This document shows positions 1 through 64,000 of a stretch of 64,000 nucleotides of DNA, piece after piece. This stretch comes from Paludibacteraceae bacterium (lineage in GTDB: Bacteria > Bacteroidota > Bacteroidia > Bacteroidales > Paludibacteraceae). Position 1 is the stretch's first letter, and every line of letters starts with the position of its first letter. The position numbers were made by a program, and so were the translations under genes. The stretch is taken from the NCBI GenBank assembly GCA_905233375.1, contig CAJOEJ010000011.1, positions 1-64,000 on the forward strand. Direction: 5' to 3'. The notes below the pieces were generated by a model. The model did not search any database, was not told the origin of the DNA, and was given only the letters and a program-made list of their open reading frames with translations.

Positions 1-14
1 AGAAACCGGATAAA

Positions 15-620
15 ATGGATAATTATGTGGAGATGCTGGTGTTATCTATGTCCCGCGAGTTTATACAGGAACTCAATTTGAATTTCCCGCTTGCATACAC
101 AGCCTATATTTACGTACACCCGGTTTGGAATATTAGTCCTAAGAAGATGCAGCTCTTGATTCATTATTTTGACCTTATGCGTGAGGTAATAGCAGAAAAA
201 GACCGCAAAGCGGCAATCCATCTTATAAAGTCGTTTTTATACTATCTGGCGGAGGAAGAAGCCAATAATTTCCCGCAGCAGAGCTCCAGAGAAATGTCCC
301 GCAACGAAGAGATAACAGGTCGTTTCATGCATCTGGTAGATACCCATTGTGAGCAACAGCACTCACTCGATTGGTATGCCGACCAGCTTTGCCTCTCCAC
401 GCGTTATGTGGCAAACACGATCAAACAGACACTCGGCGTAACTGCCAGTGCTTGTATTGAGCATGTCCTTGTCCAGCGCGCAAAAACATTGCTTTTTACC
501 ACAACTAAATCCATTCAGGAAATAGCCGATCAGCTCGGGTTCCAGAACCAAAGCCACTTCGGCACCTTCTTCAAACGCCACGAAGGTGTTAGCCCCGCAG
601 CGTTTAGAAAACAACAGTAA
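15..620 (+). CDS. AraC family transcriptional regulator (probably 5'-truncated by the window edge)
   Basis: C-terminal AraC HTH pattern (HSLDWYADQLCLSTRYVANTIKQTLGVTASACIEHVLVQRAKTLL...IQEIADQLGFQNQSHFGTFFKRHEGVSPAAFRK). Confidence 0.85.
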   Translation: MDNYVEMLVLSMSREFIQELNLNFPLAYTAYIYVHPVWNISPKKMQLLIHYFDLMREVIAEKDRKAAIHLIKSFLYYLAEEEANNFPQQSSREMSRNEEITGRFMHLVDTHCEQQHSLDWYADQLCLSTRYVANTIKQTLGVTASACIEHVLVQRAKTLLFTTTKSIQEIADQLGFQNQSHFGTFFKRHEGVSPAAFRKQQ

Positions 621-644
621 GAATTATTATGACCTTAAGACGAA

Positions 645-678
645 CAAAAAAGGCGCTGCTTATTGCAGTGCCTTTTCA
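645..678. terminator. Bidirectional hairpin terminator overlapping the lon stop codon
   Basis: AAAAAGGCGCTGC-TTATT-GCAGTGCCTTTT; the right arm is the last lon codons. Confidence 0.75.
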
Positions 679-3023
679 ATTACTTCGCTGATATCGTGAA
701 CGAAGTGGAGGTTGAGTCCTTTTAGGTAGATTTCATTGATTTCGGCGACATCTTTGCGGTTGTCTTCACAAAGGATGATGTCTGTGATACCGGCACGTTT
801 GGCGGCGAGCAGTTTTTCTTTGACACCTCCGATCGGCAGCACTTTGCCACGCAGCGTCATCTCTCCGGTCATGGCTATACGCGGTTTGACAAGCCGTTTT
901 GTGAACGCACTCACGAGTGCCGTTGTCATGGTGATACCGGCAGATGGACCATCTTTCGGAATGGCTCCTTCGGGCACATGGATATGTACCGAAGTGGACT
1001 CAAACACTTCCGGATCAATGCCTAAGTCGGAAGCGTGCGCTTTGACGTAGCCCAATGCCAAGGTGGCGCTCTCTTTCATTACGTCGCCCAGATTTCCGGT
1101 GAGCGTGAGAGTAGGGGCTTTGGAGGCTGAGAGGCTGGTCTCGATGAAGAGGATCTCGCCGCCGACCTGCGTCCAAGCGAGACCTGTCACGACACCAACG
1201 TACTTGTTTGTCTCCCAAGCGTCTCTGGAGAATCGTGCCTGCCCGAGGTACGCGCGGACATCCTCCAGCGTGACGGTCACGTTATATTCCTCGCCGAGTG
1301 CGATTTTGGTATCCACCTTGCGGCAGATGGTTGCTATCTGACGCTCCAGCGAACGCACACCCGACTCGCGCGTGTAATCATCTATTATATGTCCCAAGAT
1401 CTCTTTCTTGAACTTCAACTGAGTCGCTTTGAGCCCGTGGTTCGCCAATTCCTTGGGGATCAGATGCCGCTTGGCAATCTCTTCTTTCTCCTCCTGCAGG
1501 TATCCGGTCATCTCGATCAGTTCCATTCTGTCGAGCAGGGGTCTTGGAATCGAGTCCAGACTGTTGGCGGTAGCAATGAACAGCACCTGGCTTAGGTCGT
1601 AGTCCACGTCAAGATAGTTATCATGGAAGGTGCTGTTCTGCTCCGGGTCGAGCACTTCGAGTAGTGCCGCCGTCGGGTCGCCTTTATAGTCCACGCCGAT
1701 TTTGTCTATCTCATCCAACACAAAAACGGGATTGGAAGTACCGCATTTGAGAATGCCGTCAATGATGCGTCCAGGCAGAGCTCCGATATAAGTCCGTCTG
1801 TGTCCGCGTATCTCCGCCTCGTCGTGCAAGCCGCCCAACGAGACGCGTGCATACTTGCGTCCGAGCGCTTCTGCGATGCTCTTTCCGAGGCTCGTTTTGC
1901 CGACTCCCGGAGGACCGAATAGGCAGAGGATAGGCGATTTGACAGGGTGTTTGGCTTTCTCCTTGGCGCTGCGAAGACTTAGTTGGCGTTGCACGGCAAG
2001 GTATTCGACCACGCGCTCCTTCACTTTGTCCAATCCGTAATGGTCGCGGTTAAGGATGGCCTGCGCATGGTTCATGTCGTAGTTATCCTCGGAATAAACG
2101 CCCCAAGGCAGCTCGAGGAACGTCTCCAGATAATTGAGTTGCGTAGGGTAGTCAGGCGAGTGGGTCGGCATATGCTCGAGGCGCTGGAGTTCTTTCTCAA
2201 ACGCCGCTCCGACATACTCCTTCCATTGTTTCATCGCCGCTTTCTCACGCAACTCTTTGATGGTCTGCGCACCCGTATCACCCAGGTCTTTCTTGATCGT
2301 TTCCAGCTCTTGTTGCAAGAAATAATCCCGTTGCTGCTTGTCCATCGTTTCCTGCGTTCTGCGACGGATATCCGCTTTGATATTTAACTCCTCCAGATCT
2401 TTCTCCAGCACATTGAGCAGCGCTTCGGCTCGCTCCGTGAGCGAATGAATCTCCAACAACCCCTGTTTGGTGTTGGTGGGCATGTGGTAGATGGCGCAGA
2501 TATAGTTCACCAGAGTAGGGGAACTGTTGATGTTCCGGATGGCTGTCTGTAATCCCGCCGGCGCATCGTCCCTCTCGCTCATGACCTTCTGCATCGTGTC
2601 CTTGATGGTGTCCACGGTCACTTTGAACTGCTTGTCGGTCTTGAGAGGCATCTGTTCCGCCATTTCGACGGCATGAGCAAACAGTTTGCTGTTTTCCTCC
2701 ACAAAATCAACCGCCTGAATACGGTTCAAGCCTTCAAAGACAGCCATCTGGGTGTCTTTTCCCATTTCGGGAACAGGCAACATCTGTATCACCCGGGCAA
2801 GCACGCCTATTGTGTAGAGGTCTTGTTCGGTTGGCTCTTTGGCTTCGTTGTTCTTTTGCGTGAGCAGGATGATCGTCCGACCGTCTTTCTCCGCATCTTT
2901 GAGTAACTTGAGGCTGCTTTTCTTCGAGATGGCGATAGGGAGCATCACGCCCGGATACACCACCTGGTTTCTAATTGGCAGCACTTCATACAATCTGTTT
3001 TCTATCTGATAATTGTCTTCCAT
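660..3023 (-). CDS. lon: ATP-dependent protease La (Lon)
   Basis: 787 aa; Walker [16 protein letters not shown]; Ser-Lys protease motif [11 protein letters not shown]. Confidence 0.97.
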
Positions 3024-3089
3024 ATGTTGTAAACGTAGTTTGCGTAAATATGCTATTTTACATAATCGTGATTAGGTTTGAAACCTGTA

Positions 3090-3854
3090 TCACTTCATAC
3101 CTCGTAGTAATTTGATATGTTCGTAGGCTTCATTGATGGTTCGGAATTTCTCTGTAGCTTTCTGTTTGATCTCCTCGCTAACATTGTTCACTTTGTCCGG
3201 ATGGTATTTCATCGCCATGCGCCGGTACGCTTTCTTGACTTCTTCATCCGTAGCCGACGGCTCGATCTCCAGCACCGTGTACGCCCAGTTGGGTTCTTTC
3301 GCTTTTTGGTACATCGCAGCCAGCGACTCATAGTCTTTGGTTCGGACACCCATGCCGGCAGCAATCTGCTCGATAACGGTCTGTTCTTGCTGTGCGAACT
3401 CGCCGTCAGCATTGGCGAGCTCTAACAACAAGTGGATAATCTCAAGTCGTGTCGAGTAATTGACATTCTGACCTATTTGACGAGAAACGGCCGCCACATC
3501 GATGTGCTGGTCAAGCAATTTCTTCAAAATCTGCAAGGCCTCTTTCCCGCCCTCTTCGCCGTAAGTCTTCAGCAAAAACGGCTTGATATAGTTCACTTCC
3601 GATTTGAGAACACGGCCGTCAGCCTTCATCACACAGGCGATGAGGACTAATAGTGAAACGCTGATGTCTCCTTCTGTGACGCGCTTGGACGAGCTTGCGC
3701 CAGCGGTCGGACCATTACTCTCAGAGTCCCCGGGAAGTGCCTGTAGACCGGAGGAAATAGCATCCACGAACGAGCCGATAACAAAGCCTATTATCGTGCC
3801 TATCGGACCTCCCAACACAAAGCCCAAACCGCCAAATATCCATTTTGTATTCAT
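3090..3854 (-). CDS. DjlA-like TerB/DnaJ-domain protein
   Basis: Gly-rich N-terminal TM segment, TerB-like helical domain, C-terminal J domain with HPD (YHPDKV). Confidence 0.85.
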
Positions 3855-3915
3855 CTATATATTGCTTGTCTGTTATATAGTGTACAATTATTGTACCATT
3901 AACCTACGTCAGTAT

Positions 3916-4425
3916 TTATTCTGCCATATTGGCAGATTGCTGTTTGAGTCGCTCACGGAGAATGGCTTGGATGAAGTTGTCGAGTTTGGCGTATTGTTTG
4001 CGTTTGAGTTTGGTTGAGCCCGGTTGAGGTTTCTTTTCGAAGGGCGCTTCTTTGTCCGGACGTTTGAACTGCGCGTAAAAGCGTTTGCGGAAATCAGCCA
4101 ACAATGCACGCAGAACCATAATCTGCTCGCGTTGTTCGGGCGTCATATTAGCGAGTTCGTCGTCCGAGATTTTCTCGGAGTTGATGATTTCAGATGCCAG
4201 ATGCTTGGATTCACCGAAAAGACTAATGCTGGCAAGTTCGGCTCCTTTGGGCGGATTTTTTGTGTAATCACGCGGGTTAACGATCTTATAGGACTCCTGA
4301 ACGCCTTCCTTGAGTACGGCTCCGTTGGGGGCACGATACTTCTTCTGGCGCATGATGATTTTGCTTCCTTTTTCAAATTCCCCGCGCATGTTTTTGACGG
4401 GGACATAAAAATCAATTTGGCTCAT
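3916..4425 (-). CDS. Hypothetical protein, 169 aa, charged
   Basis: Intact ORF with promoter-like motif at 4698-4732 (-). Confidence 0.6.
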   Translation of the reverse strand: MSQIDFYVPVKNMRGEFEKGSKIIMRQKKYRAPNGAVLKEGVQESYKIVNPRDYTKNPPKGAELASISLFGESKHLASEIINSEKISDDELANMTPEQREQIMVLRALLADFRKRFYAQFKRPDKEAPFEKKPQPGSTKLKRKQYAKLDNFIQAILRERLKQQSANMAE

Positions 4426-4523
4426 ATGTTGGCATGGTTTTTGTTATTAATATTATGATTCTTTATGATGTCTGCCAATTTGGCAGTTCTTATGCTTTTC
4501 TTGGCTTGTCGTATAGGCAATAT

Positions 4524-4572
4524 CCCCGTTATCACCCGGTAATCACTCCGTAATAACCCCGTAATCACCCCC
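4524..4572. repeat. Tandem array with 11-bp period (4 units)
   Basis: CCCCGTTATCA|CCCGGTAATCA|CTCCGTAATAA|CCCCGTAATCA|CCCCC. Confidence 0.85.
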
Positions 4573-4697
4573 TTTTTTATCGTTTAAGGGTCGGTAAAAC
4601 CACGTATTTAGTACGTGGCGTTTTGGTGGCGGACTTGTGGCGGATGGTAATTTCAACAGGAAAGTACCCTACTCTTTGAGTCGTTTTTAAAATTCGG

Positions 4698-4732
4698 TGC
4701 AAAGATACGAAAAATATTTGATATATGCAAAT
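4698..4732 (-). promoter_or_regulatory. Bacteroidetes-type promoter
   Basis: (-) ATTTGCATATATCA...CGTATCTTTGCA. Confidence 0.75.
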
Positions 4733-4757
4733 TTTTTAGAAAAAAACACACAAAACC

Positions 4758-4810
4758 CTTTTGAATGATTTAAAGCTGCGCTTTTCTCTTCGAGTTCAAT
4801 CATTCCAAAG
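4758..4810. repeat. Dispersed inverted-repeat element, copy 1
   Basis: CTTTTGAATGATT ... AATCATTCCAAAG; related copy at 39807-39928. Confidence 0.65.
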
Positions 4811-4835
4811 AAATACACATGAAAAACAAGTTAAT

Positions 4836-4906
4836 GTACAAAGGAACAATTTAAGTACCAAGTGACCAAGTACCAAGTACAAAGGGATAAAGTACAAAGT
4901 ACAAAA
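4836..4906. repeat. GTACAAAG/GTACCAAG short-period repeat
   Basis: AAGTACCAAGTGACCAAGTACCAAGTACAAAGGGATAAAGTACAAAGTACAAAAG. Confidence 0.8.
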
Positions 4907-4918
4907 GAGGATAGAGGC

Positions 4919-5071
4919 GGCGGATGACATCCGCCTGAAATACAAAGAAGAGGTATATAATGCCGGATACTATCCGGCACAATGGACATAGAGGATTTTC
5001 AATGCCGGATGAAATCCGGCGGGAATGGACATAGAGGCAAGGAGGGAAGAACGCGCACATGGATGTGCGCG
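4919..5071. repeat. Array of four short perfect hairpins with partly conserved spacers
   Basis: GGCGGAT-gac-ATCCGCC (4919-4935), GCCGGAT-act-ATCCGGC (4962-4978), GCCGGAT-gaa-ATCCGGC (5004-5020), CGCGCACAT-gg-ATGTGCGCG (5052-5071); AATGGACATAGAGG occurs twice between them. Confidence 0.85.
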
Positions 5072-5148
5072 CATGGACGCAATAGAACAGGGAGAAAGGA
5101 AAACACAAAGCCTTTGAAGTAGTTTTTCCAGTTATCGGTCATGTGAAA

Positions 5149-5943
5149 TTATATTTTCTGTTTCTTCATGTCTTTGGTAAACAGTTTGCCGTCTTGCAAT
5201 ACAAATGCGGGATTGGCAGGGTCGATTGTGATTTCAGTCAGTGCCGTACAACCATCAAACGGCTTGATTCCCATTTCAATGAGGCTTGCCGGAATGTGAA
5301 TGGACTTTAGATTCTTGCAACCGGCAAAAGCAAAATCGCCGATTGTTTGAAGCTTATCAGGCAAAACAAGTGTTTCTATTGAAGCATCCTTAAAAGCATT
5401 CTCTTCGATAGCAGTCAGTTTAGATCCCAGTGCAAACTCAATGGTTTTCAGTACAGAAGGTCCTGTCTTTCCTTCTATTTTACGGACATTAAATGCATCA
5501 GCTCCGATTGTTTTGACATTGGCTGGGATTCGAACTTCCGCCAAACTCGTGGATTGGAAAGCCGCTTTGCCAATTTTTGTCAGGCTTTCAGGCAAGGTGA
5601 TCTTCTCTAAAGCAACATCTTTGTAAAAAGCAGATTCACCAATTACTTTGCAACCTTCCTTGATAGTTACAGAATTCAGGCAATCACAACCGGCAAATGC
5701 TTCTGCGCCCATTTTCTTTACACCGGCACCGATGATAACGGTCTGCAATGATTTGCAAATACGAAACGCTTCTTTGCCTATTTCCTCAACGCTGTCAGGA
5801 ATCTCAACAGTCTCAATACTGCGTTGCGATGCCGCACATTTGTCAATTTTAGTTACACCCTCCGGAATAATCAAATTATCCACATCGTACACTTCGTACA
5901 AAGTTTTACCATCTGCACTTAAATTCAATTTTGAAGAATCCAT
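5149..5943 (-). CDS. BspA-like leucine-rich repeat (LRR_5) protein
   Basis: Repeats such as IPDSVEEIGKEAFRICKSLQTVIIGAGVKKMGAEAFAGC. Confidence 0.85.
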   Translation of the reverse strand: MDSSKLNLSADGKTLYEVYDVDNLIIPEGVTKIDKCAASQRSIETVEIPDSVEEIGKEAFRICKSLQTVIIGAGVKKMGAEAFAGCDCLNSVTIKEGCKVIGESAFYKDVALEKITLPESLTKIGKAAFQSTSLAEVRIPANVKTIGADAFNVRKIEGKTGPSVLKTIEFALGSKLTAIEENAFKDASIETLVLPDKLQTIGDFAFAGCKNLKSIHIPASLIEMGIKPFDGCTALTEITIDPANPAFVLQDGKLFTKDMKKQKI

Positions 5944-5979
5944 ATTATCATTTTTTTTTATTAATAATGACTATTATTT

Positions 5980-6270
5980 TTAATCAGTTTCTATTCCGTC
6001 TATTCCACCCTCAAAACGTTTTTTCCATTTCTTTTGAGGGAAACGGCTTTTGAGTTCGCGGAACATGCGAGTAATAAGGTCATCGTTGAACTGCAATACC
6101 TGCACGCGAAGCATCATATCAGTGCGGTTGTAGCGGAATAATGGCGGCAGTTTGCTCGGTTCTGGCTTTCGGTCGTCCCGTTGAAAATAGATAGTTACTG
6201 CGTGCGCAGCGCACGTCTCGTCGGCCAAGAACTGCTCTACCAGAGCACAGATGTCGTCAATTGTTTTCAT
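5980..6270 (-). CDS. Small hypothetical protein, 96 aa
   Basis: ORF with promoter-like motif at 6427-6462 (-). Confidence 0.5.
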   Translation of the reverse strand: MKTIDDICALVEQFLADETCAAHAVTIYFQRDDRKPEPSKLPPLFRYNRTDMMLRVQVLQFNDDLITRMFRELKSRFPQKKWKKRFEGGIDGIETD

Positions 6271-6426
6271 GTCTTAAAAGTTTTGTTTGTCCCAATATAA
6301 ACACAAACTTTCAAAAATTTAACGGTAAGTATATTTTATTTGCAAAAGGTGTTTATAGTAATCCATATGCACTCACTTTTTTACGCAGCTGAGTTCTGCG
6401 TAAAGGTGATTAAAACCTTTGCGGAC

Positions 6427-6462
6427 TGCAAAGGTACTACTTTTTTCTGATATATGCAAGTA
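6427..6462 (-). promoter_or_regulatory. Bacteroidetes-type promoter
   Basis: (-) CTTGCATATATCAGAAAAAAGTAGTACCTTTGCA. Confidence 0.75.
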
Positions 6463-6656
6463 TAATGAATAAAAAGTAAGGAAAGAGGCATTTTTTTCGC
6501 GGGAATATCCGCAAACACGTGACAGCAAGGGGCGCAAGTGTCCGATAGTATCGCACGAAATGGACACCGAAAAAATACTCCGAGCAGAAGGCGTTAAAAT
6601 ATTCTGAGCATATGAAGTTTAACTGCTCCATGTAGATGCCTGGAGCCGTTAATGAA

Positions 6657-6683
6657 GAAAGGGCGAGGCTTGTGCCCCACCCT
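6657..6683 (-). terminator. Repeated terminator hairpin (copy 1)
   Basis: (-) GGGTGGGGCACAAGCCTCGCCCTTTCTT. Confidence 0.65.
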
Positions 6684-6736
6684 GAATGTTTTCACAACGG
6701 AATAATCCTTATTGTGTATGTCATTCAAAAAAGTTA

Positions 6737-6772
6737 TGCAAAAATACAGCTTTTTTATGATATATGCAAATT
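6737..6772 (-). promoter_or_regulatory. Bacteroidetes-type promoter with no obvious downstream ORF
   Basis: (-) ATTTGCATATATCATAAAAAAGCTGTATTTTTGCA. Confidence 0.65.
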
Positions 6773-6988
6773 TATTTGAAGAAATACACCTCTTTAGGTC
6801 AAAATCGGCAGATTTAGGCAGAGTTTTGGAAGGTTTGGCTGAATGGTTCTACTCCAGCCTGGACAATGGCATCGGACATGTATCGTTTGCCATCTGCAGA
6901 TTCCAGAGTCAGTTGGGTAGTGGCACTAACCAACTCGTTCCCATCCTTTTTCAGTTTTGTCTTGAGGTATATGCAAGTTTTTCAGCAA

Positions 6989-9900
6989 TTATTTTTCAAA
7001 TTTATCATAAAGATTCCTCCATGCAGGGGATATTTTGTTTCGAAATGGTTCTTTTTCGCAACGAGGAATAAAATTGCCGGCATTCTGGCTGTAGTGCTTG
7101 AAGTTGCCACACAAGGAGCAGCATGTCATATACTGTTTAGACAACAACTCATTTGTTAAGTCATTAAGTGATTTTGCTCCGATGTTCGCATGGATAATTC
7201 TATCAATACTACCACATACTGCACATGCATAATATCCGTGGGAATTGAGGCCAATCCCACAAAAAGCAGTTACCCAACAAGCTTTAGTAAAATCAGAGTC
7301 CGCAAAGTGCTCGTCATCTATAGGTGCATCATTAAACGGCGAGAAATATTCGATTTTATTGTTTGTTTTGTAGGAATCGTAATCAATCACAACATTTTTG
7401 AAGTTCATTCGCGCTTCTTCGCAGAGTTGACGTGAATGTTTTGTATAGCCGTTGGAAACAACCTTAATGATGGTTTGTGGAGAATAGTCATTCACATAAT
7501 TTTGCAGTAGCTGTAAGATCTGCATGAAGTCTTTATGTAAGGTTGGTTCGCCACCTAATACATTTATTTGTTTCCATTTCTTTTTAAGACTAATACTTTC
7601 ATTGATGAAGTTCTCAATATCTTTGATCTCCATCTGCTCTGTTGTCGGTGCTTGAGCGCATGATCGATTGCAACCGGCGCATCGCAAGTTACAATAATAT
7701 GTAATGTCAATCTCTATATGCTCAAAATCAGGTAGGAAAGATTGACGTTTTTTAAAAACGCATGAAGGTGATAGAGGAGATTTATTAATAATTTCAGCAA
7801 TACATTGTTCCTTTATATTACGCTCGTCGTTTCTTTTACTATAGTCTCTTTCATAGAAATAATTGACCCTGTCCATCTGTATAGGATTCTCGCTCATTTC
7901 TACAATGGGTATCATCATAGCGTAATCATCGCATCGTTCTATCCATGGCTTATTTCCAAGTTGAACTTTATCTGTTATTGTATGCTTGAAATATGAAAGA
8001 GGAATAGAGTCAAACAGGTATTTTTTAAATGACTTAAGATGTTGATATACATTGCCTCCATTTCGAGTTCTCGGCGAGTGAAAGTCAACTGGATAGCGAT
8101 AATATGGTTGCAACCGATATGTCTGATGCACACGTCCTAACACTACATCATGGTTCCCTTTCTCGTATAGATTAATTAAGTTCAATAAGACATCCTTTCC
8201 GATAAGTGCATCGTCTCCATCTACCATAACGATAATACTATCTGGATTATCGCAATAGTAATGAATAGCCCGATATACATTTGCCATACGGGTGTCATGG
8301 TATTTTGCGCTTATGAATGTAATTCTGTCCTTATAAGGCTGAATAAGATGCTGTATGAATAGCGGTAATCCGTTATCCGAACAATCATCATATAAAATCA
8401 ATCCAAATTCCTGATATGTTTGGCTCATAACAGAACACCAGAATCGCAAGAATCGCGGAATAGAAACATTTCTGAAGCAAGAAACGATGACCATTTTCTC
8501 GTTTCGTTTAGCTGTCTGACACCAATCGTAGAAAGAGCCTTCACAATCAAATCCACCGTATTGGCATTCCGGGATTTGCAGCTGCTCTACTCTATCCAAC
8601 ATGGTCATCCATGCATAAGGCAATTTCTTTCTATAGTTCTGCGGATGAATATAAAAAGTCCTGTTGTCTCCACCGCGAATAGAGCAATAACCTGTCTGTT
8701 TTTGGAATTGCTCAACACTACGATGCCAAGCTAATTTCAGTTTGCCATCAGCGTCTAATTCATTCGGGAATGGTCGAAGCGCAAAGAAACGTTTTTTATC
8801 AAACAACCCTAAACGAACTTCCGGGACAAAACCACCGTTCTCAAAGCCGAAATACTCTTTAGACTCGCAGTTGTAAATGTTAAAGCCGACAGAAATGACT
8901 TTATCGTTGCTTTTCAGCTGATCAATCATATCGGTAAGATACGAATGAAAAGGATCTTTTCTGCCGATAATAACATCCGAATCCATCTGCAATATATAAT
9001 CTCCGTGGCATTGCTCAAACGCATAAAGTTGCGGCGTAACAGGTATTTGATTTGCTGTATAGGCATATGACGATGATAATCCAAACCACCTTTTATTGAT
9101 TTCTTGTGTTTTCGAATCCTCGAATAGAAAATATCGGTCTATGACTTTGTTTTCCTTTAGTTTGTCTATTATTTGAATAAGTCTGTCAAGGCTTCCTTTG
9201 GAATTATATTGCCGAATGAAATGGTTTTGTTTGGTATCAATGGAAACAACGACTTCATAAAATGGATTAGGTGAAGATAATTGCTTGACAATATGCTTGA
9301 TATTCGATTCAATTGTCATTTCGTCCTGTGCACACGTTTTGATTAAAAGCGTAATTTTATCCTGTAATGGAATTAACTCTTTGTAAGACAGAGCTATCTT
9401 TAGAGGTTCAAAATACAAATCATTATTTAGATGAATATCAGCGCATAGGACGGATGATAAATATTTGTTTTCCTTAATTTTAGCATAAAATAGATGTTCT
9501 AAATTCGGTAATGAAGCGGCATTATATATTTCATCGGCATTTGGCAAGGGATTATTCAGCTGCTCTTTAGCGGATTGCGATTCTGCAAAAATAATATGTG
9601 CGAATACTTTATTAATGAAATCACGTACTCCTTCCAATTCGGGCAAGTTAAAATTATTGATGGCACTTCTTTTTAGTTTCTGGAATGCGTGTGGAGGCAA
9701 TTTTTCAAAGAAATGTATATACAAATACATCCGTACGCACATGTTCAAGAATAAGTTATCCGTATAATTACAAGCCTCCATATCGACAAGGCGAATAGAA
9801 TGTTCGGTTCTAATAAAATTATGAGGCTTACAATCCCTGATAGCTATTCTGTTTTGAAAACATTCCGTAAGAAAATCTATCGCTTCCTGTTCGGTGAAAT

Positions 9901-10222
9901 TGACACAAGGAACAGAAGGCTCGTAAGGATATTTGATAATAACCGCGTCTTTCGTTTCTATCCATTTATCTATTCGATAGAGTGTCTTGCCATTTTTGAT
10001 GTTAAGAAAGAATGAAACTCGTCGTTTGATTTCCGATTTATCCAGACAAATCGTATATACCTTATACACAAATTGATTATCACGGAACACCACTCCCTCA
10101 CATCCAAGACCAAGATATTCAGGATTATTTATGCCAATTTGGACTAAGATGGACTCTGCTTTATTTATTCTTTCGATGTCTTGCATAATTCGAGTGTTTT
10201 GAGATATAGTTCTTTTCTGCAA
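6989..10222 (-). CDS. Multidomain fusion: protein-kinase-like, GT-A glycosyltransferase, GT2 glycosyltransferase, radical SAM (start may be internal Met at 10186)
   Basis: LGLGCEGVVF...VYKVY and IRDCKPHNFI...LVDME (kinase-like); LQMDSDVIIG and VMVDGDDALIG (GT-A); CNLRCAGC (CX3CX2C radical SAM) with later Cys cluster CAVCGS...CCSLCGNF. Confidence 0.8.
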   Translation of the reverse strand: MQKRTISQNTRIMQDIERINKAESILVQIGINNPEYLGLGCEGVVFRDNQFVYKVYTICLDKSEIKRRVSFFLNIKNGKTLYRIDKWIETKDAVIIKYPYEPSVPCVNFTEQEAIDFLTECFQNRIAIRDCKPHNFIRTEHSIRLVDMEACNYTDNLFLNMCVRMYLYIHFFEKLPPHAFQKLKRSAINNFNLPELEGVRDFINKVFAHIIFAESQSAKEQLNNPLPNADEIYNAASLPNLEHLFYAKIKENKYLSSVLCADIHLNNDLYFEPLKIALSYKELIPLQDKITLLIKTCAQDEMTIESNIKHIVKQLSSPNPFYEVVVSIDTKQNHFIRQYNSKGSLDRLIQIIDKLKENKVIDRYFLFEDSKTQEINKRWFGLSSSYAYTANQIPVTPQLYAFEQCHGDYILQMDSDVIIGRKDPFHSYLTDMIDQLKSNDKVISVGFNIYNCESKEYFGFENGGFVPEVRLGLFDKKRFFALRPFPNELDADGKLKLAWHRSVEQFQKQTGYCSIRGGDNRTFYIHPQNYRKKLPYAWMTMLDRVEQLQIPECQYGGFDCEGSFYDWCQTAKRNEKMVIVSCFRNVSIPRFLRFWCSVMSQTYQEFGLILYDDCSDNGLPLFIQHLIQPYKDRITFISAKYHDTRMANVYRAIHYYCDNPDSIIVMVDGDDALIGKDVLLNLINLYEKGNHDVVLGRVHQTYRLQPYYRYPVDFHSPRTRNGGNVYQHLKSFKKYLFDSIPLSYFKHTITDKVQLGNKPWIERCDDYAMMIPIVEMSENPIQMDRVNYFYERDYSKRNDERNIKEQCIAEIINKSPLSPSCVFKKRQSFLPDFEHIEIDITYYCNLRCAGCNRSCAQAPTTEQMEIKDIENFINESISLKKKWKQINVLGGEPTLHKDFMQILQLLQNYVNDYSPQTIIKVVSNGYTKHSRQLCEEARMNFKNVVIDYDSYKTNNKIEYFSPFNDAPIDDEHFADSDFTKACWVTAFCGIGLNSHGYYACAVCGSIDRIIHANIGAKSLNDLTNELLSKQYMTCCSLCGNFKHYSQNAGNFIPRCEKEPFRNKISPAWRNLYDKFEK

Positions 10223-12684
10223 CGGATATAATTCCCAGAAAATCTGTTGTGAGCTGTTGTGCTTCCTCCTAAGTTATAAATAACAGGTAGTAAATCTTCG
10301 GCAAAGAAGATACTATATTTATCCTGATTCATCAGATAGCCAACAAACAATACATGGTCTTCGCCGCTATCCATTGACGGAAAAGGTAAGAGTTTGCAAG
10401 GACGGATAAAAAGATTACACGAAGGCAACTCTCCTTCAGGCAAACATTTCGACATCTGCTCAAGGCGTAATAGAACGTAGCCGATATCAGCCAAGCGCTT
10501 GTCTGCAATATTCGTTCTCTCAATGATTACTTCATTTTCGCGCAAGTAATTGCCTGCAGAGATAACATCCGGATGATGTGTATCAAAAACATTTTCAATT
10601 TTGGATAGTTCTTGCCATGAGGAATACTCATCATCAGCATCCAAACGTCCAATTAGCACACAATTAGGAATATTTTCTAATATGAAACGGTTGATGTCGT
10701 TCCTCGTTTTAACTACATTGTTGTTTTGTAATGTAAGGATAGTAATTCTTTCGTCTATTAACAGATCCTCAATCTCACTTTGCCAACTATCAGTGGAGTT
10801 ATCATTGGCTAAAACTACATGAAGTTTTCGTTTAATGTTTTCTTGTTTAAGTATAGAGGAAAGGCATCTTCTAATAGTTGAAGCGTTATTATGCATAGCA
10901 ACTCCTATAGCTATGACTTGGTTGGAGATACTTTGCTTTATAAAGAGGTTTATCCCGCTTTTAACCGGTATCGATGGTTGCCAATTGAGCAACATTTTGG
11001 CTTTAGAATTATCAGCTATGGTATAATCGGGTTCGACAAAATTATGGTTATTAAATTTGGTATTTATTTGGACTCCATAACTATTTTGCGTAATTGCTAT
11101 TATTTCATTGACGCTATGATTTTTACCTGTTCCGATATTGATAATCTCTTGTCGATTCTCAGAAACAAATTCTTCTGCGCACTTAATGATAGCATCCACC
11201 ACATCATCAATGTATGTAAAATCGCGTTTTTGCATACCATTTCCATTAATGATTAATGGCTGATTATTAGTGGCACATTCAATACATTTGCTAATCAACG
11301 TCGAGTATTCGTTGGCAGGTTGATGTGAATAACCATATACATTAAAGAATCTTAAAATCAGCAATTTAGATAAGGACTGAGAAAATATATCTTTAAGTAA
11401 TAGTTCCGCTTCTAACTTTTGCTCGGCATAAGGAGAAAGAGGATTGAGCGACATATCCTCTGTCATTAAACAGCCCTCTTGTTGACCATATACGGATGAA
11501 GATGATGAGAAGACGAAAAGTTGGACATTATGTTTTGCAGCAGCTATGCCTAATAACTTTGTCGCAATTACATTCGCTTCATAGCTCTTTTTCGGATGAT
11601 CAAAGGAAAATTTGATTCTTGGCAATGCCGCGAAATGAAAAACATATTGAGGATGATAGTGCGCGAAAAGATTGTCAAGTTCCACTTCGTTGTTTAATGA
11701 CATCCTAACAAAATGGAAATTACCTGCGTGGGAAAAATCTGCTATATTTTCCAAAACGCCTGTTGACAAATCATCTACTCCAACTACATTATATCCCAAT
11801 TGGATAAAGGCGCGTACAGCATGTGAGCCTATAAAACCGCACACTCCAGTAATTAGTACAGTAGTGTTTTTGCGAAATGCTGATTTTATCTCCTCTGAAT
11901 CAGGAAAACGAAAGAGTTTCTCTGCCCGTTTGAGCGACTGCATTAAAATAGACCATGTAAATAAAGTGAGATGCTTATGGTAGAATGTGTTTAGACCAGC
12001 GCGTTTGGTGTCATAATTAGAAGTAACCGTATTGGCTGACGCGTAGTAATTAATTAGTTTTTGCTCTATGATGGTGATATTTGCATTACCAAACCGCTGT
12101 AAAAAGCGGATCATTAAATCTCTATCGGTAGTAGCACATAATGTTTCGTCAAAGCCGCCAATCTCCACTAATCTCTTGAGTTTGAAGCACATATTGCTTC
12201 CTTGCACCCCGGGGTCTTTAATGAGGAATTTCTCTACTGTTAAATCCTGTTTTGCGAACGAAGATATATAATCAGTATCAGATCGTTGAATATATGCAAA
12301 TATCGCATCCGGATTATCAGCCACATGCTCATAAAGCGTTGCTATATAGTTTTGATCCCAACTGTCGTCATCATCTAAAATCGCAATGTAATTTTCCTCA
12401 CCTAAAACTTCGCATAACAATTGAATGCCCGTATTCCATGCTCCTGTTCCGGACATGTTTTTGGTTCTTTGGTTTCTGGAATAGTAAATCCGGCAATCAG
12501 TTTTCAAGTCTTGAATTCTATGTTCTATCTCTTGACAAACTAATTCATCATTGTTATCATCAACCACGACAATACAATCTGGTAAAACGGTTTGTTTTAA
12601 TACAGAACGTAAGGATATTGTGAAAAGAGTCTCAATTCTATTCATGGATGTTGCAATAACAACTCCTATTTTTCTATCTGTCAT
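10165..12684 (-). CDS. Triple fusion: GT2, NAD-dependent epimerase/dehydratase (SDR), GT2
   Basis: AILDDDDSW (GT2); TGVCGFIGSHAVRAF and YAEQK (extended SDR, GalE-like); C-terminal AIGVAMHNNASTIRRCLSSILKQ...GRLDADDEY (GT2). Confidence 0.85.
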   Translation of the reverse strand: MTDRKIGVVIATSMNRIETLFTISLRSVLKQTVLPDCIVVVDDNNDELVCQEIEHRIQDLKTDCRIYYSRNQRTKNMSGTGAWNTGIQLLCEVLGEENYIAILDDDDSWDQNYIATLYEHVADNPDAIFAYIQRSDTDYISSFAKQDLTVEKFLIKDPGVQGSNMCFKLKRLVEIGGFDETLCATTDRDLMIRFLQRFGNANITIIEQKLINYYASANTVTSNYDTKRAGLNTFYHKHLTLFTWSILMQSLKRAEKLFRFPDSEEIKSAFRKNTTVLITGVCGFIGSHAVRAFIQLGYNVVGVDDLSTGVLENIADFSHAGNFHFVRMSLNNEVELDNLFAHYHPQYVFHFAALPRIKFSFDHPKKSYEANVIATKLLGIAAAKHNVQLFVFSSSSSVYGQQEGCLMTEDMSLNPLSPYAEQKLEAELLLKDIFSQSLSKLLILRFFNVYGYSHQPANEYSTLISKCIECATNNQPLIINGNGMQKRDFTYIDDVVDAIIKCAEEFVSENRQEIINIGTGKNHSVNEIIAITQNSYGVQINTKFNNHNFVEPDYTIADNSKAKMLLNWQPSIPVKSGINLFIKQSISNQVIAIGVAMHNNASTIRRCLSSILKQENIKRKLHVVLANDNSTDSWQSEIEDLLIDERITILTLQNNNVVKTRNDINRFILENIPNCVLIGRLDADDEYSSWQELSKIENVFDTHHPDVISAGNYLRENEVIIERTNIADKRLADIGYVLLRLEQMSKCLPEGELPSCNLFIRPCKLLPFPSMDSGEDHVLFVGYLMNQDKYSIFFAEDLLPVIYNLGGSTTAHNRFSGNYIRCRKELYLKTLELCKTSKE

Positions 12685-12702
12685 CCTAGTTCAAATTTTC
12701 GG

Positions 12703-12739
12703 GTGCAAAGGTACAAAAAATATTTGACATGTGCAAATA
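12703..12739 (-). promoter_or_regulatory. Bacteroidetes-type promoter for the GT/radical SAM operon
   Basis: (-) ATTTGCACATGTCAAATATTTTTTGTACCTTTGCA. Confidence 0.8.
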
Positions 12740-12849
12740 AATATAGAAAAACCGTGGATTTTTCGTTAAAGGGTTAAGATGGTCACTACGTGACGTTAAA
12801 TGTATGCGTATATAGATTCCCGCTTTGGGTCCTTTACTTGACATCGCAC

Positions 12850-12942
12850 TTACTTTTTGGGGCTGCTATTAACTCGGCCGCCTCCACTTGGTCTTCCGGT
12901 GGTGGATGGATACATCGGTCCCGGACATGAACGTCTTGACAT
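12850..12942 (-). CDS. Candidate 30-aa small protein (Pro/Gly/Arg-rich)
   Basis: MSRRSCPGPMYPSTTGRPSGGGRVNSSPKK*; promoter-like motif upstream at 13009-13041 (-). Confidence 0.4.
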   Translation of the reverse strand: MSRRSCPGPMYPSTTGRPSGGGRVNSSPKK

Positions 12943-13008
12943 AGTATTATGTGTTTATTTGCTCACCATGCCTGAGCAATATAGGCATCTGATCAATCGA
13001 AAAGACGC

Positions 13009-13041
13009 TGCAAAATTACTGCTTTTTTCAGAGATGTGCAA
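13009..13041 (-). promoter_or_regulatory. Bacteroidetes-type promoter
   Basis: (-) ATTGCACATCTCTGAAAAAAGCAGTAATTTTGCA. Confidence 0.65.
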
Positions 13042-13111
13042 TAGCTCTTTCGCCAAGAGAATTTTTTCACCGAATAACGGAATAAAAATACTATTTAACG
13101 GAATAAATTTT

Positions 13112-13744
13112 TTACAACTTACTGAGTAATATTCCAGTCATAATGATAAGAATGAGCATTAGTGTGATGCTAATTAGCATCAAAAAAATAATGATTACCA
13201 TTTTTCTCTCCGTGGTCCCGAATAATTTTGTGAACTTATCATCATTCCTTAAAGCCGCTTCTTTCTTCAATCTCTCCAAATTATCCCAAAACCAACGTGT
13301 ATTTTTATCATGCTGTTCTCTTTCCTTTTGTTTTATTCTTTCAACTTGCGATTCGAATTCTGCCAGAGACTGTTCGTCTAATTGGTCTAAAATCGTATTA
13401 TCGAAGAAGACAATCTCTCCGGATATTTTTTTTACTTGGTATACCCTATCATAGTTTACAAGACACCATTGACCAACAGGAATGAATATATTAACATTTT
13501 GATACTCACTCAATGATGCTTCAATTAGTTTAGCTTTTACTTCGGCAAAAGATTGCTCGGGAAGTTCGAGTGGCTCGCTGTAGTCTATCACGTATAAAAA
13601 AGGCCATTTCCCTGTTCCACGCGCAGTAGTTAATGCCATAATTTCATTAACCGCAAAACTAACTTCTATCTTAGGTTTGCGCTTGCGATCTTTATCCTTG
13701 CTATAGTGTCTCTTGTCGTACGTTGTAAATTGAATTTTGTTCAT
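13112..13744 (-). CDS. Hypothetical protein with C-terminal TM segment
   Basis: MNKIQFTTYDKRHY...; ATG overlaps the preceding TGA (ATGA); hydrophobic C-terminus MVIIIFLMLISITLMLILIIMTGILL. Confidence 0.6.
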   Translation of the reverse strand: MNKIQFTTYDKRHYSKDKDRKRKPKIEVSFAVNEIMALTTARGTGKWPFLYVIDYSEPLELPEQSFAEVKAKLIEASLSEYQNVNIFIPVGQWCLVNYDRVYQVKKISGEIVFFDNTILDQLDEQSLAEFESQVERIKQKEREQHDKNTRWFWDNLERLKKEAALRNDDKFTKLFGTTERKMVIIIFLMLISITLMLILIIMTGILLSKL

Positions 13745-13860
13745 AATAAAAGCAATAAATGGTATTGTTCTGCCCATTCGTGCTTGATGACAAGACGGGT
13801 TGTAGATGTTTTTCCTGAACCGTTAGGACCTGCTATTACTATCAGAACAGGTTTTCTCAT
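13741..13860 (-). pseudogene. Truncated zeta-toxin-family P-loop ORF (39 aa)
   Basis: MRKPVLIVIAGPNGSGKTSTTRLVIKHEWAEQYHLLLLL*; Walker A typical of zeta_toxin, rest of domain missing; ATGA coupling at both ends. Confidence 0.65.
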
Positions 13861-14012
13861 AGTGTTTGTGCCATTTGATGGATTTGTGCAAAAAAAGCCT
13901 CATGTGCTCGGTCGTGACGCTCTTTTGCTTCCGCCGCAACTTCTTGCATCAGTTGAGCTAATTGCTCATCTGTCGGCTCTTGATCAATGTTTATGAAACG
14001 ATAGTCATTCAT
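13857..14012 (-). CDS. Small antitoxin-like protein upstream of the zeta remnant (51 aa)
   Basis: MNDYRFINIDQEPTDEQLAQLMQEVAAEAKERHDRAHEAFFAQIHQMAQTL. Confidence 0.55.
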   Translation of the reverse strand: MNDYRFINIDQEPTDEQLAQLMQEVAAEAKERHDRAHEAFFAQIHQMAQTL

Positions 14013-14030
14013 AGTGATAAACCTTTGCGG

Positions 14031-14066
14031 TGCAAAGGTACGAAAAAAAAATGACATATGCAAATA
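14031..14066 (-). promoter_or_regulatory. Bacteroidetes-type promoter
   Basis: (-) ATTTGCATATGTCATTTTTTTTTCGTACCTTTGCA. Confidence 0.8.
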
Positions 14067-14104
14067 AATGAGAGATTTTTGTTTAAAATGGCTCAAAAAG
14101 GATA

Positions 14105-14133
14105 AAAAAAGGGTGAGGCGTGTGCCCCACCCT
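14105..14133 (-). terminator. Repeated terminator hairpin (copy 2)
   Basis: (-) GGGTGGGGCACACGCCTCACCCTTTTTTT. Confidence 0.8.
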
Positions 14134-14134
14134 G

Positions 14135-14560
14135 ATAATTACCGACATCGCTCGACAGCCACCATTTGTTCCAACCGAAGATAGCCGACTCGAAATCGGA
14201 AGCCACGGCGATGAGGATGTTGATAGCCACGATGATGAACGGGAAGGGTTTGAACCAGCGTTTGGCACCGATACCCCACTCGTACTTGATCATCATGAAA
14301 CCGATACATCCGGTCAGCGCAGCGTACAGTTTGGCATAGTGGAACCAACCGTTCATGTACACATGGGTCTGGTTGTTCACTGCCCATTCGGCTCCCATAC
14401 GCGCTCCGACAGCGATCGCTATGAAATAGACGGTCAGGGCTAACGGGATAGCGAAGAACGTGATGGCACCGCCGAGTTTGGTACGACGTGCAAACTCATT
14501 CCAAAGAATCAAACCAGCCAGGACAACAAGCAACATTGCCCACTGGATGAGAGCGTGCGG
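14135..14560 (-). pseudogene. DUF5692-like membrane protein remnant, truncated at both ends
   Basis: IQWAMLLVVLAGLILWNEFARRTKLGGAITFF...FGWNKWWLSS then runs into a terminator hairpin; ORF N-terminus is encoded by the 11-bp repeat array. Confidence 0.6.
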
Positions 14561-14570
14561 GAAATACCCC

Positions 14571-14643
14571 GGACAAGGTCGAGACCTGATCCGACCCAAA
14601 GATTGCCCAACGATCCCCCAAGGATTGCCCAAGGATGAGACCC
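14571..14643. repeat. 11-bp-period array (about 6 units), copy A
   Basis: GGTCGAGACCT|GATCCGACCCA|AAGATTGCCCA|ACGATCCCCCA|AGGATTGCCCA|AGGATGAGACC; near-identical inverse copy at 39582-39650. Confidence 0.9.
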
Positions 14644-14704
14644 AAAAATCAACAACAATGAACTTATACTATATATATACTATGTATATATATACTTTTT
14701 ATTG

Positions 14705-14738
14705 CAAAAAAGCGCATCGGAATAAGTCCGATGCGCAA
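14705..14738 (-). terminator. Rho-independent terminator of the DUF262 operon
   Basis: (-) GCGCATCGG-ACTTATT-CCGATGCGC-TTTTTT. Confidence 0.85.
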
Positions 14739-14760
14739 GAACATAGGGAAAGCAGAATAA

Positions 14761-17166
14761 CTACGCAAACATCCGGGAAAGATGGTCGGTAACAAGCTTT
14801 GCTCTAAAAGAAATCAGTTCCTTACACAATTGCTCGATGTTCTTTTCCATTGAAAGTAACGGATCATGTGTGTATATGGGTTCTTTTCGGACATAATGCT
14901 TGTCCTTCGTGAGTCTGAATAATTCACTTATATGCTCATCGGGCTGCATCTCCTGCTTATCATAATTCCTTTTTCCTACCGATACGTACCACTTGCTCTC
15001 TCCATCCTGCTGCCATTCAAAGATGACATCCATAAAATAGTTGGTTCTTGGGTTTTCGGGTACATCCGTTCCCTTTTCATTATATTCCTCTATTTCGTTA
15101 TCGGCATTAAGCACAAACGGGATGACGGTGGTTTGATAATTCCAGTTCCATGCGCAAAGGTGCTCCTGCTTCAACCGTTTTTTCAACAGTATGTTTTCCA
15201 CATGCCACGATTTGCGTTCACCAGCCTGCACGGAGTCCAGCAATATGATACGCGGAGAGATATTACTCTCCTCCCACAGATACTTAAAGGAACCTTTAAA
15301 CAGATCTATGTGTTCCAAGAAAGGTACCATCCACTTATCTGGTTCACCTTCAGGTGTTTGCCCTGTCAGGAATGGTTTCAAATGCGATTCTATAAATGTG
15401 TCTTTGCTGAGTATTTCACGCCAATCGTCATCATTCGATATAAAATTAAATCTGCGCAGCCATTTGTTGGTCAGGTTCCCAGAACCGCCTTCCGATTCGA
15501 CAGGGAATGCGCCGTATCGGAGCAGTTTCTGTCTTAATTCACGAGTATCTTTGTTCGTCAGAATCTCCGTTACAAACGCCCCTAAATACGTTGCAAAATC
15601 ATCCGGAGTTTCAGACATCTTCAGAAGGCACTTGCAGTTGCCCTGCAAAAATTTCTCAAGCAGGTCATTCTGTACGAACTTCGCCAGCTGGCTTTCCCAT
15701 TCCTGCCTTTGGGGCGTATTCAAAAGCATTTCAGCAACTTCTTTGTCGATATCGGCAAACACATTTTTGAATTTCTCTGTCGGCGTTTCAAATACATCTC
15801 CGCTTTCCGGAATGGCGTTTACCATTGTCAGCATTAAATACACTGCCCTGTCCGGCGCCTTGTAATGGGTGTCATTATAACTCTTGTTTTTCAGGAAATA
15901 CGCCAGCCGCTTGAGATAAACAGGTTCCTTCTCTGGAAAACGCATGAGGTAACGAAGGATTGGCAGCAATACGACATATTCAATCGTTGTTTTCTCCCGG
16001 GAAAGCCATAAGTCATCTACGAAGAATTCTTTTACGGTCAACGAACTCAGTTGGTATACAGCCTGCATTACTTGCTCCAACCAAACGGCGTTAAACGATT
16101 GGTTTTCTTTGATATACGAGCGGATGTCACGATATTGCTGCGTAGATTTGTCACTCTCCGGCGACTCCACACGAATATAATCTTCGATGATTTCCACCTC
16201 CGATTGTTTTCTGTCATTCACCATCTTAGGTGCTTTTTTGACCGTGTCGCCATGAGAACATATATGCAGTATTACCGCCCATTTCAGAAAGTTCTGGAAT
16301 CCTTTATCTGCATTGGGATTCTCTTGTCCTTTGTTTTGCCAGAAAAAGTCCTGCCATTCCTCCCATTTCCTTCCGTAGTCCAATTTTTGGTCGCCTTTGC
16401 CGATGATGATGGACTTGATTGTTTCCTGATAGGACAAATTCTCCCCGCGGCTGTTCATATAGAGATACAACCGCTCACCCTGCGCGCTGATATTGGTGTC
16501 AAAGAAATTAAATTCCACAAAGTGCTCCAGATATTCCGTAAACGACGGGATGTCATGGACGGTTTGCACAAAATCACAAATAATGTGGTAGTTATGCCAC
16601 ATGTTTTTTGTGGTTTCGTCTTTATCATAAATCACCTTATAGTAATTGACACTATTATCAAAGGAGATGTTTTGATGTGATAATTCGTGCTTTATCAATT
16701 GGATCAAGAAGTCGTGGGTTATTTCCCGGACACGATAATCCAGTTTCGGCAACTGCTGCGCAAAATAGCGTTCCTTAAATTCAAACCACCTATCGGGTTG
16801 TTCTTTGTAAAGCGCGATAAGCAGCAAATACAACGTAGTAATACGTTGTTGACCGTCTATTAAAAAGAATTTGCCGGGATAATTGGGGTCGTGATAGGCA
16901 TAGATGAAGCCTATTTTGGTACTATACACTAGTTTCTCATATTCCTTGGAGAGGTATGCATTCATGCTGCCAGATAGCGGTGCATTACCGGCATTAATGG
17001 TCAGGGTTACATTCTCCTTGGCATCGTATTTGTTTTTGATGGACTCCAACAAACCACGGACATTCTGCTCTTCCCAAACATAGTCACGCTGTATCTCCGG
17101 AATAATAATCTGCTCTATTTCCGGATTGTTCAATAATTGAAACAAACTATATCTTCCTGTTTTCAT
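14761..17166 (-). CDS. DUF262 domain protein (GmrSD-like, no obvious HNH)
   Basis: IIIPEIQRDYVWEEQNVRGLLESI; FFLIDGQQRITTLYLLL; LYLYMNSRGENLSYQETIKSI. Confidence 0.85.
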   Translation of the reverse strand: MKTGRYSLFQLLNNPEIEQIIIPEIQRDYVWEEQNVRGLLESIKNKYDAKENVTLTINAGNAPLSGSMNAYLSKEYEKLVYSTKIGFIYAYHDPNYPGKFFLIDGQQRITTLYLLLIALYKEQPDRWFEFKERYFAQQLPKLDYRVREITHDFLIQLIKHELSHQNISFDNSVNYYKVIYDKDETTKNMWHNYHIICDFVQTVHDIPSFTEYLEHFVEFNFFDTNISAQGERLYLYMNSRGENLSYQETIKSIIIGKGDQKLDYGRKWEEWQDFFWQNKGQENPNADKGFQNFLKWAVILHICSHGDTVKKAPKMVNDRKQSEVEIIEDYIRVESPESDKSTQQYRDIRSYIKENQSFNAVWLEQVMQAVYQLSSLTVKEFFVDDLWLSREKTTIEYVVLLPILRYLMRFPEKEPVYLKRLAYFLKNKSYNDTHYKAPDRAVYLMLTMVNAIPESGDVFETPTEKFKNVFADIDKEVAEMLLNTPQRQEWESQLAKFVQNDLLEKFLQGNCKCLLKMSETPDDFATYLGAFVTEILTNKDTRELRQKLLRYGAFPVESEGGSGNLTNKWLRRFNFISNDDDWREILSKDTFIESHLKPFLTGQTPEGEPDKWMVPFLEHIDLFKGSFKYLWEESNISPRIILLDSVQAGERKSWHVENILLKKRLKQEHLCAWNWNYQTTVIPFVLNADNEIEEYNEKGTDVPENPRTNYFMDVIFEWQQDGESKWYVSVGKRNYDKQEMQPDEHISELFRLTKDKHYVRKEPIYTHDPLLSMEKNIEQLCKELISFRAKLVTDHLSRMFA

Positions 17167-17168
17167 GG

Positions 17169-19022
17169 TTATGCCAAATGTTTTTTCAGTTGTTCAATAA
17201 TCTCTTTGTTTCGTTGTCTCATCCATTGTTCATGAACGCCAATATCGTTTATGTCCCATCTGAACAGATCCGGAGTGAACCCTTTTTCCCCTTTCATATC
17301 CAATGATTTTTCATACAACGCGATTGTGTGATACGGCACGAAACTTCCTTTATTTCGCCGGGAGATGATAATGTTCCGTTTAACGATAAACGGGTTATTG
17401 CTGACAGCACTATTGTCTCCGCCGCCCAATAGTGCCATATTGCCCATTATGTGCTTCTTCTCGTCTATCTCGGAGTCGTACAGGAACGGGAGGTCATCCA
17501 CCGATATCGCCTCGCCATTGAGAAGTTTGGTTTCAATTTCCGTTCTTTTGCTTTGTTCTAATGACTCCGGCAGTTTTCCCAGCACATAGGATACCAGATT
17601 GTGAGGAATTTTGATGTCTCCTTTCGGGTTTTGCGGCGACAAATGCTCCAGCGTCCAATTCTCATGATCATACTGGTAAAAATCAAATTTCTCTTCCTGT
17701 TCCAGGAACACATTAAAGGACAACAACAAGTTTGTCAGTTTGCCAGAATTTTCCTTATAGCCATATTCTATTTGGGAATGCTCCAAGTCCGGAATAATCT
17801 CCAATACCCTTTTCGCCAGTTTCTTTTTTACCACGGCTCTGTCTTCCCATATAACCTCATCGGTCCAAGAGATATTGTATTGCTGCGATTTCGCAAAACG
17901 GACATATCCGAACAAGTTGTAGAAATCAATGTCTCCGTACCATATGTTATACAATGCCCGATACGCATGTTTGATCAGATTCAGCACATCGAACGCCGTT
18001 TTCTCATCGCGGATGATGCGGTTGAATTTATTGAAAAGTTCATACATCGACGGCTGAACATTCCGGCTTTGCGTGTCAAATGACTGACGATATTGCCGAA
18101 GAAGCGAATCTTCAATTTCACCGGAGGAGGTTTCTGCGCCTTCTATTTTCCGGAGTACCACTTCGAGCAGTTTTTCGATGCCGTCTGGATTCTCTTTCTT
18201 TTTTGTTGCGAAAAAGAAATGGGCTATTTCCGGCTGGGAAATCCATGCATTGATTTCATCCCATACCCGCCCCATGACCGTGCGTTGATCCAATATCTCC
18301 TTGTAAGACAAGGTGCGATTAAATGAAGTCGTCCGATTAACCGCTTTGGTCAGCAATAAGCCCTTTATCAGATACTGGTTGGTAAGAGGTACTTTGTTAT
18401 TATTCAGATTCTCAAAGACTTCCTCTGAATTGGTATTCTCATCCTCTATGTTGAAAATCAATTTGACGGAGTCCAACAAGTAATTGTAATAGGCTTCTAA
18501 TTTGCCTTTCTCCTCATCTTCCTCTAATAACTGCAGGAATTTATCTATCGTACGAACCGCTTTCACCATATAGTACTGATCCTGATGGCTGATTTTTTCA
18601 TCCTCATCTTCGGAATCAGGAATCTGCAGAGATGCGAATATATCTCCCTCATAGCGGAAATATTTAAGGCGGTTACGGCTGATATTCTCCAAATGGGAAT
18701 CCTTCTTTGCTATTCGTGAAAGCAACAAGGAAAGCGTTGTGAGGCGCTGCTGACCATCAATGACCTCAAGCACCTCGCTCTTGTCTTCCAATTTTAACTT
18801 TTTTACAGTGATGTATTGCAAAAAATACTCCGTAGTACCATACACAAATGCTTCGTATATATCTATAAGCATTTGAGGGACTTGGGCATAGGAAGAATTC
18901 GACTCCCACTTATAGCCCCGCTGGTAAGGAGCTATGTAGTAGAAAGACGCTTTATTGTCCGTTAAAGCTCCTTTAGCTCCCGCATTAAAAATCTGTTTGA
19001 TGGAATAAACAAGTTCGCTCAT
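17169..19022 (-). CDS. DUF262 + DUF1524 (HNH) protein (GmrSD-like)
   Basis: PYQRGYKWES; VIDGQQRLTTLSLLL; VFENLNNNKVPLT; LEHLSPQNP; HIMGNMALLGGGDNSAVSNNPFIVKR. Confidence 0.87.
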   Translation of the reverse strand: MSELVYSIKQIFNAGAKGALTDNKASFYYIAPYQRGYKWESNSSYAQVPQMLIDIYEAFVYGTTEYFLQYITVKKLKLEDKSEVLEVIDGQQRLTTLSLLLSRIAKKDSHLENISRNRLKYFRYEGDIFASLQIPDSEDEDEKISHQDQYYMVKAVRTIDKFLQLLEEDEEKGKLEAYYNYLLDSVKLIFNIEDENTNSEEVFENLNNNKVPLTNQYLIKGLLLTKAVNRTTSFNRTLSYKEILDQRTVMGRVWDEINAWISQPEIAHFFFATKKKENPDGIEKLLEVVLRKIEGAETSSGEIEDSLLRQYRQSFDTQSRNVQPSMYELFNKFNRIIRDEKTAFDVLNLIKHAYRALYNIWYGDIDFYNLFGYVRFAKSQQYNISWTDEVIWEDRAVVKKKLAKRVLEIIPDLEHSQIEYGYKENSGKLTNLLLSFNVFLEQEEKFDFYQYDHENWTLEHLSPQNPKGDIKIPHNLVSYVLGKLPESLEQSKRTEIETKLLNGEAISVDDLPFLYDSEIDEKKHIMGNMALLGGGDNSAVSNNPFIVKRNIIISRRNKGSFVPYHTIALYEKSLDMKGEKGFTPDLFRWDINDIGVHEQWMRQRNKEIIEQLKKHLA

Positions 19023-19057
19023 AGCATGCCTCGATTTCGTTTATTTGTTTTTGTGAG

Positions 19058-19092
19058 TGCAAAGGTACTAATATTTTTCGATATACGCAAAT
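19058..19092 (-). promoter_or_regulatory. Bacteroidetes-type promoter for the DUF262 operon
   Basis: (-) ATTTGCGTATATCGAAAAATATTAGTACCTTTGCA. Confidence 0.8.
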
Positions 19093-19132
19093 ATTTAAGT
19101 GATTTTTGTCCGAAATAGCTGAAAATGGGACA

Positions 19133-19160
19133 AAAAAAGGTGAGGCAATGCCCCACCCTG
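19133..19160 (-). terminator. Repeated terminator hairpin (copy 3)
   Basis: (-) AGGGTGGGGCATTGCCTCACCTTTTTTTG. Confidence 0.8.
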
Positions 19161-19167
19161 ATGTCGG

Positions 19168-19782
19168 TTAATCGATATACGTTACATACGAGCCGCGGAC
19201 ACATTTCCAACTGCCGTTGTCAAGGAGCGTGACGGAGTCGCCATAGACGCCATCGATCTTGTCGCCGTTGCTATCGACAGCATACCAGTACGTGCCTTGT
19301 TTGATCAGAAAACAGCCGTTTCGGAAGATATAAGGGGCTTCGTAAGAATAACAATCCACTTTACGACCGGAACAATGGTAGATGTCCCAATAGCCGGAAT
19401 TGCGTTGAACGGTCACGTAGCCCCATGGATAATAATACATCTCCTTGCCATATATGCCGTCCACAAGTTCCCCGTCTTCGTCGGCGAGATACCATGTATT
19501 GCCTCGTCTGACGCGATAATAGCCGTTGTATAGCAAGTTGATCTCATTCCCGTATAAGATGGAACTGTTATTGCGGTAGATATAGACCGTGTGACCGGAT
19601 GTCTTGACAAAACAACCGTTCCAAAGGTCCTGGAAATTATCGGTACAAGCCACAGATTTGCGGGTCGTCATTTCATAGCCGGTATCCTCAAACCACAAGT
19701 CATACTTGTCGGAAACAAGGTATTGTGCCTGCATGGTGATGCAAGCTGTCAACGCAACGATAAAGGAGCCAAACCGTTTCAT
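19168..19782 (-). CDS. Secreted WG-repeat-like protein
   Basis: Signal peptide MKRFGSFIVALTACITMQAQ; repeats of the type GYYRVRRGNTWYLADEDGELVDGIYG / GCFLIKQGTYWYAVDSNGDKIDGVYG. Confidence 0.65.
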   Translation of the reverse strand: MKRFGSFIVALTACITMQAQYLVSDKYDLWFEDTGYEMTTRKSVACTDNFQDLWNGCFVKTSGHTVYIYRNNSSILYGNEINLLYNGYYRVRRGNTWYLADEDGELVDGIYGKEMYYYPWGYVTVQRNSGYWDIYHCSGRKVDCYSYEAPYIFRNGCFLIKQGTYWYAVDSNGDKIDGVYGDSVTLLDNGSWKCVRGSYVTYID

Positions 19783-19905
19783 AAGCCTGTGTTTTGTTCG
19801 TTCAACAATCCGTTTTCCTTCTATGAACAATTTCCGTGCCAAGGCGGTGTACAGCTAAAATAATTGGCGCTTGGTGATATAATTTTATAAAAATTGCATT
19901 CTTTC

Positions 19906-19940
19906 TTGCACAATTGACAGATTTTTTGTAAATTTGCAGC
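19906..19940 (+). promoter_or_regulatory. Bacteroidetes-type promoter
   Basis: CTTGCACAATTGACAGATTTTTTGTAAATTTGCAGC. Confidence 0.75.
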
Positions 19941-19955
19941 AAAATTACAACACCT

Positions 19956-20942
19956 ATGGAAGATACAATCTATAACGCCTCTAAATCAGGCATCGAGATA
20001 TATGTGGCGCCGGATAATAGCATTCAACTGCAAGTCAAGTTGGATCAAGATACTGTGTGGTTAACAGCCAATCAGATGGCGCTGCTTTTTGACAAAGAAG
20101 AGTCAAATATTCGTCGCCATATAATTAATATTTTTAAAGAAGGTGAATTGCCCCGGGAGAATAACGTGCATTTTTTACACGTTAATGGAGTCAAGAAGCC
20201 TGTGCCTTTTTATCCACTCGATGTGATCATCTCTGTTGGATATCGTGTGCATAGTCAGCGCGGCGTACAATTCCGTCAATGGGCGAACAAGGTACTCAAA
20301 GAGTATCTTGTTAAGGGATACGCGGTACGTACGAACATGCAGCTTCAGCAATATGAGGAACTCAAACAATTGGTCGGTGTGTTGCAACACACTATGCAGA
20401 CAGAGGCTTTGACGACCAACGAGGCACGAGATCTTGTCAACGTGGTCACCGACTACACGTACGCGCTCGATACATTAGATGATTACGACTACCAGCGTTT
20501 GGCGATAAGCGATACGGAAGGTACAGAACGTTTCCATGCGACCTTTGAAAACGCTATGGAGGCGATCCATTCGCTCAAAGAGAAATTTGGCGAGAGTTGG
20601 CTTTTTGGCAACGAGAAAGATGATTCGTTCAAAAGCAGTATAGGTCAGATATACCAAACTTTTGGAGGACAAGAACTCTATCCGAGTGTGGAAGAGAAAG
20701 CCGCGATGTTGCTATACTTGGTAACGAAAAACCACTCGTTCTCCGACGGTAACAAACGTATTGCTGCTACCTTGTTCTTGTGGTTCATGGATCGAAATGG
20801 CATCCTTTATACACCCGAAGGAAACAAGCGTATAGCGGACAATACGCTTGTCGCTCTCACATTGATGATTGCCGAGAGCCGCACAGAAGAGAAAGACATC
20901 ATGGTCAAAGTAGTGGTTAACTTGATTAACAAGAAAAACTAA
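19956..20942 (+). CDS. RhuM family / Fic-DOC fusion protein
   Basis: RhuM-like N-terminus (DQDTVWLTANQMALLFDKEESNIRRHI...VISVGYRVHSQRGVQFRQWA); Fic motif HSFSDGNKRIAA. Confidence 0.9.
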   Translation: MEDTIYNASKSGIEIYVAPDNSIQLQVKLDQDTVWLTANQMALLFDKEESNIRRHIINIFKEGELPRENNVHFLHVNGVKKPVPFYPLDVIISVGYRVHSQRGVQFRQWANKVLKEYLVKGYAVRTNMQLQQYEELKQLVGVLQHTMQTEALTTNEARDLVNVVTDYTYALDTLDDYDYQRLAISDTEGTERFHATFENAMEAIHSLKEKFGESWLFGNEKDDSFKSSIGQIYQTFGGQELYPSVEEKAAMLLYLVTKNHSFSDGNKRIAATLFLWFMDRNGILYTPEGNKRIADNTLVALTLMIAESRTEEKDIMVKVVVNLINKKN

Positions 20943-21028
20943 TGGAGCATCTCAAACAAATAGTCATCCAACAAATCGGACGGACATTAGAGTCTCCGGC
21001 GGATTTCGAGTATCTGAGTGAGCACTGA
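20942..21028 (+). pseudogene. 28-aa ORF fragment overlapping the RhuM-Fic stop codon
   Basis: TAATG overlap; MEHLKQIVIQQIGRTLESPADFEYLSEH*. Confidence 0.4.
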
Positions 21029-21075
21029 TATACTTTGTAAATTTGCAGCCGAGCACAGAAACGTGATAATCGACC

Positions 21076-22284
21076 ATGCTACAACTGAAAGGAAAATATT
21101 GCAAAGACTGCATCGTTTATACGGATCATATAGAGCAGGATGCATTGTCCATGCTGTATCATTTTCTGGATCATCCTATGTTCGATGGCGCAAAAATCCG
21201 TATCATGCCGGATGTGCATGCCGGGAAGGATATTGTTGTCGGTTTTACCATGCCGTTTGCCGATCATGTCAATCCGGATCATGTAGGGGGCGATATCGGC
21301 TGTTCCGTATCCACGGTGATAACAGATCTGCCGATTTGTCCGGAAGACTACCCGCAAATAGAAAAGACCATTCGGGAGAAGGTGAAATTCGGTATGACCA
21401 TTCATCCACATTCTGTCTATGCGCAAGCGGACTTATTCCGCCATCTGCAAGTACGCTTACAGGAAGCGCAGCTACAATGGCTCGGGATGGTGAATGATGC
21501 GGATGTGTCCGAACGAGGTATCACAGCGATGCTGAGACGGATAGAACAAAGCGAACATATGTTCTATCATAGCATAGGAACGGTAGGCGGAGGAAACCAT
21601 TTTGTCGAGGTCGGTGTGACGCCTGACGGAAACTATGCCTTTACCGCCCATTGCGGAAGCCGTAATCTCGGTCAAATGGTATGGAAATACTGGAAACGGA
21701 TTGCCAAGCTACAGGAAGGAGCGATAAGCGGTTTTCTGACAGGGGAAAACATGAGAGGATATATCACGGATATGGTAATCGCCCAAGCGTACGCGGAATT
21801 TAATCATATGGTAATCAACCGGTTGGTCATGGATGCCATATGCGCTGTAAGCGGAAAGCAAGCCAATATCATCGATCGCATATACACGACCCATAACTAC
21901 ATCGATTTCTCCATGAGAATGATCCGGAAGGGCGCAGTTGCTGCTCCCGCAGGGAAGAAACTGGTTATTCCGTTTAATATGCGCGACGGATTAATCGTGG
22001 CGCGAGGGAAAGGCAATGCCGAATGGAACTGCTCGGCTCCGCATGGCGCAGGACGGCTGTTGTCGCGTACGGAAGCCAAAGAACAGATTGATTTGGATGA
22101 ATACCAGGAAGCAATGAAGGGTGTTTATTCCACGTCTGTCGGATCCGGCACGATCGATGAGAGCCCGATGGCATATAAAGATACGCAGGAGATACTGGCA
22201 CTAATCGGCGATACCGTGGATGTGGAGTATTTCATCCGACCTGTTATCAATATGAAAGCAATCAATCTTTCTTCCGACTCTTAA
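21076..22284 (+). CDS. rtcB: RtcB family RNA ligase
   Basis: PDVHAGKDIVVGFTMPF...DHVGGDIGCSV; GGGNHFVEVG; HCGSRNLGQ; APHGAGRLLSRTEA. Confidence 0.93.
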   Translation: MLQLKGKYCKDCIVYTDHIEQDALSMLYHFLDHPMFDGAKIRIMPDVHAGKDIVVGFTMPFADHVNPDHVGGDIGCSVSTVITDLPICPEDYPQIEKTIREKVKFGMTIHPHSVYAQADLFRHLQVRLQEAQLQWLGMVNDADVSERGITAMLRRIEQSEHMFYHSIGTVGGGNHFVEVGVTPDGNYAFTAHCGSRNLGQMVWKYWKRIAKLQEGAISGFLTGENMRGYITDMVIAQAYAEFNHMVINRLVMDAICAVSGKQANIIDRIYTTHNYIDFSMRMIRKGAVAAPAGKKLVIPFNMRDGLIVARGKGNAEWNCSAPHGAGRLLSRTEAKEQIDLDEYQEAMKGVYSTSVGSGTIDESPMAYKDTQEILALIGDTVDVEYFIRPVINMKAINLSSDS

Positions 22285-22320
22285 AGCAGATACACACGCC
22301 GGATGGGTACGTATTACTAA

Positions 22321-22345
22321 AAAAGAGCACTCGAGTGCTCTCTTC
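22321..22345 (-). terminator. fabD terminator (16-bp perfect palindrome)
   Basis: (-) GAGCACTCGAGTGCTCTTTTTTA. Confidence 0.8.
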
Positions 22346-22346
22346 A

Positions 22347-23240
22347 TTAGCCGACTTGGACATCGGGGTTGATCTTGCGGATGAGACCTTTGAGGACATC
22401 TCCCGGACCAAACTCATAAAACTCATGGGCTCCGTCTTCAATCATCTGTTGCACCGATTGCGTCCAACGGACAGGAGCAGTGAGTTGCTTGAGGAGGTTC
22501 GTACGGATAATCTCCGGATCTGTTTCTGCTTTCGCTGATACGTTCTGATAGACCGGGCAGAAGGGTTTTCTGAACTCGGTCTTGAGGATGGCGGCTTCGA
22601 GTGCTTCGGCGGCAGGTTGCATGAGCGGCGAGTGGAAAGCACCGCCGACAGGCAGACGCAGCGCACGGCGGGCTCCTGCTTCTTTCATCGCCACACAAGC
22701 TGTCTCAACGGCTTCTATGTCACCGGAAATAACCACTTGTCCCGGGCAGTTGAAATTGGCTGCGACTACAAGCCTACCCCCTACCCCTCCCTGAAGGGAA
22801 GGGAGATTTGCGCAAACTTCTTCAACCTTTTCGTCGGGAAGACTCAGCACCGCCGCCATCGTGCCCGGATTCTGCTCGCAAGCGGCTTGCATGGCTTGTG
22901 CGCGTGCAGAGACTAAAAGGAGTGCATCTTCAAAGCGAAGGGCGCCGCATGCGACCAAAGCACTGAATTCGCCAAGACTATGACCCGCCACCATATCCGG
23001 TGTCTCTATCGTCATCAGACGCTGGGCAACAACCGAATGCAGAAAGACGGCAGGCTGCGTGACCTTGGTTTGTTTCAGATCCTCTGCCGTTCCGTTGAAC
23101 ATGACATCGGTCAGCGAAAAGCCAAGCAGCCTATCGGCTGCCTGACACATTTCGCGGGCTTCTGCATGTGCATCATACAAGTCTTTGCACATGCCCGGGA
23201 ACTGACTACCCTGCCCCGGAAAAACAAATGCTTTCGACAT
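22347..23240 (-). CDS. fabD: Malonyl-CoA:ACP transacylase
   Basis: FPGQGSQFPGM; GHSLGEFSALVA; GGAFHSPLM. Confidence 0.96.
   Translation of the reverse strand: MSKAFVFPGQGSQFPGMCKDLYDAHAEAREMCQAADRLLGFSLTDVMFNGTAEDLKQTKVTQPAVFLHSVVAQRLMTIETPDMVAGHSLGEFSALVACGALRFEDALLLVSARAQAMQAACEQNPGTMAAVLSLPDEKVEEVCANLPSLQGGVGGRLVVAANFNCPGQVVISGDIEAVETACVAMKEAGARRALRLPVGGAFHSPLMQPAAEALEAAILKTEFRKPFCPVYQNVSAKAETDPEIIRTNLLKQLTAPVRWTQSVQQMIEDGAHEFYEFGPGDVLKGLIRKINPDVQVG
22773..22805 (-). repeat. G/C-rich palindromic repeat inside fabD (in frame)
   Basis: Coding strand CTCCCTTCCCTTCAGGGAGGGGTAGGGGGTAGG encodes LPSLQGGVGGR; related to 33511-33540. Confidence 0.75.
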
Positions 23241-23243
23241 AAT

Positions 23244-23743
<500 letters not shown>

Positions 23744-23745
23744 AT

Positions 23746-25512
23746 TTATTTCCTAAACGGCGTATAGAGTTTACCGCTTCCTTCGTAGCCGGCATTCTTG
23801 AAATACTCCACGAACGAGAGACGCAGCGGGTGAACGAATGCCCCCAGACAAGCCATCAGCAGATTGAGCACGTGACCGAAAATGACGATAAGGATGAATC
23901 CGATCCATGTACCGATATTCGGGTTCTCTCCAAGCACCTGCGTACCTAACTGGTTGAAAGCGGCTCCTAACATACCACCTGCCAAGCCAAGGGCATAGAG
24001 ACGGATATAGGAGAGTACGTCACCCAGCAGACCTGTTGCCATGCCATAGGTATCCCATAGACCAGCGCCTATGTTAATCAGTGGGTTACGTCCCGGAGTA
24101 TTGAAGATGAAGATACCCAATGCGGATACAGCTCCGATGCCGATAAGCGTCCATTTGACGATTTCGGTCGGCAAGGAAAGGGTCATCGCCAGGATAGCCG
24201 TGCATATGCCGCCAACGATGAGCAGCAACCAGCCCCATGTGGAAACGGTCGCTTTGAAACCGTCGCGCTGGGTATAAGAGATGGCTTTGATGGTCATGGC
24301 GAGGATGATATGAACCACACCGATGATGAGGGCTAATACCATCATCACGTCGTATTCTCCGATCTTGCCGTTTTCGCCTAAGTTGTTGAACATGATTGCT
24401 TTAGCGCTCTCGGGGAACCACTCGGCACGATAGATGTCCACGCCGAAGAAAGTGCCCATGAGATAGCCGATGATGGTCGATCCGACACCCAGTGCCATAA
24501 TGATGCCACCAAGTCCGTCGAACATCTCTATCTTCAGTTTGCCTTTGTAAATGAGGTATCCGATAAGCGTAAGCATCAATCCGTAGCCGCAATCTCCGAT
24601 ACAGAGAGCGAAGAAGAGCAGGAAACACGGACCAAGAATAGGCGTCGGATCAAACTCATGGTAGTTCGGCCATCCGTACATGCCGGTGAGGGGCTCGAAC
24701 AGCTTGACGAACCAGTTGTTACGAAGCTGGATCGGGGTCGCATCTTCCTCTGTCGGATCGGTCTCCTCGTAATAGACCTGCGCGGAATTCAGCATCGCGT
24801 TCAGTTCCGCCTCTTTGTCTATCGGACAGAAACCTTCAAAAAGACAAAGTGCGCCTTCCGCAAGCTTGTCCGTTGACAGATTAACTCGCTGCCAATCAAT
24901 ATTTTGACGTGCTTCAACAAGTTGCTGTTTGAGGTGGTTCAAGTTCGCTATTTGCCATGCTTCGATACGGGCGTTGGCAGCTGCGAGCAAGCCTCTCAGG
25001 TGCTCCGCCTCTTGCAACCATTGCGCCTCCGATTTCTCCGGGACAGGCAACAATGTAGCGTAGTTTTCGATATCTACGGAATCTGCGGAATCTACGGTAA
25101 CAAAGTACGTCTTTCCGTCCACTTCGTTCACTTTTATACCCCACTCTGCGTTGAACGCGGAACTGGTACAAACATAGAAACGGAGCGTGTAACCTGCATC
25201 TTTAAGCGCCTGAATACGTGCCGGTTCAAACTCACCCCACACAGCGGCTTGTGAAGCGGCATGTTTGGCTTCTTCGATACTTTGTTCGATGTTGGAACGT
25301 TCCTGAAGCAGTTGATCCGGAGCTCCTTGCGCAATGAGACGACGCAGTTCATCCTCGTGCTGTAGAGCGGCTTGCAGCGCCTCGTCATTCTCGATAAGAC
25401 CCGCTGCTTTCTGCGTAATATGCACTACGCCAAGGTCCCGCAACTGCTGCAAGAAAGGCTCGTAGTCACGATGGAACACCAGAAAGGTGTATTTTTTCAT
25501 TTGTGTGATCAT
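23746..25512 (-). CDS. ntpI: V-type ATP synthase subunit I
   Basis: N-terminal MITQMKKYTFLVFHRDYEPFLQQLRDLGVVHI; C-terminal multi-TM LSYIRLYALGLAGGMLGAAFN. Confidence 0.93.
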   Translation of the reverse strand: MITQMKKYTFLVFHRDYEPFLQQLRDLGVVHITQKAAGLIENDEALQAALQHEDELRRLIAQGAPDQLLQERSNIEQSIEEAKHAASQAAVWGEFEPARIQALKDAGYTLRFYVCTSSAFNAEWGIKVNEVDGKTYFVTVDSADSVDIENYATLLPVPEKSEAQWLQEAEHLRGLLAAANARIEAWQIANLNHLKQQLVEARQNIDWQRVNLSTDKLAEGALCLFEGFCPIDKEAELNAMLNSAQVYYEETDPTEEDATPIQLRNNWFVKLFEPLTGMYGWPNYHEFDPTPILGPCFLLFFALCIGDCGYGLMLTLIGYLIYKGKLKIEMFDGLGGIIMALGVGSTIIGYLMGTFFGVDIYRAEWFPESAKAIMFNNLGENGKIGEYDVMMVLALIIGVVHIILAMTIKAISYTQRDGFKATVSTWGWLLLIVGGICTAILAMTLSLPTEIVKWTLIGIGAVSALGIFIFNTPGRNPLINIGAGLWDTYGMATGLLGDVLSYIRLYALGLAGGMLGAAFNQLGTQVLGENPNIGTWIGFILIVIFGHVLNLLMACLGAFVHPLRLSFVEYFKNAGYEGSGKLYTPFRK

Positions 25513-26129
25513 GCTTGCCCCCTTTCTTCCGCTTCACGCGCTTCTTTCTCGCGTTTGGATTTCACGATCTTCTGGCTCGACTTGGAGAGGTTCTCTTCAT
25601 CCTCCATGAATCGTTTGATTTTACGGATAGCATCCTGATAACCTGGGATTTGCACTTTCTCAAAGAGGTTCACTTTCTGCGTCGTTTTCTTACGCGAATA
25701 CTCAAGCAGTTCCACTTTGCGGCGGACAAACTCCTGACGGATACCTACATCGGCAATTGCTTTGAGTTGCTCAAATCCATCGGCAAACCATTTGGGGCTG
25801 GAGAAGAGCGAAAACTCTTTCGTCGAATAAACCACCTCCTCCAACACAGGCACGCGTACGCCCGCAATCTTTTTGATTGTCATGCGTACGGCATCCACGT
25901 GAATGAGGGAAGTGTCAAATTCGCCCCAAAGCGCAATCATCTGGTCGTAATCCTTGATGCGCTGCTCCACTTCGCGGTCAAGTTCTTCAAGCTCCTGCTT
26001 GGCTCGCTTGACCTCCAAACGGAGTGCCGTTTCCTTGCTTTGAAGCGTTGGAAGCGTGCGTTGGCGCATCTTCAAGTCCTTTTCCAGACTCTGTAGCGAT
26101 GTTTTATTAAACTGATATGTGATAGCCAT
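25509..26129 (-). CDS. ntpD: V-type ATP synthase subunit D
   Basis: NKTSLQSLEKDLKMRQRTLPTLQSKETALRLEVKRAK; operon position. Confidence 0.9.
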   Translation of the reverse strand: MAITYQFNKTSLQSLEKDLKMRQRTLPTLQSKETALRLEVKRAKQELEELDREVEQRIKDYDQMIALWGEFDTSLIHVDAVRMTIKKIAGVRVPVLEEVVYSTKEFSLFSSPKWFADGFEQLKAIADVGIRQEFVRRKVELLEYSRKKTTQKVNLFEKVQIPGYQDAIRKIKRFMEDEENLSKSSQKIVKSKREKEAREAEERGQA

Positions 26130-26132
26130 AAT

Positions 26133-27461
26133 TTAAGCCTTTGGCCAATATTTTTCTACTAATGCAGCTTTGATGTTCACCTCTTCGGGTTTGAAGTATT
26201 CGCCGAAAAGACGCCATGCGATGTCCAGCATCTGTACCGTATTGATATTCACATCGATAGCCAGGATCTCGCGGCTGTAGTCACGTGCAAAATCGAGACA
26301 ACGCAAATCGTAGTCCGTCAGGTCGAAACCATTCTCTTTCTTGGTCTTGGCATTTGCCGCGTCGGCGTAAAGGCGAACCGCTGCATTCATTACCTGCGGA
26401 TGGTCTTCGCGCGTCTTCTTGCCCGCAACAAGCTGTTTCAAACGGGACAACGAACGGAACGGATCGACGATGACTTTACCGATTTCCGAATCACGGCGGA
26501 GGTACAACTGACCCTCCGTGATATAACCCGTGTTATCGGGGATGGCGTGGGTGATGTCGCCTCCGGAAAGCGTCGTTACGGCGATGATGGTAATCGAACC
26601 GCCACCTATCTCCGGCGGGAACTGAACGGCCTTCTCGTATATCTTTGCCAGATCCGAATAGAGCGAACCCGGCATAGAGTCTTTGGACGGAATCTGGTCC
26701 ATACGGTTGGATACGATAGCCAGCGCATCGGCGTAGAGCGTCATATCCGTCAACAGAACCAGCACTTTCTCATGCTTCTCAACGGCGAAATACTCTGCTG
26801 CGGTCAACGCCATATCGGGGATAAGGAGTCGCTCTACCGGCGGGTTCTCGGTCGTGTTGACGAACGAAACGATGTGGTCCAACACACCCGCATTGGAGAA
26901 CACGTTCTTGAAATACAGGTAATCGTCGTTGGTCAGACCCATGCCGCCGAGGATGATCTTGTCCGCTTCAGCACGCAGCGCCACGTTCGCCATGACCTGG
27001 TTGTACGGCTGGTCCGGATCGGCGAAGAAAGGTATCTTCTGACCGGACACAAGCGTATTGTTCAAGTCGATACCGGCGATACCGGTAGCGATGAGCTCGG
27101 ACGGCTGTTTACGACGGACGGGGTTCACGGAAGGACCGCCAATCTCGATCTCTTTGCCTTCGATAGCGGGTCCGCCGTCGATCGGATCACCATAGGCGTT
27201 GAAGAAACGTCCTGCTAATTGGTCGGACACTTTGAGCGACGGAGCCTTGCCAAGGAACACCACTTCGGCGTTGGTCGGAATACCTTCGGTTCCCTGGAAC
27301 ACCTGGAGCGTCACTTCGTCGCCGATGATCTTAACTACCTGCGCCAACTTACCGTTAACGGTAGCCAGCTCGTCATTACCTACTCCTTCCGCCTTGAGCG
27401 AACAAGTCGCTTTGGTAATAGCAGTTATCTGCGTATATATCTTTTGAAATGCCTTTGCCAT
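26133..27461 (-). CDS. ntpB: V-type ATP synthase subunit B
   Basis: GSITIIAVTTLSGGDITHAIPDNTGYITEGQ. Confidence 0.96.
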   Translation of the reverse strand: MAKAFQKIYTQITAITKATCSLKAEGVGNDELATVNGKLAQVVKIIGDEVTLQVFQGTEGIPTNAEVVFLGKAPSLKVSDQLAGRFFNAYGDPIDGGPAIEGKEIEIGGPSVNPVRRKQPSELIATGIAGIDLNNTLVSGQKIPFFADPDQPYNQVMANVALRAEADKIILGGMGLTNDDYLYFKNVFSNAGVLDHIVSFVNTTENPPVERLLIPDMALTAAEYFAVEKHEKVLVLLTDMTLYADALAIVSNRMDQIPSKDSMPGSLYSDLAKIYEKAVQFPPEIGGGSITIIAVTTLSGGDITHAIPDNTGYITEGQLYLRRDSEIGKVIVDPFRSLSRLKQLVAGKKTREDHPQVMNAAVRLYADAANAKTKKENGFDLTDYDLRCLDFARDYSREILAIDVNINTVQMLDIAWRLFGEYFKPEEVNIKAALVEKYWPKA

Positions 27462-27466
27462 AGTAC

Positions 27467-29224
27467 TTACTTTTTAATTTGTTTTTCAGCCAATAACTCG
27501 TCCAACTTAGCACGATACTCCTCGAACTCCTTGCTATGGAACTCACAGTAGTTCATCTGCTTGCAGAGGTTGATGACGCGCTTGAAATACTCGATCACAT
27601 CCAGGAACTTGTCGAAGTCGTAGTCATGATTACAGATGTCCATTACAAGGCGGAGCATATATTGCTGGCGCTCCAGCGGACAAACGGCATCAATCTTGTC
27701 GAACGCATCTTGCTGAAGGATCACGAAGTCGATCACTTCCGATTTCCAGAATGTCTCGTGATAATCTACCGGTACACCGTCGTCACCAAGAATGTTAATC
27801 TGCTCCTGAATCTCCTTGCCTCGTTGCAGATAGGTCTTCATGTCGTTGACCATCGGCAGCCACTCTTTGTCAATCAGGTTGGATATATACTCCTCAAACT
27901 CAGGATATTCCACATATTTGGAATAAGAGTCGATCGGATTGACAGCCGGATAGCGTTTACGGTCAGCACGTGCCTGCTCCAAGGCATAGAAACAACGTGC
28001 CACTTTCTTCGTTCCTTCGGTCACCGGCTCTTTGAGGTTACCGCCGGCAGGCGAAACAGTTCCGAGGAAAGTAACCGAACCGGTCGCGCCGTTATTCAGA
28101 TATACGTATCCTGCGCGCGAGTAGAATGCGCCGATGATAGCAGAAAGATCCATCGGGAAGGCATCCTGACCCGGAAGCTCCTCCAGACGGTTGGACATCT
28201 CACGCAATGCCTGTGCCCAACGACTCGTCGAGTCTGCCATCAACAGCACGCGCAGACCCATTGAACGGTAGTACTCCGCAATCGTCATGGACGTATAGAC
28301 AGATGCCTCACGGGATGCCACAGGCATGTTTGACGTGTTGGCGATGATGATGGTACGCTCCATGAGCTTGCGACCGGTGTGCGGGTCGTCGAGTTCGGGG
28401 AACTCGGTAAAGGTCTCCACTACCTCGTTGGCACGCTCGCCGCAGGCAGCGATGATTACGATGTCAGCCTCCGCTTGTTTGGAAATCGCGTGCTGGAGGA
28501 CTGTTTTACCGGTACCGAACGGTCCGGGAATGAAACCAGTACCACCTTCGCACAACGGGTTTGCCGTATCAATCGTACGCACACCGGTTTCAAGGAGTTT
28601 GAAGGGACGCGGTTTCTCGCGGTAAGCGAGGATAGCTTTCTTGACAGGCCATTTCTGAATCATGGTCACCTTGTGGTCCACGCCTTCCGCATCGGTCAGA
28701 ACCGCTATCTCATCGTTGATAGTGTACTCGCCGGCTTTGGCGATCGACTTGACGGTGTACGTGCCTTCGAACACGAAGGGAACCATGATCTTGTGCGGCT
28801 GGTGGTTCTCATCCACTTCGCCGAGCCAGGATGCCGCTTCTACCTTGTCGCCCACCTTGGCGATAGGAGTAAACGCCCATTTCTTCTCCTGGTCCAGCGG
28901 GAAGTTGTACTCGCCTCGTTTAAGGAACACTCCGGTCAGTTTGTCCAGGTCATTCTGCAAACCGTCGTAGTTACGGCTGAGCAGACCCGGACCGAGTGTC
29001 ACTTCAAGCATGTGACCGGTGAACTCCACTTTGTCGCCCACCTTTAGTCCACGTGTGGATTCGAATACTTGCGCATATACATTGGCGCCGATGACCTTGA
29101 TGACCTCCGCCATCAGTTTGGTCTCGCCAACATAGATATAGCAAATTTCATTTTGCGCAACCGGTCCATCTACTGCGACCGTAACCAGGTTGGCAATAAT
29201 TCCTTTAACTTTTCCTGTTGTCAT
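27467..29224 (-). CDS. ntpA: V-type ATP synthase subunit A
   Basis: GPFGTGKTVLQHAISKQAEADIVIIAACGERANEV; SNRLEELPGQDAFPMDL. Confidence 0.97.
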   Translation of the reverse strand: MTTGKVKGIIANLVTVAVDGPVAQNEICYIYVGETKLMAEVIKVIGANVYAQVFESTRGLKVGDKVEFTGHMLEVTLGPGLLSRNYDGLQNDLDKLTGVFLKRGEYNFPLDQEKKWAFTPIAKVGDKVEAASWLGEVDENHQPHKIMVPFVFEGTYTVKSIAKAGEYTINDEIAVLTDAEGVDHKVTMIQKWPVKKAILAYREKPRPFKLLETGVRTIDTANPLCEGGTGFIPGPFGTGKTVLQHAISKQAEADIVIIAACGERANEVVETFTEFPELDDPHTGRKLMERTIIIANTSNMPVASREASVYTSMTIAEYYRSMGLRVLLMADSTSRWAQALREMSNRLEELPGQDAFPMDLSAIIGAFYSRAGYVYLNNGATGSVTFLGTVSPAGGNLKEPVTEGTKKVARCFYALEQARADRKRYPAVNPIDSYSKYVEYPEFEEYISNLIDKEWLPMVNDMKTYLQRGKEIQEQINILGDDGVPVDYHETFWKSEVIDFVILQQDAFDKIDAVCPLERQQYMLRLVMDICNHDYDFDKFLDVIEYFKRVINLCKQMNYCEFHSKEFEEYRAKLDELLAEKQIKK

Positions 29225-29254
29225 ATCTTAAAATTCTCTAATTATCGTTGTAAA

Positions 29255-29869
29255 CTACACGTCAAGTTTCACGCCTTTCTTCATGTCGGCGACCAGCTCG
29301 CGGAATACTTTTTCGCCTTCTTCCACCGTCAGGATGCTCCAGCGATGCAGCATGACCGCCTCCAGATAGTAGGCAAACACCATTTCGGACGAGAAGAAAT
29401 CGAATTGGGTGCGCTCCATTAGCCATTCGAAACGGAGGGCGTCCATCGATTTCTCGCGATCCATCAGGTTCTCTATCTGAGCCAGAGCCAGGAATGCCTG
29501 ATAGTCGCCCATTAGTTCATTCAGCCCGAAATCTTTATGCGAAGCGTGTGTACGCAATGTCTCTGCCACCTCGCCGTCTCCCACTATTTGCTGCTTCACG
29601 TCAAAACCGTGCTTGCGGCAGATAGCCGCCACAAGGATATTGTTCATATCCTGATTGAAGCGGAACCATTCACGCACAAAGCGGTTCTTGGCTTTGAGTC
29701 CTGCCTCTAACGTCGGCTCGTCGATCGGAGCACGAAGAAGAGCAAGTAGCGATTTGTCGGCTTCGGACAACTGCTCGTCAAAGAGCTCATCGAGCTTCTC
29801 CAGCGAGACAGGGCTGTCGGCTCCTGCTTTGAGTTCCGGAAGACCCGCTAATAGATATTCGTAAGTCAT
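29255..29869 (-). CDS. DUF2764 family, V-ATPase-associated protein
   Basis: MTYEYLLAGLPELKAG...; position between A and E subunit genes. Confidence 0.8.
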   Translation of the reverse strand: MTYEYLLAGLPELKAGADSPVSLEKLDELFDEQLSEADKSLLALLRAPIDEPTLEAGLKAKNRFVREWFRFNQDMNNILVAAICRKHGFDVKQQIVGDGEVAETLRTHASHKDFGLNELMGDYQAFLALAQIENLMDREKSMDALRFEWLMERTQFDFFSSEMVFAYYLEAVMLHRWSILTVEEGEKVFRELVADMKKGVKLDV

Positions 29870-29876
29870 TTTTGTA

Positions 29877-30006
29877 AATAGTTTAGAGTTTAAAGTTTAA
29901 AGTTTAAAGAAGTTGGAGAGTTTTTAAGAAGAAAGCTTTACTTTAACTATAAACTTTCAACTATTGAACTTCTCTCAACTCTCAACTTTCAACTTTCAAC
30001 TTTTAA
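29877..30006. repeat. Heptamer-period repeat tract (GTTTAAA / TTTCAAC) within the V-ATPase operon
   Basis: GTTTAAAGTTTAAAGTTTAAAG...CTCAACTCTCAACTTTCAACTTTCAACTTTT. Confidence 0.85.
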
Positions 30007-30587
30007 AATAACTCCTCAACCAACTGCGGTCTCAACATCTCTTTGAAGTAGGCGATAAACTCCGCGTCGCCGAAGGCAAGTTTGTAACCGCCCTTAACCG
30101 GCTGAATCGTGAAATCGGTCTTGATTCCTTTCACTTCCGCGATCTTCACGCCCTTCTCCAGCAGACCCTTGGCATTGGCTGTGAAGTATTTTTTCAACGC
30201 TTCGGCATCCTTTGCCTCAATAAGCACTTCTCCGTCTTTCGCCATTTGCTCGGCGAGTTTGGCGATCAGACCTTGCATGAACTTGGCATCTGCCGTAGCA
30301 GCCTTCACGCTGTCAGAAGCAATCTTGTCTGCCAACAGGTTGGTGATTTCGGTCTTTACGGCATTTACGCTCTGCTCGGCATAGAGCTTGAGCTCGGCAC
30401 GTGTCTTTTTGTCAATGTCTGCAGACTTGCTCTCTGCCTCTGCAATCAGCGCAGCGGCTTTCTTCTCCGCCTCTGCAATGATCGCAGCAGCTTTCTCATT
30501 CGCCTTTGCTACGATCTCCTGCGCCTGCGCATTTCCTTTCTCTACGCCTTCCGCATAGATTTTCTCAGTAATTTCTGAAAGATTCAT
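30003..30587 (-). CDS. ntpE: V-type ATP synthase subunit E
   Basis: Ala/Glu/Lys-rich coiled coil, first gene of the operon. Confidence 0.88.
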   Translation of the reverse strand: MNLSEITEKIYAEGVEKGNAQAQEIVAKANEKAAAIIAEAEKKAAALIAEAESKSADIDKKTRAELKLYAEQSVNAVKTEITNLLADKIASDSVKAATADAKFMQGLIAKLAEQMAKDGEVLIEAKDAEALKKYFTANAKGLLEKGVKIAEVKGIKTDFTIQPVKGGYKLAFGDAEFIAYFKEMLRPQLVEELF

Positions 30588-30646
30588 ATCTGTAATGTTT
30601 TAAAATTTCATTTTAACATACTTTTTCGGCTTTGCGCCAAATCGGC

Positions 30647-30681
30647 TGCAAAGTTACTAATTTTTTTTGGAATATGCAAGT
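30647..30681 (-). promoter_or_regulatory. Bacteroidetes-type promoter for the V-ATPase operon
   Basis: (-) CTTGCATATTCCAAAAAAAATTAGTAACTTTGCA. Confidence 0.8.
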
Positions 30682-30718
30682 AAAATGTGTTTTTATTTTA
30701 TTTTTTCATGTGATCGGG

Positions 30719-30795
30719 ACATTTCCGCGACTTCATCGAGACATTCTCGAGCCGTTTACGGGACAGAGACAAGACAGACTCGAGACCGAGACGAG
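30719..30795. repeat. 11-bp-period array (7 units), copy C
   Basis: ACATTTCCGCG|ACTTCATCGAG|ACATTCTCGAG|CCGTTTACGGG|ACAGAGACAAG|ACAGACTCGAG|ACCGAGACGAG. Confidence 0.9.
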
Positions 30796-30876
30796 ATAAT
30801 ACCGTATCCCACCAACCCCTTTATATACATAGTATATAATCCGTGATTTTGGATAGCTTACATTCCTTTAAGCACA

Positions 30877-30909
30877 AAAAATGACACATGCCCGCGCATA
30901 TGTCATTTT
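30877..30909 (-). terminator. Rho-independent terminator
   Basis: AAAATGACACATG-cccgcg-CATATGTCATTTT. Confidence 0.75.
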
Positions 30910-30950
30910 CTTTTACTCCTTAGTTTGACGCTTTGGAGAATAGGTCTTTT

Positions 30951-32570
30951 TTATTGTTTTATCAACTTGCCCTGCGCGTCATACACATGACCGGCGTAGT
31001 AGAGATATACCTTGCCTTCGTGCAGGTACTTCTGCGCCGACGCCTGTTGTTCGGGTGACAATTGTCCGATGCCCGTCGGGTCGGAAGAAGCGGCATTAAT
31101 CGTGAATACGGTCATAATAACCGTCGTCGGCAGGTAGTTCTCGTTACCCGGATGATAGGCAACAACCGTCACTTCGCCTTCGTTCTCCGGCATAATCGTC
31201 CCGTTTTCAATGGATAACAGGCACTCCGTATATGCGTACGTAACAGGCATTCCTGACGACAGGACAGCCGTTGAAGCAATCGGCGTACCTACCGTCAAAT
31301 CCGTCTCCTGATCGTCCCACACGATGGTCTGAACGGCTTTCGCTACATGGAGCGGCACTTGGAGCGTGCGCGTATTGTAGATGCAGGTGTTGGTCGGCGT
31401 GAACCGCAGCGTGAACGCATAGTCGCCGGCATTCAGGATTGTGTCAGATGCTATATCCACCCATTCGAACGTGCCTTCCGCCTGTTTCAGCGTCTCCTCG
31501 ATGACCGCCTCACGCAGCGCCTGACCATATGTCAGATCACTTACCATGACACCGATCATTGGATCCACTTTGTTGATCACCAGGTTCTTGGAGACCGACT
31601 CCGCCGCATTGAACTTGTAGTTACCCGGCTGGGTAGCGGTCAGCGTCACTTCGCCTGCGCAATGGATTTGCAGCAAGCCGTTTTCAACGGTTGCAACCTC
31701 TTCGTTCGAACTCTCATATACCACGTCAAGACCGGAAGAAGTGAACGCATTCAGATACACTTGCTCCGTTGCCGCACATTCGGTCAGCTCCTGAATCCAT
31801 GTGACCGTCTGGTCGTATTTCTTTGTCTCACCCGAAACGGCGATACGCACTTCCTTGCCCTCTCCGGCAATAACTATCTCTCCGCTGTGCGTTCCTGACT
31901 CTGCGTGAGAGTAGATGATATTGAGCGAGGTGCTCTGGTTAAGCAGGTTCTTTTGTCCCACCGAACTCAGCGAAGCCGTAAAATGAGGATCCGTACTGCT
32001 CACTTCGGCAATAATATTGGTCCAAGTAACCGTCACGTTCTTGACCGCGTCGGCGTCATCCACCATTCCGCTTCCGAAAGGCCACTCGTCCGTGCTGGCA
32101 CTCAGGCTCTTGAGCTCGGTTACGCTGATACGGCGGAAAGTAGCCACTACCCATCGACCGGTTGAAGCAAACTTGATATATTTGGTGTTGCTGGCTAAGG
32201 GAACGACATAGTCGGTAGCGGTAACAGCCGCATTGCCTTCCGCCGTATAGAGCTGCGACCAATTGGTATGATCCACCGATTGATAGACGCTTACCGTTCC
32301 GCCGGAAGCACCGTGCCATGCAAAATGTAACTCTTCTGCCAGACCGGTTTGCGGCAATGCAATGACACATTCGTCATAAAAATCCTCCAAAACAGATACC
32401 TTGCCGACCTGTATACCTCCCGTGAGCGGCCAACTCACATTCTCGGTCTGGGAAATAACCGTCTGGGCATCGTTAAAATCATTCTTCGTGAACTCGGTAT
32501 CCCACGCCAACTGGGCGTTGATAGCAAGCGAAACTGCCAACAGGCAACAAAGGGATAAAAGATGTTTCAT
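30951..32570 (-). CDS. Secreted multidomain protein with Ig-like/MBG-type repeats
   Basis: Signal peptide MKHLLSLCCLLAVSLAINAQ; modules such as TVTWIQELTE..., KVDPMIGVMVSDLTYGQAL. Confidence 0.7.
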   Translation of the reverse strand: MKHLLSLCCLLAVSLAINAQLAWDTEFTKNDFNDAQTVISQTENVSWPLTGGIQVGKVSVLEDFYDECVIALPQTGLAEELHFAWHGASGGTVSVYQSVDHTNWSQLYTAEGNAAVTATDYVVPLASNTKYIKFASTGRWVVATFRRISVTELKSLSASTDEWPFGSGMVDDADAVKNVTVTWTNIIAEVSSTDPHFTASLSSVGQKNLLNQSTSLNIIYSHAESGTHSGEIVIAGEGKEVRIAVSGETKKYDQTVTWIQELTECAATEQVYLNAFTSSGLDVVYESSNEEVATVENGLLQIHCAGEVTLTATQPGNYKFNAAESVSKNLVINKVDPMIGVMVSDLTYGQALREAVIEETLKQAEGTFEWVDIASDTILNAGDYAFTLRFTPTNTCIYNTRTLQVPLHVAKAVQTIVWDDQETDLTVGTPIASTAVLSSGMPVTYAYTECLLSIENGTIMPENEGEVTVVAYHPGNENYLPTTVIMTVFTINAASSDPTGIGQLSPEQQASAQKYLHEGKVYLYYAGHVYDAQGKLIKQ

Positions 32571-32590
32571 AAATTTGCACATTAAAAGTG

Positions 32591-32623
32591 CGCAAAGTTA
32601 CAAAATCTTTTTCAAATACGCAA
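32591..32623 (-). promoter_or_regulatory. Bacteroidetes-type promoter
   Basis: (-) GTTGCGTATTTGAAAAAGATTTTGTAACTTTGCG. Confidence 0.7.
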
Positions 32624-32691
32624 CAAAAAGCCTCTTTTCCTTAATCAGAGACAAGAAAAACGAAAATAAATGCATCTTTGTAGCTGTATCA

Positions 32692-32727
32692 TTTGCACAT
32701 GTCAAAAAAAAGCAGTAATTTTGCAGC
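32692..32727 (+). promoter_or_regulatory. Bacteroidetes-type promoter for recQ
   Basis: TTTGCACATGTCAAAAAAAAGCAGTAATTTTGCAGC. Confidence 0.8.
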
Positions 32728-32746
32728 GCAAAATTGCAAACAGGTA

Positions 32747-34501
32747 ATGACACCGCTTGAGGCACTAAAAACATATTTCGGCTATGACGCTTTCCGTCCT
32801 TTGCAGGCGGAGATCATTCATTCCATATTGGCGGGACGCGATACGCTTGCCCTGATGCCTACCGGTGGAGGCAAGAGTATCTGCTTCCAAGTGCCGGCGC
32901 TCGTCATGGGTAATGCGGACGAGAACAAACGTCTGTGCCTTGTCATCACGCCGCTAATCGCGTTGATGCGCGACCAGGTAGCGAACCTTCAGGCACGCGG
33001 AATACATGCCGCCGCGGTCTATACAGGAATGAGCTGGGACAAGCAGCGTGTCGCTCTGGATAATTGTCTGTATGGACCGTATCATTTCCTGTATTGTAGC
33101 CCGGAAAGGCTTGAGAGTGAGGACTTCCGAAAACGCCTGGCGGATCTGCCGATAGGTCTGATTGCTGTCGATGAGGCGCATTGTATCTCCCAATGGGGAT
33201 ATGATTTCCGTCCTTCGTATCTGAATATAGCCGCTATCCGCGAGCTACTGCCCGATGTGCCCGTATTGGCGCTGACAGCAACGGCAACACCCGATACGAT
33301 AGAGGACATACAGGACAAGTTGGGCTTCCGGGAGCGGAATGTGTTGAAAAAATCTTTCCACCGCGACAACTTGGTCTATGTGGTACGCCGCACGGACAAG
33401 AAGGAGGAACAAATAGCCCATATTCTCTCCCGTGTACCCGGCTCTGCGATCGTCTATGTCCGCAACAGAAAGCGCGCCCAGGAATTAGCCCAATGGCTCA
33501 ATACGAACATCCCCTCCCCTAAGGGGAGGTCGGGAGAGGTTGCCTATTATCATGCCGGCTTGACCACCAAGGAGCGTAACGACCGTCAGGAAGCATGGTC
33601 GCGCGGAGACACACGCGTCATTGTGGCGACGAATGCATTCGGAATGGGAATTGACAAACCGGACGTGCGGGTCGTCATTCACTATGACCTTCCGAGCCAT
33701 CTGGAAGCGTATTACCAGGAGGCTGGTCGTGCAGGGCGCGACGGACAAACGGCTTATGCCGTATTGTTGTATAACGCAGCGGAAGACAAAGCCAAGTTGC
33801 AGAAACGGGCGGTAGATACCTATCCGCCGAAAGAGTTTGTCGAGCAGGTCTATCACAAGACGATGGACTTTCTGCAAATAGGCGCAGGAAGCGGTCTTGG
33901 ACATCGCTTTGCCCTGCATATCGACCAGTTGTGCCATGTAATGAAACTGCCCGTTATACAAACCTACTCCGCCCTGCATATACTGACTCAGGCGGGCTAT
34001 ATCGACTTCGAAGAAGAGCATGAGACACAGCCCCGCGTGCAGATTCATGTACCGCGTCACCAGTTGGGCGAATACAACCTCTCACGCGAGCAGGCGGAAC
34101 TGCTTGATCTGCTTATGCGCTCTTATACAGGCATTTATACGGACTTGCAATATGTCCGCGAAGCAGATGAAAAAGGCAAAAACCAATTATCATTGAGCAA
34201 TCACCAATTACTCGTTTCTTTGGCGCAGAGAGGAATTATCACCTATATTCCCCGTTCAGTGGGTTGCAGCCTTACTATGACAAACGAGCGACAGACAGAA
34301 ATCTATCTATCGCCCGCTGTCTTTGAGAAGCGTCAGGAACGTTTCATAGCCAAACTCCAGGCAATGCTGGAGTACGCAGACCAGAATCAATTCTGCCGGG
34401 AGCAGGTTCTACTCGCCTACTTCGGAGAAACCGACGCTGTCGCTTGCGGACATTGCGACGTTTGCCGCGCCTTGGCTCGTAGTGTCATTCCTGAGAAATA
34501 A
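32747..34501 (+). CDS. recQ: ATP-dependent DNA helicase RecQ
   Basis: MPTGGGKSICFQVPAL; DEAHCISQWGYDFRPSY; C-terminal CGHCDVC; start placed downstream of the promoter (ORF opens at 32693). Confidence 0.94.
   Translation: MTPLEALKTYFGYDAFRPLQAEIIHSILAGRDTLALMPTGGGKSICFQVPALVMGNADENKRLCLVITPLIALMRDQVANLQARGIHAAAVYTGMSWDKQRVALDNCLYGPYHFLYCSPERLESEDFRKRLADLPIGLIAVDEAHCISQWGYDFRPSYLNIAAIRELLPDVPVLALTATATPDTIEDIQDKLGFRERNVLKKSFHRDNLVYVVRRTDKKEEQIAHILSRVPGSAIVYVRNRKRAQELAQWLNTNIPSPKGRSGEVAYYHAGLTTKERNDRQEAWSRGDTRVIVATNAFGMGIDKPDVRVVIHYDLPSHLEAYYQEAGRAGRDGQTAYAVLLYNAAEDKAKLQKRAVDTYPPKEFVEQVYHKTMDFLQIGAGSGLGHRFALHIDQLCHVMKLPVIQTYSALHILTQAGYIDFEEEHETQPRVQIHVPRHQLGEYNLSREQAELLDLLMRSYTGIYTDLQYVREADEKGKNQLSLSNHQLLVSLAQRGIITYIPRSVGCSLTMTNERQTEIYLSPAVFEKRQERFIAKLQAMLEYADQNQFCREQVLLAYFGETDAVACGHCDVCRALARSVIPEK
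33511..33540 (+). repeat. G/C-rich palindromic repeat inside recQ (in frame)
   Basis: CCCCTCCCCTAAGGGGAGGTCGGGAGAGGT, encodes PSPKGRSGEV. Confidence 0.8.
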
Positions 34502-36226
34502 AACGCTGTCTTCCCCTAACAACTCCTGCATTTGTTCCAATTCGTCGTTGCTCAGCGACTTGTTACGGTCGTTGACGCCCATAAGCGGTCCGAAGAACAC
34601 CTTCAGCAACGCACGACCGATGACCTTGCGGAAACTGAACTTGGGATTCTTGGCATCTCCGCTTACCGGCACATCCAAAATAATCATGTCTTGCGCGGAA
34701 GTGAGCAGTTTGAAGCCCGCCCGCACAGGGATATTCTTATACGGTGCCTTGGTAAGCAGCTCTTTTCTGCCTACACGGGGATGATCGATCTCCAGCCGGT
34801 TGGTGCCGTTCATCCTGCCGTTCACCACTTCTATCTTGCTGTCCAGCATCAGGATACCGCCATCCAAAGGATAGCCGGTATAGTTGCGGCAAAGCGGGCT
34901 GAAGTCCTTGAGGTTCACTCCTTTCAGGTTGAGTGCAAGACGCATATCCTGCTTGCTCCAGTCCAGGCCTCCCAAATAATCGGCTTTCAAACGGGCGCCG
35001 GACGACAATTCCGCGTTGACAGTTACGTTGTTACGTCCGTTGTTCGCGATATTTGCGCCCTCCACCGTCAGGGTCTTGACGGCATATTCCCAGTTATGCT
35101 TCATGGAATAATCGTGGTAGCACAGGTCATGACCCGTGATTTGCACTTTCTTTGCCATCCACACAAGCGGCTTGGAGGAAACATCCTTCTTCGGTGATTC
35201 AGGCATAACGGAATCCTGCCCCCTCTCGTCTGATTCGGACGATTTCATGAGCCGCGAGAGCGTATTCCAGGACTCATGCACTTCATAATCACCTGTTATT
35301 CCGCTGATAGTAAGGCTGTCCAAGATGAAGGTGTTGGTGTTCAGGTCGCCTTTATTAACCACCACACGCAACTCGTCCAAGGCTGCCACCTGGTCGTCAT
35401 GCGTGTCGCGGATACTCAAACCGGACATCGACAAACCGCCTTTCATCTGGATATTGTTGATATTGTCCAGACTTCCGTCTATGTGTACCGATCCGTTGAG
35501 CACAGCGCCCAAGCCGGATATATTCAGGTAGTCTTGCACAAGCGGCAGAACCACATCGGTATGTACATCCTGCAGGTTCAGCTTGACGGCATAGCGGTTC
35601 GATTTCATCTTGTACCCTGCTACCACGCCTACTCGTCCGCCCGTCGGAAGACCGAAATCAAGTCCCGCATTGGTCTGCGTATTGTCGAAGTACAAACCCG
35701 GAATACGAAGCGATATATCCTCCACTTTCCATTGCTTGTCCGTTACTACATCGCGGTAACGGATAGCGCTGTTATCTATCCGAATATCGTTAAGAGAAAT
35801 TTTCCAACTGCTCTTCGCGGTATCCGCAGGCAAACTGTCTGATTTGGAGAAACGCTCTATGATGTCGGAGAAATTGAGCTTGTCGTTGGATTTGAGCACT
35901 TGTCCGTTGAACCTGTCAAGGTGGATCGCACGCACTTTGACGCGTTTGGCGATCAGTTGCGGCCAGGCGATACGGACATACAAACGGTCAAAAGAAATGA
36001 AGTTCGTTTCACCGTTTTGCTCCTTGCACTCAAAGTCCTTCACGCTCACGCCTCCCCAGAAAGGATTAATGATGACCTGCTCTGTATGGAGCTGGCGACC
36101 GACGATCGACTCGCCGTGGTTATTGACCACATATTTGGCAACGGGCGAAGCAACGGCTAAAATCAATCCAAAAAGGAGCACTATTGCTAGTGCTCCCCAT
36201 CCTACTATCTTCAGAATCTTTTTCAT
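34409..36226 (-). CDS. AsmA/DUF748-like membrane-anchored protein
   Basis: N-terminal TM anchor; GIDFDRLYVRIAWPQL-like repeats; LKGVNLKDFSPLCRNYTGYPLDGGILMLDSKIEV. Confidence 0.75.
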   Translation of the reverse strand: MKKILKIVGWGALAIVLLFGLILAVASPVAKYVVNNHGESIVGRQLHTEQVIINPFWGGVSVKDFECKEQNGETNFISFDRLYVRIAWPQLIAKRVKVRAIHLDRFNGQVLKSNDKLNFSDIIERFSKSDSLPADTAKSSWKISLNDIRIDNSAIRYRDVVTDKQWKVEDISLRIPGLYFDNTQTNAGLDFGLPTGGRVGVVAGYKMKSNRYAVKLNLQDVHTDVVLPLVQDYLNISGLGAVLNGSVHIDGSLDNINNIQMKGGLSMSGLSIRDTHDDQVAALDELRVVVNKGDLNTNTFILDSLTISGITGDYEVHESWNTLSRLMKSSESDERGQDSVMPESPKKDVSSKPLVWMAKKVQITGHDLCYHDYSMKHNWEYAVKTLTVEGANIANNGRNNVTVNAELSSGARLKADYLGGLDWSKQDMRLALNLKGVNLKDFSPLCRNYTGYPLDGGILMLDSKIEVVNGRMNGTNRLEIDHPRVGRKELLTKAPYKNIPVRAGFKLLTSAQDMIILDVPVSGDAKNPKFSFRKVIGRALLKVFFGPLMGVNDRNKSLSNDELEQMQELLGEDSVLFLRNDTTSQGAANVAMSASDSVGFSEVGE

Positions 36227-36259
36227 GAATGAATCATTATTCTGTTCATGGATGAATCA

Positions 36260-37252
36260 TTATTCTGCAGACAGTGTGATACGACGGAAGTCAAGGATCT
36301 GAACGCCTTTCGCTTTGAGGACATCCTTCACCAGTTCTTTGGACTCGCTCATGATGTACGCCTGCTCAACGAGTGTGTTCTCTTTGAGGAACTTACCCAG
36401 ACGGCCTTGCGCAATCATCTCGATTTTCTTAGCCTGGTTAGCAAGGTTAGCCTCTGCCTCTGCGGCTACGGTAGCCTTGATTTCACGTGCCTGCTGAGCC
36501 TGCTCTGCGGTGATCCATCCCTTTGTCTGGTTGGACTCGATATGCTCATCGGTGTCCACGTGTGCGGGGTTGATACCTGCCTTGCGGAGCGCGTTCTCAA
36601 CTGCTTTGTTGATCTCGTCCTGTTTGGTCTTCTCGATGGCAACAGCCAACTCGTGCTGTTTAACCTCCTCGGCTACATGATCCGCGTCAAGCGCGATAGG
36701 ACTCATGGCTGCAACCTGCATGGAGATTCCATGAACGGTTTCGTGCTCACTACCCTCAGCAGCGGCTACGAGCGAGCTCAGTTTGTTACCGAGGTGGTTG
36801 TACGCATCCACTACGGGAGCCTCGAGGCACGCGTAGTCAGCCAACTCCATCTTCTCACCCGTTACGCCGGAGCGCTCGGTGATGATCTCTACTACAGTAA
36901 AGTTACCGATTTTGAGCGCCTTGAGTTCCTCTGCGGTACGCACTTTGTTATCCAAAGCGGCGTCGAGAATCAGTTTTACCATACCAACGAAGTCTTCGTT
37001 CTTAGCCACGAAATCGGTCTCGCACTTCACGCCAACGATAGCGCCGAAGTTACCTTTTACTTTACCGAGAACGCATCCTTCCGAAGCCTCACGGTCGCTA
37101 CGTTTAGCTGCGATAGCCTGTCCACGCTTGCGGAGCAGGTCCTTCGCTACTTCGAAATCACCGTTTGCCTCTTCGAGGGCTTTCTTTACGTCCATCATAC
37201 CTGCGCCGGTAATATCGCGCAGTTTCTTGATATCAGCTAATGTAACTGCCAT
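36260..37252 (-). CDS. tsf: Elongation factor Ts
   Basis: MAVTLADIKKLRDITGAGMMDVKKALEEANGD. Confidence 0.97.
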   Translation of the reverse strand: MAVTLADIKKLRDITGAGMMDVKKALEEANGDFEVAKDLLRKRGQAIAAKRSDREASEGCVLGKVKGNFGAIVGVKCETDFVAKNEDFVGMVKLILDAALDNKVRTAEELKALKIGNFTVVEIITERSGVTGEKMELADYACLEAPVVDAYNHLGNKLSSLVAAAEGSEHETVHGISMQVAAMSPIALDADHVAEEVKQHELAVAIEKTKQDEINKAVENALRKAGINPAHVDTDEHIESNQTKGWITAEQAQQAREIKATVAAEAEANLANQAKKIEMIAQGRLGKFLKENTLVEQAYIMSESKELVKDVLKAKGVQILDFRRITLSAE

Positions 37253-37254
37253 AA

Positions 37255-38094
37255 TTATGCCTCCTCTTCTTTAGCTTCTTCCTTTGCTTCTGCTACTTTC
37301 TCAGCCTCTGCTTTGGGAGCAGCTTTGCGGATACGCTGACGACGCTCTTTGGGAGCCGGAGCTTCAGTGGCTGCCTGTGCCTCTGCTGCTTCCTCGTCTG
37401 CTTTCTCTACTTTACGCTCCTCGAGTCCCTCCTTGATAGCGTCGCAAACAGCGCTGAGGATGAGGTCGATAGCCTTGGTAGCGTCATCGTTAGCAGGGAT
37501 AACGAAATCAATGTTGTTGGGATTCGAGTTCGTATCTACGATAGCGAATACAGGAATACCCAGACGGTTTGCCTCGGCAACAGCAATCTTCTCCTTGATG
37601 ACATCCACAACGAACACAGCGCTCGGCAGACGAGTCATATCGGCGATAGAGCCAAGGTTCTTCTCCAGTTTCTCACGCTGACGTGCGATTTGCAGTTTCT
37701 CACGCTTCGAAACGTTATCCAGCGTACCATCGGTCGTCATCTTGTCGATCTGGCTCATTTTCTTCACAGCCTTGCGGATGGTCGGGAAGTTGGTGAGCAT
37801 ACCACCAGCCCAACGCTCTGTGATGTACGGCATGCCTACTTCTTGCGCATGAGCAGCAATGACTTCCTGAGCCTGCTTTTTCGTGCCAACGAAGAGGACC
37901 TTGCGTCCGCTGCGAGCCAAGTTTTTCAATGCCTCTGCAGCCTCTTCGATTTTAACGGCTGTTTTGTTGAGGTCGATGATGTGGATACCGTTACGCTCCA
38001 TGTAGATGTAGGGAGCCATAGCCGGGTTCCATTTGCGTTTGAGGTGACCAAAGTGTGCGCCAGCCTCGAGAAGTTGATCAAAATTTGTTCTCAT
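37255..38094 (-). CDS. rpsB: 30S ribosomal protein S2
   Basis: MRTNFDQLLEAGAHFGHLKRKWNPAMAPYIYMERNGIHIIDL; start trimmed from ORF start 38151. Confidence 0.97.
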   Translation of the reverse strand: MRTNFDQLLEAGAHFGHLKRKWNPAMAPYIYMERNGIHIIDLNKTAVKIEEAAEALKNLARSGRKVLFVGTKKQAQEVIAAHAQEVGMPYITERWAGGMLTNFPTIRKAVKKMSQIDKMTTDGTLDNVSKREKLQIARQREKLEKNLGSIADMTRLPSAVFVVDVIKEKIAVAEANRLGIPVFAIVDTNSNPNNIDFVIPANDDATKAIDLILSAVCDAIKEGLEERKVEKADEEAAEAQAATEAPAPKERRQRIRKAAPKAEAEKVAEAKEEAKEEEA

Positions 38095-38331
38095 TCGCGT
38101 TCGGCAATCGGATTGCAAAGGTTTATACCGCTCCGCTAAATAAACGGGCAACCGATGCCTCCGCTCTTCCCACCGGGTGCACTACGTTAGCGCCCGTCGG
38201 GAACCCTCTATGCCGACCAAGAGGGGAAAATAATGAATAATTAATTAATTTATAAGCTCCGTTCATTTTGGAATACTCTTTCACGCGCATAACACATTAT
38301 TAAATATACGCGCACGCACATGCGTTTGAGA

Positions 38332-38380
38332 CTCCAAAACAATCGTGTGGTAGTCCCGAAGGAATCCACACGATTTGGAG
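38332..38380 (-). terminator. Stable hairpin downstream of rpsI
   Basis: CTCCAAAacaATCGTGTGG-tagtcccgaaggaat-CCACACGATTTGGAG. Confidence 0.6.
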
Positions 38381-38389
38381 TTGTACGTA

Positions 38390-38776
38390 TTAACGCTTGC
38401 TGAACTGGAAGTGCTTACGTGCTTTGGGCTGACCCGGTTTCTTACGCTCAACCTCACGAGCGTCACGAGTCATGAAGCCTTCCGCCTTCAATGCAGCTTT
38501 GTCTTCCGGATTGATTTTCACCAGTGCGCGTGCGATAGCGAGACGGAGCGCCTCTGCCTGACCTTTGAAGCCACCGCCATCAAGAGTAACCTTGATATCG
38601 TATTTCTCAGCCACGCCGAGTTTGTTCAGCGGCTGGAGAACGATGTAGCGCAGAATAGAAGACGGGAAATACGTCTCGATGTCGCGGCCGTTGATAACGA
38701 TTTTGCCGGCACCTTCATTTACGTAAACGCGGGCTACTGCCTCTTTACGACGTCCTAATGCATTAACTGTTTCCAT
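38390..38776 (-). CDS. rpsI: 30S ribosomal protein S9
   Basis: METVNALGRRKEAVARVYV...KKPGQPKARKHFQFSKR. Confidence 0.97.
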   Translation of the reverse strand: METVNALGRRKEAVARVYVNEGAGKIVINGRDIETYFPSSILRYIVLQPLNKLGVAEKYDIKVTLDGGGFKGQAEALRLAIARALVKINPEDKAALKAEGFMTRDAREVERKKPGQPKARKHFQFSKR

Positions 38777-38785
38777 GTACTTCTA

Positions 38786-39241
38786 TTATTTGAGTGTGTT
38801 AATATCAATTTGTTTGGGTTGCTGAGCCTGCATGTTGTGCTCTGCTCCTGCAAAAATATACAGGTTGGTAATTTGGCGTGCGCCGAGACGGTTCTTCGGG
38901 AGCATGCCTTTTACTACGCGGCGAACGAGTTTGTCTGCGCCCTTAGCCATAAGGTCAGCCGGAGTGAACTCACGCTGTCCACCGGGGAAACCGGTATAGC
39001 GAACGTACACACGGTCGTTCCATTTTTTACCTGTCAGCTGCACTTTGTCAGCATTGATGATGATCACGTTGTCACCACAATCCACGTTCGGAGTGTAGGA
39101 CGGTTTGTACTTGCCACGCAGCAGTTTTGCTACTTTGGAGCACATACGGCCAAGAATCTGACCCTCAGCGTCAACAACTACCCACTCTTTCTTGGCGGTA
39201 GCTTTGTTTACAGACACTGTCTTGTAAGAATTGTATTCCAT
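38786..39241 (-). CDS. rplM: 50S ribosomal protein L13
   Basis: WVVVDAEGQILGRMCSKVAKLLRGKYKPSYTPNVDCGDNVIIINADKVQLTGKK. Confidence 0.96.
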   Translation of the reverse strand: MEYNSYKTVSVNKATAKKEWVVVDAEGQILGRMCSKVAKLLRGKYKPSYTPNVDCGDNVIIINADKVQLTGKKWNDRVYVRYTGFPGGQREFTPADLMAKGADKLVRRVVKGMLPKNRLGARQITNLYIFAGAEHNMQAQQPKQIDINTLK

Positions 39242-39361
39242 TAATTTTGTTTGTTTTAGGTAAAATCGACGGACATCTATTAAGCCTCTTGGCACCGCCC
39301 AATTTTACGATTAATAAATATGTACTTCATGTGTCCGCGTGTACTACACACGCAAAACGGC

Positions 39362-39397
39362 TGCAAAATTACTACTTTTTTTTGACATGACCAAATT
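39362..39397 (-). promoter_or_regulatory. Bacteroidetes-type promoter for rplM-rpsI
   Basis: (-) ATTTGGTCATGTCAAAAAAAAGTAGTAATTTTGCA. Confidence 0.75.
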
Positions 39398-39581
39398 TTT
39401 TAACGAAAAAAATCAAAAAAAATGCATTTTGGCATCCAAATGTTAAAATGAGCGTTATAGAAGGTCTGTTTGCGACGTCACAAAGTTACGTTATCATGGC
39501 TTTTAAACGGCTCCAGAGACACAAAAAAGTATATATACTAAAGTATATATAGTATTTGTGCGCTATGTACATTTTTTGTGA

Positions 39582-39650
39582 TCCATCCTTGGGCAATCCT
39601 TGGGGGATCGTTGGGCGATCCTTTGGTCGGATCTGGTCTCGAGCTTATCC
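39582..39650. repeat. 11-bp-period array, inverted copy of 14571-14643
   Basis: Reverse complement AAGCTCGAGACCAGATCCGACCAAAGGATCGCCCAACGATCCCCCAAGGATTGCCCAAGGATGG. Confidence 0.9.
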
Positions 39651-39702
39651 CGATTGTTACAAGGGCTCTTTTCGCATGGTTTGACAAAAAAATCAGAATA
39701 TA

Positions 39703-39740
39703 TTTGCGTATGTCAATTTTTTTGTGTACCTTTGCAGCCG
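39703..39740 (+). promoter_or_regulatory. Bacteroidetes-type promoter for ddh
   Basis: TTTGCGTATGTCAATTTTTTTGTGTACCTTTGCAGCCG. Confidence 0.8.
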
Positions 39741-39806
39741 AAAAGGATTAAAACGGGATACAACAGCATTCGTGTCCTCTAAAAATAGAAAAAAACAAAC
39801 AAAACC

Positions 39807-39928
39807 CTTTTGAATGATTAAGAGCTCCGCTCCTTGTGTCAATTGCTGCTAAAAAGTTCTCAAAAATAAATTTTCAGATCCTTTTTATCATCAATTACCA
39901 CAACTCTGCGAGTTTAATCATTCAAAAG
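39807..39928. repeat. Dispersed inverted-repeat element, copy 2, in the ddh 5' leader
   Basis: CTTTTGAATGATTA ... TAATCATTCAAAAG. Confidence 0.7.
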
Positions 39929-40003
39929 ACATAAACATAAAAAAAAATAACCCAACTCTACAAGTTAAATCCTTCAAAAGACATAGATTATATATAAATA
40001 ATT

Positions 40004-40861
40004 ATGATACGAGTAGCGATATTAGGATACGGCAATATCGGTCGGGCGGCGGAGCAAGCCATATTGTCAGCGCCGGACATGACGTTAGCCGGCATCTATC
40101 ATCATGATTCATGCCTGGAGTGCATTGACTCGGATGTGGTTCTGCTGTGTACTCCGACACGCGAGGTGCAGAAGTTCGCGACGGTTCTGGCGGCACGAGG
40201 CATATGCACAGTGGACAGTTTTGATATACACGGACAAATCTGGGAGCTGCGCAGCGCCTTGGACGCTGTGTGTCAGGTTCATAAGAGCGTGAGTATCGTT
40301 TCGGCGGGCTGGGATCCGGGATCGGACAGTATGGTACGCGCGCTATTGACCGCCTTAGCTCCCAAAGGTATCACCTACACCAATTTCGGCCCCGGACGTT
40401 CGATGGGTCACTCGGTCGCTGCAAAAGCGATTAAAGGTGTAAAGAACGCGCTGAGCATGACGATCCCGTTGGGAACGGGTGTTCACCGCCGCATGGTGTA
40501 TATCGAACTGGAAGAAGGCGCGGATTTCAAAACGGTGGAAGCAGCTATCCTCGCGGACGACTATTTTGCGCATGACGAGACACATGTTATTGCGGTGGAG
40601 AGTGTCGAAGCCCTCAATAATGTGGCGCATGGTGTCAATTTGGTTCGTTCGGGCGTGTCGGGAGAAACACACAACCAGCGTTTTGAGTTCAACATGACGA
40701 TTAACAATCCGGCGCTGACCGGTCAGGTAATGGTCAGTTGTGCCCGCGCGGCGTTCCGTCTGAAAACGCGTGGCGGTTTCGGAGCAAAGACAATGATCGA
40801 GTTGGCACCTATAGACCTCTTACCGGGTAGTACCGAACAACTTGTCAAAGCATTGGTGTAA
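40004..40861 (+). CDS. ddh: Diaminopimelate dehydrogenase
   Basis: MIRVAILGYGNIGRAAEQAI; SAGWDPGSDSMVRAL; NFGPGRSMGHSVAAKAIKGV. Confidence 0.93.
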   Translation: MIRVAILGYGNIGRAAEQAILSAPDMTLAGIYHHDSCLECIDSDVVLLCTPTREVQKFATVLAARGICTVDSFDIHGQIWELRSALDAVCQVHKSVSIVSAGWDPGSDSMVRALLTALAPKGITYTNFGPGRSMGHSVAAKAIKGVKNALSMTIPLGTGVHRRMVYIELEEGADFKTVEAAILADDYFAHDETHVIAVESVEALNNVAHGVNLVRSGVSGETHNQRFEFNMTINNPALTGQVMVSCARAAFRLKTRGGFGAKTMIELAPIDLLPGSTEQLVKALV

Positions 40862-40862
40862 G

Positions 40863-41954
40863 ATGAAACGCATGATATTCATAGGACTTTTGGTGTCAGC
40901 GAGCCTTTATGGTTTCGCGTCACGGCGCATGAGCGAACATGTGTTGCGCTACACTTCCTTGGACGAGCGCGGCGACACTTTGACCCTTTCAGGCAAAGTA
41001 TCCGTTCCGAAAAGCGGTTCCGCTAAAGGTATCATCCTGCTGACCCATTACACCATTTACAGCCTCGATGAAGCACCTTCCAACAAAGCGGTGAGAAAAG
41101 GTCTGGAGACCAAGTTGTTCTATCGGGATTATATCCTTGTTATCCCTGATTATGAGGGTTATGGCAGTTCACATGACCGTGTTCCACCCTATCTGTGCGG
41201 CACACTCACAGCGCGTCAGTGTGTAGATATGTATCTGGCAGCACAACCGTTGCTGGACTCGCTCACAAACGGGAAGCCTACCGACAGCCTTTATATCATG
41301 GGTTTCTCGCAAGGCGGAGCGACTGCCTTGTGGACGCTGAAACTGATAGAAGAGCAATATGCGGACAAGCTGTTCGTCAAAGGCTGTTTTGCGGGAAGCG
41401 GGCCGTACGACGTGGCTGCAACCTACGATGATGCTATCCAGCGCAACGATGCCGGTTTCCCCGCCACGATTCCTATGCTCGTCATGGGAACGAACACCGC
41501 CTACGACCTGCACTTACATACCGATTCGCTCTATACACGGGAATTGAAAGAAATATATGACACGTATATCGCCCCGAAGAAATTAGGGCTGATCCCTATC
41601 CTTCTCAAGATGCCCCATGCCAATTTGAACTATTGGCTCACGGAACAGGGACGTGACAAAAGTCATCCGCAGACACGACGTCTGTACGAAGGTCTGCTTC
41701 GCTCGAGTCTGGTTCATTTCCCGATGGACGAGCATCCGGTCGGTCAGGATACGATATGCCCCTCATGGCAGCCTAAAACTCCCACGTACGTCTTCCATTC
41801 GACAACGGACGACATCGTCAATTACTGCAATGCAGCCCACTTGGAACGTTGTTGGAAAGAAGTACCGACCGTTACATTCGATTTCGGCGACTACGGCAGT
41901 CATCTGCGTTCTATCCGCCTGTTTACCAAGTGGGTACGCGAGCAACTGCCTTAA
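40863..41954 (+). CDS. Secreted alpha/beta hydrolase (lipase/esterase-like)
   Basis: Signal peptide; nucleophile elbow GFSQGG; start trimmed from 40842. Confidence 0.8.
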   Translation: MKRMIFIGLLVSASLYGFASRRMSEHVLRYTSLDERGDTLTLSGKVSVPKSGSAKGIILLTHYTIYSLDEAPSNKAVRKGLETKLFYRDYILVIPDYEGYGSSHDRVPPYLCGTLTARQCVDMYLAAQPLLDSLTNGKPTDSLYIMGFSQGGATALWTLKLIEEQYADKLFVKGCFAGSGPYDVAATYDDAIQRNDAGFPATIPMLVMGTNTAYDLHLHTDSLYTRELKEIYDTYIAPKKLGLIPILLKMPHANLNYWLTEQGRDKSHPQTRRLYEGLLRSSLVHFPMDEHPVGQDTICPSWQPKTPTYVFHSTTDDIVNYCNAAHLERCWKEVPTVTFDFGDYGSHLRSIRLFTKWVREQLP

Positions 41955-43903
41955 CGCTCACGCAGCAAACCGGTCTGGTAAGCACGCAAGAGTTGTTCGA
42001 GAGAGTCTATCTGCCCCAGCAACTCTTTTCCTTTGTCCGTATCTTTGATACGGATACGCTTCCCGGAAAAATCCTGGAGCAACGTGCGATTGTGTATATC
42101 CGATCCGGAGAGAATCGCCTGCTCGCGGCTCTCGAACGACTCGTGCTCGACCAGTTGGATGCCGTGACTGTTATAGATGAGCGTGTATCCGGCAATACCT
42201 GTCTTCTCCTGATAGGGCTTTGAAAAGCCGCCGTCAATGACAAAGCGTTTTCCGTTCGCCCGCATGGGTGTCTCGCCTTTGATGGTACGTACCGGCACAT
42301 GCCCGTTCACGATACGTCCGCTCTTGGGATCCAGCCCGAACTCGGTGAGTATCTGCTCGCAGACCTTCTCGTCGTCCGCCAAGGAGAAATACGCGCCTTT
42401 CTTCTCCTCGTGCGTGCTCTTGTCCGCCAGGAAATAGCGTTCGAAAGTCGTCATCTTATCCTTGTTATAGAGCGGCGAGAACTCACCTTCCCACAGATAC
42501 AGCATATAATCCAAGGCATTCTGTTTGCTCTCCCCTTTTCCGTAATACGCCTGGCGTATGATCTCGTCCGTGCGGTCCATCAGCGCTTTGCCGCTCACCC
42601 TCTTGCCGCACACCTCCGCCTCGGAGAACGAGCCGTCCGCATTGAGCGGGATAGCGGCGTGGTACAACAGGAATCCGTTGCGAACCAGGTACAGCGACCC
42701 GTGTTCGTATAGCATTCGCAGGTGTCGCTGCATTTTCTCGGACTTGCGGAAGGAGCGCCACAACTGACTCATCAGATCCTCTTCCTCCTGACTTAGTGCA
42801 TAGGGGTCGTCGGGACGAATGGTAGGCAAATTATCATCCAGTAACGGCGCTCCGTCAAAGGTCCAATGCCCGTCCACGAGGGTCAGATGTTCAAGCACGG
42901 CGCGGTGGTCCATATGCCACTCGGGATGACGGCGGACGGTTTGTCCCTCCAGCTTGAACTGGATGATAGAGATGGCTTTGTGCATCTTCGCCATCAGTTG
43001 TGCGGAACGAGTCAGACGCGGGTTGTTCTCAAAATCCTTGGTCTGCCAAATCGTACAGGGGTCCGTGCCATATACCGTCATGGCGAAGTTGGCAAGCGGA
43101 AGGAGGTTGATACCGTATCCCTCTTCGAGCGTCTCTATGTTCGCATAGCGGATACTCACCCGCAGTACCGTCGCGAGCAATGCCAGGTTTCCGTTCATAG
43201 CCCCCATCCACTCGATGTCGTGGTTTCCCCACTGGATATCATAGTCGCGAACGGTAGAGAGGACATCGAGAATCTTGCTTGCACCCGGTCCTCTGTCGAA
43301 GATGTCACCCACGATATGCAGGGTGTCTATCGTCAGAGAATGAATGAGATAACAGATGGCGATGAGGAGCTGGTCGGCACAACCGGTCTCGATGATGGCA
43401 TCGATGATGGCGGTGTAATAGGTCTGCCGGTCGTGCTGCTCCAAGTTGGTCTCATGCAGCAGTTCCTTGATGATATAGGCATAGTCGGCTGGCAACAGTT
43501 TGTGTACTTTCGACCGGCTGTACTTGATCGTCACCGCGCGGGCTATATCCACCACCTGATGAATCATCTTGCGATACCACGCCTCCATCTCTTCCCCGGA
43601 GAGCGAGTGACGGATCAGTTCGATCCGCTCGTCAGGATAGTAGATCAAGGCACAGAGGGCACGTTTGTCCTCCTCGCTCATATGATCCGCATAGACCTCA
43701 TCCACTTTCCTGCGCACGACCCCGGAGGCGTTTTTGATCATATGAATGAAAGCCAAAGACTCTCCGTGCAGGTCACTCACAAAATGCTCTGTACCCTTCG
43801 GCAACGAGAGGATAGCACGCAGGTTAACCAACTCCGTTACCACCGCCTGGGAGTTGGGGAATTTCTCACTAAGCAAACGTAAATAGCGCTCGTCCGTCAT
43901 CAT
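41951..43903 (-). CDS. fbp: Fructose-1,6-bisphosphatase class III
   Basis: HFVSDLHGE; HIVGDIFDRGPGASKILD; QWGNHDIEWMGA; NGHVPVRTIKGETPMRANGKRFVIDGGFSKPYQ. Confidence 0.95.
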   Translation of the reverse strand: MMTDERYLRLLSEKFPNSQAVVTELVNLRAILSLPKGTEHFVSDLHGESLAFIHMIKNASGVVRRKVDEVYADHMSEEDKRALCALIYYPDERIELIRHSLSGEEMEAWYRKMIHQVVDIARAVTIKYSRSKVHKLLPADYAYIIKELLHETNLEQHDRQTYYTAIIDAIIETGCADQLLIAICYLIHSLTIDTLHIVGDIFDRGPGASKILDVLSTVRDYDIQWGNHDIEWMGAMNGNLALLATVLRVSIRYANIETLEEGYGINLLPLANFAMTVYGTDPCTIWQTKDFENNPRLTRSAQLMAKMHKAISIIQFKLEGQTVRRHPEWHMDHRAVLEHLTLVDGHWTFDGAPLLDDNLPTIRPDDPYALSQEEEDLMSQLWRSFRKSEKMQRHLRMLYEHGSLYLVRNGFLLYHAAIPLNADGSFSEAEVCGKRVSGKALMDRTDEIIRQAYYGKGESKQNALDYMLYLWEGEFSPLYNKDKMTTFERYFLADKSTHEEKKGAYFSLADDEKVCEQILTEFGLDPKSGRIVNGHVPVRTIKGETPMRANGKRFVIDGGFSKPYQEKTGIAGYTLIYNSHGIQLVEHESFESREQAILSGSDIHNRTLLQDFSGKRIRIKDTDKGKELLGQIDSLEQLLRAYQTGLLRER

Positions 43904-43926
43904 AATTCAAATCGTTCTTTTTGGCG

Positions 43927-43962
43927 TGCAAAATTACAAAAAAAATCGCACATATGCAAATA
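43927..43962 (-). promoter_or_regulatory. Bacteroidetes-type promoter for fbp
   Basis: (-) ATTTGCATATGTGCGATTTTTTTTGTAATTTTGCA. Confidence 0.8.
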
Positions 43963-43996
43963 AAAACGGAAAAAAGCACTCCGACAGCACTTTTTA

Positions 43997-44031
43997 TTTG
44001 CATATATCATTTTTTTTTAGTAATTTTGCAC
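43997..44031 (+). promoter_or_regulatory. Bacteroidetes-type promoter for hpf
   Basis: TTTGCATATATCATTTTTTTTTAGTAATTTTGCAC. Confidence 0.85.
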
Positions 44032-44086
44032 TCGAAATACAGATCAAGTCTGTAGATACATGTTTAACCATAAAAACACACGTCTT

Positions 44087-44362
44087 ATGAACGTTACTAT
44101 CAATGCCGTCAATTTTGAAATGGCTCAAGCCCTGGAGGATTTCATCGAGAAGAAAATGAATCGTTTCGCGCGTCATCTGAATGCGGAGGACAAAGTAGAG
44201 ATCCGTATGTCGGTCATCAAACCGCAGACGAATGCCAACAAAGAGGTGAAGATTCGTATCGCCGGTCTATTTGCAGAGAAAGTGGCTGACACGTTTGAGG
44301 AAGGTATCGACGCATGTCTCAGCGCCTTGGAAACCCAGCTCGAAAGACGCAAGAACAACTGA
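44087..44362 (+). CDS. hpf: Ribosome hibernation promoting factor / RaiA family
   Basis: MNVTINAVNFEMAQALEDFIEKKMNRFARHLNAEDKVEIRM...FEEGIDACLSALETQLERRK. Confidence 0.9.
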   Translation: MNVTINAVNFEMAQALEDFIEKKMNRFARHLNAEDKVEIRMSVIKPQTNANKEVKIRIAGLFAEKVADTFEEGIDACLSALETQLERRKNN

Positions 44363-44396
44363 TAACGGACTTTTTATCAAAAAAAATCGGCATACA

Positions 44397-44431
44397 TTTG
44401 CGTATGTCGTTTTTTTTTCGTATCTTTGCAC
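44397..44431 (+). promoter_or_regulatory. Bacteroidetes-type promoter for metK
   Basis: TTTGCGTATGTCGTTTTTTTTTCGTATCTTTGCAC. Confidence 0.85.
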
Positions 44432-44442
44432 CCGATTTGAAA

Positions 44443-44497
44443 ACCGAGGAAGGATTTGACTGCTTGCAACCTCGTTAAAATAATGCTAAAAACTTGT
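44443..44497 (+). ncRNA. SAM-II-like riboswitch upstream of metK
   Basis: CGAGG aa GGATTTGACTGCTTGCAA CCTCG TTAAAATAATGCTAAAAACTTG: P1 pairing CGAGG/CCTCG (44445-44449 / 44470-44474), GATTTRAC...TTGCAA loop and GCTAAAAA 3' segment resemble the SAM-II consensus. Confidence 0.75.
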
Positions 44498-44498
44498 A

Positions 44499-44534
44499 CC
44501 ACAAGCTAAAACAGTCGCTTGTGGCGTTTTTTTT
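44499..44534 (+). terminator. Intrinsic terminator between the SAM-II-like aptamer and metK
   Basis: CCACAAGC-taaaacagtc-GCTTGTGGCGTTTTTTTT. Confidence 0.85.
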
Positions 44535-44543
44535 GACAGAACA

Positions 44544-45827
44544 ATGAATTATTTCTTTACATCAGAATCGGTGTCAGAAGGACACCCGGACAAAGTGAGC
44601 GATCAGATTTCTGACGCTATCCTGGATAACATGTTAGCGCAGGACCCCCAGGCGCACGTGGCTTGCGAGACCTTGTGTACCACGGGACAGGTCGTAATCG
44701 CGGGAGAAGTGAGTTGCAACGGATGGGTGGATATCCAGAAAGTAGTGCGGAAGACGATCGCCGATATCGGTTACACCAAAGCCGAATACAAGTTCGAAGC
44801 GGAGAGTTGCGGCATTCTGACGGCATTGCATGCGCAGTCAGCGGATATAAATATGGGCGTGAGCCGTGCGACCGAAGAGGAGCAAGGAGCCGGCGACCAG
44901 GGAATGATGTTCGGCTATGCGACCAATGAGACGGACAATTACATGCCGTTGACGCTGGATCTGGCGCACACCTTAGTATATACGCTCGCGCGCATCCGCA
45001 AGGAGGGACAGCAGATGACGTATCTCCGTCCGGACAGCAAGTCGCAGGTAACAATGGAGTACGACGAGCAGAACCGTCCCGTCCGTATCGACACCATCGT
45101 GCTGAGTACGCAGCATGACGAGTATGTACAAAGTGACGAAGGACAAAGGACAAAGGTAACGCCTGAGTTCATCAAAAAAGATATCATCGACATTCTCCTG
45201 CCGCGTGTAGCTACCCGTGACTCGCGTTACGGACATCTGCTGCATGAGTTTCTAGCGGATCCGAATGCCAAGTTATTGGTGAACCCGACCGGTAATTTCG
45301 TTATCGGCGGTCCTCACGGTGATACGGGTCTGACAGGTCGCAAGATCATCGTGGATACGTACGGTGGTCGCGGCGCGCACGGCGGAGGAGCGTTCTCGGG
45401 AAAGGATCCGTCGAAAGTGGACCGCTCGGCAGCCTATGCGGCACGCTGGATAGCCAAACACTTAGTAGCGGCAGGTGTAGCCCGTGAAGCGCTGGTACAG
45501 GTCAGTTATGCCATCGGCGTAGCCAAGCCCGTATCGCTCTACGTCAACACTTACGGAACGGCGTTGGTTCCCATGAGCGACGCCGAAATCGCGCAACGTG
45601 TCTCTACCCTCTTCGACCTGCGTCCGGCGGCTATCATCCGTGACCTGCAACTGACCCAGCCGATATACCAGGAAACCGCCCGTTACGGTCATATGGGGCG
45701 TACCAATGAGGTCGTGGAGAAGACCTTCCTCGATGCGAACGGCAAGGAATATACCCGCCAGGTGGAGTTGTTCACGTGGGAGAAACTGAACAGACTGGAA
45801 AAGGTCAAGTCGGCATTTGGACTTTAA
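44544..45827 (+). CDS. metK: S-adenosylmethionine synthetase
   Basis: [61 protein letters not shown]. Confidence 0.97.
45126..45160 (+). repeat. GTACAAAG-type repeat inside metK (in frame)
   Basis: GTACAAAGTGACGAAGGACAAAGGACAAAGGTAAC encodes [12 protein letters not shown]. Confidence 0.7.
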
Positions 45828-45842
45828 GATTTTTTATTTGAG

Positions 45843-46388
45843 ATGAGCAAAGAACTGAAATTGAGCCTGTTGGTAAGCGTGATAGTGGTAACGGCTATCC
45901 TGATAGACCAGATGATCAAGCTGTATGTCGCCACGCATTTTGCCTTGGGTGAGAGCATCGAAGTGCAGTCCTGGTTCTGGCTGTGCTATGTGGAGAACAA
46001 CGGCATGGCGTTCGGTATCGAATGGTTCAGCAAACTCGCATTGACGCTCTTCCGTATCATAGCAATCGGCTTGTTGGGATGGTACACGCATGTGCTGATC
46101 CGCCGTCCCGATGTGCCGAAAGGATATATCGTCACCATCTCGTTCATCATCGCCGGCGCATTGGGGAACTGCATCGACTGTATTTGTTACGGCAAGCTGT
46201 TCGGTTATGCGGGATGGTTCTACGGCAAGGTAGTGGATATGTTCTATTTTCCGCTCATCCACAACAGTGCCGGCGAGGTGTTGTTCTTCCGTCCTGTGTT
46301 CAATTTTGCAGACGCTTGTATCACCTGCGCCGTCGGCGTGATACTGCTGTTCTATATGAAAGAACTGAATAAAGAAGCCAAAGAATAA
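45843..46388 (+). CDS. lspA: Lipoprotein signal peptidase
   Basis: IDQMIKLYVATHF; NNGMAFGI; GALGNCIDCICYG; FNFADACITCAVG. Confidence 0.93.
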   Translation: MSKELKLSLLVSVIVVTAILIDQMIKLYVATHFALGESIEVQSWFWLCYVENNGMAFGIEWFSKLALTLFRIIAIGLLGWYTHVLIRRPDVPKGYIVTISFIIAGALGNCIDCICYGKLFGYAGWFYGKVVDMFYFPLIHNSAGEVLFFRPVFNFADACITCAVGVILLFYMKELNKEAKE

Positions 46389-46913
46389 ATGAAATCACCC
46401 TTCCGTCACCCGCTCTCCATACTGATCCTGCTGCTTCTGACAGCGGGGTTCGTATCCTGCCGTCCACGGGGCATACTGCACTCGTGGGAGATGCGTGATG
46501 TGATGGTGGATTTGCACAAGACAGACGCGCTTATCCAGGCGTCCGGACTGATGTACGGGCATTCGGAACAAAACGCCATTTATTATGCGCAAGTAATGGA
46601 GAAACACGGCATTACGCAGGCTCAGTTTGATTCGTCGCTGGTATGGTACACCGCACATCCGAAGTTTTTTGACAAGATCTATCCGCGCGTTATCCACAAG
46701 CTGGAGGAGGAGCAGGAACAATTTCTGGCGCTGCATGAAGCGGAATTGGAAGATATAATGCTACCGGACACTCCGATTCCTGCTCCACGCTTGACGCCTT
46801 ACCAGCTGGACAGCATGCTGTGGGTGAATATGTATGGATATCCGTCTTCCTGGAACCCGTTAATGCATAATCTTGAAAATCAACTCCTTCCAAAGGTCGG
46901 TGTCCTTCGCTGA
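46389..46913 (+). CDS. DUF4296 family lipoprotein
   Basis: Lipobox FVSCRP; MRDVMVDLHKTDALIQASG...YAQVMEKHGITQAQFDSSLVWY. Confidence 0.8.
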   Translation: MKSPFRHPLSILILLLLTAGFVSCRPRGILHSWEMRDVMVDLHKTDALIQASGLMYGHSEQNAIYYAQVMEKHGITQAQFDSSLVWYTAHPKFFDKIYPRVIHKLEEEQEQFLALHEAELEDIMLPDTPIPAPRLTPYQLDSMLWVNMYGYPSSWNPLMHNLENQLLPKVGVLR

Positions 46914-47906
46914 CGGGTTGTTGATTCCTTTCAACCGGGCATCCGTATCGCGCAGATAGCCCATGATGAGGAAAGTCTTGCCAGCAGGATAACGCTGGGC
47001 AGCCGTCGCATAATCGCGCACAAAATACGGGTTGATACCCAGTTCTTTCGCTACGTTTGCCTGACTCTTATCCGGCATGTAATGGTACATCAACAGATTC
47101 GAGAAGAACGAAAAGAGCGGTGCCATCTCGCGAATCATCGGATGATCCTTGCTACCGGCAAAATACTGCGTGATACGGTTCGCTTTGACCACATCTCCGT
47201 GAATGAGCGCGTTCTGCAGTTCAATACTGTTATAATCCTTCGAGATACCTATATTGCGCTCCACGAGTGCGGTATCGATCACGTTCACGCCTTCCGGACG
47301 ACCGTCTATCAGTTTGGTCAGCGCCCCGATGACAGCTGTCAGGTCATTGCCGATATACTCCGCCAGGATAGGTGCCACACGCGGGTCTATCTTGACCGGA
47401 GACTTGTTACCGCTCGTTTGAGACTGATTGTATTCGGCAATATACGCCGTGATCCATTTGGCAACCTCGTAGTCCCTTATCTTGTCCGACTGGAGCCAAA
47501 CGACCTGCTTGTGCTCCGCCGCTTTCTTCCATACGCCTTGCCGCTTGTCCGGTTTGCCGTTATAACAGATGACAAGCACCGTTTGCGGCATGAGGTTATC
47601 CAGATAGGCGGCTAACGCATCCCATTTCTTGACCGTTTGGGCTTCCCGCACGATGATGACCTTCCGTCCTCCCATCATTGCGAAACCGCGTGCGGCACTG
47701 ATGACCGGCGCTATGTCCGCTCCCTGCAGATCCCGACCGTACAGAATCTGCTGGTCGAACTCGCGCGACATATCGTCCAGCGCATGGGCGGCGATAAACT
47801 CAAACACACGGTTGATGTAATACGGTTCTTCGCCGCACAAGATGTAAACCGGTGCATACGTGCCGGCATGCAACGCACGCATTATGTCATCATACTTGCT
47901 TACCAT
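46860..47906 (-). CDS. holA: DNA polymerase III subunit delta
   Basis: PVYILCGEEPYYINRVFEFI; GRKVIIVREAQTVKKWDAL. Confidence 0.9.
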   Translation of the reverse strand: MVSKYDDIMRALHAGTYAPVYILCGEEPYYINRVFEFIAAHALDDMSREFDQQILYGRDLQGADIAPVISAARGFAMMGGRKVIIVREAQTVKKWDALAAYLDNLMPQTVLVICYNGKPDKRQGVWKKAAEHKQVVWLQSDKIRDYEVAKWITAYIAEYNQSQTSGNKSPVKIDPRVAPILAEYIGNDLTAVIGALTKLIDGRPEGVNVIDTALVERNIGISKDYNSIELQNALIHGDVVKANRITQYFAGSKDHPMIREMAPLFSFFSNLLMYHYMPDKSQANVAKELGINPYFVRDYATAAQRYPAGKTFLIMGYLRDTDARLKGINNPSAKDTDLWKELIFKIMH

Positions 47907-47933
47907 TTTATCTTACGAATTTAACTGTACGGA

Positions 47934-49427
47934 TTAATCGTCCGTCCACTTGTATATCATATATTCCCATTCACTTCTGTCTATGACTTGATATCCCTCG
48001 TCCACGAGCATCTGCTCCAAGGCACTGTGCTTGTCCGTATAGGCGGGCTTGGTCTTATACTGGGGCGTGAAGGAGCACACCACTACGGGATGCGATTCAC
48101 GTATAACCCGTTGATATTTTGCGGTATAGACCGAGTCAAATATATTCGACCAGAACTCATTATACACGCCAGCCCTGCATCCTGTCACCGCCCGGATCAG
48201 ATGCATCCGTTGTCCCAAGACCAGCACCGTTGTATCGCCGTTTATATCGCTTTTCACTTGTTGCAGCCACTCGTTCTCCTTCTCCTGCATAGCGATGTGC
48301 TGATAAGGAGCGACCGAACAGACAATCGTCGCTTGGGTCAAGTCGCACTTCCCTACACTATTGGTGGCAAAACGCATCATAACGACCGTACTCACGACCG
48401 CCAGCACTATCCATAGGTATCTTCGTTCGGCGGGTTCGTAATACGATGCCGACACCGGTAACAGGCACAAGACCGCCGGAAAAAGTTTGAGCCACGCCGT
48501 ATCAGTGCCTAACGTCGCAACACCAAGGATCATCGTTCCTATAAGCAGTTGGGGACGAGCGACAGATGATTTGCCCAATGCAGTCACGATACACAATGCC
48601 GAAATGAAATACGTCAAGTCGATGTTATACCATTGTTGCGGTTTGGTCGTATAGAGGACCATATAAATCAACACTAATCCGACTATGAGGGGTTTTATGA
48701 CAGATATCAGACGATGATATAACGGCGATTTCTGACTGCCGATGGACGTTTTGCCGATCGCAAGGACGGCAACAGACATGAGCACATAGCCTGCAAGCAG
48801 ACCTCCTTTTTCCCATAGTTTGGTGACCATCGCTCCCAAGTCATGGCTGGTCATAGCGGTATCTGTAACTGCCGGAGTAACAAACAGATACGCCAACCCA
48901 TATACTATACCTGCAGTCAGAGAGGCGACAGGAATATTCCACAAACTGCGTTTTTTCCACAATGGAATGAGAACCAGCAACGCCAATATATTCGGAAACC
49001 GTGCCGCGACAGCCAACCCTAACACCACGGGCGACTGTGTCACCCATAACGCGGACAACAGGAGCACAGAGAGCGTTCCCGGACTGAACTCCTGAAAGGC
49101 ACCGTAGCCCATCAATATAAACGTCAATGCCAGCCAATGAAGGTGCTCGCGCTGCTGCGATTTATCCAGCAAACGGCAATAAGGCAGGAGGATAGCCGTC
49201 ACCACACACGCCCATCCGAACAAGCGCAAAGGTAACAGCGATGCGCCGAACAACCGCACGATCACTCCACCGGTCAGAATCGTTCCGCATGCCATCCATC
49301 CGCCCTGCATATGTTCGTATTTATACAACCAGTACAGCGGATCCTGAACGTTCCCGAAACCAGCAAACACGAACCATAATGTCCATGCGAAGACTACGCC
49401 GAGCAATATGTACTTACCGATTCGCAT
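47934..49427 (-). CDS. Polytopic membrane protein, probable glycosyltransferase
   Basis: About 10 predicted TM segments, no signature motif; glycan cluster context. Confidence 0.55.
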   Translation of the reverse strand: MRIGKYILLGVVFAWTLWFVFAGFGNVQDPLYWLYKYEHMQGGWMACGTILTGGVIVRLFGASLLPLRLFGWACVVTAILLPYCRLLDKSQQREHLHWLALTFILMGYGAFQEFSPGTLSVLLLSALWVTQSPVVLGLAVAARFPNILALLVLIPLWKKRSLWNIPVASLTAGIVYGLAYLFVTPAVTDTAMTSHDLGAMVTKLWEKGGLLAGYVLMSVAVLAIGKTSIGSQKSPLYHRLISVIKPLIVGLVLIYMVLYTTKPQQWYNIDLTYFISALCIVTALGKSSVARPQLLIGTMILGVATLGTDTAWLKLFPAVLCLLPVSASYYEPAERRYLWIVLAVVSTVVMMRFATNSVGKCDLTQATIVCSVAPYQHIAMQEKENEWLQQVKSDINGDTTVLVLGQRMHLIRAVTGCRAGVYNEFWSNIFDSVYTAKYQRVIRESHPVVVCSFTPQYKTKPAYTDKHSALEQMLVDEGYQVIDRSEWEYMIYKWTDD

Positions 49428-49504
49428 ATTTAATGCGCCTCTTTCCCCGTCAAGTGCGGCTTGTTGAATGGAATCTCTATCATACTATTTTCAATTATTC
49501 CGAT

Positions 49505-49840
49505 TTATAGAAAAAACACAATGACACCAAGGATGATGATGGTGATGGCAAGCGCTTTGCGGCGGTTGATCCGTTCGCGGAAGAAACACCAGGACAGACA
49601 CGGAACGAACAAGTACGATACGCTCTCAATGATACTCAATTCTTTGAGTTGCAGTCCTTTGCTCATACACCATATATTGGCGATCATCGCGCCGAACAGG
49701 AGCGTATATCCGCCTATCACCCACCCGTTCATATACTGTCTCCACCAAGGTTTGTACCCTTTTCGTGCTCCCTGTTTGAGTAACATCTGCGCGCAGGCGG
49801 AGAGGAACACCATGACCAATGCTATCCATGCGTATTTCAT
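49505..49840 (-). CDS. EamA/SMR-type 4-TM half transporter (ArnE/F-like), second of pair
   Basis: MKYAWIALVMVFLSACAQMLLKQGARKGYK...RINRRKALAITIIILGVIVFFL; start trimmed. Confidence 0.7.
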   Translation of the reverse strand: MKYAWIALVMVFLSACAQMLLKQGARKGYKPWWRQYMNGWVIGGYTLLFGAMIANIWCMSKGLQLKELSIIESVSYLFVPCLSWCFFRERINRRKALAITIIILGVIVFFL

Positions 49841-50175
49841 GAGCGTGCCAAAAGAGTTATACCGGCTATGATAAGCACCGAACCGATAATGTTCATAACT
49901 GTGATTGCTTCGCCAAAGAGCAGAGCCGCTATCAGCATGGTAAAAATCAGCGTTGTGCCTTTGAACATATAGGCAGTGCTGAGTTCGATCCGTCGCAGCA
50001 CCTGTTGCCATAAGAGCGCATAGACCCCGATGATGGCAACGGCTCCTCCGAACCACAACAGATACCGCCATGAGCCCATCGGACACATTGCCGCCTGTTT
50101 GGTACAGATACCCACGCAGGCGTAGAGCATGTTCACGCCTATCAACGCTAAGATATGTTTGCCTTCAACTTTCAC
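49837..50175 (-). CDS. EamA/SMR-type 4-TM half transporter, first of pair
   Basis: ALIGVNMLYACVGICTKQAA...FKGTTLIFTMLIAALLFGEAITVMNIIGSVLIIAGITLL. Confidence 0.7.
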   Translation of the reverse strand: MKVEGKHILALIGVNMLYACVGICTKQAAMCPMGSWRYLLWFGGAVAIIGVYALLWQQVLRRIELSTAYMFKGTTLIFTMLIAALLFGEAITVMNIIGSVLIIAGITLLARS

Positions 50176-50176
50176 C

Positions 50177-50836
50177 TTACTCCGCCATTCTCAGAAACCT
50201 TGCTGGGTTTCCAGCCCATATTTCGCCTTCCAGTATATCATGTTTGAGCACACTGCCCATCCCCAAAGTCGCATAGTCGCCTATCGTGAACCCTTCATGA
50301 ATCGTGGCATTGAGACCGATATGTACCCCTTTGCCTATCTTCAAGTAACTGCCCACAGCCGCCTGTGCCGCGATATGACAGAAATCCCCTACTTCATTAT
50401 TATGTCCCATCATCGAACCGGACATCATCAGACACCCTTTGCCCAGCTTGGTAGCAGGCGACATAGACACATTGGGCATGATGATACATCCCGGTCCCAA
50501 CTGCACGCTGGGCGCTACGTAAGCACTCGGATGAACGAATGTAGCCAACCGGTCATCGGGGATATTGAGCGACTCGAAGAGCGCAATACGTTCACGGTTT
50601 CCGTCTATTCGCAATATGGTATTCACAAACCAATATCCTTCATCCAAGAACCGTTTGCTGTCTGAAATACGTCCGACAACAGGAAACAGATCCAGCACGG
50701 TGCCTACAGGTTCGCGGTCATTGAGAAACCCCGTCACCTCCAGATCGGTCGCACCCATGCGGCGCGCATGTTCGATGGCTGCCGCGACGACCGTAGCGTT
50801 GCCTGTTCCGCCCAATATAACTACTCTTCTACTCAT
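50177..50836 (-). CDS. NeuD/PglD-like sugar O-acyltransferase
   Basis: VVILGGTGNATVVAAAIE; hexapeptide repeats FVHPSAYVAPSVQLGPGCIIMPNVSM. Confidence 0.85.
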   Translation of the reverse strand: MSRRVVILGGTGNATVVAAAIEHARRMGATDLEVTGFLNDREPVGTVLDLFPVVGRISDSKRFLDEGYWFVNTILRIDGNRERIALFESLNIPDDRLATFVHPSAYVAPSVQLGPGCIIMPNVSMSPATKLGKGCLMMSGSMMGHNNEVGDFCHIAAQAAVGSYLKIGKGVHIGLNATIHEGFTIGDYATLGMGSVLKHDILEGEIWAGNPARFLRMAE

Positions 50837-51756
50837 AGCACTTGTTCGATAATATAGTTAGGCCGTTGTTTGGTCTCGAGGAAGATACGGCCGATGTACT
50901 CTCCGAGAATGCCCAAGAAGGCAAAATTGAGTCCGAATAGGAACAAGATCAGAACCATCATACTCGTCCAGCCGGTCACTACATTGCCGACCAACTTGTA
51001 GATAATAAGGCACAAAGCGGCTATCATACTGCCGATACACAGCAGTCCGCCCAGATAAGTCACCATCCGGATGGGGAACATGGAGAACGAGAAGATGCGG
51101 GCAAACGTGAGTGCCAGCATTTTGGAGAGGTTGTATCCGCTCCTTCCGGCAAAGCGTGCATCGCGTTTGAGCGGTACAGCTACGTACTTGTGCCCGATGA
51201 AATACAGCAGACTGACCGCAGTAGCCGTCTTTTCCGGGAAACGGCGCAGTTCTTCAACCACGCTCTTTTTCATGACACGGAATATACCGAGGCGCGGCAT
51301 GGTGTGAATGTCGGTAATACGGTTGCTCACATGCTGGAAGAGCCGCGAAACGGCTATCTTCATGCGGCTGTCTTTGCGTTCCTCCCATTGGGCTATGGCC
51401 ATCGTTGCTTCACCGTCCGCCAAGAGAGCGTCAATAAGCGTCGGTATATCTTCGGGACGATCCTGCAGATCCGAGTCCATCAGCACAATCAGATCCTTGG
51501 TGGTCAGGGACAAACCCGCTGATATCGCATTCTGTTGACCGAAATTACGGCTCAGGCGTACGATACGCAGATGTTCCCGACGGGCACGCTCTTCGTTCAT
51601 GATCTCCCAGGAACGGTCACGGCTCCCGTCATCGACGAGAATGATCTCATAGTCCTCCGTGAGCGTCTCCACGACTGCTGTCAGGCGTCGCAGCAGTTCC
51701 GATATGACTTCCTGGTCGTTATAAATCGGCACGACGACCGATAAACTGTTTGCCAT
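50833..51756 (-). CDS. GT2 glycosyltransferase (DPM1/ArnC/GtrB-like)
   Basis: SVVVPIYNDQEVI; IILVDDGSRDRSWEIM; LSRNFGQQNAISAGL; LMDSDLQDRPEDIP; two C-terminal TMs; start trimmed. Confidence 0.92.
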   Translation of the reverse strand: MANSLSVVVPIYNDQEVISELLRRLTAVVETLTEDYEIILVDDGSRDRSWEIMNEERARREHLRIVRLSRNFGQQNAISAGLSLTTKDLIVLMDSDLQDRPEDIPTLIDALLADGEATMAIAQWEERKDSRMKIAVSRLFQHVSNRITDIHTMPRLGIFRVMKKSVVEELRRFPEKTATAVSLLYFIGHKYVAVPLKRDARFAGRSGYNLSKMLALTFARIFSFSMFPIRMVTYLGGLLCIGSMIAALCLIIYKLVGNVVTGWTSMMVLILFLFGLNFAFLGILGEYIGRIFLETKQRPNYIIEQVL

Positions 51757-51757
51757 T

Positions 51758-52888
51758 TTATAGTTGAAATTTGACATTTGACTGATAAATAAAATATCCG
51801 CTGCGGTCGGCACTGCATGCGAGAGGTTTGAGTTCGTCACTCGTCCGTTCTTTAGCCACAATCTGCGGGTAACGATCCGCATGGTCTATGTAATGCTGCA
51901 CATCGGGCGTGACAGCACTCAGGAAATACACCCCGCTGAACGCGTTAGGTCGGACATCCGGCACGATGACCTGCCCCAATGCCACCTCGATGACGCCTTG
52001 CACGAAATCATATCCGGTACTCAGCTGCACGAGGTGAGAACCGATAAAGTCGCCTCCCATGCGTCCGGCTATCTCCATGACGACGATACGTCCGTCCCGC
52101 GTCAGTTTGTATTCCGAGTGGCTGGCACCGGTGGTCAGTCCAAGGGTGTCCAGTGCCTGACGGGTGACGGCAAAGATACGTTCGCGCAGTTCCGGGGACA
52201 AGTCCGCCGGCTGGTGGTGTGCCAGTTCGACAAAATGCGGCGAACCCGTGGTCACTTTGTCCGTTATCTGAAGGGCGTAATGGATACCGCGGCATGAAAT
52301 CATCTCCACGCTGATTTCCCTGCCTTCTATGAACTCCTCGATCATCGCTTCGCCCGAGATGGACAGCTTTTCCGCTTCCTCTACAGCCGGTTCCAGTTCC
52401 TCCCAACGGGTTATTTTCTTTACCCCGAGGCTGCCTGAACGGTCAGACGGTTTGACGATCAGCGGCAAGGCAAAGGCGGGCGGCGAAAGGTGAGCGTTCA
52501 AAGTATTGTTCGCCATCACCTGGTAAGCCGGACAGTCGATACCTGCGGCTAACAGCGCCTCGCGCATAAGATGCTTGTCATGCGCTTTGCAGGCGGCGGT
52601 GTAACTATTGCCGGGCAAACCCATATGCTCCGCCACATAAGCTACCGTCGGAGCCGCTACATCGCTGCCGATGGTACAGATACCGTCGATCCCTTCGTCC
52701 TGGCACAGACGCAGGATTTGTTCCTTCTCCGTAATGGAGACCGGATAGAACGTGTCGCAGATGTCTTTGCACACGGCGCCTTGCGACCAGGCAAAGCAGA
52801 TGGTCTGCAGTCCCAGCGCTTTTGCTTTCTCTACAACCGGACGTTGCAGATAACTCGCTCCTATAATAGCTAACTTTTTCACTTTCAA
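51758..52888 (-). CDS. ATP-grasp domain protein (carboxylate-amine ligase type)
   Basis: PLIVKPSDRSGSLGVKKI; EEFIEGREISVEMIS; EIAGRMGGDFIGSHLV; TTG start. Confidence 0.85.
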   Translation of the reverse strand: MKVKKLAIIGASYLQRPVVEKAKALGLQTICFAWSQGAVCKDICDTFYPVSITEKEQILRLCQDEGIDGICTIGSDVAAPTVAYVAEHMGLPGNSYTAACKAHDKHLMREALLAAGIDCPAYQVMANNTLNAHLSPPAFALPLIVKPSDRSGSLGVKKITRWEELEPAVEEAEKLSISGEAMIEEFIEGREISVEMISCRGIHYALQITDKVTTGSPHFVELAHHQPADLSPELRERIFAVTRQALDTLGLTTGASHSEYKLTRDGRIVVMEIAGRMGGDFIGSHLVQLSTGYDFVQGVIEVALGQVIVPDVRPNAFSGVYFLSAVTPDVQHYIDHADRYPQIVAKERTSDELKPLACSADRSGYFIYQSNVKFQL

Positions 52889-52892
52889 CTTA

Positions 52893-54464
52893 TCACTTTT
52901 TCCCTTCTATTTCCAGTTTCACTACTGCATAGCGGTGATTATGGCATTTCCAGACGATCCGGGTCGGAACGCCGTAGTGTTTCTCTATCTGTTCGCACAC
53001 CCTGGGCAGTGCCGTCCGGGGTTGCTGATAGCCGTTATAGTCCGTGAAGATATACATGTTTTCCGACAGCAAGGCGCGATAACTATGCCCAAGCGGTTTG
53101 TTGAGCGGACTCCACGTGAGCCAGCCTAACGTATATTTGTAAAACGGGTACGGCCATATATGCCAGGGGTTCATGGACTCCACTGCCATATAGGTTCCGA
53201 TGGTAGTAATACGGGCGCCGTCGGGCACATGCTCCAGGAGCGGTTTCTGCCACATGTCCCAAATATATCGTGCATGAGCGGAGGTAATGCGCTCGTTGTG
53301 AATCTGATAGACATACCAGCCGCTCAGCACAATCATTGCAATGCCTATTCCCCAGCGCCGTTTGAGTCCCGTCGTATTGGGAAGCAGGGCAAAATAAGTT
53401 CCTAACAACGGCAGGAGCATGCAGAGGAACACACGGTTCTTGAGAAAACCGTCCAGACTCACATGAATAATGAGCAGCGTGATAAAAGCGGCATAGACGA
53501 GCAGGAAAACGAATTTCTCTTTGTTGCCCGTTGTCAGGATCATCAGCACAAGCAGCGCCGCCAATAGGGTCATCTCCACCGCATATTTCTTCAGACGCTG
53601 CAAGTTGCCTATCTGTTGCATGAACGGCACTTCGCCTACCGTGGCACTCAGTTGGCGGATGGCTTGCAGGTCTATCTGCTCGCCGTCCGGAATAAACCGT
53701 AACAGCAGGCGGTAGTCCACGGGATCGATGCCTTCTGGCAGACGTGAGGATGCTAGCCGGTACGCATTGGGGTTGTCGTTCAGTTGCGCGCGCAACTGGT
53801 TGTAGGCGCGGTAGTATTTCCATTCGGGTTCGCGGTCATAGACCTGCTGGTTGGCGATGCGGCAACCGACAACTGCCGTCAGCATGACCACCACGGCAAT
53901 GTACTTGCGCCAACGGAGACGGTAGGTAAAGACGATGATCGGCGCCATGAGCAGTCCCACTAACCCAGCGGCAAAGAAGCGTATCAGCGCGGCGATAATG
54001 ACCATCACCACCCCGCTCCATCGCGCTTTGGGACTCTCTCGTAGCAGTAACATACATCCTGCAAGACAGACCAGCCCGGCGGTGGTAGTGAACTGCAGAT
54101 CCACAATGATGCGCGCCCACAGCACATACAGCGCAATGAGCCATAGTATCTTCTCCCACCAAGCGCGGTTGGCGGTAGTCAGAATGCAGTAACTGACAAC
54201 ACTCATCGAGAGGATATGGAGCACCGCAAACGAAACGGTGTACCATTCGACGGCGGTGGTCAGCCCGTACAAGAGCGTCAGAAACCATCCGTAAATAACG
54301 TTGATATAGACGAGGTGAAAATCCGGTGTACCCGAATAGGAGCCGTTGGCAATCATTGCCATCATGACATCGTCATTCTCTTCGAACGACAACGGAAGCG
54401 CCAAAGCCATTACCGCAAAATACGCGATATTGAACGCTAATACTATGTATTTCAAATGCTTCAC
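52893..54464 (-). CDS. Polytopic membrane protein of the glycan cluster
   Basis: Many TM segments, 523 aa. Confidence 0.55.
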   Translation of the reverse strand: MKHLKYIVLAFNIAYFAVMALALPLSFEENDDVMMAMIANGSYSGTPDFHLVYINVIYGWFLTLLYGLTTAVEWYTVSFAVLHILSMSVVSYCILTTANRAWWEKILWLIALYVLWARIIVDLQFTTTAGLVCLAGCMLLLRESPKARWSGVVMVIIAALIRFFAAGLVGLLMAPIIVFTYRLRWRKYIAVVVMLTAVVGCRIANQQVYDREPEWKYYRAYNQLRAQLNDNPNAYRLASSRLPEGIDPVDYRLLLRFIPDGEQIDLQAIRQLSATVGEVPFMQQIGNLQRLKKYAVEMTLLAALLVLMILTTGNKEKFVFLLVYAAFITLLIIHVSLDGFLKNRVFLCMLLPLLGTYFALLPNTTGLKRRWGIGIAMIVLSGWYVYQIHNERITSAHARYIWDMWQKPLLEHVPDGARITTIGTYMAVESMNPWHIWPYPFYKYTLGWLTWSPLNKPLGHSYRALLSENMYIFTDYNGYQQPRTALPRVCEQIEKHYGVPTRIVWKCHNHRYAVVKLEIEGKK

Positions 54465-54473
54465 CTCTTACCT

Positions 54474-54539
54474 ACATTTCCGCGACTTTATCGAGACATT
54501 CACGAGAAATTTACGAGAAATTCACGAGACATTCCTTTG
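54474..54539. repeat. 11-bp-period array (6 units), copy D
   Basis: ACATTTCCGCG|ACTTTATCGAG|ACATTCACGAG|AAATTTACGAG|AAATTCACGAG|ACATTCCTTTG. Confidence 0.9.
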
Positions 54540-54590
54540 TACATTGTACCTTGTCCTTTGTACCTTGTCCTTTGTACCTTTGTACATTAC
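54533..54590. repeat. GTACAAAG-type repeat (reverse complement orientation)
   Basis: CCTTTGTACATTGTACCTTGTCCTTTGTACCTTGTCCTTTGTACCTTTGTACATTAC. Confidence 0.85.
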
Positions 54591-54591
54591 T

Positions 54592-55683
54592 TTACTCCCA
54601 ATGCCGGTCCTTGGCAAAGAGCCTCGAAGCGCCGTGCAGCAAGATGGTCCAGCGCATATGACGAGCATAGGAAGGGCTGTATTGTACGAAACGTCGGGCG
54701 TCACGCAGCCGTTCCCGCATCGTGTGCAACTTGCGTAAAAGGCGGTTGGAAGGAGCCGGTGACGGGGAAACCTGTGTATTGTCAAGCCTGCCGTGCAACA
54801 GGTCGTCCAGCAAACGTTCCGCCCGTTTCCCGCAGCGGGAAGAATAGAACGGCGCTTGAGGAACCGGCAGTCCCAGGTGCTCGACCAGGATATACATATA
54901 CAACTGCCACACATCCATGAGGTGCAGACTGTTAAGCATTCTGCCCAGACGCGGCAGTTCGATCTGTTGCGCCATGCGGTTAAGCAGCAACGTGAGGTCG
55001 CATAACTGACGCAGGTTCGCTCCTTTGGTCAGCATATGTTCCCACGAATGGAAGAAAACGAACAGCGCATTGAAGGTCGGTTCTGGAACACGCACCGTCA
55101 GGTCGTCCAGTACCAGTTCGCAGGTATGAGTCATTCCCTCCTGCTCCATCCGGTCGTAACGGCGCACATCCACCGGATGTTGCACACCCATGCTGACACG
55201 GTGTACCTCGATGGAGATACCGTCGGCAATGAGGTTATAGTGTTTGTAGTGGTCCAGCTCTTCATCGAACTTGAGCGCACCGGGAAACGTGTCGCGCATG
55301 ACGGCACACGCCGGATGGTACTGCTCCTTGCCGACAAACAGGTCAATGTCGCCCCACTGCCGCATCTCGGGACGCGGATAGAGGCTCGCCAATCCGGCTC
55401 CTTTCATCAGTACCGGCTGGATACCTGCTGCGGTCAATGCCGTCCAGGCACGCTCCAGAGTAAAGCGCAAACGCACATGTTCCTGCATCGTGTGCAGACA
55501 CATGTTCTTCATCTGCATGCGGGCGGCAGAAGGAATATTCTCTTGGGTTAACACGCTCGGGAACACCAACGGACCTACACCTTGTGCAGCACATAAGCGC
55601 ACCAGTTCATCCGTTTGCTCTACCGGCCATTCAAAGGGTCGTTCCCACAACGCCGCTTTGACTATGTTTAAGAAATTACGCAC
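54592..55683 (-). CDS. Nucleotidyltransferase-fold family protein (PF14907-like)
   Basis: VLMKGAGLASLYPRPEMRQWGDIDLFVGKEQYHPA; SIEVHRVSMGV. Confidence 0.8.
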   Translation of the reverse strand: MRNFLNIVKAALWERPFEWPVEQTDELVRLCAAQGVGPLVFPSVLTQENIPSAARMQMKNMCLHTMQEHVRLRFTLERAWTALTAAGIQPVLMKGAGLASLYPRPEMRQWGDIDLFVGKEQYHPACAVMRDTFPGALKFDEELDHYKHYNLIADGISIEVHRVSMGVQHPVDVRRYDRMEQEGMTHTCELVLDDLTVRVPEPTFNALFVFFHSWEHMLTKGANLRQLCDLTLLLNRMAQQIELPRLGRMLNSLHLMDVWQLYMYILVEHLGLPVPQAPFYSSRCGKRAERLLDDLLHGRLDNTQVSPSPAPSNRLLRKLHTMRERLRDARRFVQYSPSYARHMRWTILLHGASRLFAKDRHWE

Positions 55684-57175
55684 TATGAGTTTTACGGGTT
55701 AAAATAGATTTCATTGTCAGGAAGAAATACTTGATATCCGTACGTACCGGATGGGCCAGGTATTCCGTGAGATATTTGTCTTCGCTGGCGAACAGCTCGT
55801 CGTACGTATTGGGATGATCAATATAGAACGGCGGGATGAGACCGGGTTTGCACAGGGTCCGTTTGTCCTGCAGCCACTCGGGATAGGTCTCGAACATGGT
55901 CTTGCTCAACGGACGGACGCCCACTAACTTCACATCTCCCTTGAACCAGTTCAACAACATCGGCAGTTCATCCAACCAGTACTTGCGCATGAACCTGCCC
56001 CAGGTCGTGATACGCCAGTCGTCATTCGACTTGTCGGATATATCCATACCGCCGCGGGCATCGAACACATATTTCTGGATATACTCGGCATAGGGATGCA
56101 TGGTACGGAACTTGTAGAAATAGCGTATCTTCTTGTCCTTGCATATGCGGGGCAGTTTGATGAGCGGACCATACACTTTCATCTGCTCCTGGGGATAAGG
56201 CTGGGAGTTGCGGTGTGCGAAGACATACTCGATATTTCCCATCGGCACCACTTCGTCCACTACGAATCCGCAGTAATAGAGGCGTCCGAACACCTCCGTC
56301 TTGCTCAGCATACGTTTGCGTCCTTTGGTCACGTCGTAATAGAGACGGCTCGTCAGCGCCAGACGCGGGAGAACACGTTTACGGAAGAAATACAAACTGT
56401 ACACGATCCAGTTCAGCACAGGCGGATAGCGGTTGAGAATCTTGGTTTTGATATACTCCTGCGGGCGGTAACAGCACACATACCGTCCGTTATCCGGCAG
56501 TTTCTGGTTCACGATACAGAAACGGCGGTTGATTCCTTTCGCATCGTTCAGTAGGGTCAGATCCACCAGCGTTTCGTATTGGTAGTCCGGTATCTGCAGG
56601 AACGCAAAGCGATTTCGGTCGCATACCACTTTCGTCAGACGCGAATCCAGACGCGCTTTCTTGCGCAGCATGTAATAATCGGCTTCGGTCGTCACGGACA
56701 ACACCGACTGGTGAATGGACCGGATCGACTCCTTGCGACGTTTCTCGTCGGGAAGGGTCATCACGGAATCCTTACGCTGCTCGATGGTCATTGCCGGTAC
56801 GGTCATGTTCGTCGCGTACTTCCAGTAATGCTCCATCAAGATCACAAACGTGTCTAATGCTCCGACGATCAACAGCATCCACGTAGCCACGCGGGGCGAG
56901 AAAGCCCATGGCAGCCTGGGCAGCACGTACCAGCACAAGGCAATCTCGATTCCCGCAGTCAGAATCAGAGACAGCATGGACTGCCAGAACCAGCGGTCCT
57001 TGTACGAACGGTATAACTGAACCGCCAGACCTATCAGCAGCCACGCAATAGTCATGGCGGCAAACAGCATACAATAAGCTCCGATGGCACTTCTGTCCGT
57101 CACCCAACGCCACAACATGCACAGCAAGGCGGCTATCAACCACAAAAAAATATCACCGATTAATCGTCTTGACAT
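55676..57175 (-). CDS. Polyprenyl-phosphate sugar transferase (WbaP/WcaJ-type, initiating)
   Basis: YFYKFRTMHPYAEYIQKY...TTWGRFMRKYWLDELPMLLNWFKGDVKLVGVRPLS. Confidence 0.88.
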   Translation of the reverse strand: MSRRLIGDIFLWLIAALLCMLWRWVTDRSAIGAYCMLFAAMTIAWLLIGLAVQLYRSYKDRWFWQSMLSLILTAGIEIALCWYVLPRLPWAFSPRVATWMLLIVGALDTFVILMEHYWKYATNMTVPAMTIEQRKDSVMTLPDEKRRKESIRSIHQSVLSVTTEADYYMLRKKARLDSRLTKVVCDRNRFAFLQIPDYQYETLVDLTLLNDAKGINRRFCIVNQKLPDNGRYVCCYRPQEYIKTKILNRYPPVLNWIVYSLYFFRKRVLPRLALTSRLYYDVTKGRKRMLSKTEVFGRLYYCGFVVDEVVPMGNIEYVFAHRNSQPYPQEQMKVYGPLIKLPRICKDKKIRYFYKFRTMHPYAEYIQKYVFDARGGMDISDKSNDDWRITTWGRFMRKYWLDELPMLLNWFKGDVKLVGVRPLSKTMFETYPEWLQDKRTLCKPGLIPPFYIDHPNTYDELFASEDKYLTEYLAHPVRTDIKYFFLTMKSILTRKTHSA

Positions 57176-57228
57176 ATGCCTTCAACCTGATCTCTTAATA
57201 CACAATTTTATATAAAATTGATTTCGGA

Positions 57229-57264
57229 CGCAAAATTACTAAAAAAAAATGACATGACCAAATT
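57229..57264 (-). promoter_or_regulatory. Bacteroidetes-type promoter for the glycan cluster
   Basis: (-) ATTTGGTCATGTCATTTTTTTTTAGTAATTTTGCG. Confidence 0.75.
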
Positions 57265-57307
57265 TAATGCCGATTTTTCAGAATAATAACACATTTTTTA
57301 AAATTTA

Positions 57308-57345
57308 TTTGCACAATTCAAAAAAAAATCGTACCTTTGCACCGG
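57308..57345 (+). promoter_or_regulatory. Bacteroidetes-type promoter for rho
   Basis: TTTGCACAATTCAAAAAAAAATCGTACCTTTGCACCGG. Confidence 0.8.
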
Positions 57346-57404
57346 ATTTGAGAAAAGGCTCTCTTTTCTTATCCGTTTCCAAACGTAAATACTTGTTAAA
57401 TTTT

Positions 57405-59177
57405 ATGCGATACGAATTACAGAAACTCGAGCGCATGACGCTCGAAGAAGTACGCGAGATAGCCGTCAGCATGGGGCTGAATCCTCGCCGCAGTCAATCT
57501 ATCAGAGAAATCAGTTACGCTATTCTGGACGCGCAGGCGGACAACAGAGCAGCCGTAGTACAGGCAAAAGAAGATGCACGTTCGGCGGAGGGAAAACCCG
57601 CCAAACGTGAGCGTGCCCGCGGGGTCAAAAGAGCCCCTGCCAAAGTGAATACCGCCAACCTTAAAAGCGAACAAGTGCTGGTAACAGTCGGATCCGAAAA
57701 GGAGGAAATGGCACAGATTCAAGAGCAAATGGAAGCCGACAACCATCGTCCTACGCGCACGGTGCAGAATGTACAAGGTGCTACCGAGATGCCGGAACTT
57801 CCATTAACCGTGAACAATGAGGAGGCGACTCCGAAAGTGGAAGAACCCGTGGTAGAGCAAAAGCCCAAGAAACGCGGACGACCCAGGAAATCGGAAGCAA
57901 AACCGGAAACAAAGGTAGAGGAAAAAGCAGAGGAAAAGACCGAGGTTCCTGCTCCGACCAATGTACCGGCCGAAACAGTACCGGGTGACAATACTCAAAG
58001 CACCAAAGAGGAAGAAGATACGGAAGAAGCGCCGTTGTTTGTGCTGCCGAACCTGGGCGAGAACGTGATCGCGATGGGTACGCTGGAGTGCGCACCGGAC
58101 GGATACGGATTCCTGCGTTCCGCAGATTATAACTACCTGCCCAGCCCGGACGATGTGTATGTAAGCAAGGATCAGGTGCGTCAATACGGTTTGAAGCCCG
58201 GCGACACGGTCGAGTGTTCCATCCGCGTTAACCCGCAGCCGGACAAGTTCTTCCCCATGGAGAAGGTGATCCGCATCAACGGTCTCGAGCCCGAGCTGGC
58301 AAAACGCCGCGTAGCGTTCGAGAACCTCACCCCGCTCTTCCCCGATGAGAAATTCAAACTCTGTACCGGTCATAACGACTCGCTGAGCGTACGCATGATC
58401 GACTTGTTCTCGCCGATCGGCAAGGGTCAGCGCGGACTGATTGTGGCGCAGCCGAAGACCGGTAAAACGGTGCTGCTCAAAGAGTTGGCGAACGCTATTC
58501 TCAAAAACAACCCCGAAGTTTATATGATCGTTCTGCTCATCGACGAGCGCCCGGAGGAAGTAACGGATATGAGTCGCAGCGTGGATGCTGAGGTGATCGC
58601 TTCGACCTTCGACGAGCCTGCAGAGAACCATGTGAAGGTGGCGAACATCGTTCATGAGAAAGCCAAACGACTTGTCGAAAGCGGTCATGACGTAGTGATT
58701 CTTCTCGATTCGATTACGCGTCTGGCGCGCGCTTACAATACGGTAGCGCCGTCGAGCGGAAAAGTATTGTCCGGTGGTGTCGAAGCGCAGGCGCTCCACA
58801 AACCCAAACGCTTCTTCGGTGCCGCACGTAACATCGAGAATGGCGGCAGTCTGACCATCATTGCGACTGCGCTGACAGAGACAGGTAGTAAGATGGACGA
58901 CCTTATCTTTGAGGAGTTCAAGGGTACGGGTAACATGGAGTTGCAGTTGGATCGCAAGTTAGCGAACCGCCGTATCTTCCCGGCTGTGGATATACCTGCT
59001 TCCAGCACGCGTCGTGACGACCTGTTGCTGCCTGCCGATGTGCTGAGCCGCATGTGGCAGATACGCAAGATGCTGAGCGACATGAGCGGGCAGGAGGCAA
59101 TGGAGAAACTCAAATCGTACATGGAGCGTACCGAGGACAACGATGAGTTCTTGTTAGCGGTCAACGGAGCGCGGTAA
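57405..59177 (+). CDS. rho: Transcription termination factor Rho with N-terminal disordered insertion
   Basis: [47 protein letters not shown]; insertion with [10 protein letters not shown]. Confidence 0.96.
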
Positions 59178-59178
59178 A

Positions 59179-59616
59179 ATGACAATACTCATTCTCAACG
59201 GACCGAATCTGAACCGCTTGGGCTTGCGTAAGCCGGAGGTGTACGGAACCACGTCTATGGCACAGATTTTGTTGGACATCCAGCAACGCTGGTTGGACGT
59301 ACACTTTGTCTATAAGCAGTCCAACCATGAGGGCGACCTCATTGACTGGATTCAGGAAGCCAACAGCCAAAGCCCGGCATTGGACGGCATCGTGCTCAAC
59401 GCGGGAGGCTATGCGCATACCAGCGTAGCATTGCGCGACGCCGTGGAAGAAAGCGGGTTGCCCGTCGTTGAGGTACATATAAGCGATATTACCAAACGGG
59501 AACCGTTCCGCCAGACAGATTTATTATGGAACGTGTGCGCGCACGCGGTGGTCGGTCAGGGAACAGACGGATACCGTTTAGCCGTGGAGTGGCTCATGGA
59601 TGCGTCCGGACAATAA
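59179..59616 (+). CDS. aroQ: 3-dehydroquinate dehydratase type II
   Basis: ILILNGPNLNRLGLRKPEVYG; NAGGYAHTSVALRDAV; EVHISDI. Confidence 0.95.
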   Translation: MTILILNGPNLNRLGLRKPEVYGTTSMAQILLDIQQRWLDVHFVYKQSNHEGDLIDWIQEANSQSPALDGIVLNAGGYAHTSVALRDAVEESGLPVVEVHISDITKREPFRQTDLLWNVCAHAVVGQGTDGYRLAVEWLMDASGQ

Positions 59617-59654
59617 TACACTACTCTACTCAAAAACTATTGGTTACACCTATA

Positions 59655-62222
59655 ATGAAACGGATTATTCACATAGTATGCTTGTTGTGCATCGCGGTAA
59701 CGGTGCTCGCCAACCATGTCGTAACAGGTAAGGTCATCGATGCCGGTACCAAGCAGCCTGTTGATTTCGCCAACGTCAGTGTGGTCAAAGCGAAAAGCGG
59801 CGAGGCACAGGATACCAAAGAACTGGTCACCGGTACAATCACCGACGCGACAGGTGCTTTCAGCATCGAGCTGCCGGATGGCGAATACATGTTCATCGTC
59901 AGTTTTATCGGCTACGCGGAGCAGCAACGCCCCGTGACGGTAGCCGGCAAAGCGGTGCAGTTAGGACGTATCGCTCTCAAGGAGGACACGCAGATATTAC
60001 AGGACGTGGAGGTGGTCGGACAAGGTTCGGCGATGCGATTCGAGCTGGACAAGAAAGTGTTCACCGTCGATCAGAACATTGCGTCTGCCGGAGCAAGCGT
60101 AACCGACGTGCTGGAAAATATACCCTCCGTGGACGTGGATCAGGAAGGCAATATCAGTCTGCGCAACTCCGAAGATGTGGAGATATGGATTAACGGCAAG
60201 CCTGCCGGTCTGAACAGCGAGAACCGCGCACAGGTACTGCAACAGATGCCTGCCGGAACGATTGAGAAGATCGAGCTCATTACCAATCCTTCCGCCAAGT
60301 TCTCGCCGGAAGGAACTTCGGGTATCATCAACCTCGTCATGAAAAAAGACCGCGCAGCCGGATACTACGGTTCCATACAGGCGGGTATCAACTACGCCTT
60401 GGCAAAACCGTGGACGACTCCTCCGGGCGCCAATGTGGGATTCAATATCAATTTCAATGCGGGTCCCGTGGACGGTTATTTCAATGTCGGATACCGCTAT
60501 CATACCAGCAACGGTGGTAGTGTCACCGACAGGTATAACCTCTCCGGTACCGGAAGCGAGCGTCTGGACTCCACCCTTATCCAGAGCCATCTGACCCAGG
60601 ACGGTCAGCAGAGCCATCGGGGCGGCGGTATGTTCGCGCGGGGCGGTTTCAATTTCCATGTAGCGGATGGACATACTATCGGTGTCTCGGGATTCGGTAT
60701 GGTGAGTGACCCGAAGGTGTTCAAGAACAGCAACAGCAACCACCGCTCCTACCTGCTGACACAGCCCGACGGAACGGTACTGCGTGACTACACCCGTGAC
60801 CAGGACGGAAACGGTTCCCATCCCGGCGGAAACGCAACGCTCGATTATACTTTCGAGAAGGACGACCACAAGCTGTATGTTAGCGGGACGTACAATAACT
60901 TCGGCTGGAACCAGTATATGCTTTTCACCCAGATTGAGAATACCGATACGACGTATCAGGACCAGGACAACAAGAACACCAACCAGAGTATCGAAGTGAA
61001 AGCGGACTACGAGTGGAAACCGACCAAGCAGAGCCGTCTGGAGGCGGGATATGACTACACGCGCAACTGGAGCAACAGTCTGTCGAACGCGAACAATATC
61101 TTCAAGGACGGCACGGTGACGGAACTCAATCCGTACTACTCCAGAGTGGAAGGACTTACCCAGAACCACGCGGTCTATATCACGTACGGCAACCGTTTCT
61201 GGGACAAACTGTCTATCCAGATAGGCTTGCGGGGCGAGTATTACATGCGTCATCTGGAGTCGTTCTATAAAAAAGAGGGCGACACCGGCGAGTATGACTC
61301 CTATGCGGCGTTCCCTAACAAGAAAGACACCAGTTATTTCCAGATCTTCCCGAGCGCCTATATTTCTTATGATTTCGGCAACGGGCACGAGTTGCAACTG
61401 AACTACACGCGCCGTGTGAACCGCCCGTGGGGACACCAGATCAACCCGCGCATGGATTTGAGCGACTCGACCAATATCAGTTACGGTAACGTCGATCTGT
61501 TGCCTGCGTATTCGAACAACCTCGAGCTGAATTACCTCAAGACCTGGGAGCGGCATACACTGAGTGCCGGCGTGTTCTGGAAATACCGCGAGGGAGCCGT
61601 ACAGAATATCAAGTACATGGACGGCGACGTAATGAAGAACACCTACCTCAATGTGGCTACCCGTCAGGAGTTGGGTGTCGAAGTGGTAGCAAAGAACCGT
61701 TTGTTCGGTGAGTTGCTCCAACTGACCACCAGCGCTAATTTCTATTGGAACAACATCGCTGCGGTCAACCAGACCATCAGCCATCAGGGAGTGGATATCC
61801 CGGTCAATCTGGCGGCTCAGAATATCTTCGCCGGCTCGGTGCGTATCAATGCGCAGTTCCTGTTCACGAAGAATTTCAGCGGACAAATCAGCGCCAACTA
61901 CCGTTCCCCGCGCGTCGTAGCGCAGGGTACAACGAGTCACAGTTACTCGATTGACCTTGGTCTTCGGCATACTTTCCTCAACAAGCAGTTGGCATTGGCG
62001 CTCAACGTACGCGACCTGCTTGACAGCCGGGCACGGCGGAACATTACATGGGGAGACGGTTTCTGGCAGTTCAGTGAGAATCGTTGGCACAGCCGTTCCA
62101 TCAGCCTTACACTCACCTATAACTTCGGCAACCAGTCCGGCAGACGCCGTGGAAGGGACGGAGACATGAGCGACGGAGGAGAGGACTACGACGACAGCGG
62201 AAACAGCGGAAGTGAGTATTGA
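59655..62222 (+). CDS. Outer-membrane beta-barrel protein with carboxypeptidase-regulatory-like N-terminus and plug (TonB receptor family)
   Basis: Signal peptide; VVTGKVIDAGTKQPVDFANVSVVKA; VLENIPSVDVDQEGNISLRNSEDVEIWINGKPAGL; long beta-barrel. Confidence 0.88.
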   Translation: MKRIIHIVCLLCIAVTVLANHVVTGKVIDAGTKQPVDFANVSVVKAKSGEAQDTKELVTGTITDATGAFSIELPDGEYMFIVSFIGYAEQQRPVTVAGKAVQLGRIALKEDTQILQDVEVVGQGSAMRFELDKKVFTVDQNIASAGASVTDVLENIPSVDVDQEGNISLRNSEDVEIWINGKPAGLNSENRAQVLQQMPAGTIEKIELITNPSAKFSPEGTSGIINLVMKKDRAAGYYGSIQAGINYALAKPWTTPPGANVGFNINFNAGPVDGYFNVGYRYHTSNGGSVTDRYNLSGTGSERLDSTLIQSHLTQDGQQSHRGGGMFARGGFNFHVADGHTIGVSGFGMVSDPKVFKNSNSNHRSYLLTQPDGTVLRDYTRDQDGNGSHPGGNATLDYTFEKDDHKLYVSGTYNNFGWNQYMLFTQIENTDTTYQDQDNKNTNQSIEVKADYEWKPTKQSRLEAGYDYTRNWSNSLSNANNIFKDGTVTELNPYYSRVEGLTQNHAVYITYGNRFWDKLSIQIGLRGEYYMRHLESFYKKEGDTGEYDSYAAFPNKKDTSYFQIFPSAYISYDFGNGHELQLNYTRRVNRPWGHQINPRMDLSDSTNISYGNVDLLPAYSNNLELNYLKTWERHTLSAGVFWKYREGAVQNIKYMDGDVMKNTYLNVATRQELGVEVVAKNRLFGELLQLTTSANFYWNNIAAVNQTISHQGVDIPVNLAAQNIFAGSVRINAQFLFTKNFSGQISANYRSPRVVAQGTTSHSYSIDLGLRHTFLNKQLALALNVRDLLDSRARRNITWGDGFWQFSENRWHSRSISLTLTYNFGNQSGRRRGRDGDMSDGGEDYDDSGNSGSEY

Positions 62223-62287
62223 TAGTTGAAAGTTGATAGTTGAAAGTTAAAAGTTTAAAGAAGTATTTTAGTTGAAAGTTGAAAAAC
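62221..62287. repeat. Heptamer GTTGAAA/GTTTAAA repeat tract running into the porT start codon
   Basis: GATAGTTGAAAGTTGATAGTTGAAAGTTAAAAGTTTAAAGAAGTATTTTAGTTGAAAGTTGAAAAA. Confidence 0.85.
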
Positions 62288-63018
62288 GAATCATATTAAC
62301 CGTTGTACTGGGAATAGTGTCCCTGTGTACATTTGGTCAGCAGGCAATGAACCGTCCCTACGCGGATGACAAGTTGTTCCATTTCGGATTCCAGTTGGGT
62401 GTGAACTTCGCGAGTTTCGGAGTGACCGATTCGGAACTGCCGATCACCAACCCCGTTACCGGCGTGACGGAGATCTACCATGCGCGTGTCAGTTCCCTTC
62501 TGCCGGGATTCCATGTGGGGTTTGTCACCGATCTGCGTCTGTGCGACTACCTGAACCTGCGTTTCTGCCCGGGAATGCAGTTTATCAGCCGGTCGATCAA
62601 CTACAAGACCGAATCGGGCAACCCGGTAATGGGTACTCCGGGCAAGACGGGTGAACGGATAGACGTGCTCGCCATGCCGGTTGCCCTGCCGCTCTACCTC
62701 AAATGGTCGGCTGCGCGCGAAGGCAACTACCGCCCGTACGTGATCGGAGGAGGAGGTGCCAGTTTCAATGTGAGCCGTGACCGCGACAAACCGGTGCTAC
62801 TCAACATAATGGACTATTTCTGCGAGGTGGGATTCGGCGTGGATCTCTATTTCCGATGGTTCAAATTCTGTCCCGAACTGACCTACCGGATCGGTTTCGC
62901 CAACCTGCTCTGCCCTGCTGAAGGACGAATGGAGCTCGCACCGCAGGATGCGTTCTATTCGGACGCTATCTCGCGCCTGACCAGTCATTGTGTGTGTCTG
63001 ACATTTAACTTTGAATAA
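62272..63018 (+). CDS. porT: PorT family outer-membrane beta-barrel protein (TTG start)
   Basis: Signal peptide; LFHFGFQLGVNFASFGVTDSE; LLPGFHVGFVTDLRLCDYLNLRFCPGMQF. Confidence 0.75.
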   Translation: MKVEKRIILTVVLGIVSLCTFGQQAMNRPYADDKLFHFGFQLGVNFASFGVTDSELPITNPVTGVTEIYHARVSSLLPGFHVGFVTDLRLCDYLNLRFCPGMQFISRSINYKTESGNPVMGTPGKTGERIDVLAMPVALPLYLKWSAAREGNYRPYVIGGGGASFNVSRDRDKPVLLNIMDYFCEVGFGVDLYFRWFKFCPELTYRIGFANLLCPAEGRMELAPQDAFYSDAISRLTSHCVCLTFNFE

Positions 63019-63020
63019 GA

Positions 63021-64000
63021 GTGAAGGAATTAAGGTACATATTATTCCTTTGTACATTGTACATTGTTACTTTGTCCTTTTTATCGGGTTGTAGCGAGTA
63101 TGAGGTGACTGACGATGCATCGCTGCGTTTGTCGTTCTCCAAGGACACCGTTTCGTTCGATACCGTCTTCACGCAGCAAGGCAGCGCCACGCTGCAACTT
63201 ATGGTCTATAACCGCAACAGGAATGCGCTGGTCATCGACCGTATATGGCTGGAAAACGGCAAAGCGTTCCGCGTCAACATAGACGGAGAGGCGGATATGG
63301 ACCGTCTGAAAGATATCACCGTGAACGGCGGAGACAGCCTGTTTGTCTTCATCCGCGTGACGGATTTTGGAGAAGCGGATACCGACAGCCCTGTCTGCAT
63401 CGAAGACTTGCTGCATTTTCATCTGGCAACGGGAGCGACGCAGGATGTGCTGCTCACTACCTACAGCCTGAATGTGAAACGGATCGGTCATGCCGGGTGC
63501 CGAAGGACGGTGCTGAACGGCTATAAGTTCACAAAAGACAAGCCCTATCTGTTGTTTGACACGGTGATTATAGACGGTCCTCTGACCCTCGAAGCGGGAT
63601 CACGGCTGTATATGCACAACAACGCTTGTCTCTATGCGCTGGACGATGTGACGGCAAGCGGAACGGTGGAGGAGCCGGTGATCATCCGGGGGGACCGTCT
63701 CGACAGGCTGTTTGACTCGGTGCCCTATCTCTATGCCGGAGGCAGTTGGAACGGAATCTATCTTCAATCCGAGACACCGCGCACATGGCAATTCGACTAC
63801 GTGGATATTCTGTCAGGCAACGTGGGTTTGTATTGTTACAGCACGTGTACGGATCCGCTGCCGAGCCTGCGCATGAACGGCTGCCGTATTCACAATCACA
63901 CCCTGTACGGGCTTGTGCTCATTCATACCGATGCGCTGGTGACCAATACGGAGATCAGTAACTGCGCGTCGTATTGTATCTACTGCGCGGGAGGACAACA
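63021..64000 (+). CDS. Lipoprotein, right-handed beta-helix-like, 3'-truncated by window (absent from ORF track)
   Basis: GTG start; manual translation is open to the window end: MKELRYILFLCTLYIVTLSFLSGCSEYEVTDDASLRLSFSKDTVSFDTVFTQQGSATLQLMVYNRNRNALVIDRIWLENG... Confidence 0.8.
   Translation, partial: MKELRYILFLCTLYIVTLSFLSGCSEYEVTDDASLRLSFSKDTVSFDTVFTQQGSATLQLMVYNRNRNALVIDRIWLENGKAFRVNIDGEADMDRLKDITVNGGDSLFVFIRVTDFGEADTDSPVCIEDLLHFHLATGATQDVLLTTYSLNVKRIGHAGCRRTVLNGYKFTKDKPYLLFDTVIIDGPLTLEAGSRLYMHNNACLYALDDVTASGTVEEPVIIRGDRLDRLFDSVPYLYAGGSWNGIYLQSETPRTWQFDYVDILSGNVGLYCYSTCTDPLPSLRMNGCRIHNHTLYGLVLIHTDALVTNTEISNCASYCIYCAGGQ

Follow-up and report, generated by a model that had tools for sequence, protein, structure and literature searches.

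The ParR/parC centromere of plasmid R1 is composed of 11-bp direct-repeat arrays bound by a multimer, and is present as one plasmid locus with the par operon. CarH binds as a tetramer to three or four 11-bp direct repeats in tandem on one DNA face, and its operators, with the motif nnnnTnnACAn, are located at carotenoid promoters (PMC9304148). Among dispersed repeats, the REP sequences carry a GTAG or CGTC tag (PMC3733652), and the BrickBuilt MITE of Porphyromonas gingivalis consists of 23-nt units in variable number, with a leader and a tail that have insertion-sequence-related terminal inverted repeats (PMC4596501). Most intergenic repeats of gut Bacteroidales have no annotation.

The window, which is the whole stretch of 64,000 nucleotides analysed here, belongs to a 2.23-Mb draft assembly (83.6% complete) of a Paludibacteraceae bacterium and carries an array-gap-palindrome composite at 14560-14700 as well as an inverted copy of identical order at 39650-39524, both read directly in the sequence (Table 1). 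The first-pass annotation had proposed a composite at 14571-14700 with an inverted copy at 39528-39650, and whole-genome BLAST, which recovered the second copy (39524-39650) with E = 4e-24, assigned the two to one family; the observation was real and understated. The element is non-coding, has a size of about 110 bases and follows a plan of four 11-bp units (NCC-NN-A-N-GAT-N; consensus across copies NCCNNANGATN), then an A/T palindrome about 4 x 11 bp away. The left end of copy 1 is common to copies L001, L003 and L004 and is found with one change in L006, while the dyad of the inverted copy is located 43 bp from its array end.

Table 1. Features of the two composite copies, the adjoining gene remnant and the second-family element in the window.
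Feature	Position	Strand	Description
Membrane-protein gene remnant	14096..14557	-	Orthologs about 361-390 aa
Copy 1, distal part	14558..14593	+	Left end CGGGAAATACCC, then 11-bp-phased units of other sequence, ACAAGGTCGAG ACCTGATCCG
Copy 1, proximal array	14594..14637	+	Exactly four 11-bp units: ACCCAAAGATT GCCCAACGATC CCCCAAGGATT GCCCAAGGATG
Copy 1, gap	14638..14669	+	32 bp, A/T-rich, near-fixed length
Copy 1, A/T palindrome	14670..14694	+	TATATATATAC-TAT-GTATATATATA, then CTTTTT; arms 14670-14680 and 14684-14694
Second-family array	30719..30796	+	11-bp-phased, CGAGACGAGAC-like units
Second-family conserved core	30797..30848	-	Palindrome TTATATAC-ATA-GTATATAA, read on the minus strand
Inverted copy, palindrome	39530..39551	-	TATATATAC-TTTA-GTATATATA; 4-base loop
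Inverted copy, proximal array	39584..39627	-	BLAST and core match

The palindrome pattern TATATACNNNGTATATA, with at most two mismatches, was expected 0.07 times in the 64 kb and was found twice (14674 and 30822). The latter match falls in the element at 30719-30839, the array of which (30719-30795) had been listed as a third array. This element proved to be a member of a second family, which has a similar order (array, then palindrome) with another core (AAAATCACGGGATATATACNNNGTATATAWRGGTNNGGTGGGATACG) and other units, and which is present in 39 of 101 genomes of the genus. Its palindrome, at about 30821-30839, is a shorter version of the class-1 palindrome. As well, 11-bp arrays of unrelated sequence and without a palindrome are present at 4517-4571 and 54480-54534, the second of which continues into a 7-bp array (TTGTACC-type). 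Intergenic repeat periods in the genus cluster at 11/22 and 7/14/21.

Further copies, the absence of which would have told against a composite unit, are present in the same assembly, where whole-genome BLAST detected 12 class-1 copies, one of them just beyond the window. A 26-bp array core occurs 12 times in this genome (10 exact, 2 with one mismatch), and no additional occurrence was found there with up to three mismatches. Six of the copies form a young sub-family sharing about 140 bp, distal units included. A sequence model built from 51 copies (R1) matches 99 of 178 genomes of the genus, with copy numbers per genome reaching at least 17, and gave no match in 150 other genera of the order, an absence which, like every other reported here, is weakened by MAG incompleteness. 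The composite is genus-specific. The exact palindrome pattern is found in 97 stretches from a collection of 85,462 species; the 80 matches listed all belong to records of Bacteroidales or Bacteroidia, several labelled Paludibacteraceae and many originating in the rumen or gut. A phage origin was rejected, as the pattern is absent from 2.9 million viral contigs. A known RNA family was rejected as well, the sole match in the window at gathering threshold being a SAM-II riboswitch (44440-44499, 65 bits).

Array and palindrome go together, which removes the second objection foreseen by the first-pass annotation. Among 107 palindromes with a T-run, most of them chosen by the palindrome alone, at least three array units are located upstream in 101 and four in 93, and all 12 arrays of the own genome are part of a composite. 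The conserved order suggested by the first-pass annotation is strict: in 122 of 124 non-redundant copies, 43-45.5 bp separate the array end from the dyad axis, in a search that permitted about 19 bp of play. The gap sequence drifts while its length is kept, and array and dyad stay about 4 x 11 bp apart, in agreement with the earlier idea of units on one DNA face. Within the unit, CC, A6 and A9 are near-invariant in 39 species. The dyad of the palindrome is kept over 51 aligned copies, and three copies show an A-T to G-C change on both palindrome sides with the symmetry retained. The loop triplets occur in both orientations (TAT 33, ATA 31; TAC 13, GTA 5), and both can be present in the same genome, as though the centre of the palindrome could invert.

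The best explanation of these comparisons of sequence, to which we give an even chance, is that the composite is a dispersed docking site for a putative oligomeric DNA-binding protein, and that copying accounts in part for its spread and its uniformity. Such a protein would bind the four head-to-tail 11-bp units on one helix face, in a complex that would include or face the A/T palindrome four turns away, and the palindrome might itself be a further site with dyad symmetry, or a place prone to melting or extrusion. New sites would arise through copying of the whole element. One MerR-type protein was tested as a candidate and proved to be encoded by nearly all genomes of the genus, including those that lack the element. 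In the own assembly there is only one MerR_1 match, in a 114-aa frame; CarH itself was rejected, as no such protein was seen beside this single near-universal MerR_1 gene.

The elements are mostly located upstream of genes, above all between divergent genes, and therefore the element probably acts on promoters or local supercoiling, not on a single pathway. In 20-kb regions, 31 of 57 elements lie between divergent genes, although such regions make up 22% of the intergenic length available (p = 1.6e-7). Of 123 loci, 90 have a gene start on the palindrome side, orthologous loci being included more than once in this count and in that of the left neighbours. When a gene instead ends on this side, its stop is often no more than about 45 bp away, a distance that is approximate because genes were called by a simple ORF script. 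The 12 copies of the own genome are, as far as examined, intergenic or abut a gene remnant, and no common function was found among their flanking genes. A regulon was accordingly rejected, the neighbours looking unrelated: ribosomal protein L13 (from Pfam) and, read by eye, TonB-dependent-type, CdsA-like, CCA-adding-enzyme-like and Mfd-like genes. In many species the element is found 11-13 bp ahead of the ATG of an ElaA-like gene, which encodes a GNAT acetyltransferase (L006:1650-2480 and orthologs) whose N-terminal region has no Pfam match. A weak correlation links the orientation of the element to the GC-skew strand (L284-L343): of 44 ortholog-deduplicated loci, 32 show a negative strand-balanced skew on the element strand (p = 0.004) and 29 a negative skew at third codon positions (p = 0.05), which may point to replication direction and is suggestive only.

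The comparison of 124 copies from 39 species, with 13 ortholog groups (the two largest of 15 and 8 copies) and 144 ortholog pairs, showed that the loci are inherited vertically and the array is set genome-wide. The downstream flanks of orthologs were 0.335 apart, whereas non-orthologous pairs from the same two species reached 0.503 (p = 3e-23); for the array, the distances were 0.243 and 0.255, respectively, a small yet detectable difference (p = 2e-5); these p-values are optimistic, because the pairs are non-independent and two ortholog groups supply most of them. Between copies of one genome the arrays are nearly uniform (0.093). The gap distances (0.379 orthologous, 0.441 non-orthologous, 0.355 within a genome) carry both a locus and a genome signal. 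Within-genome uniformity is highest in units 3-4, falls off abruptly at the gap and fades slowly leftward. The genome-specific signal is carried by unit positions 4-5, which agree at 0.75 and 0.87 across units and loci of one genome versus 0.53 and 0.57 between species; the main 4-5 dinucleotide of a genome is found in 83% of its units, compared with 64% after shuffling (maximum 69%). Positions 7, 10 and 11 carry little genome-specific signal, and position 11 is rather uniform across loci at equal unit index, which requires block copying in addition to protein specificity. For a docking site, the uniformity would reflect a protein specificity at positions 4-5 that drifts by lineage, together with array blocks copied between loci by gene conversion or re-dispersal. 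Against the part assigned to protein specificity, much of the uniformity could be due to nothing more than recent copying. Its old sites and per-genome array make the element a clean natural system for studying how dispersed sites evolve in concert, and how the specificity of a DNA-binding protein is coupled to many loci at once.

The main rival is a BrickBuilt-like MITE, that is, a non-autonomous mobile element with an internal minisatellite and without host function, spread by a transposase, the uniformity of which would result from recent bursts. This is possible, and we hold it to be doubtful. The element is short, intergenic, multi-copy and non-coding, and its 12 copies, intergenic as far as examined, with a young sub-family of six, are what such an element would leave. 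Empty sites, which the first-pass annotation proposed to look for in related strains, were found and show gain or loss of the element. At an operon site, the genes of L071 and L300 overlap (TAATG) without an element, while eight other loci carry the element with very different distal arrays; at another site, L078 carries the element, whereas L117 and L305 have a short tandem repeat in its place. The contact with a gene remnant also favours mobility: copy 1 adjoins the 5' end of the remnant at 14557/14558, and in comparison with orthologs, which begin MFFQVYGEHALIQWA, homology stops at HALIQWA, where the left end of the element starts. However, the C-terminal part of the remnant is also lost and the missing 5' part is absent from the other side of the element, indicating that this is not a simple insertion. 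Next to the element and the remnant, at 14761-19022, lie two neighbouring genes that carry restriction domains of the GmrSD type (PF03235 in both, PF07510 in one), possibly a defence island.

Several observations argue against a purely mobile origin. Terminal inverted repeats are lacking, the ends of four young copies matching at 4-6 of 21 bases, and no target duplication was seen by eye between filled and empty sites, where the left border is blurred by the variable distal units. A search for mobilisers covered two families, of which the Y1 transposase is absent from the own assembly (no PF01797 match) and present in only 20 of 178 genus genomes, and the reverse transcriptase is absent from the own assembly and present in only 34 of 178; retro-copying was rejected on the latter ground, as most carriers also have no reverse transcriptase. 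Moreover, there are old sites, with up to 15 copies from different species, at which the flanks are conserved and only the arrays change, and the strict phase lock is likewise at odds with a mere mobile repeat. Of the earlier suggestion of a mobile or functional unit, the functional part gains support, whereas a plain mobile element, given shared sites and no terminal inverted repeats, does not. The docking-site and mobile-repeat readings can both be true in part.

It is rather unlikely, in our opinion, that a genome-wide system brings the arrays of old fixed sites to a single genome-specific sequence by active rewriting, whether through co-evolution with a binding protein that changes fast or through a dedicated array-copying process with polarity from the array/gap border. 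Should the first of these routes hold, it would offer a parallel in bacteria to docking sites that evolve rapidly.

A transcription terminator or leader attenuator, formed by a hairpin and T-run after the array, is considered quite unlikely. The palindrome flanks read ATAC...CTTTTT, with CTTTTT after the palindrome in most copies, a small number of gaps look like strong terminator hairpins (L101 and L123), and in several species the element lies by eye between a promoter-like TACCTTTG and the ATG of the ElaA-like gene. Nevertheless, the consensus folds into an A/T-only hairpin of about -5 kcal/mol, the left neighbour gene points away from the element in 60 and towards it in 63 of 123 loci, and the 31 of 57 elements between divergent genes do not take a position 3' of a transcription unit.

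Template-driven rewriting, in which arrays at old sites are overwritten by a copying enzyme or by a nucleic acid acting in trans, is very unlikely. The sharp edge of uniformity at the array/gap border with gradual distal decay, and an array that tracks the genome and not the locus, would agree with it, but ordinary gene conversion confined by the non-homologous gap would give the same edge, reverse transcriptases were not found in the own assembly or in near-complete carriers (e.g., G097, G034, G197), and the own genome holds no array copy without a palindrome. A small regulatory RNA with four repeats, followed by a hairpin and T-run, is scarcely credible, as no conserved promoter was found upstream of the array, the consensus fold shows no array structure and helical spacing is a DNA-level constraint.

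For the docking-site reading, the element provides a defined DNA probe for a probably unknown architectural or regulatory protein of this rumen/gut genus. In comparison with ParR/parC, the element is present in many chromosomal copies. Like the REP/BIME palindromes mobilised by RAYT (PMC3733652), it is a short intergenic palindromic repeat in many copies; no GTAG or CGTC tag was found at its palindrome end, and REP/RAYT was rejected, since the own assembly (83.6% complete) has no Y1 (RAYT-type) transposase. It resembles BrickBuilt (PMC4596501) in the order of bacteria, intergenic location, internal tandem repeat, restricted host range and about 10-20 copies per genome, and differs in its 11-bp units, four of them proximal, in a palindrome on one side only and in being phase-locked. 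Unlike the CarH operators, it has the consensus NCCNNANGATN, which lacks the nnnnTnnACAn motif, occurs at about a dozen unrelated loci and carries an A/T palindrome four turns away; membership in the CarH operator family is not claimed because the motif differs. By analogy with tetrameric CarH on four 11-bp repeats, invariant contacts, genome-specific positions, a four-unit array and a phase-locked dyad fit a docking site for an oligomeric protein.
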